IMG/VR virus record: IMGVR_UViG_3300032182_000650
Coordinates: 1-28,665 of that record
Length of the DNA: 28,665 nt
Source of the DNA: a virus
Reading direction: 5' to 3' (one strand)
Both the position numbers and the translations under genes were made by a program. Position 1 is the first letter of the stretch. Each line of letters opens with the position of its first letter. Under the pieces are notes generated by a model. It saw nothing but the letters and a program-made list of their open reading frames with translations. It was not told the DNA's origin and searched no databases. Shown in pieces: positions 1 to 28,665 of this stretch.

Positions 1-52
1 TAGCGCAGAAGTCAGCGAAGGTCTCAGACTTGGGGTTGGGGAGGGAGATCAT
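1..52 (-). CDS. 5' end of an unidentified gene, cut by the window edge
   Basis: An ATG at 50-52 opens a minus-strand frame that stays open to the window edge. It gives 17 codons beginning MISLPNPKSE and continuing with TFADFCA. The product is not recognisable from so little. Support for a real start: it lies about 50 bases beyond the stop of the preceding oxygenase gene, a TATAAT box sits about 20 bases upstream, and its codons are GC-rich (29 G/C in the first 50 bases by hand count), unlike the AT-richer oxygenase gene before it. No Shine-Dalgarno sequence is visible ahead of it. Confidence 0.5.
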   Translation of the reverse strand, partial: MISLPNPKSETFADFCA

Positions 53-73
53 TGCTTTGTTTGAACTGAAGTT

Positions 74-101
74 ATTATACAGCTGGTAGGTGGTCGGTCA
101 G
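74..101 (-). promoter_or_regulatory. Candidate sigma70-like promoter
   Basis: On the minus strand CTGACC (4 of 6 to TTGACA) at 96-101 is followed after 16 bases by a perfect TATAAT at 74-79. It lies between the oxygenase stop and the ATG at 52, giving a leader of about 10-15 bases. A T4-late-type reading of the same box (TATAATAA against TATAAATA) is also possible. Only the sequence match supports it. Confidence 0.4.
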
Positions 102-103
102 CG

Positions 104-697
104 TCAGCTGTGCCACCTTATCAGGTGTCCATCATCCACTGCTGAGGGCATCGTGTTGAATGATAGAGTGTGACGCACCTCACGCGATCTGTTGACGGGA
201 ACAAAATGCTGCAGTGTGGATGGGAACATAATCATTGTACCATTTGCTATGGGACATTCCTGCTTAATGTGATACCGTTTAGACATACTCATCTGATTCA
301 CAGTATCGTATGGATTATTCTGTACAAATACAGTGCTACCATCATCACCAGTAATGTACAACACACCAGAGATTATTGACCACGGATGTGTGTGCAATAG
401 TGTCTCATCACCAGTCTCAGATCTATTCAACCAGGCATCACTGACTTGTAGTCCTTGCGCATATGGTTCTTCATAGATGTCATTGTACACATCAGCAATA
501 CTATCATTGATCCAGCTGATAACATCAGTAAAATTAGCATTATCACTGATGTTACACATACTGCGAGATCCATCCTCAGTTTTTCTCCACGCTACTGTAT
601 AGCATTGCTGAAGTAAATGACTGTACAGATCATCAGGCACTGGCAGCTGATACACTGTCGTCGGAAATATCTGAATCTTCGCGATTGATCTTGTCAT
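104..697 (-). CDS. 2OG-Fe(II) oxygenase family protein (2OG-FeII_Oxy_5-like)
   Basis: This 197-residue protein has the layout of the putative 2OG-Fe(II) oxygenase family common in marine phages (Pfam 2OG-FeII_Oxy_5 type). It opens with the family's early strand (IFPTTVYQLPV, 10-20). The core is LHTHPWSIISGVLYI at 101-115, then FPSTLQHFVPV at 158-168, and an Arg (R175) just before LSFN. Likely metal ligands are His102 and/or His104 and His164; R175 would bind the 2-oxoglutarate carboxylate. The first position is therefore an H-x-H motif rather than H-x-D. The ATG at 695-697 places the first strand where relatives have it, so this start is preferred even though it overlaps the upstream ORF by 65 bases. 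The substrate is unknown; a virion protein or a host factor is possible. It is the third oxygenase-type gene in the window and resembles neither of the other two. Confidence 0.85.
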   Translation of the reverse strand: MTRSIAKIQIFPTTVYQLPVPDDLYSHLLQQCYTVAWRKTEDGSRSMCNISDNANFTDVISWINDSIADVYNDIYEEPYAQGLQVSDAWLNRSETGDETLLHTHPWSIISGVLYITGDDGSTVFVQNNPYDTVNQMSMSKRYHIKQECPIANGTMIMFPSTLQHFVPVNRSREVRHTLSFNTMPSAVDDGHLIRWHS

Positions 698-908
698 AGT
701 TCAGGTCAGCGTTGTAAGCAGAATTGAAGGCATCACACACAAATTTGAGTGAGGGATCCTCCTTTGGTTTGGGCGTAGCACCTGCCTTGCGGAGCTGCTG
801 CCACGTCAGCGCAGCACCGTGGGGACGCTGAGCACGGTAGAAGGGTTCAAGAGCAGCAGCATCCTTGACACTGAGAGTGTAGCGGGGAGGGAGAGTGCCT
901 TGAGTCAC
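633..908 (-). CDS. Small GC-rich hypothetical protein, start uncertain
   Basis: The open frame runs 633-971, but its furthest-upstream start (GTG at 969-971) lies upstream of the terminator hairpin, so I use the GTG at 906-908. This gives about 91 residues beginning VTQGTLPPRYTLSVKDAAAL, with the GTG read as Met. The central part (YRAQRPHGAALTWQQLRKAG, then KEDPSLKFVCDAFNSAYNAD) looks like a folded protein. The last part is acidic and Ser-rich and is encoded inside the downstream oxygenase gene in another frame. Base composition is extreme: 42 of 60 bases at 781-840 are G or C by hand count, against 25 of 60 at 541-600 in the oxygenase gene. I do not recognise the family. It could also be a fragment of a transferred gene, or non-coding. 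Confidence 0.5.
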   Translation of the reverse strand: MTQGTLPPRYTLSVKDAAALEPFYRAQRPHGAALTWQQLRKAGATPKPKEDPSLKFVCDAFNSAYNADLNYDKINREDSDISDDSVSAASA

Positions 909-939
909 GGGTGAATTGCGAATACAGATAGTATACAAG

Positions 940-964
940 AAAAAACCCCCGCCAAGGGCAGGGG
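940..964 (-). terminator. Intrinsic (rho-independent) terminator
   Basis: On the minus strand CCCCTGCC (957-964), loop CTT (954-956) and GGCGGGGG (946-953) form an 8-bp, nearly all-GC stem with one G-U pair. It is followed directly by six T (940-945). It starts 8 bases after the TGA of the 86-aa gene. It would end transcription of the large fibre block arriving from the right. Confidence 0.9.
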
Positions 965-972
965 TGGACACT

Positions 973-1233
973 TCAATTACTGTCTGCTAACACCAGTTTA
1001 TTCATAATGCACTCCCCATAGAATAGTTGCTTCTCACGAAATACCTCACGCTTCTGCATATCGGTACTGTTATTGTACTTCAATGCTACCATCTGCTCAG
1101 CAAACATACTCTTATATGTGTGCAGCATTTCTTTCAGGTAACCTCGCTCTTCTAAAGTGAGAGTAATGTCACGTGGAGAGGAGAGAGTAGTGAAAGCGTC
1201 TGAAGTATCAGCGGGAAGTGAATGTGCACCCAT
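973..1233 (-). CDS. Small helical hypothetical protein, last gene before the terminator
   Basis: The ORF is 86 residues from the ATG at 1231-1233 to the TGA at 973. From about residue 25 it is predicted by eye to be largely alpha-helical and charged (LEERGYLKEMLHTYKSMFAE, then QKREVFREKQLFYGE). There is no signal peptide or membrane segment. The family is not recognised; small helical proteins of this kind in phage tail regions may be assembly factors, but nothing here proves that. It follows the 1359-aa gene by 29 bases that contain a TATAAT-like box, and it is followed at once by a strong terminator. It may therefore have its own short transcript as well as readthrough from upstream. Confidence 0.75.
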   Translation of the reverse strand: MGAHSLPADTSDAFTTLSSPRDITLTLEERGYLKEMLHTYKSMFAEQMVALKYNNSTDMQKREVFREKQLFYGECIMNKLVLADSN

Positions 1234-1256
1234 AGTATTTTAAGAACTATAGGTAT

Positions 1257-1286
1257 ATTATATCACGACTGCTTGAATCTCTGCAA
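1257..1286 (-). promoter_or_regulatory. Candidate promoter for the 86-aa gene
   Basis: On the minus strand TTGCAG (1281-1286), 18 bases, then TATAAT (1257-1262) extended to TATAATATA (1254-1262). It lies directly after the TGA of the 1359-aa gene and about 24 bases before the ATG. The -35 match is weak (3 of 6). The box could instead be a variant of the T4 late motif TATAAATA. Confidence 0.4.
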
Positions 1287-4200
1287 GTCTTGAGTAACTG
1301 TTGCAAATGTACCAAGAGTAGAAATGTCATTGATAGCAACTGCTGCACCCATTGTACCCACAGTTGTCATATTCAGCTGCGCACCATTACCAGTTGTCTG
1401 CACAAATCTTGTGCCATCATAGTATGCTGCTTGCTGCTGTTGTCTAAACTCAGCGTTAAAGATTGCCTTACCTTGTAATGTGAAGGAGAAGTCAGCTTCA
1501 TCCCAATAGATGAATGTACTACCCACCTGTGTATAGTTACTATCTTTCTTCGAGAAGTCCATAGGTACCTTAGCAGTGATCAGTTGACGATCATTAGGTG
1601 TACCACCATTAGCACCAACAGCAGACATCATCAGTGTACCATACTGAGGACCAAGAACAGCAACACCTGCAGGTTCAGTGATACCTGACGTGCTGACTTT
1701 AGCAACACGTGTTGCCATACAACTATCAGGTCTTGTACCAGTACCAGTGCTCAGCAGTGTAGGTGTAATCTCTACAACATATGCATCAAGCTGTGTGAAC
1801 TGGTTTGTTGCTGCCATTGCAACATATAATTTGTCAGTATACTCAGTGGTGTGATAGAAAGTTTCAGTTCCATCGAATCCACTAGGTGCATTATCGTGGT
1901 GTCTTGTAGCTACAAGATCACTGATACCAGGGACAGGAGTATAACCCCAGCGTATATCTTTCACAAAGTCAGAACCATTAGCATTGTTTAGAATAAAGCT
2001 GGTGACACATTGTGGTGCATTTGTTTGCGTACTACTAATACTAGTACCATTGGTAAGATCAAAGCGACCCACAAGTACAACAGCATTAGTATCACCTGCT
2101 TGTGTCTCTTTACCACCAACTGCCCACGTTAGAGCAACGTTATTACCGTCTTCAATCTCATAACCACCAACAGATTTACGGAAAGCAAACTTATTAAGCT
2201 GCAGATCGTCACCAATGATATATCCATCCAGTGGTGTGAGAGCACTGCCATTGTATGACAACACACCATATTGTCCACGTGTGGTAGTACCAGTTGCATC
2301 ATACAACGAACCAGCATAACCAATATACATCGTGGAGAAAGCACCACCAGCTTGAATAATATCTACACTGTTGATGATATCAATTGCTTGGTTGGAACGT
2401 ATTGCACCACCTTCAAATGTGACACTAGTGCTGCCAGGTAAGAAGGATGCACCTCCCTGACTAACAGCAACGGGAACAGTAAACAACACAGCGTGCTGAT
2501 CATTACCACTGTTGGTATTATACTTGCCACCGAGAACTAATGTAGCAGTGTTAGCACTATCCATTGTCACTGCACAGCAGTGAATCTGGATATTTTCATT
2601 ATCATAGTTTGAGATACCACTGTTCGCTTGAGATAAGAATCTATCTGTAACAAGATTCAGATCCTTATCATATACTGTGATATATCCTTGGTCCTTTGTA
2701 CCATCAAAGAACCAACCAACCACATAGATGTTACCAATCTCATCAACACAAATATCTTGAGGATAAGTATTGACACCACAATGATATGCACGTGTCTCAA
2801 CACCACCAGTAGGTGTGTGTCTTGTCAACAATTGTGTACGAAGTCCAGACGCGCCATCCCAATACAGTGATACTGTAACAAGAGCATTGGGAAGCTCTTG
2901 TTTCAGGATTCTAGAATCTTCCTTACCATTATACTGTGCGATCAGCTTAGTGTAACTAGCAGCATCGAAGTCTGTCTGTGCATTGTCAGTATTAACTGTT
3001 TGATCAACATACACATAACCAGGGGCAGATGCAACTGGTGAGATCTGTGATGATGAATCAGTTTCCTCAACAGTCTGTAGGAAGATAGAAGAAGAACTTC
3101 TACGATCTGCACGGTCCCATTGTCTACTAGTAGTAGGATCTAACTGCACATTAGTTGCTGGTGCTTGCCACAACCAGCGACCAGCATATGTACCACTATC
3201 AAGTGTAGCAATTCTAGTTACACTGAAATTAGAATTATACGTGGGATATGATGAAGGAGCAGCAACAGCTGTGGGGTCGGTACCAGCAGTAGATTCAGTC
3301 CACAATGCTGTAGATCTCAAAGCTCTATAAGTTTCATTGCCACCACTATATGTGATAGAAGAATCAATTTTAGACTCTTCCCAACACTTGACAACAGATG
3401 CAGGTGTATATGTAAATCTCTCGATTACATTATTCTGAGTATCTGTAGTCACGTTGATAGGACCAATCAAGTCACCATTGTGTGGCAGCTTGAAGATAAC
3501 GTTATCGATATAGTTGTTAAAAGTACCATTCTTATCTGCATTGATGTGACGACCAGTCACAATCATATTTGCAAATGCATCAAAATTGATACTATCTAAT
3601 AGCACACCACCATTCTGTTCCTGCTGGTAATAGTAATGAGGATAGTTTGCATCAGGTTCGTTGTTAATATCACTACGTAAAGCTCTTACCTCACGAATAT
3701 AATCAACTGTACCATCAAACTTGACCTTTGCAATGAATCCAAACGTTTGAATCTTGACAACATTTGTTTGCTGATGTCCTTGACTGGGCATCACAACATT
3801 GCCAAGATAATAAATGCCGTTGGAGAATACTTTAGAGTCAGAGAATGAGATCTCTGGTGTTACTGCACTGTGTCCATTCTGACAGTTAGCATCTCTAACA
3901 CTGCCAGGTGCAGTGGCAAAGAAAGATCTAACCCAGTCAATTGCATTGGTACTGATATTTTTCTTCTGTAATTGCACGAAGTTAGTGTATCTACCAATGG
4001 CACGATGAGCTGCAGCACCAGTGTTAGTACGTGTCATTGTTTCACCACCAAGTGATGAACCAGGACTTGGAGTTAATCCACCTGTGCTCACATACTCATA
4101 AACTGTACCTTCAGCGAGTGGTTCTTGCTCAACCTTACACACTTTGCAAGGTGCAGTGTCTGTGTTGCTGTAGACTGTGAACTCATAATCATTATCAGTT

Positions 4201-5342
4201 GCCCAATCAATGCGGAGATATGCTCCTGTGTTTCCTGCATCGATGTTAGAAGTTGTACCTGTGACAGCTGCACGATAATCTGTAGTACCACCAATTGCAG
4301 TATTCTTCAGAATTTCCTTATTTGTAGAAGTCCAAGGAATTAATAAGTCACCATTTCCGTCTAATGTGATTTTTGCGTTTTGATCCCAACCACCAGGATA
4401 TGTAATTTCTCTACCACTCACATTTGTCCCACTAAAGGGAACTCTGATCATTTGTAAGGTGCTACGAGATATAGAAAGTGCAGTAGCGGTAGAATTAGCA
4501 GCTACAAGAATATAGAAATACTCGTTAGCTACATCAATTGCAATGTTAGAGGTGGATTGTGGTCTGCCACCAAAACGTGGACCATCAATACCATAAGCAG
4601 AGAAAGCTTCATCACCAGACAGAACATTGCCGAACAATGTATGGGTGATACCAGATCTAGTCAGGTCTTTTGGATGTGACCAATCAGAAACACTAGTAGT
4701 ACGTGCAGAGTGATCGAATGATCTACTAATTTTTAAGTCAGGTGCACCAACAGCTGCAACTTTGACATCACTCTGTGTACTGGAGTTTCTCTGATCAAAG
4801 ACGTTGTTGTGTACAATTGTAGTGGTATTAAAGATAGTAGATGCAATACCACCAGGATATGATGCCTGATTAGTTGTGCTCCAGATGTTTTCCCAGAGTC
4901 TTTGACCAGAGGAGCTGAACTTAATAAAGTGATAAACAGGGTCATTAGTTTTATCAGTACCCTGATCGTTATCAGTCATCTTGTAGTTGTCCACACCATT
5001 CTGTGTGGTGGTCACCATCAGTACTACGAAGATACTATTATCATCAGTGTTACAAGCTAGAGCGCAAGGATAAACGTTCTTCGCAGATGACAAAGTATAC
5101 TGCCAAGAGACAGCACCAATCGATCCAATCTTTGCAACGATGGCATTGTATAATCCAGTGAGCACATTACGCTCACCGTTCAGTGTGTAAATTTCGCCAG
5201 ACGATGATGCTGCAACGTCAAACATACCTGTCGGTTGTCTGTACGATGAGTTGTCAGCTGTATCACGTTTAGCTTCTAAGAGGGTATAGAAGGCACCACC
5301 CGCACCAGTGGCGGACATACCTTTCGCTGCAAATAATGGCAT
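1263..5342 (-). CDS. Large virion/tail-associated protein, probable beta-propeller repeats (1359 aa)
   Basis: The protein has 1359 residues and no signal peptide or membrane segment. It contains spaced copies of a pattern resembling SBBP/beta-propeller blades: a Gly/Asn-x-Ile-Tyr-Val-x-Gly strand, then a strand of the type FIKFSSSGQRLWE or FIAKVKFDGTVDY. Clear copies lie at about 101-150, 500-550 and 581-625. The best is at 857-895 (ICVDEIGNIYVVGWF, then GYITVYDKDLNLV), and a weaker one lies at 924-945. The N-terminus (MPLFAAKGMSATGAGG) resembles that of the 206-aa protein nearby (GYAKGVMSSGSES), suggesting a common attachment peptide. The gene starts three bases after the stop of the 304-aa fibre (TGATAAATG), so translation is probably coupled. 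The context indicates a fibre or baseplate-peripheral adhesin. The blade assignment is by eye and the receptor is unknown. Confidence 0.8.
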   Translation of the reverse strand: MPLFAAKGMSATGAGGAFYTLLEAKRDTADNSSYRQPTGMFDVAASSSGEIYTLNGERNVLTGLYNAIVAKIGSIGAVSWQYTLSSAKNVYPCALACNTDDNSIFVVLMVTTTQNGVDNYKMTDNDQGTDKTNDPVYHFIKFSSSGQRLWENIWSTTNQASYPGGIASTIFNTTTIVHNNVFDQRNSSTQSDVKVAAVGAPDLKISRSFDHSARTTSVSDWSHPKDLTRSGITHTLFGNVLSGDEAFSAYGIDGPRFGGRPQSTSNIAIDVANEYFYILVAANSTATALSISRSTLQMIRVPFSGTNVSGREITYPGGWDQNAKITLDGNGDLLIPWTSTNKEILKNTAIGGTTDYRAAVTGTTSNIDAGNTGAYLRIDWATDNDYEFTVYSNTDTAPCKVCKVEQEPLAEGTVYEYVSTGGLTPSPGSSLGGETMTRTNTGAAAHRAIGRYTNFVQLQKKNISTNAIDWVRSFFATAPGSVRDANCQNGHSAVTPEISFSDSKVFSNGIYYLGNVVMPSQGHQQTNVVKIQTFGFIAKVKFDGTVDYIREVRALRSDINNEPDANYPHYYYQQEQNGGVLLDSINFDAFANMIVTGRHINADKNGTFNNYIDNVIFKLPHNGDLIGPINVTTDTQNNVIERFTYTPASVVKCWEESKIDSSITYSGGNETYRALRSTALWTESTAGTDPTAVAAPSSYPTYNSNFSVTRIATLDSGTYAGRWLWQAPATNVQLDPTTSRQWDRADRRSSSSIFLQTVEETDSSSQISPVASAPGYVYVDQTVNTDNAQTDFDAASYTKLIAQYNGKEDSRILKQELPNALVTVSLYWDGASGLRTQLLTRHTPTGGVETRAYHCGVNTYPQDICVDEIGNIYVVGWFFDGTKDQGYITVYDKDLNLVTDRFLSQANSGISNYDNENIQIHCCAVTMDSANTATLVLGGKYNTNSGNDQHAVLFTVPVAVSQGGASFLPGSTSVTFEGGAIRSNQAIDIINSVDIIQAGGAFSTMYIGYAGSLYDATGTTTRGQYGVLSYNGSALTPLDGYIIGDDLQLNKFAFRKSVGGYEIEDGNNVALTWAVGGKETQAGDTNAVVLVGRFDLTNGTSISSTQTNAPQCVTSFILNNANGSDFVKDIRWGYTPVPGISDLVATRHHDNAPSGFDGTETFYHTTEYTDKLYVAMAATNQFTQLDAYVVEITPTLLSTGTGTRPDSCMATRVAKVSTSGITEPAGVAVLGPQYGTLMMSAVGANGGTPNDRQLITAKVPMDFSKKDSNYTQVGSTFIYWDEADFSFTLQGKAIFNAEFRQQQQAAYYDGTRFVQTTGNGAQLNMTTVGTMGAAVAINDISTLGTFATVTQDLQRFKQS

Positions 5343-5345
5343 TTA

Positions 5346-6260
5346 TCAGAACTCCTGACCAGAAGTGAATCCGTAGTAAATTGTACCACCATTAAATGTG
5401 GTGAAGAGGAAGATGTCAGTTGCGTTGGGGTTTGTGGATACAGTAGGAACCACACCACCTGCCCACTTCACAGTACGACCAGTAAATGCAGAGAGATCAA
5501 CAGTTCTACCACCCACACCATCTTGTGTCAATACAAGAATAAAGCTGGTAGATTTCTGTGCTTGCTCACCTTGCAGCTGGAATGCAGTGATGTTCTCACT
5601 TAATGTAACCGTGAAGATAGTTGCTCGCTTGATATCAATAGAGACAACACCAGAGGTAATTGACTCCGACAAAACTTCTTCAGAGTAACAAGGAACGTGA
5701 AGTCTTGCAGGTGTAGAACCATCCAAGAATGCAAAATAGTCAGGCGTTTCTTGCCAAACCATCTTCACATCATTACCACCTCTATCAATCAGGATACCAG
5801 ACTCACCATCAGCGTGAGTAACACCAGGACCAGGCTCACCAGAGTTTAACTCAATGAGATTATCAGCGATAGTAGTGTTGGCAGTATCTACTGTAGTTGT
5901 TGTACCTGAGACAGTGAGATCACCAGTAATTGTAGCATTCGGAGCAGTGAGAGTGTTAGAAGCAGCATCATAGCTGAACCCTACCTCACCACCAAATCCA
6001 GTACCAGTTTTATACTGGACCTGACCATCTGCAGTACCACCTGAGGCAGACTCAGTACCACGTGCTAAGTATTCCCAACTGGAGTGCAGCACGTTGTTAG
6101 CTGCAGGATCATTGCCAGTGGAATCAGCAATACAAATATATGCTGACGTTGTTGCTCCATCATAGAAGCTTACAGCGTCATCGATTTCATAAGCGGTAGC
6201 AGCGTTATATGTGCCTCTCCACTTAATTTTAATCTTACCAACGTCGATTGTGAGAGCCAT
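5346..6260 (-). CDS. Tail-fibre-like protein, paralogue of the 419-aa fibre (304 aa)
   Basis: The first 70 residues form a compact module (IDVGKIKIKWRGTYNAATAY, then DDAVSFYDG and SAYICIAD) resembling small carbohydrate-binding modules with the W...Y..DD.V.Y.G..Y.C spacing. The same module starts the 419-aa fibre. Next come GQVQYKTGTGFGGEVGFSYD and a beta-rich fibre shaft (GDLTVSGTTTTVDTA). The C-terminal domain has KWAGGVVPTVST and ends YYGFTSGQEF, again paralleled in the 419-aa fibre. The gene is preceded by 35 non-coding bases holding a late-promoter-like box. It is probably a trimeric fibre or fibre-tip protein. The carbohydrate-binding assignment is structural guesswork; the fibre role rests on the shaft and C-terminal style and the neighbourhood. 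Confidence 0.8.
   Translation of the reverse strand: MALTIDVGKIKIKWRGTYNAATAYEIDDAVSFYDGATTSAYICIADSTGNDPAANNVLHSSWEYLARGTESASGGTADGQVQYKTGTGFGGEVGFSYDAASNTLTAPNATITGDLTVSGTTTTVDTANTTIADNLIELNSGEPGPGVTHADGESGILIDRGGNDVKMVWQETPDYFAFLDGSTPARLHVPCYSEEVLSESITSGVVSIDIKRATIFTVTLSENITAFQLQGEQAQKSTSFILVLTQDGVGGRTVDLSAFTGRTVKWAGGVVPTVSTNPNATDIFLFTTFNGGTIYYGFTSGQEF
6229..6248 (-). repeat. 20-bp direct repeat, copy A
   Basis: Identical on the same strand to 8138-8157. It encodes the DVGKIK region near the N-terminus of the 304-aa and 419-aa fibres. Continuous identity ends after 20 bases although the protein similarity goes on. Confidence 0.9.
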
Positions 6261-6289
6261 CTAATCTCAGGATACTTGTTCTCTTTGTT

Positions 6290-6297
6290 TATTTATC
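6290..6297 (-). promoter_or_regulatory. Late-promoter-like box GATAAATA
   Basis: On the minus strand GATAAATA matches the T4 late motif TATAAATA at 7 of 8 positions and the NATAAATA form I recall for T4-like cyanophages. It overlaps the TGA of the 206-aa gene and lies about 30 bases before the ATG of the 304-aa fibre. Two other NATAAATA boxes in the window have nearly the same spacing to a start. Confidence 0.6.
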
Positions 6298-6916
6298 AGA
6301 TAGTATAGTAGGTGAAGACACGCTTGTATGTACCCACACAAGGGTCACCATAAGTACTATTGCTAGAACTAATGCTAACCGAAGTTACACCACCATTAGA
6401 CAATACTTGCGAACCAGAATGACATCCACCAGTGCTTGCACTCACATTCTGTGTAGCATCAAGCTGTTGTGATGATAGACCATTCCAAGATGCATTAGGT
6501 GTGCCATATGATTCAAACTGCTTAGAGATAAGAGTGTTACCAACTTGTCTGTGAGTAAATGTTCTTGTCTCTTGTCCGATCTCAATTCCAAACTCAACAG
6601 TAACACCATAATCAGACGCACGTAAAGTATAACTATTACCCTCGTCCACCTGCACAGCTGCGAATCCAAACTGTGATAGTGTACCAGATAGTCTCACCAC
6701 ATTATCAGCAATACCAAGTGTTAGTCCAGGTAACAAACTACCAGACGTTTGACGGAAACTATCGACATTGGTTGCGATTATAATGTCAATAGCATCACCT
6801 GTTTTTCCTTGGGTAAGCACATCTTCATCATCCCATTGCCACTCTGCAACAAGCACTGAACCAGCAGATTCTGATCCAGAAGACATAACCCCTTTCGCGT
6901 ATCCAATAGGACTCAT
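6296..6916 (-). CDS. Hypothetical fibre-region protein (206 aa)
   Basis: The ORF is 206 residues, beta-rich, with no recognisable enzyme motif. The N-terminus MSPIGYAKGVMSSGSESAGS resembles the start of the 1359-aa protein. The middle (residues about 25-120) alternates strands, including SYTLRASDYGVTVEFGIEIG. The C-terminal third is Ser/Asn-rich, with two Cys in the GGCHSG and GDPCVG contexts, and ends RVFTYYTI. The start codon overlaps the stop of the 419-aa fibre as ATGA (6913-6916), so translation is coupled. It could be a fibre-tip or fibre-accessory protein. Position and size alone suggest a receptor-binding or adaptor role; I do not recognise the family. Confidence 0.75.
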   Translation of the reverse strand: MSPIGYAKGVMSSGSESAGSVLVAEWQWDDEDVLTQGKTGDAIDIIIATNVDSFRQTSGSLLPGLTLGIADNVVRLSGTLSQFGFAAVQVDEGNSYTLRASDYGVTVEFGIEIGQETRTFTHRQVGNTLISKQFESYGTPNASWNGLSSQQLDATQNVSASTGGCHSGSQVLSNGGVTSVSISSSNSTYGDPCVGTYKRVFTYYTI

Positions 6917-8172
6917 TGAAAGTCTAAGCCTCCGATGAAACCTAACCAGGACAAACCATTATTAGTTGTAGACAATGTAACTACATCAATTCTACCAGAT
7001 GTGGTAGAAAGCTGAGGAGGAGTACCACCCGCCCACTTAGTATTAGCAGGCCAAGTAACACTGTAACTACCTTGCGATGTGATAATCATTGTCAAAGACA
7101 CGGACCTAGAATTAGCAGGCAGTGTCACGTTCATTGTGTTAATGATATCATTCAATGTCAATGTAAAGACAGATGCAGTTCTAGCATCGATGTCAACCAC
7201 ATTGCTAACGATTGTCAACCCTGCCACAGCTTCATCAAAGCAACCATTGATTCTCAATGGTGTCTCTAATGTGAGCACCGTAGGTGTAATCATCACACGG
7301 TTCTGAAGATTCAGATCCACATTGATGACTGGTGCAGCAGAATCATCATTTCTAACTGTCACACCACCACCATCATTAATGATGGAGAATGGTTCATTAC
7401 GAAGAGAGTTCTTATGTAATGTGATGCCAGACTTCTGTGCCTGTGATGTATTAGGCATCACTTCAATGAACGTACCAAATGCATTGGTATGATCAGATCT
7501 AAAGCGAGCAACCACGTCATCAGCTGTAGATGATGCAGTTGACTTAACATCTAGTTTTGCTGCGGGCACAGCTGTACCAATACCAACACGGTCAGTACTG
7601 TCATCAAATACTAAACCATCAGTCTTAATGACGAGACCTGCAGATGCTGCCAAGTCAGTGACAGAAACTGTTGCGGGCAATCTAGCATTATCAACAGTGC
7701 CACTAGTAATTTGTTCACCAGCGATATTATATGTAAGTCTATTAGCACCTTCCCAGATCTCAGTGGCACGCATTGTACCAGTAACATCCAGATCATATGC
7801 GGGAGAACCAGCTGCACTACCACCAACACTGATAGCAGGCACCGACATAATGTCAGTTGCAGGATCATATTCAAATCCAGTTTCAGCACCCAGTGCTAAA
7901 CCAGATCTATACTGAATCTGATTAGATGTAGTACCGCCAGGTTGCAATCCACCAGCAAGACCACCACCAGCAAATAAATTCCAGTAACTAGTGTTTACTG
8001 TACCAGTAACGGATGGTCCTTGGTTTGTATGATCGGCAACACAAATGTAAGTACTAACGGTACTGCCGTCATCATACCACACAAGGTCATCCACGACATA
8101 TGCCGTGGAATTTGACCAGTTGCCTTGCCAGGTAAGCTTAATCTTACCAACGTCGATGAAAAATTCTGCCAT
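6913..8172 (-). CDS. Tail-fibre-like protein (419 aa)
   Basis: The N-terminal module (IDVGKIKLTWQGNWSNSTAY, then STYICVADHTNQGPS) is shared with the 304-aa fibre. Residues about 80-110 (QIQYRSGLALGAETGFEYD) are followed by a shaft with the typical phage-fibre repeat RVGIGTAVPAAKLDV near 200-215. The C-terminal domain has YSVTWPANTKWAGGTPPQLS and ends GFIGGLDFQ. This architecture (attachment module, beta-helical shaft, compact tip) fits a trimeric side or tail fibre. The ATG follows the TAA of the 647-aa gene with no gap (TAAATG), and the stop overlaps the next start (ATGA). The shared ends but different shaft relative to the 304-aa gene suggest duplication followed by domain exchange. Confidence 0.82.
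   Translation of the reverse strand: MAEFFIDVGKIKLTWQGNWSNSTAYVVDDLVWYDDGSTVSTYICVADHTNQGPSVTGTVNTSYWNLFAGGGLAGGLQPGGTTSNQIQYRSGLALGAETGFEYDPATDIMSVPAISVGGSAAGSPAYDLDVTGTMRATEIWEGANRLTYNIAGEQITSGTVDNARLPATVSVTDLAASAGLVIKTDGLVFDDSTDRVGIGTAVPAAKLDVKSTASSTADDVVARFRSDHTNAFGTFIEVMPNTSQAQKSGITLHKNSLRNEPFSIINDGGGVTVRNDDSAAPVINVDLNLQNRVMITPTVLTLETPLRINGCFDEAVAGLTIVSNVVDIDARTASVFTLTLNDIINTMNVTLPANSRSVSLTMIITSQGSYSVTWPANTKWAGGTPPQLSTTSGRIDVVTLSTTNNGLSWLGFIGGLDFQ
8138..8157 (-). repeat. 20-bp direct repeat, copy B
   Basis: Identical to 6229-6248. It sits in the same codons of the paralogous 419-aa fibre. It could be a remnant of the duplication or a short recombination site. Confidence 0.9.
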
Positions 8173-10116
8173 TTACTTAACGGTGACGACAAGATGCCCA
8201 CTACTATCTATATTGAATTCCAAACCGCTTGGTGCGAAGAACTGGTGGGTGTTCAGATTCGAGGAATACTCCGAATAGGAAATGTTAGTCTGTCTACCAG
8301 CATATACAATTGTTAAGTTTGTATCGCCTGGTTGTGGTTTACGAATGATATAATAGTCACCAGCATCTCCAGACTCTTTCCAGTTTGTACCATTCCAAGT
8401 CTTAAGTGTATCTTGGTTGGTATTGTAGAAGATCTGACCCTCAACAGGAGCGGAAGGATCTGTATTACCAGATACATCTAATTTCTCAGATGTCACAGCA
8501 CCTGTATCAAGCTTAGGTGTAGTAACAGCACCATCACGCATTGTAGGTGTAGTGACAGCTTCACTACCAGATACTTGATATAACTTAGGTTCAGTGATTG
8601 CTCCGTTCTGGAGGTTACTATCGATGATACCACCTGGGGCGATCTTAGCTGCTGTCACAGCATTGTCTCCCAGTTTCGGTGTCGTCACACTCAAGTTAAT
8701 GATCTTGTTTGTAGACACCGACAGGTCATCTAGCGTATCCGTCTGGACTCGCGTGAAATCTTGGAGCGTACCAGTAGCGGTTGCAGGCGACTGGAATACG
8801 TATCCTGGCGAGTAAGCAGAGTAGATACTACCATTGTAATAGCGTACCCTAACGTAATAGTTAGTAGAAGGACGGATAGAGTCAAGGGGAATCGGGAATA
8901 AAGTACGGTTTGTGGTGTCATCTGTTGCAACGATGACAAGATTATTAAACTCAGCATCAGTGGCAACCTGCCAATCACTATGGACGTGTGTCTGAACTGC
9001 AGCAGGTGTGGCAACAAATGATGATGTTGTGACATCCATTCTATCATAAATGGTAGATTCAATCACACTCACAATAGAAGGACATTGCAGCTCAGCAGGA
9101 ACAGCAACAGTATTGAAATAGATTGGTTCTGACCATTCAGAATACCAATACGTATTTGCTAAGTCATAGTATTCATAACGGACACGAACATAATATGTCT
9201 TACCCTCTTCTAATCCAGAGCTGATAGTAATAGAGGTTTTGTTGTTAATATCATTTGTCGATGTAAACACCAGACCACTGGTGTTACTAATCTGTGGAGA
9301 TGTCGAAGCATATCCACCAGGAGCTTGTGTGCTATCGCTACCAAACGTAGGCGTGAATGCAATCTCCCACGTAGATGACACGTGAGTAGCATTGTTAGTA
9401 CCAACGAAACCAGATGCGCTAATAGTTGGTTGGATGGAAACACCCGTGGCAGTATTAACAGGACTCAGGATTTGTGGACGATCAATCTTAGGATTGACGT
9501 TCGTCTGAGTGTCAGTATAGAAAGAGGTAGCAGAACTATACTCAGATAAAGACCCAAGGTTATCTTTATATCTTGCTCTTACATAGTAGAGCGTATCAAA
9601 GCTGAGATTTGACGGCGTAAACTGTGTTAGATTGACAGGATCATCATACGATGACTCGACAACGTTAGTGAACAAATAATCAGTGGCAATTTCCCAGTCA
9701 GTTCTCGTATGCGTACGAACACCAACGAACTGCGACGACTGAATGATTGGTTGTAACTGTGTGGGTGACGTTACTGTAATAGTGGGAGTTTCAATAACTA
9801 ATCCAGTATTAAAATCAGCAGTCTTGGACCAGTTACTGATATCACCATTGCTACCACGGTGACGAATTCGTGCATAGTAGTGCACATTACTCTGCAGTGT
9901 AGCTGCAGGTACAGTTAAACTAGTTAAGTTAACTGCATCATTCTGATCGTAAACAATGGAAGCAGATGCAAAATCTGCCGACTCAGCAATTTGCCAGTCG
10001 GTAGATGCGTGCGTCCCTGCCGCTGCTTCTGCATAAAAGATCGTAGTGACCAATGCAGGAGTCAGCGAAGCGGGTGACGGAATGCTTCCCAATGCTGGTG
10101 GGAAAATAATTGCCAT
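8173..10116 (-). CDS. FN3-like multi-domain tail-fibre protein (647 aa)
   Basis: Four FN3-like beta-sandwich modules occupy about residues 10-105, 110-202, 213-337 and 344-444. Each carries a signature like THTRTDWEIATD followed by a YYVRARY-type strand. A shaft at 455-548 repeats (A/S)VTTPKL-type units (SVTTPKLGDNAVTAAKI, GAVTTPKLDTGAVTSEKL), a pattern frequent in phage fibres and likely to trimerise. Then GQIFYNTNQDTLKTWNGTNW (560-579) leads into a C-terminal domain ending HLVVTVK. The protein looks like a long fibre or adhesin with Ig-like modules for surface contact. The ATG lies 24 bases after the stop of the giant gene, behind a weak late-promoter-like box. FN3-like calls are from strand pattern and repeat, not from a profile search. 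Confidence 0.82.
   Translation of the reverse strand: MAIIFPPALGSIPSPASLTPALVTTIFYAEAAAGTHASTDWQIAESADFASASIVYDQNDAVNLTSLTVPAATLQSNVHYYARIRHRGSNGDISNWSKTADFNTGLVIETPTITVTSPTQLQPIIQSSQFVGVRTHTRTDWEIATDYLFTNVVESSYDDPVNLTQFTPSNLSFDTLYYVRARYKDNLGSLSEYSSATSFYTDTQTNVNPKIDRPQILSPVNTATGVSIQPTISASGFVGTNNATHVSSTWEIAFTPTFGSDSTQAPGGYASTSPQISNTSGLVFTSTNDINNKTSITISSGLEEGKTYYVRVRYEYYDLANTYWYSEWSEPIYFNTVAVPAELQCPSIVSVIESTIYDRMDVTTSSFVATPAAVQTHVHSDWQVATDAEFNNLVIVATDDTTNRTLFPIPLDSIRPSTNYYVRVRYYNGSIYSAYSPGYVFQSPATATGTLQDFTRVQTDTLDDLSVSTNKIINLSVTTPKLGDNAVTAAKIAPGGIIDSNLQNGAITEPKLYQVSGSEAVTTPTMRDGAVTTPKLDTGAVTSEKLDVSGNTDPSAPVEGQIFYNTNQDTLKTWNGTNWKESGDAGDYYIIRKPQPGDTNLTIVYAGRQTNISYSEYSSNLNTHQFFAPSGLEFNIDSSGHLVVTVK
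8473..8754 (-). repeat. Fibre-shaft repeat array (VTTPKL type)
   Basis: Residues about 455-548 of the 647-aa fibre contain imperfect short repeats built around (A/S)(V/I)T(T/E)PKL and GAVTxxKL. This is the usual look of a triple-stranded phage fibre shaft. Confidence 0.7.
8785..10089 (-). repeat. Four FN3-like modules in the 647-aa fibre
   Basis: Four protein-level repeats of about 90-125 residues, recognised by the anchors THASTDWQIA, THTRTDWEIA, THVSSTWEIA and THVHSDWQVA and by a later YYxRxRY strand. They have diverged at DNA level. Confidence 0.75.
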
Positions 10117-10137
10117 TTTGCTTTTTACCTATACTTT

Positions 10138-10145
10138 AATTTATG
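10138..10145 (-). promoter_or_regulatory. Weak late-promoter-like box CATAAATT
   Basis: On the minus strand CATAAATT differs from the NATAAATA form only in the last base. It overlaps the end of the giant gene and lies about 21 bases before the ATG of the 647-aa fibre, closer than the other boxes. Confidence 0.3.
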
Positions 10146-13100
10146 CGCAAGTGGGGTTACAGTCACCCAGGTAGCTGAACAGAATAGGCCACGGAGCAGG
10201 GATCTGGAAGTCCAAGCTCTTAGGCGCAATGCCGTCAGTTACTTTAATCTGTGCCACACCTTCCATACCGATGATCGGTTGCTCAGCGTGACCGCGATCA
10301 CGCAGGGGTTTAATAAAGTTACAGAAGTAATCATTAGAAGGTGTAATGCAAGCACCGTTAGAGGTGTATGCGAAGTCATAGGTGTGATCCTGACAAGGAT
10401 CAGCAACCGCTACAAGGTTAATCAAGTCAACCAGATCGAACGGAGACTCAACCAGCTCCACCCACAGTGTGTAGACCTTTTGGGTACCACGTGCAGGGAA
10501 GATGGCAGGTTGAATGTCATTCTTCACCGAGAAATCAACAGGCATATTGATACTGGTGTCGCCACGGAATGGGCAATCACGCAGTGTGCCAGTTGCAGCT
10601 GCAAGCTGACCACTGAAAGTATTGAAGTCACCAGTGTTGACCACGGTAGGACCGTTAGCCATATTAGCGTCATTCAGGGTGTAAACCGTTCTAGAACCAT
10701 TGTAAATGGTTTCCATATAAGGGAACTCATTGATCAAGCGCAGTCTCCAAGTGAACTGACCAGCATCAATAGTGTATGAAACTGTAACATCTTGAGACTG
10801 GTTGTTTGTCACAGTCAGATTCTGTGCACCCTTATAGTAATCCTGAACTTGCAGTGTGTTGATGTCAATGTAAGGCAGTGCACTCAGAGGTGAAGGACCA
10901 ACGTCAATTACGAAGGAACGCATCAGGATGTTACCGAAGTAATCACCACAAGTAAGAGTAGTATCAACAAATCCTTGATCGTGACGCAGATAACCGTTAG
11001 AAACGGTGCCACTCCAACCACTATCATATTCATACCACCACATACCCAGCTCAGGCGGGTTAGCAATGACACTGATTTCGTTCGAGATCGAAGATACTCC
11101 AAGACCGTTACTAATCGTCAGCTGATAGGAGTAAGGATCGTTCTCACCGTGAGGAATACCCTTACAAGGCAGGTCAGTAACACGAATCACGCTACCATCA
11201 TTTGCCAGAGGTGGCAGCAACTCAGAAGGAGATTGAACAGGAATCTCAATCAAAGAACCACCATAGTCCACACGGAGCGGGAACTCCTCGGACAGATTGA
11301 TGTAGTTCTCAGTGTAGATGTCAGCTCCATCCAATGTGCAAGCAGTGTGATAGTTAACTAAATCAGCACCATAATCTCTTCTGGATCTGTAGACTGGAGC
11401 ATACAGAGGAACGTATGTGTCAGCAGTATTAGACAGAGTATCCCAGTTGTATGACTTAACACCAGACGCAGTATCATAAGAATAAAGCTTACGATACCAG
11501 TTATACTCAATATTCAAGTCAGTTGCAAGGATATTAACAGGATAGCGACCATCCTTAGGAGACTTATTAGAAGACTGGTAGGACAGTGCATTCGGATAAT
11601 GAGTTTGCTGACCATACTCAGTCACTACAGCAAATGTACTAGCGGTGATAGATGTAGCACCAGAACTCATTGTCAACAGAGGCTGAGCAGGAACTGTAGG
11701 AACATTCGCAACAGTTAACTGCATCGCATTTGTAGTCAACGGAGTGTAGACTGTATTGAAGTCGAGGTGCTGTGTAGCAAATGTTGTGCCACCTTCCTGA
11801 CCGAAGTACAGAACGTTCGAGGATTGTGTCGGGGAAGACATAAAGTCAACCCAAGCACCAGGGGTACCAGGAGTACCGTAACGACGAACTCTAATACCAG
11901 TAACAGTAGTAGAAGTGGGAGCTTCACGCAGTTCGAGATTCTTTCCTGTCCAAGAAGGATCGCTAATATCAAAGCGATAAGTAGCACCCTTGGGTACCTC
12001 AAACACAGTAGAACCGCTAGCGTTCACAACAGTGGCATAATCCTCACCACTTGCAACCAAATTGAATGTAACACGGAAGTTCAGCTTACAACGGAAGAGG
12101 AACTGATCATATTTCCACCACTTATTGATAATCAATGTAGGAATTGCCAGTTCACGACCAGTCACATCCTCAAATCTTTCGATGTAAGAGTAGAACTGGT
12201 TACGTGCATCATAGTTGGTGGAGAACAGATCCTCCTCATCAATCTGACACGATGTACCAGCGCTATTAGGACCAGTAGAAAGCTCATTGATGTTGTACCA
12301 CTGAGCAGTAGATTGACCAGTCTTGGTTGCATACATCTGCCAGGAAGGAACATACTCAAACTTATCATTATCGTATGCAGTCTGGTTAGCAATAAAGGAG
12401 AATGACTTATACGACATTGGACGGTTGTACCAGTCATTATTCACCCAAGTCTCATCATCGTGAGGTTGACCACCTTTCTTAGGAACAGTATTATAATCAA
12501 TTGTTCTATTGAAACCAGTAGTCAGCAGGGTAACGTCAGCAACCGAAGTGGTTGTATTTGTCAGTTGGATAGTATAAGTCTGACTGAAGTAAGAGATGTT
12601 ACATCTTACAGTCAGTGTGAGGTCCAGAGTAGTATTGTTAGTCAGAATACCACTCAGCACACCAGTCTCAGTGTCAAATGTCAGACCAGTATTTTCGATA
12701 GAGTCACCAGACAGAGTATAATCTCTATCCAAAATTGCTTCATCGGCATAAGTTCTCAAGTAAGAAACACCCAGCTGCAGGTTGATAGTATCGCCAATGT
12801 TATAGGTACCGAGAGGACCAGGAGCGGTGTACCAAGTCGTCAGCAGGTTGATATAAGGAGAGAACAGACCGCGAACATTACCACCGTCAACACCTTTGTC
12901 AACAGGTTTGTAAACAATCTCTGTACCAGTACCAGTACCAGCGTCTTCCTGAGCTTCAGTCTGGAAGTACAGCTTATTGTTATTAACATCTTCATCCTGC
13001 CACTTCACAATACCATCAGCAAACTGGTGAGTGTTCTTAAGGTTGGCAACCTTCAAGAGGTTACCACCTTCCTCACTTTGATTTGCAGTAAACTGAGCAG

Positions 13101-16100
13101 AAGGAAGCGTAATCTCAACTAAGTTGTTTCCTGCATCAACATCAGTGATTTGATGCCAAGATGTTTGTAACGTATCGAATCTAATACCACCAACATCATA
13201 GACATAAGAGGAACCCTCAGCAGGTGTATCACCAGGGAAAACAGGATCAGCTTTAAACTCAGGACCCATAATGTATGGGAATGCGGGTTGCTCACTATCA
13301 GTCTCAGTAATGAAGTAAGCATATGTACCATTCGGATAGTCAGGAGTCTTGCAATAACGACCATTCAGTCTATCAACGTCACCAATAATGATACGCTCTG
13401 CCATATTCGGGTGGTTATAGCAGAAGTAGAAGAGAGAATGAGGTGCATTGTATGCAGGAACAATCTCAACACTTCTCTGTGTTGCAGTGTCAAATCCATC
13501 AACATATTCCTGATAGGTAACAACGGCATTTTCAAGCTTATATGTAACACCAGTACCGTAAACAGCGTTAGCGTTACCAACAGTCTGACCAGTCACGTGC
13601 CAACCCTGTGCCTGTGCATCACCATAGGTGGAGAACAGCATAGCGTGAGAGGTGTTAGAACCGTCACTCAGGTCGAAGATATACTTTCTACCCTTGCGGA
13701 AGTTGAAAGAGGGTTTCTCAACAGATCCAGTCAGAGTACCGCCAGAGATATAGTAACGACCACCGCTACCAGTCACAGTAGCAGCTGCTGCCTGAACAAT
13801 AAATGTAGTTTCAAGTGCAGCTTCATCAGTATTACCAACATATTCAAAGTCTTCAATGAAAGATCCAATTGGATCATCAATTTCAGAAGGACGACCAGAG
13901 TATTGATCAGGTGTTCTGCCCTCAAGCTTGAGCAGATATGCAGGCTTCATACGAATGACAGAGCTCTGTCTGTCATCAGGGTTAGAGTATCCAAAAGGAC
14001 CATAGATCGGATATCCATCAAAGGACATACCCAGAATCTTAGAGTGTCCATCACTATGGCGTCTGTAATCACCCTGAACATTGCTGTTGACAACAATGTC
14101 ACCACCTTGCTTGGAATGGTTGGTGCACACATAGTACATCAAAGCAGGTGCACCAGATGGGACTACAAATTCGACAATTCGTGTAGTTGCGGCATTAAAA
14201 CCATTTGTATAAGTAACGGCATCAACCGCCACACCATCCAAGCGGTAAGTAATACCAGTAGCATAACGCACACCACCACCGAAGATACCATCTTCCGTTG
14301 TGGAGAAATAGATCGGATGCGAATCGTTGGACGGGTCATCTTGATTAAAGATGTAGGTGTTACCTCTAGTGAAGTCCAGTTGCGGAGCTTCGGTGTCAGT
14401 AGTAAATGTATCTCCTCTTAAGAAGTATGCATTAGCAGATCCATCTTCAAAGTATTGGTTACCAGCAGTCTTGGCAGCAACAGTCACAGTGTAGTTAACC
14501 GTTCTAAATCCAAGGTCGAAGTAAGATCCACCCAGGTAAGTGCTAGAACTGATAGCAGTAGTGCTATAAGCTGCTAAGAACTTACTAGAGTTATAACCAT
14601 AAACATCGCTGGTGTTGGGGAAACCACCATAAGCATCTTCACCAACTAAGTTACCCTTAGTGACAGAGTTATATGTCCAACCAGGAGTCGGTCCCTGCTC
14701 ATTGCTATAGTGATACAGGAATACGCCAGTGGTGCTCAGACCAAACGGATTGACAGAACGCAGAGGTTTCTGTGTAGGAGTAATCGCCTTATAGTTAGTA
14801 CCACCTCTCCAGTTAAAGTTCTGGTTGAAAGATTGATCAACAATACTGTTCGGGTTACCAGCAGTAATAGAAATACTAGAAACACCAGTTGCTTGAATAC
14901 CACCAATCACATTCGGAGGATCAATCTCAACAATTGGAGCACCAGTGTAACCAGTACCAGGATTGTCGATTGTCAGACCAGAGACATAACCGTCAAGCAC
15001 CGAGATCGTAGCTTCTGCTGCAGCACCGACACCACCGCCTCCAGAGAAGCTGATGGTTGCCTGAGTGTATCCAAGACCCTCTTCATCAACAGTGATACTG
15101 TCAACCACACCAATCTGTGTACCAATAGCACAAGTTGCAGATGCAGGTTGTTCAAACACAGGGTTTTGAGGTGCACTAGAACCTTCGCTAACGACCTCAC
15201 CATAGAACTGATCACCCAGAATATATGGGAATGCAGGGTTATTTGACCCATCAAGAGTCATAAAGTATGCATAAGTACCACCAGGGAACTCAGGAGTTAC
15301 ACAGTAACGACCATTGCGACGGTCAAGATTACCATTGCCAGTGTACTCATAGTCTTCCACAAACGAACCCATCGGGTAAGCTGTAGTAGAAGGTGCAAAA
15401 CCAGAAGGTTCAGATAATGTGATCGTACCAGTCATTGCCTGAGCATTCTCAGACACGTAGTAGTAAGTACCAGGAGCTGCTGTGGTAGTATTCCACAGAA
15501 TCGTAGCGTTGTGGTTACCATTGTTAGTAACGGTACCAACCACCTGAGTGGGATTGTATGGAGCAGGAACAGTCTGGATCCAGAAAGGATGTGTAACTGT
15601 AGTTCCACCGCCACCACCAGAAGAATTGATGATGATTGTACCAACCATACCACCGTGATATTCGCACTGGTAGTAGTAGGTACCTGCATCACCTGCGGCA
15701 GGTGTCCAGGAGACAGTACCAGACTCAGTACCTTGGTTAGTAACACCAGTGATCTGGTTACCAGTACCAGTGCCAGCTTGAGTCTTCAGGTAGAACGGGT
15801 GACCAGATGCAGACACCGTGAAGTTAATAGTGTCACCTTCATTAAACTCCAACGTTGGATCGTTACCGTTAATGTTACCAGTTCTGTCAGAACCAGACAG
15901 AGCATAGTCACTGAAACTAGGTGCAGTAACAACTAAGTTGTAGGTTTGTGGTGTGCTACCACCGCCACCGCCAGTGGTGTAAGAAGCATTAACGTTGAAC
16001 ACAAGGTTGTCGCCAACGTTAGCAGTGATTGCAATGTCACTACCAGTAGAGTAGTTAGCGAAATCATAATCTACGCTGTCATCAGCAGTAACATTCCAAG

Positions 16101-19100
16101 AGTAAGTAGAACCAACATATTGCTCACCAGCACGTTGTGATCTCAGAGCATAAGAGGACTCCATTCTTGCCAATGTGGTTGGCGAAGAAGGTGTAGAGTA
16201 ACCAACAGGACCATAGATGGGATAACCATCATATGCGAAACCAATGATTGGTGAGTGAACTGTGCCGTTCGTGATGTCAGCGCTGGTATGAGAAGGCAGA
16301 GCAGCTGTGTTCTGTGTAGTGGTAACAGATGCAGAATTACCATATCCACTGTACAGAGCAGCATAGTAGTACAGGTTTGGAGTGTTAGGTTGAACTTGGA
16401 AGTATGTACCAGTACCAGACTGACCATCGCCAGGTGTGCCCTGATAACGAATACCAATGGAATACACTTCACCACCTTGCTGGTGAATACCATCAGTAGT
16501 TTCAGAGAATCTAATCTGATAACCAGAGTTTGTAGCATCACTCTGATCGAAGAAGTAAGTGTTACCTTCAGTCAGTACGAGGTTTGGAGTCTCGCCACCA
16601 TTAATAAAGAACTTATTACCTTGAGCTGTATTAGTAACAGTAACAGTATAAGTGGTAGTAAGACCTCTCCAGGTGTTGATCAAGAACTTACCATTGTTAT
16701 AGTAGTATGCACCGTTGCTATCAACAGAACCACCACCATTATCAGCACCGAAAGCTGTGGAGTTATAGACAGTGTTGAATGTGTAACCTGTAGGGCAACC
16801 AGTGCCATCAGGTAGATCATTATTCAAACCGTGAGAATAATGACGCAGCTGAACACCGTTAATAGCAATACCAACACTTTCCATCGATGTGGTAGTAGTT
16901 GGAGTTTCGTCATACAGGTTACGTGCACCACGATAGATGAATGTATGGTTGTAAGACTGACCAGTAATGCTGTTAGTATTATTAGAGTTCGGGAAAGAAC
17001 CATATAGAGCAGGGTTCGGTAAGTTATCCGAAACCACTGTTAGTGCTCTTGTAGTAACGTTCAGAGACGCAGAGGTAGTCGAACCACCACCAGTCACAAA
17101 CAGAGAGTTTGGTGAGAGCGGAGTATTACCTTGATCAGCGGGTGCAGGAACACCAATCGTGACAGTAGGAGCGACAGAGTAACCAGAACCAGGGTTGTCA
17201 ATAGTAATGCTGGTAATGACACCATCAGTCACATTCGCAGTTGCAGCAGCACCTTGACCACCACCACCACTAAACGAAATAACGGGTAAGTTATAGGGGT
17301 TGAAACCAGAACCACCGTTAGTAACTGTAATACTTTCAACACCACCACCAGAGAATGCAATCGTAGCAGTAGCAGTAGCACCTTGACCGTCACCAGTGAT
17401 CACCACGTCAGGAGCTGTGGTATAACCAGAACCACCTTGGGTGACATTGATGGAAGTAATGTTACCACCAGTCAGTGTGATGGAAGCAGAAGCTGCAGCA
17501 TCAACACCACCGCCACCAGTCAGGGCAACGTTAGGAACTGTGGTGTAACCAGAACCTTGATTCTGAATTTGCAGGTTGGAAACGAAACCACTGGTACCAC
17601 CAGAGGGGAACACACCATACAGACCAGGATCAGGATGATTGTCAGTGACAACATTCAACAGACCACCAGACACATAGTAAGCTGCGGTTGGAGAATCAAC
17701 GCTGCTGACCCACACATCGGTGATCACATCAACAGCTGGCAGCGCCTCAGGAACACGGAACTGCAGCGAATCACCAATAACAGGATCTAATCTAGCATAC
17801 TCACTACCAAGAACAATGTTAATGACGTTAGAACCAATAGCAGTCGTAATTCTATTGGTCACACCGTCAAGAACAATCTCATCGATGTCATTAGTAGGAT
17901 AGTTGGTATTAGTAGTGCCACCAAATTCATATCCAACAATACCATCAGTAGCGTAATCCCAATCAATCTCTCTTCTCAACCACTCTTTAGTAATCTTCGG
18001 TACTGTCTTACCACCAAAATAAGTAGCACGGTTCTGTAGACCCATTTTGCCCAAGAACTGACAGACAACACCAGCTGTCAAAGGACCAGAGAATGATGTA
18101 CCCTGAATCAGGGCATAGTAAGTACTACTAACAGAGCTGTAGGAAGTATTAGTATTCCAATAGTATCTCGGGCAGTAGATAGACTCGCCAGGAGCACTGA
18201 TAGTCACACCATCGCCATAGTTAGAGAAGGATGAGAAAGTATCAATGTAACTGGTTGCACCAACAGAAATTTTATCGCTGATGCCTTCCATATTGTACTT
18301 GTAATCCTGAGGACCAGCAGTACGAGGACCAGGATGGAACTTAGCTTGGAATCCACCATACTGAGTGTTATAACCGAAACCGTTACCAGCAGAGCGGACG
18401 AAAACAATACCCTGATCTACACAGAAATTTTCATAGTCATCCATCGCAGTGTCAGCTTCAAATGCACCGCTATCAAATCCAGGTTCGTTCTGAGGAACGA
18501 AAGGATAGATTTCAGAGGGAACAGTAGAGACACCCAGAGAAGCATTAATGACAGCAGGTCTAGTATTTCCCTTATAATCAGGGTGACTGGGGTCATTGTG
18601 GTTAATGATTGCTAACAGAGCAAACACATAGGTAGATAAAGATCCACTACCATTGCTAGCTTGAACCTTCAGTGCGTAAACTCTGGTCTTGTGTGCAAGA
18701 CCGTGCTGAAGACCAGTCGCCATAATGGCACACTCGGTGCCGTGACCGTTATCATCTTCGTTAGAGTCTGTTTCACCATTGACAGTGTAACCAGAGCTGT
18801 AACCAGGAACTTCGTAAACTCTGTAGTTACTTTGATTAGTCAGATCATTCAGATCATCCGCATAATCAGGGTGGAATAATTCAGGGTGTAAATTGGCACC
18901 AGTAGTAGATTGAGGACGTGATGCACCACGGACACCAGTGTCGAGCACATACAGGTCAACACCATCGCCATCTTCAGTGTAGGAATACAGACCGTAGTCC
19001 AATCCATTCTGCTGTTGAGTGATACGTGACAGATACCACTTTGTAAACATTGTCGCTCTAAAGGAGCGAGTTGCAGAGACAGCATAATCGGTCTGAATAC

Positions 19101-19836
19101 CAACTCTAGCAGACTCAGCAGCGTAGATGTAAAGCTCTTTAGGAGTAGTCTGAGAATAAGTTAGAGTGACAGTTGCACCAGTGGTACCAGGAGTGCCGAC
19201 ACGAGCAACACCAACCAAATATTCTGCACCACCTTGGTGAGTACCGTCAGGTGTTTCAGAGAAGGAAAGAGTATATCCAAACATTGACGAGTTAGAAACG
19301 TCAATGGTAAGAATGTGGTTCGGGAACAGATACCCCATCTGAGGGTTCTGGAAGTTTGTATTGATGACAAACTTAGGACCAGCTGAAGTAGCGGTCACCT
19401 CTGCAAACACAGTATATGTGGTGCCTACACCAACTTCATAGGGAATAACGTTACCGTAATCATTCGGTTTAACTTGCATTGCAAGCACGTTCGGATCATC
19501 TGCCTCAGTAGCAACAGCTTGGGCAACCTCCAGTCTGGATGTATTCAGGTTAATACCTGCAAGATCCTCATTCTCGCCACCAATAACCTGATTACCACTA
19601 CCAGTAGGATCGATAGAAATCTCACGATCCCAAATAGCACCAATAACTTCAGGGAATTCGTCTCCCTTCAATATGGCAATGAAGTTATCATCTTTGCCAT
19701 CGAAATCCAACATCACGGTCTTGAGTCTACTCAAGTCGTGGACCTTTTGAAGTGAAGTAAAACGCTGTTTTGCTCTTTCGATAACAGCGCCAGCTTGATT
19801 TTCCTTAGAAATTCTCGCAATAATTCTATTGCTCAT
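10141..19836 (-). CDS. Giant virion/fibre-like protein: S8 protease + YHYH + cupredoxin modules (3231 aa)
   Basis: Layout by residue. Cupredoxin-like module 139-246. Proteinase K-like S8 domain about 262-600 with Asp299 (YVLDTG), His365 (DNGHGT), oxyanion Asn485 (SAGN) and Ser581 (GTSFSGP), so probably active. Gly-rich GSGY repeats 752-897 and 1576-1640. Two YHYH-type domains (DGYPIYGP at 1203-1210 and 1940-1947), both split by cupredoxin-like insertions at 1062-1162, 1297-1404, 1412-1474, 1780-1918 and 2008-2151. A putative Ig/cadherin-like stretch 2340-2430 (GLTFDTETGVLSG), a seventh cupredoxin-like module 2588-2680, and an unrecognised region to 3231. Three modules keep full type 1 copper ligands (H1346/C1391/H1394/M1397; H1840/C1904/H1907/Q1910; H2064/C2139/H2142/M2145). 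There is no signal peptide. The ATG has a late-promoter-like box 35 bases upstream. It is probably a virion fibre or baseplate adhesin that cuts or binds host surface proteins; that role is inference. Confidence 0.9.
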   Translation of the reverse strand: MSNRIIARISKENQAGAVIERAKQRFTSLQKVHDLSRLKTVMLDFDGKDDNFIAILKGDEFPEVIGAIWDREISIDPTGSGNQVIGGENEDLAGINLNTSRLEVAQAVATEADDPNVLAMQVKPNDYGNVIPYEVGVGTTYTVFAEVTATSAGPKFVINTNFQNPQMGYLFPNHILTIDVSNSSMFGYTLSFSETPDGTHQGGAEYLVGVARVGTPGTTGATVTLTYSQTTPKELYIYAAESARVGIQTDYAVSATRSFRATMFTKWYLSRITQQQNGLDYGLYSYTEDGDGVDLYVLDTGVRGASRPQSTTGANLHPELFHPDYADDLNDLTNQSNYRVYEVPGYSSGYTVNGETDSNEDDNGHGTECAIMATGLQHGLAHKTRVYALKVQASNGSGSLSTYVFALLAIINHNDPSHPDYKGNTRPAVINASLGVSTVPSEIYPFVPQNEPGFDSGAFEADTAMDDYENFCVDQGIVFVRSAGNGFGYNTQYGGFQAKFHPGPRTAGPQDYKYNMEGISDKISVGATSYIDTFSSFSNYGDGVTISAPGESIYCPRYYWNTNTSYSSVSSTYYALIQGTSFSGPLTAGVVCQFLGKMGLQNRATYFGGKTVPKITKEWLRREIDWDYATDGIVGYEFGGTTNTNYPTNDIDEIVLDGVTNRITTAIGSNVINIVLGSEYARLDPVIGDSLQFRVPEALPAVDVITDVWVSSVDSPTAAYYVSGGLLNVVTDNHPDPGLYGVFPSGGTSGFVSNLQIQNQGSGYTTVPNVALTGGGGVDAAASASITLTGGNITSINVTQGGSGYTTAPDVVITGDGQGATATATIAFSGGGVESITVTNGGSGFNPYNLPVISFSGGGGQGAAATANVTDGVITSITIDNPGSGYSVAPTVTIGVPAPADQGNTPLSPNSLFVTGGGSTTSASLNVTTRALTVVSDNLPNPALYGSFPNSNNTNSITGQSYNHTFIYRGARNLYDETPTTTTSMESVGIAINGVQLRHYSHGLNNDLPDGTGCPTGYTFNTVYNSTAFGADNGGGSVDSNGAYYYNNGKFLINTWRGLTTTYTVTVTNTAQGNKFFINGGETPNLVLTEGNTYFFDQSDATNSGYQIRFSETTDGIHQQGGEVYSIGIRYQGTPGDGQSGTGTYFQVQPNTPNLYYYAALYSGYGNSASVTTTQNTAALPSHTSADITNGTVHSPIIGFAYDGYPIYGPVGYSTPSSPTTLARMESSYALRSQRAGEQYVGSTYSWNVTADDSVDYDFANYSTGSDIAITANVGDNLVFNVNASYTTGGGGGSTPQTYNLVVTAPSFSDYALSGSDRTGNINGNDPTLEFNEGDTINFTVSASGHPFYLKTQAGTGTGNQITGVTNQGTESGTVSWTPAAGDAGTYYYQCEYHGGMVGTIIINSSGGGGGTTVTHPFWIQTVPAPYNPTQVVGTVTNNGNHNATILWNTTTAAPGTYYYVSENAQAMTGTITLSEPSGFAPSTTAYPMGSFVEDYEYTGNGNLDRRNGRYCVTPEFPGGTYAYFMTLDGSNNPAFPYILGDQFYGEVVSEGSSAPQNPVFEQPASATCAIGTQIGVVDSITVDEEGLGYTQATISFSGGGGVGAAAEATISVLDGYVSGLTIDNPGTGYTGAPIVEIDPPNVIGGIQATGVSSISITAGNPNSIVDQSFNQNFNWRGGTNYKAITPTQKPLRSVNPFGLSTTGVFLYHYSNEQGPTPGWTYNSVTKGNLVGEDAYGGFPNTSDVYGYNSSKFLAAYSTTAISSSTYLGGSYFDLGFRTVNYTVTVAAKTAGNQYFEDGSANAYFLRGDTFTTDTEAPQLDFTRGNTYIFNQDDPSNDSHPIYFSTTEDGIFGGGVRYATGITYRLDGVAVDAVTYTNGFNAATTRIVEFVVPSGAPALMYYVCTNHSKQGGDIVVNSNVQGDYRRHSDGHSKILGMSFDGYPIYGPFGYSNPDDRQSSVIRMKPAYLLKLEGRTPDQYSGRPSEIDDPIGSFIEDFEYVGNTDEAALETTFIVQAAAATVTGSGGRYYISGGTLTGSVEKPSFNFRKGRKYIFDLSDGSNTSHAMLFSTYGDAQAQGWHVTGQTVGNANAVYGTGVTYKLENAVVTYQEYVDGFDTATQRSVEIVPAYNAPHSLFYFCYNHPNMAERIIIGDVDRLNGRYCKTPDYPNGTYAYFITETDSEQPAFPYIMGPEFKADPVFPGDTPAEGSSYVYDVGGIRFDTLQTSWHQITDVDAGNNLVEITLPSAQFTANQSEEGGNLLKVANLKNTHQFADGIVKWQDEDVNNNKLYFQTEAQEDAGTGTGTEIVYKPVDKGVDGGNVRGLFSPYINLLTTWYTAPGPLGTYNIGDTINLQLGVSYLRTYADEAILDRDYTLSGDSIENTGLTFDTETGVLSGILTNNTTLDLTLTVRCNISYFSQTYTIQLTNTTTSVADVTLLTTGFNRTIDYNTVPKKGGQPHDDETWVNNDWYNRPMSYKSFSFIANQTAYDNDKFEYVPSWQMYATKTGQSTAQWYNINELSTGPNSAGTSCQIDEEDLFSTNYDARNQFYSYIERFEDVTGRELAIPTLIINKWWKYDQFLFRCKLNFRVTFNLVASGEDYATVVNASGSTVFEVPKGATYRFDISDPSWTGKNLELREAPTSTTVTGIRVRRYGTPGTPGAWVDFMSSPTQSSNVLYFGQEGGTTFATQHLDFNTVYTPLTTNAMQLTVANVPTVPAQPLLTMSSGATSITASTFAVVTEYGQQTHYPNALSYQSSNKSPKDGRYPVNILATDLNIEYNWYRKLYSYDTASGVKSYNWDTLSNTADTYVPLYAPVYRSRRDYGADLVNYHTACTLDGADIYTENYINLSEEFPLRVDYGGSLIEIPVQSPSELLPPLANDGSVIRVTDLPCKGIPHGENDPYSYQLTISNGLGVSSISNEISVIANPPELGMWWYEYDSGWSGTVSNGYLRHDQGFVDTTLTCGDYFGNILMRSFVIDVGPSPLSALPYIDINTLQVQDYYKGAQNLTVTNNQSQDVTVSYTIDAGQFTWRLRLINEFPYMETIYNGSRTVYTLNDANMANGPTVVNTGDFNTFSGQLAAATGTLRDCPFRGDTSINMPVDFSVKNDIQPAIFPARGTQKVYTLWVELVESPFDLVDLINLVAVADPCQDHTYDFAYTSNGACITPSNDYFCNFIKPLRDRGHAEQPIIGMEGVAQIKVTDGIAPKSLDFQIPAPWPILFSYLGDCNPTCA
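11797..12075 (-). repeat. Cupredoxin-like module 7, ligands lost
   Basis: Residues 2588-2680 of the giant protein. They share the module pattern ATYRFDISDPSW ... RRYGTPGTPGAW ... VLYFGQEGG with the earlier modules. There is no Cys-x2-His-x2-Met/Gln set, so copper binding is not expected. Confidence 0.6.
13384..13815 (-). repeat. Cupredoxin-like module 6 with type 1 copper ligands
   Basis: Residues 2008-2151. Core KYIFDLSDGSNTSHAMLFST gives His2064. LFYFCYNHPNMAE gives Cys2139-x2-His2142-x2-Met2145, the order and spacing of classic type 1 copper proteins. It is inserted inside YHYH copy 2, between EDFEYVGN and DRLNGRY. Confidence 0.75.
14083..14499 (-). repeat. Cupredoxin-like module 5 with type 1 copper ligands (Gln axial)
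   Basis: Residues 1780-1918. NTYIFNQDDPSNDSHPIYF gives His1840. MYYVCTNHSKQGG gives Cys1904-x2-His1907-x2-Gln1910. Gln as axial ligand is known from stellacyanin-type sites. Inserted inside YHYH copy 2. Confidence 0.7.
14917..15111 (-). repeat. GSGY-type glycine-rich repeats, second block
   Basis: Residues 1576-1640. Two units of the type SITVDEEGLGYTQATISF and LTIDNPGTGYTGAPIVEI, separated by GGGGVGAAAEA. Same family as the four-unit block at residues 752-897. Confidence 0.8.
15415..15603 (-). repeat. Cupredoxin-like module 4, degenerate copper site
   Basis: Residues 1412-1474. It begins VTHPFWIQTVP (His1416) and ends GTYYYVSENAQAMTG. The Cys and His positions are Ser1462 and Ala1465, while Met1468 remains. 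A shortened neighbour of module 3 that has lost the site. Confidence 0.65.
15625..15948 (-). repeat. Cupredoxin-like module 3 with type 1 copper ligands
   Basis: Residues 1297-1404. SASGHPFYLKT gives His1346. GTYYYQCEYHGGMVGTIII gives Cys1391-x2-His1394-x2-Met1397. This is the clearest plastocyanin/amicyanin-like site in the protein. Confidence 0.8.
16351..16653 (-). repeat. Cupredoxin-like module 2, ligands lost
   Basis: Residues 1062-1162. It has the shared pattern YTVTVTNTAQGNKFFING, FDQSDATNSGYQIRFSETTD and LYYYAALY, but Gln and Ala stand where the copper-binding modules have His and Cys. Inserted inside YHYH copy 1. Confidence 0.65.
17146..17583 (-). repeat. GSGY-type glycine-rich repeats, first block (four units)
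   Basis: Residues 752-897. Four units of about 35-40 residues, each with GSGY/F, a P-x-(V/I) strand, GGGG or GDGQ, an A-rich strand (AAASASI, ATATATI, AAATANV) and an ITSI-type strand. A pattern familiar from marine phage fibres, possibly a beta-helix. Confidence 0.85.
19099..19422 (-). repeat. Cupredoxin-like module 1, before the protease domain
   Basis: Residues 139-246. TYTVFAEVTA, NHILTIDVSNSSMFGYTLSF, SETPDGTHQGGAEY and GTPGTTGATVT parallel modules 2 and 7. No copper ligand set. It occupies the place where secreted subtilases carry a propeptide. Confidence 0.6.
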
Positions 19837-19870
19837 TGCACGAATTGAATACAGTACTTTCCCTGAAGGT

Positions 19871-19878
19871 TATTTATG
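19871..19878 (-). promoter_or_regulatory. Late-promoter-like box CATAAATA
   Basis: On the minus strand CATAAATA matches TATAAATA at 7 of 8 and NATAAATA fully. It overlaps the TAA of the 224-aa oxygenase gene and lies 35 bases before the ATG of the giant gene, in a 37-base gap. A likely start of a separate late transcript for the giant protein. Confidence 0.65.
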
Positions 19879-20548
19879 ATCTCAGATCGCCTTTAGTTCT
19901 AAGTAAATGCATTTCGGCATTGTCGAGGGCATTTTGCAACCCCCAACCAGGATGATCTGGACTAGTAATGTTATATTTTAATGATGTTTCTTTTATATTT
20001 GCATATGCCATACGATCCATAGGTTCCTTGAATCGTGATTGTGACCACAATACTGCTACTCTTCTCTCTCCAGATGTAATAGGTGTAACCCTATGATGTA
20101 TTCCAGTAGGATAACTAAACGCCCATCCAGATGGCAATTTGATTTCTAAAGTTTCCGTTCCAAATTTAAGCTCTAACACTCCACCTTCATATTCTTCAGG
20201 ATCGTTAAGAAATACCGTCGTACTAACATCAGCTCGTATTCCGATACCTTCGCCCATATGAGTATGATCAACGTGCCAATCATAATGACATCCAACACCA
20301 TACTTACAAAAGTGTGGCAATGTATATGCAGAAGTAACTAAAGATCCATAAACTATTGGATGATTAGTATAGTCTTCTTCAAATAATCTCCAGCACGCTA
20401 GGGCAGAGTCTCTACAAAGCTGGAGATTATTTTTCAGTTTTTTGTTTTTACTACCAGATTCTGATCCATCTTCCCAGATACCAGTATCAAATAGATTTGA
20501 TATATGTTTTGCTTTGACGTGATTCAGAACTTCATAACGATAAAACAT
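19874..20548 (-). CDS. 2OG-Fe(II) oxygenase, PiuC/PKHD-hydroxylase-like (224 aa)
   Basis: The enzyme core spans about 70-172. CHYDWHVDHTHMG gives the H92-x-D94 iron ligands, HHRVTPITSGERRVAVLWSQ (151-170) gives the distal His152, and Arg162 would bind 2-oxoglutarate. The ending 'HRV.P...GER...V.W.QS' is characteristic of the PKHD-type/PiuC hydroxylase family. The family hydroxylates proteins or small molecules using O2 and 2-oxoglutarate; this enzyme's substrate is unknown. The length is close to the family norm. The ATG is three bases after the stop of the chaperone gene, so the two are co-translated. The position directly before the giant fibre gene suggests that virion fibres could be substrates. 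The C-terminal tail 173-224 is extra and unassigned. Confidence 0.9.
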   Translation of the reverse strand: MFYRYEVLNHVKAKHISNLFDTGIWEDGSESGSKNKKLKNNLQLCRDSALACWRLFEEDYTNHPIVYGSLVTSAYTLPHFCKYGVGCHYDWHVDHTHMGEGIGIRADVSTTVFLNDPEEYEGGVLELKFGTETLEIKLPSGWAFSYPTGIHHRVTPITSGERRVAVLWSQSRFKEPMDRMAYANIKETSLKYNITSPDHPGWGLQNALDNAEMHLLRTKGDLRS

Positions 20549-20551
20549 AAA

Positions 20552-21202
20552 TCAAGAAGGTCTAGTTGGCCAACCAGTAAAGTTATCAGGATCGTAAGGA
20601 TCAGCTTGTGCTGCAGGAAGGTCTCTCAGTTCTTGACGATAAGTCGCCCAAGATGTCTTAGCATCATCGGAGAGAGGAGAATCTGGCATCTGTGTCCAGT
20701 CAGTATCATCTAAACGTGTATTTCTTCCAGCCTTCAAAGCTTTGATATTTAAAGGTGTGCCATCTTCACGATAGCTCCATTCCCTCCAAGTATCCTCTAC
20801 TTTAGCTGCTTCTGCTACTTCATATTCAGTTTTAAGTTGCTCTAATCTTGTTCTAAGAGCATTGTAAACTTTATCGCCTTCTTCTCTACTAGGACCACCA
20901 TTGTTAGGTGTCTTATTATAGTTCCTAGGAATGTCATCGACAACATCAGTGTTTTCGGTGATGTAAAAAGATGGTTCAATTACACCATCACCATCATCAC
21001 TAGATTTCCAATAATAAAACATCTCAAGCTGATCAACATTGGGAACATCCCAAATACCAACCAGCAAAGGTGCCACTAATGTATTGTATTCTTCCTCTTC
21101 AATCGGGAAGAACAGAGTAGTTCCATAAGGAGCGTGGTAGGTACCAATCACCTTTTGAACATTGTTAATAACTACGTCAGCTTTTGCGAAATCTCTTGCC
21201 AT
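20552..21202 (-). CDS. Tail-fibre assembly chaperone-like protein (216 aa)
   Basis: The C-terminal segment (about 160-214) carries the hallmark of phage tail assembly chaperones (Phage_tail_APC type): NTRLDDTDWTQMPDSPLSDD, then SWATYRQELRDLP and finally GWPTRP. The middle (about 105-140) is a long charged helix. The N-terminal 100 residues, with an acidic EEEEY patch, are variable and probably bind the fibre. Such proteins help fold or trimerise tail fibres, and many bind the fibre tip. The ATG follows the previous stop after a single base (TAAAATG), with a late-promoter-like box 36 bases upstream inside the preceding gene. It is flanked by two oxygenase genes, an arrangement that links hydroxylation with fibre assembly by position only. 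Confidence 0.88.
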   Translation of the reverse strand: MARDFAKADVVINNVQKVIGTYHAPYGTTLFFPIEEEEYNTLVAPLLVGIWDVPNVDQLEMFYYWKSSDDGDGVIEPSFYITENTDVVDDIPRNYNKTPNNGGPSREEGDKVYNALRTRLEQLKTEYEVAEAAKVEDTWREWSYREDGTPLNIKALKAGRNTRLDDTDWTQMPDSPLSDDAKTSWATYRQELRDLPAAQADPYDPDNFTGWPTRPS

Positions 21203-21203
21203 T

Positions 21204-21854
21204 TTACGAGTTGTGATAATACCAACCAGTCAAAATATATTTATTGCCTTTCAATACTGTGTTTCCTCTGTGTGGGTGTGTAAACCCAGCTGGCCAAATA
21301 ACTACAGTTCCTGCAGGAGGATTTACACGACGTTTCTGCTCTAGAAATTCGGTCTCACCGCCTTCATAATCATCATTCAAATAAATTGCCCAAACCAAAC
21401 AACGTGATGAATGATCAAGACCCATTGCTTCAAAGTGCCAGACGTGATAACCACCACCTTCTTCAGTCTTCTGCATTTTTATACAGCTACTGATCAATGA
21501 CTGAGTTGTAAGCTGAGGAAACTCAGAGATATAGTGTTCGAGGGTTGACATCAAATATTGATTGCAACACTGCTGCAGTTCAGGATTTTGATGTGTAATT
21601 AAAGTTTGCTTATCAAGTCTCCCTAGTCCACCAATTTCAAACTGGAATCTACCATCGGCAACTTCTCCAGGATCCATTCCAGGTTGAACGACACAAGAGT
21701 TACTCTCTAGATTTTCAAACCAGTTAATATATTTTTGGCATTCTGATTTGGGCATAAACCCTTCCCAAACACCAATGAAGTCGTCAAAGTTTGATTTAGT
21801 CAAATTCCCGTCAAGCATCAGCTCAGCAGGACGAATAGGTGTAATAGGTTTCAT
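21204..21854 (-). CDS. 2OG-Fe(II) oxygenase, prolyl-4-hydroxylase-like (216 aa)
   Basis: The core is GGGYHVWHFEAMG (133-145), with H140-x-E142 as the likely iron ligands (Glu in place of the usual Asp). It is followed by YLNDDYEGGETEFLEQ (158-172), PAGTVVIWPAGFTHPHRGN (180-198) with distal His195, and Lys205 in GNKYILTGW for 2-oxoglutarate. This order is that of the prolyl-4-hydroxylase superfamily widespread in marine T4-like phages. Expected chemistry is hydroxylation of a protein side chain, probably proline. The ATG directly abuts the TAA of the 965-aa collar fibre (TAAATG), indicating coupled translation with fibre genes. The substrate is unknown; neighbouring fibres are candidates. AT-rich codon use differs from the giant gene downstream. 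Confidence 0.9.
   Translation of the reverse strand: MKPITPIRPAELMLDGNLTKSNFDDFIGVWEGFMPKSECQKYINWFENLESNSCVVQPGMDPGEVADGRFQFEIGGLGRLDKQTLITHQNPELQQCCNQYLMSTLEHYISEFPQLTTQSLISSCIKMQKTEEGGGYHVWHFEAMGLDHSSRCLVWAIYLNDDYEGGETEFLEQKRRVNPPAGTVVIWPAGFTHPHRGNTVLKGNKYILTGWYYHNS
21238..21245 (-). promoter_or_regulatory. Late-promoter-like box AATAAATA
   Basis: On the minus strand AATAAATA fits NATAAATA. It lies inside the last codons of the P4H-like gene, 36 bases before the ATG of the chaperone gene, the same spacing as the box ahead of the giant gene. Confidence 0.55.
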
Positions 21855-24752
21855 TTAGACAATTAATAGATCACATTCAGTGTAGTTACCTGCAAGACCA
21901 CCATATGGCGCTCTCAGTGCAATTTCATTACTAGTACCAACCCCGATACCATTGGCATCATTATAGATCGCCTGGTTCAGATCTGTCAAGTTATTGTATG
22001 TGGTACCGAAGTTATTGATGAAGTCATTCATCCAACCATCAAAAGCGGCTGAATCAGGTCTTCTATCAAGAATGACCTGATAACTACCAATAATCTGTGT
22101 GCCAATCTGACCATATGTAAACGTACTAACAGCTGTGGTGTTTGCATACGAAGAATTAGTAGACTGAACGAAATACAAATTATTTCCGTTATTGAGTGCA
22201 TTCTTCGTTCCATCATTATACAACAGATAACCGTAGAATGTATCACCATAACCTGCAGAAGTTGTACCTGTACCAGTAGTACAGTTCACAGTGACTATAA
22301 CACTAGCATCAGCATTAGGTTGTGCAGGACCAGAAACTTCAATTTCATAAGTGGTAGTATCTGTTGGCGAAACTGAAGTCGTTCCGCTAACAGTCGATGC
22401 ACCGAAGTTACTACTAACAACAGTAGTGGCATCTGTAGATGTCCAGGTCAATGTAGAACTAGACACGGGATTTGATGCACCAGTACCAATCTCAAGGACA
22501 GCAGGGTTAGCAGACAATACAATGGTAGGAGCTTGTACCACACTGATTACAATGTCCTCCGTTGTAGTTCCTGCGGCATTTGTAGCAGCAACAGTAAATG
22601 TTGTAGTTGCATCTGGCGATACAGAGAGACTTGCATAATCAGTAGCAGTCAAATTATCCCAGGAAGTAAATGCAGGAGAAGCTGAATAGGTAACACTATC
22701 AGCACCACTAATAGTAACCTCAAGTGCAGCACCAGGATCGGCACCGATATTAATACTAGTAACATCCGAAGTAATTGTTACTGTCGGTAAAGCAAGCGGA
22801 TTGACAGTAACTGTGACCTCTTCTGTAGTGCTTCCATTTGAATTACTCAGGGTCACATTATATGTGGTATCTGCAGTAAGTGTACCAGCTGGTACATCAT
22901 AGATACCTTCGAGGATATTCGACGATCCTACACCAGGAATGTTAGAAGAAACAAAAGCTGTAGCATCTGGCGAAACATATTGAATACGTGTAGTGCCACC
23001 ATAGTCAACTGTGGAAGGTGTTGCTGTCAGTGAGATAGTTGGTGCAGATCCAACATTCAAAACAACATCAACAGTTGCAGTATTACTTCCATATGCATTA
23101 CTAACAGTAACACTATAGGTGGTATTAGCAGTTGGTGTTACAGTAACAGTTTCACCTGTCGCAACAGTAGCTCCAAAGTTAGAGCTGACAATAGTTGTCG
23201 CACCAGGAGAAGCAAAGGTAATTTGAGTGGTGCTACCAGGATTAACAAGAGCAGGGAGTGCACTGATAGTAACATCTGGTGCAACTGCATATGTCACGTT
23301 TGCATATCCAGTTTGAACCAAGTCCGTGCCATCGTAAATTCTGATCCTATAATTTGTAGTTGCTCCACCAACAGCAGGACCCTCAAGAACCATATTAACA
23401 GTATCTCCGACCACATATCCACTGTTGGTTGCAGTACCAGTTCCCTGTAAATTGATTGGGTCAGATCCCACATCAGATCCACCAGTTTTATCCACAATGA
23501 TACTAAAGCTGTAAACACCATCGCAATCTGTGATCTGGAAAGATGTCGATGCAGTTCCAGATGCAGTAGAAGTAGTAATGTTTAAAGGTCCGAAAGCAGC
23601 AGGAACGTTATCTCCAGTGTCAGCAGGAGGTGCGGGCGCAGTATATGCATCGGCACTCACACCTAAGAAAATCATATAAGCTGTTTCTTGATAAGTTGGT
23701 TGAATCGTAGGATCCGAATTCAAACCAACCGTAACACCAAGGGTGAAATTTACTAGAGATGCATTTGCTGTTTGACTGCCTGTAGACAGAGTAACATATC
23801 CACCACTCGCCTTAGCTTGGATGGTACAAACACCAGTATTTTCGCCACATCGACCAGTATTGTTAATGTCTCCGTTGACAAATTTAGCTCTCCATTCAGA
23901 TACACCTCCACGATCTGGCGCATCTAAGTGAGAATTGGCTCCAACTCGTCCAACAGAATCGCCATAAGACCTGTGATATGAAGTAGTTTGCCAAATACTA
24001 GAATCCCAGGATATCCAGTGCGAGTGAGGTTGCTTAGTAAATGCTCTATTACCAGCTGTTGCCTGCGCTAGATCTTGCCAATTTGATGTGCTATGTACGT
24101 TTGAGTTTGAATTAACTCCAGTATTACCATTACCAGGACTAGTTCTATCAAGAGTTTGCGAACCACCTGATCCAGGAGTTGAGATAACTGTAAATCCAGG
24201 ATCGTGAGTGTGAGATGGATAATTCTGTGCAGTATGAGTAGAAATAGATCCTGACGCAACTTCTAGATAACTATTTCCAACCAAGTTGGTACTCATTGTT
24301 GGACTAGTCGGGTTCAAACTAATACTAGGATTACCAATAACTTGAACTCTACTAGCAACGTCAGAAATACGCATAACGTTTTTACCGCCATACGTTCCAC
24401 ATATATCTGTACCATAACCACTCGGACCACCCAAATGACCCTCTAATTGTGCAGATGAAGCATCTTCTGGTCTAATTCTACCTGTACCAATAGCTTTTCT
24501 ATCTCTTAAATCAGGTACCTTAAACGTTCCAGTGAACTGACCATAGGTACTGCCAGCTGCGTCACCTCCATACGTGGTACCAATAATTTCATACAGTGCA
24601 TAAAATTCATTTGGATTCAGAGATCTGCCATTACATTCTTGCCATCCACTAGGAGCAAAATAGTCCCCATTCTCATCTTTCGGCATCATACAAATGGTGC
24701 CGACTTGAACTCCTGTCCAGGATGCTTGCGTTTCAGAGTAATACTTTGCCAT
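21855..24752 (-). CDS. Collar-domain fibre with Ig-like repeats and DUF4214-like end (965 aa)
   Basis: Residues 15-95 are a phage tail collar domain (GTICMMPKDENGDYFAPSGW, ECNGRSL, YALYEIIGTTYGGD, FKVPDLRDRK). Two H-x-H motifs, H181/H183 and H243/H245, follow, and a typical collar-protein ending, YQETAYMIFLGVSAD, appears at 354-368. Beyond that the protein continues with a linker/beta domain (390-490) and four Ig/PKD-like modules at about 492-568, 570-651, 655-738 and 740-823. The C-terminal segment is 833-965, in which IGSYQVILDRRPDSAAFDGW (888-907) resembles the DUF4214 motif found in secreted adhesins and glycan-related proteins. It reads as a short-tail-fibre protein with an added adhesin arm. 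Its start overlaps the previous stop (TGATG). Confidence 0.88.
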   Translation of the reverse strand: MAKYYSETQASWTGVQVGTICMMPKDENGDYFAPSGWQECNGRSLNPNEFYALYEIIGTTYGGDAAGSTYGQFTGTFKVPDLRDRKAIGTGRIRPEDASSAQLEGHLGGPSGYGTDICGTYGGKNVMRISDVASRVQVIGNPSISLNPTSPTMSTNLVGNSYLEVASGSISTHTAQNYPSHTHDPGFTVISTPGSGGSQTLDRTSPGNGNTGVNSNSNVHSTSNWQDLAQATAGNRAFTKQPHSHWISWDSSIWQTTSYHRSYGDSVGRVGANSHLDAPDRGGVSEWRAKFVNGDINNTGRCGENTGVCTIQAKASGGYVTLSTGSQTANASLVNFTLGVTVGLNSDPTIQPTYQETAYMIFLGVSADAYTAPAPPADTGDNVPAAFGPLNITTSTASGTASTSFQITDCDGVYSFSIIVDKTGGSDVGSDPINLQGTGTATNSGYVVGDTVNMVLEGPAVGGATTNYRIRIYDGTDLVQTGYANVTYAVAPDVTISALPALVNPGSTTQITFASPGATTIVSSNFGATVATGETVTVTPTANTTYSVTVSNAYGSNTATVDVVLNVGSAPTISLTATPSTVDYGGTTRIQYVSPDATAFVSSNIPGVGSSNILEGIYDVPAGTLTADTTYNVTLSNSNGSTTEEVTVTVNPLALPTVTITSDVTSINIGADPGAALEVTISGADSVTYSASPAFTSWDNLTATDYASLSVSPDATTTFTVAATNAAGTTTEDIVISVVQAPTIVLSANPAVLEIGTGASNPVSSSTLTWTSTDATTVVSSNFGASTVSGTTSVSPTDTTTYEIEVSGPAQPNADASVIVTVNCTTGTGTTSAGYGDTFYGYLLYNDGTKNALNNGNNLYFVQSTNSSYANTTAVSTFTYGQIGTQIIGSYQVILDRRPDSAAFDGWMNDFINNFGTTYNNLTDLNQAIYNDANGIGVGTSNEIALRAPYGGLAGNYTECDLLIV
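22284..23279 (-). repeat. Four Ig/PKD-like modules in the 965-aa fibre
   Basis: Residues 492-823. Units of about 80 residues share P-x-x-V-x-x-G, an (S/T)-x-(D/G)AT-x-x-SSN strand and a TTY-x-V-x-x-(S/T)N-x-x-G strand. Units 1, 2 and 4 are closest to each other (SSNFGATV, SSNIPGVG, SSNFGAST). Confidence 0.75.
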
Positions 24753-25633
24753 CAGATTTTAATGATGTACTCTACGATGATGTACGGTGTTGTAAGGTGA
24801 TCTAAAGATTTTCTGGGATCAGCAGTAACGTTTGCAGTTGCACTAGATCCAGAAAAGCTGATCGTAGTTTGTGCTCTAGTAAATTGCAAATTATTACTGA
24901 CACTACCACCAGAAATTGAGTGGTTATGTGAAATATTTGCACCATTATGTGTAATAGTGGTAGTATTAACATTATATGCGTTAATGTTAATAGTAGTACT
25001 ATCTTGTAGGTCAGTATCAAAACTCTCACTTCTCATATCAGATTGATACCAAGTATCACTGTGAGCGTGAGCTGCAGTTTTTCCGATATCAATAGAGTTT
25101 GTTGACGAAGTACTTCCATTTGGATAACTAAAAGTTCCATTACCAGAAACACTATCAGTTTTTTCAGAATCTATAATATTTCCAGATATGGTTGTATTAA
25201 CGGTTGGCAAAATAGTCGCAACATATCCTACTCCAGCTCTTTCATAAACGCTACCGCTAACACTATTACCAATAAACTGTTGACCAGCTGAAGTACTAGG
25301 AAGTAAAACCTTAGCACCTAAGTTAGGAACTGCAAAACTACCAGCTGTGAAATTGCCATCAGCATCTAGTGTGGGATTGGTCAGTATTGCCCCATTTAAT
25401 CCAGGCGGAAATGGACAAGCTCTGATACCATTACCTCCAGATGGACCAACACCAATGACTTTAGCTAGTCCAGGATAATCACGTGCTTGATATATTTTAC
25501 CATCACAACGTAGATATCCACCAGGAACACGTTCCAACAAATTTGCATCAGACTGACATTCCTTTGAAAAAGGAACAATCACTCCAGGTGCAACACCTTG
25601 AGCTCCTCTAATACTAGCATATACTTTTGCCAT
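24752..25633 (-). CDS. Phage tail collar-domain fibre protein (293 aa)
   Basis: The N-terminal collar-type domain (about 13-125) has GVAPGVIVPFSKECQS, GGYLRCDGKIYQARDYPGL, KVIGVG and FAVPNLGAKVLLP. The middle is a Ser/Thr/Asn-rich beta shaft. The C-terminus, DHLTTPYIIVEYIIKI, is the usual ending of this family. Two H-x-H motifs (H189/H191 and H236/H238) resemble metal-binding positions that stabilise trimeric T4 fibre tips. It is likely a trimeric short tail fibre or tip adhesin. Compared with the 263-aa neighbour it has an insertion between CDG...DYPGL and the VPNL strand (ACPFPPGLNGAILTNP). The start is an ATG 22 bases after the previous stop; its own stop overlaps the next ATG (TGATG). Confidence 0.85.
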   Translation of the reverse strand: MAKVYASIRGAQGVAPGVIVPFSKECQSDANLLERVPGGYLRCDGKIYQARDYPGLAKVIGVGPSGGNGIRACPFPPGLNGAILTNPTLDADGNFTAGSFAVPNLGAKVLLPSTSAGQQFIGNSVSGSVYERAGVGYVATILPTVNTTISGNIIDSEKTDSVSGNGTFSYPNGSTSSTNSIDIGKTAAHAHSDTWYQSDMRSESFDTDLQDSTTININAYNVNTTTITHNGANISHNHSISGGSVSNNLQFTRAQTTISFSGSSATANVTADPRKSLDHLTTPYIIVEYIIKI

Positions 25634-25655
25634 TGACTATGATGCTCTGAGATAT

Positions 25656-26447
25656 TTAGTATGCTTTGATGATATAGACTGCTGTCTGATATGGTTGCGT
25701 AAAATCAAGAGAAGCATTACCTAAGTTAGGAAAATTGGTAACTGCCATATTATCAGAATTATAAGTCTCGTTATATGCAGGAATAGACAAGTTTCCTTTA
25801 TCTACTGTAGCTCTAATCGCTTCGTGCCCGTGAGCTTGAGGGGGTTTAGACATTCTATTATTTTCATAATCATTAGGACCACCCAGTTTGGCAAGAGCAC
25901 CTCTAGTAATAATAGATCTAGCAGTCTGAAAGGTAACATCACCACCACTTTCTCCAGAGGGGTTACCGTTATGCTGACTGTTAAGAGTCTTGATATTAGG
26001 GTTATGTCCGTGACCAGGAAGATTTTCAAGACTCATCATTCTACTCTGGAAGTGAAGATTCCTAGAGAAAGCATTATTGCCATCATTAGAAGTAACCGTA
26101 GAAGCACTATATTGAATAGTCTTATTAGGTCTACCATTAATAGACCAGTCTGCATTCAAGCTTGTATTTCCAGTATTATTGCCACCAGTGCCAGAATAGG
26201 TAGATCCTTTATGAAAAGGAACTTTATTATTATTTAAATTAGGAAGCTCAAACTCATTCGCTGCATCAGAACCACCATAGGTATATCCAATAACATCTTT
26301 TAATAAAGGATAATCATCGTTACCTACAGCAGCACCATCACAAGACAACCATCCTGAGGGGAGATCACTACTACTCCCCGACCACGCCATAATTGTACCG
26401 ATCGCGGCATTTTTAAAGCCGCGAATTTCTTCTAGATTTTTTGCCAT
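25656..26447 (-). CDS. Phage tail collar-domain fibre protein (263 aa)
   Basis: A canonical collar domain occupies 15-80: IGTIMAWSGSSSDLPSGWLS, then CDGAAVGNDDYPLLKDVIGY, TYGGSD and FELPNL. The remainder is a beta-structured tip with two H-x-H motifs (H146/H148 in LPGHGHNPN and H206/H208 in PQAHGHEA). It ends FTQPYQTAVYIIKAY, the family's typical C-terminus. It is probably a trimeric short tail fibre or host-contact protein located at the baseplate. Its ATG overlaps the stop of the large fibre gene by one base (TAATG), so the two are translated together. AT-rich compared with the upstream gene (20 of 60 G/C at 26221-26280, hand count). Confidence 0.9.
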   Translation of the reverse strand: MAKNLEEIRGFKNAAIGTIMAWSGSSSDLPSGWLSCDGAAVGNDDYPLLKDVIGYTYGGSDAANEFELPNLNNNKVPFHKGSTYSGTGGNNTGNTSLNADWSINGRPNKTIQYSASTVTSNDGNNAFSRNLHFQSRMMSLENLPGHGHNPNIKTLNSQHNGNPSGESGGDVTFQTARSIITRGALAKLGGPNDYENNRMSKPPQAHGHEAIRATVDKGNLSIPAYNETYNSDNMAVTNFPNLGNASLDFTQPYQTAVYIIKAY

Positions 26448-28665
26448 TAGAGTTCGATTAAACGCCAGCCGATAACAGCATTGATATAAAGTAAACCGAG
26501 ACCTGCGCCAGGTGTTTGAATAATCAACTCACCAGTAGCGTCACCCTGAATAGGTGCACCACCAGTTCCAGATGTAACTTTGATTTGCTTGTTATAAGTC
26601 AAAGCATCAGTAACATCCAGGAAACGAATCTGATCACCTTTTTGTGGTGATGCAGGTAATGTAACTACAAGCTCAGTTCCAGTGAAAGTATTAATATAAT
26701 AGTTAGTGTTAGAAGCGACAGTAGTATCAGAACTTACCTCAACCCACTTACGACCAGCTGTAGGTGTAAAGTAACCAGAAACCTGATTCAGGTCAACACT
26801 ACCATCAGTATTGACTTTGAAGTTATTAGTGCCGCCAGAGTTAACATCTAAACCGCCACCTTCAACTTCGAGGTTACCAGTAACAATACCATTACCACCA
26901 ACATTAATATTCTTGGTAATACCAACACCACCATCAACAATTACAGCACCAGTAATAGTGCTATCGGATTGAGTGTCGCTGTGAACTCTGAGCGTACCAG
27001 AGTTATCGGCATCATTACCGATAATTGTATCACCGTTTGCAGAATTAACACTGAATGTAGTATCAGCGTTAATGTCAGTCTTCTTGATAGTAAGGTTATC
27101 ACCCAGAGTCAGTGCACCAGTAGAGTGCAGTCTGGAGTTAGGATCGCTAGCAGTGCCGTCGCCAACGAAGTCAATCTGACCAGTCGGTGTCATCTTAAGA
27201 CGCAGGTCAGCATCATCGAAGACTGTAATAGCTTCGGTAGCACTGATCTCGATCTTAGTAGAACCGTTAACCCACAGTTTCTCTGTAGCGCTAGGAGTTG
27301 CCTCACCGATAGACACATTGCTGTTAGCATCCATCTGGATACCACCGCTAGCGTTACCGATACGAGCAGAACCATCTGCCTTAATGACAAGCTTTGCAGT
27401 AGAAGCATCGTCGAAGTGATCGTTACCCCAAACTGCATCACCAACCACAAGGTTTTGACCAGCATAAGTCACATAGTTCAGAGAATCATCAGTTTGTCTC
27501 TGATCAATATCACTCTTAAGAGTAGTACCAGAATCAATCTGATACATCTTATTGAGACCACCTCTCACATAGAGTGCCTTAGTGACTGTCAGATCACCAA
27601 CCAACTCGTGCTGACCATTGCCCAGAGCGGTCAGAGTGCCGTCGATTGTCAGGTCACCATTAGATTGACCACCGCCAACAGATTCGACAGGCAGAGTGCC
27701 AGTAGAACCGCCACGGACGATGATGTCACCGCCGACCCAGAGACCAACAGCGCCAGTAACCTCAGCTGTGTCACCAGTGTTGATAGAGACACGACCCACG
27801 CCGTTACCATCGTCATCGAAAGCACGGAAGGTGTGGATACCAGTGGGGTTCAGGTTGTCGCCACCAACCCACAGAGAGTTGCGGAAGATACCAGAACCCT
27901 CAACGTCCAGAGTCTGCTGAGGAATCACGCTACCGTTGGTAACGCGAGTGTTCTTAAGGTTGATGCCCAGGCGCATATCATCGCCTGTAGCAATCGATGT
28001 AGAACCAGTGCCTGTGGTGTAGGTGGTCAGTGCATCAGCACCGATAACACCCCACTCTCTCCATCCATAGGAAGGAGTTTCGCCTTGCTGGAATCCGTCA
28101 ATCTGACACCAGATCCAACCCATCGTGGTGTTGTAGTTGACATTAGCAATTCTATGTGCTTCGCCAACAGTCTCGGTACCACGCAGTTCAATTGTACCCT
28201 CTTGCTTAAAGCTTTCAGATGCAGGAACTGTCTTGTCTTTTGATGTCTTGATCGAATAGGTAAGACCAGAAGAAATGTTTCTGGGGTTGAGTTCCCAAAC
28301 AGCGAACTGAATAGTGTTCGGTTTGAACGGAGGGTTGAAGACCATATCAGTCTCAACCAGTGCAGGGTCAACACTGGCAATACCAGTGTTGGCAACTGAC
28401 TTGATAGTCAGAGAACCAGGGTCATCAGAGCTGTCAGCGAACTGATCACCCACCTCAATGGTGACAGGTGTGGAGAAGAATGTACCGCCAGGTGCAGAGA
28501 TCTGGAAGTCATTCAGCAGGTCAAACTTGACTTTGTTGTTGACAGTCAGGGTGTCAACTGTGATGTCATTGGTGTTGGACTCTTCGTCAGCATTCTCACC
28601 AGCAACTCGGAGCACAGAGTCATCAATCTTGGTCTCTTCACCAGAGATAGCGTTGATACGCTGGT
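26447..28665 (-). CDS. Large fibre/virion structural protein, 5' end outside the window (partial, 738 aa visible)
   Basis: The frame is open to the window edge: before the GTG at 28613-28615 it continues with QRINAISGEETKIDDS and no stop. That GTG is an internal Val and the gene is truncated here. Visible features: ITVDTLTVNNKVKF near the beginning, then shaft-type repeats (GDLTVTKALYVRGG, SIGEATPSATEKLWVNGS, GNLEVEGGGLDVNSGG). The C-terminal tip contains TLPASPQKGDQIRFLDVTD and ends LGLLYINAVIGWRLIEL, a common ending of T4-like phage fibres. It is probably a long tail-fibre or baseplate-anchored structural subunit. The upstream (N-terminal) part is richer in G/C than the C-terminal tip, possibly a mosaic junction. 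Its stop overlaps the first collar gene (TAATG). Confidence 0.82.
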   Translation of the reverse strand, partial: QRINAISGEETKIDDSVLRVAGENADEESNTNDITVDTLTVNNKVKFDLLNDFQISAPGGTFFSTPVTIEVGDQFADSSDDPGSLTIKSVANTGIASVDPALVETDMVFNPPFKPNTIQFAVWELNPRNISSGLTYSIKTSKDKTVPASESFKQEGTIELRGTETVGEAHRIANVNYNTTMGWIWCQIDGFQQGETPSYGWREWGVIGADALTTYTTGTGSTSIATGDDMRLGINLKNTRVTNGSVIPQQTLDVEGSGIFRNSLWVGGDNLNPTGIHTFRAFDDDGNGVGRVSINTGDTAEVTGAVGLWVGGDIIVRGGSTGTLPVESVGGGQSNGDLTIDGTLTALGNGQHELVGDLTVTKALYVRGGLNKMYQIDSGTTLKSDIDQRQTDDSLNYVTYAGQNLVVGDAVWGNDHFDDASTAKLVIKADGSARIGNASGGIQMDANSNVSIGEATPSATEKLWVNGSTKIEISATEAITVFDDADLRLKMTPTGQIDFVGDGTASDPNSRLHSTGALTLGDNLTIKKTDINADTTFSVNSANGDTIIGNDADNSGTLRVHSDTQSDSTITGAVIVDGGVGITKNINVGGNGIVTGNLEVEGGGLDVNSGGTNNFKVNTDGSVDLNQVSGYFTPTAGRKWVEVSSDTTVASNTNYYINTFTGTELVVTLPASPQKGDQIRFLDVTDALTYNKQIKVTSGTGGAPIQGDATGELIIQTPGAGLGLLYINAVIGWRLIEL

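Follow-up and report, generated by a model that had tools for sequence, protein, structure and literature searches.

Conserved blue-copper ligand sets in predicted cupredoxin modules of a giant cyanophage baseplate/tail-type protein

Blue copper proteins are known from textbooks as cellular electron carriers, and the appearance of their copper ligands in a structural protein of a virus raises the question of whether such a protein holds type 1 copper sites and what these might do there. This question is posed by a viral window of 28,665 nucleotides (the whole stretch of DNA analysed, from IMG/VR record IMGVR_UViG_3300032182_000650), in which a first-pass annotation had read three His...Cys-x2-His-x2-Met/Gln sets in one giant protein. 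Indeed, all twelve residues lie at the claimed numbers in a single open reading frame (ORF) (Table 1). The C-x2-H-x2-[MQ] motif occurs only three times in this 3,231-aa protein, in the modules designated here B, D and E, and the ligands in the window read HCHM in B and E and HCHQ in D.

The ORF matches PHROG families 27200, 708 (baseplate wedge subunit) and 677 (tail-fibre connector), among others, and the genes around it are tail-type, including three tail-collar proteins, a tail assembly chaperone and three 2OG-Fe(II) oxygenases. The oxygenase genes are found at 104-697, 19874-20548 and 21204-21854, and two of them adjoin the chaperone gene (20552-21202). Contigs that carry orthologues of the ORF bear genes for the photosystem II reaction centre, and a T4-type portal gene is present in addition on the two longest; thus, the source of the window is very likely a T4-like cyanophage, in support of the cyanophage origin initially suspected. 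The ORF contains a subtilase domain in which the catalytic residues D299, H365 and S581 are all present, with the motifs LDTGV, GHGT and GTSFSGP, and it is a member of the YHYH family (PF14240), which it matches over five stretches with 143 bits compared to a cut-off of 25. The YHYH domain is a predicted metal-dependent hydrolase (PMC7824862). YHYH occurs in phage tail and baseplate proteins and is the host domain of the modules. In the giant ORF it is interrupted by cupredoxins: A and C (the latter containing B) split domain 1, and D and E split domain 2.

Table 1. Features of the giant ORF, with positions in the window
Feature	Residues (aa)	Position	Strand	Remarks
Giant baseplate/tail-type structural ORF	3,231 in all	10141..19836	-	one uninterrupted frame
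Degenerate cupredoxin-like segment	135-255	19072..19434	-	without ligands; module profile
Subtilase (peptidase S8) domain	291-593	18058..18966	-	PF00082, E 2.5e-23
YHYH domain 1 (PF14240)		15250..16905	-	pieces 16657-16905, 16054-16284, 15250-15441
Module A, cupredoxin-like	1061-1178	16303..16656	-	ligands lost
Module C, N-terminal half	1244-1284	15985..16107	-	module-B profile
Module B	1297-1404	15625..15948	-	H1346/C1391/H1394/M1397; inserted in module C
Codon of first ligand of B	1346	15799..15801	-	H1346
Ligand loop of B	1391-1397	15646..15666	-	C1391-E-Y-H1394-G-G-M1397
Module C, C-terminal half	1415-1475	15412..15594	-	H1416/S1462/A1465/M1468, dead in window
YHYH domain 2 (PF14240)		13300..14847	-	pieces 13828-14055, 13300-13389
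Module D	1780-1918	14083..14499	-	H1840/C1904/H1907/Q1910
Module E	2008-2151	13384..13815	-	H2064/C2139/H2142/M2145
Degenerate cupredoxin-like segment	2589-2700	11737..12072	-	module profile

Module C is a fourth cupredoxin that the first-pass annotation had overlooked; it is interrupted by B and itself lies within a YHYH domain. The insertion point of B, reached via Gly-rich linkers, is directly before the His strand of C. The module-B profile scores 15.6 bits on the first half of C (model positions 2-47), 51.1 bits on the second half (49-106) and 70.5 bits on the two halves joined, and the same split is seen in orthologues. Module A has Ala in place of Cys in the window, and its orthologues mostly read YCYY at the ligand columns. 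Similarly, the ligand columns in orthologues of the two degenerate segments read YATV or YETM (aa 135-255) and K, G, G, T/S (aa 2589-2700). Some relatives of the giant ORF carry extra full-site modules, placed within D (L034, L046) or after a GYPIYGP motif (L050, L054); these inserted cupredoxins with intact sites lie within module D or YHYH, and one kind has Gln. In three other relatives (L112-L114), a B-like module splits a subtilase between its His region and its later SSGN region. Subtilases recur with such cupredoxins in cyanophage proteins (the window, L131 at 6291-8333 and L112-L114), either fused to them or with the cupredoxin inserted in the protease.

The ligand spacing had been likened to that of amicyanin, plastocyanin and, for the Gln site, stellacyanin. 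The likeness to amicyanin stands: B (CEYHGGM) and E (CYNHPNM) have exactly its C-x2-H-x2-M loop, and the alignment to amicyanin 1sfd has no gap across this loop. The comparison does not hold for plastocyanin, which in the sequences aligned has two extra residues there, nor for stellacyanin, whose spacing is also different. The distance from the first His to Cys is 45 residues in B, but 64 in D and 75 in E, pointing to a long inserted loop in the latter two. The modules share with the blue copper proteins of PF00127 (amicyanin, plastocyanin and pseudoazurin) the cupredoxin fold, the His...Cys-His-Met order, the aromatic strand before Cys and a G-x-I/V at the end. They differ in that the PF00127 proteins are free soluble carriers, whereas the modules are embedded in a giant virion-type protein, with a longer His-Cys stretch in D and E. 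They differ as well in the residue that follows the first His, which is usually Asn in plastocyanin, azurin and amicyanin, but is Pro in 111, Ala in 22, and Met and Gly in one each of 135 full-site segments, and is never Asn. Amicyanin is the electron carrier for methylamine dehydrogenase, a role that is implausible for modules of a virion.

Structure prediction bears out the cupredoxin assignment. The mean pLDDT of the AF2 models is about 92 for B, 88 for C, 89 for D and 80 for E, and all four predicted folds are Greek-key beta-sandwiches of the cupredoxin type whose PDB matches are copper proteins; the three modules first proposed are thus confidently predicted cupredoxins. The B model matches rusticyanin (Z 10.3, rmsd 2.2, 96 residues) and the split C model (62..304) matches a laccase domain (Z 9.8, rmsd 3.3). 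The D model matches laccase domains (Z 8.8) and the E model matches rusticyanin (Z 8.8, rmsd 3.5, 116 residues), both scores being near the level that the tool designates 'common', although the matches agree in kind and span the whole domain. Copper nitrite reductase is also among the top matches. Both models are poor in their YHYH parts (pLDDT <50) and do not predict how the modules are arranged relative to YHYH. Among viral models, BFVD entry A0A7D3QVK4, a protein of the giant virus Fadolivirus annotated as a blue type 1 copper protein, was also a fold match. Although rusticyanin, two-domain laccases and copper nitrite reductase are the best structural matches, the ligand loop of rusticyanin and laccase (C-x4-H-x4-M) is longer than that of the modules. 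The HxH and HCH motifs of the multicopper oxidase trinuclear cluster are absent from the ligand loops (Q-C-E-Y-H, V-C-T-N-H and F-C-Y-N-H), and the lack of an HCH motif, and hence of a trinuclear cluster, rules out a multicopper oxidase identity.

For module B, the link to copper proteins extends to sequence. Run against PDB sequences, a profile built on the B region recovers plastocyanin (E 2.5e-5), amicyanin, pseudoazurin and nitrite reductase, and a Pfam Copper-bind match is obtained in all 20 members of the A2 set (best E 1.4e-7). The window copy of B scores 12.9-17.8 bits against PF00127, under the curated cut-off of 21.2, and is therefore not filed as a member of that family. With the A1 profile, which spans D, E and YHYH, no copper protein came up among PDB sequences, and D and E are linked to copper proteins through fold only; a PDB search with the single 947-aa region sequence found nothing relevant. 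T4-like cyanophages also encode a plastocyanin, petE, as a short separate gene (324-369 in the paper's table) that is thought to be active in the infected cell (PMC3037559). The petE product is likewise of the blue-copper type, but petE is a metabolic gene of its own, whereas the modules are parts of baseplate and tail proteins. Capture of petE into a virion gene is not supported, as the likeness to plastocyanin is at the profile level only and the nearest cellular matches are from Bacteroidetes.

The ligands are retained or lost together. Among 237 aligned related segments, 135 have full sites (128 HCHM and 7 HCHQ) and most others have no ligand at all; part of the search patterns included Cys or His, which may bias such counts. 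Grouped at 50% identity, 10 of 23 clusters have all four ligands and 9 have none, whereas 10,000 column shuffles yielded a mean of 1.3 clusters with all four and a maximum of 5. Across both the segments and the clusters, Cys, both His and Met are lost jointly rather than singly. One could suppose that the motifs arose by chance or convergence, given the length of the protein and its wealth of beta strands, many of them rich in aromatic residues, but the shuffles and this set-wise conservation, together with the profile homology and the fold match, rule out a chance motif, and we regard such an origin as highly improbable.

The modules differ in how strictly their sites are kept. HCHM is found in 27 of 27 orthologous segments of B (20 of 20 in a separate tally) and in 18 of 18 of E (13 of 13 orthologues in a separate tally). 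The invariant Cys and His codons of B vary synonymously (TGC/TGT and CAC/CAT). Based on this position-specific conservation and the synonymous variation at invariant Cys and His codons, B and E are, as far as sequence can speak, under selection as complete sites. In the sister family of the PHROG 708 type, D reads HCHM in 31 of 31 and the E site is lost in 31 of 31; these loci were most likely retrieved via a YHYH pattern and are thus less biased for Cys and His. Module C retains HCHM in 11 of 16 orthologues and reads HSAM in the other 5, the window among them. The weak case is D, which the first-pass annotation had listed with the others and whose site is not kept in orthologues: within the giant family it reads HCHM in eight, HSGE in three, NG-M in one and HCHQ in the window only. 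No orthologue shares Q1910 with the window, all others having Met or a lost site, and Gln as fourth ligand also occurs in more distant relatives (e.g. L028, L031 and L115). The D site of the window may be either degrading or of the Gln type. Free variation of Cys and His among homologues, which would have refuted the first-pass annotation, was not seen: B and E are invariant and sites elsewhere vanish as a unit, although D is weak.

The same pattern bears on whether the ligands hold copper. Sequence cannot tell the identity of a metal, many cupredoxin folds are metal-free and several copies here have no site, so that the residues might hold zinc, nickel or iron, or no metal, and be kept for packing. 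However, Cys, both His and Met disappear jointly rather than singly. The only common axial change among related segments is Met to Gln, a tolerated change that is also seen among natural type 1 copper proteins. By sequence as well as by fold, the nearest matches are to proteins that bind copper. We therefore consider another metal, or none, unlikely.

The modules are not a peculiarity of one protein. They are present in a giant phage protein, as first described, but are also widespread in cultured cyanophages: tblastn matches were obtained in 248 phage records for module B, 322 for the gp9 C-terminus and 302 for another module, nearly all of them Synechococcus or Prochlorococcus phages, along with a Methylophilales phage. 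In addition, viral contigs hold at least 553 confirmed stretches of module relatives. Annotated cyanophage relatives are baseplate or tail proteins. A frequent location is the C-terminus of the gp9 tail-fibre connector, whose versions are among the most regular (about 320 records); in gp9 of S-SM1 (L126, 6391-7611), for example, a full-site module forms the C-terminus, behind an N-terminal domain of the T4 gp9/10 type. The earlier designation as a virion protein is supported by these annotations and by mass spectrometry of a relative, S-SZBM1_206, rather than of the window's own phage: this 498-aa baseplate protein, with a C-terminal full-site module (HPFEIRF...YVYQCTIHSGM), was identified by 9 peptides (24.9% coverage) in virions purified on CsCl (PMC9146016). 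We dropped S-CREM2 gp122 as virion evidence; it is present in virions by published mass spectrometry, but has YHYH without a detected cupredoxin.

Cellular relatives are few and mostly from Bacteroidetes, several with lipoprotein-like leaders. The nearest to B are secreted-type cupredoxin proteins (L134-L142), which share 38-53% identity with it and likewise have HCHM; these are cellular proteins, whereas the window modules belong to a virion-type protein. Three of them (L134, L137 and L139) have leader-like N-termini and end in one or two cupredoxins of the module family. A further pair of loci is L133 (QCLS01000003.1, 189,106 bases), which is filed under a Prochlorococcus single-cell genome, and L115. 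The former equals in length an IMG/VR virus contig that has T4 portal and photosystem genes, and a phage genome thus appears to lie within a host assembly.

What might copper do on a phage tail? One proposal is that marine T4-like cyanophages bear working blue-copper redox centres on their baseplates or tail-fibre connectors, as sensors of redox state or of oxygen or superoxide, or for electron exchange with the host surface, such that the copper redox state controls attachment or triggers tail contraction. In its favour, type 1 sites have a geometry adapted to electron transfer, phages that infect photosynthetic hosts carry the modules widely, and one site or more is retained at fixed positions even though ligand-free copies are predicted to fold. 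However, we saw no redox partner and no trinuclear cluster motif, the Methylophilales phage relative implies that photosynthesis is not required, and lineages differ in the number and position of sites. We consider this proposal doubtful, both as a use of copper in general and as a switch for attachment or firing. A redox function is possible, and unnecessary for explaining the data.

An equally doubtful proposal is that virion copper is a lure or scavenger, a copper Trojan Horse that docks at copper-handling surface proteins or itself takes up toxic copper. Type 1 sites do bind copper very tightly, but a site of this type that is buried gives its metal up poorly, and no copper receptor is implicated. 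The proposal has a conceptual precedent, by analogy, in the iron-binding HxH sites of phage tail fibres, for which a helping role in adsorption, as metal ligands, has been proposed (PMC11705849). Those sites are also metal ligands in marine phage tail proteins, but they hold octahedral iron in trimeric fibres and are unrelated in fold and metal.

We favour the interpretation, with a probability of roughly 0.6, that the modules are true cupredoxins with type 1 Cys-His-His-Met copper sites, serving as metal-holding accessory domains of the T4-like cyanophage baseplate or tail. This interpretation draws on what the analysis shows, namely the predicted fold, the set-wise ligand conservation, the relatedness of B to plastocyanin and amicyanin, the nested arrangement of the modules and their occurrence across cyanophage baseplate proteins; against it are the score of B under the Pfam cut-off, Pro or Ala rather than Asn after His, and the lack of conservation of D in orthologues. 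In such a scheme, loops of YHYH domains would have taken up the modules as mobile accessory units, and the virion would carry them on the outside of the baseplate or tail. B and E, and perhaps D, would each bind one copper in a type 1, that is, mononuclear, site. Free copper is nearly absent from the cytosol, and loading would therefore probably occur after lysis. The bound metal could lock the ligand loop of a surface-exposed domain, aiding stability or contact with the host surface, and copies without a metal site at some positions would persist as plain beta-sandwich spacers. The fold of the module is independent of metal, since ligand-free copies persist at many positions, but the metal probably does something at fixed positions, where the site is never lost. 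Local stability or surface contact seems to us likelier than redox chemistry, given that we see neither a partner nor a pathway and that lineages differ in how many sites there are and where they lie.

The fold and ligand set are already known, being those of blue copper proteins, but their setting (the virion baseplate, the nested insertion and His-Pro in place of His-Asn) appears to be undescribed in the open literature, as far as we searched it. Among the listed open-literature papers on cupredoxins and phages, judged by title or abstract, we found no earlier report of a blue-copper domain as a component of a virus particle. The module family is not rare: depending on the query, 248 to 322 records of cultured phages have a match, cyanophages in nearly all cases, as have hundreds of viral contigs. 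A cupredoxin within a cupredoxin within a YHYH domain illustrates clearly how domain insertion enlarges phage tail proteins. Should the sites be loaded, there would be several coppers per virion; this would bear on the stability and adsorption of the phage and on copper chemistry in the sea, and would give a tail protein a visible (blue) handle.
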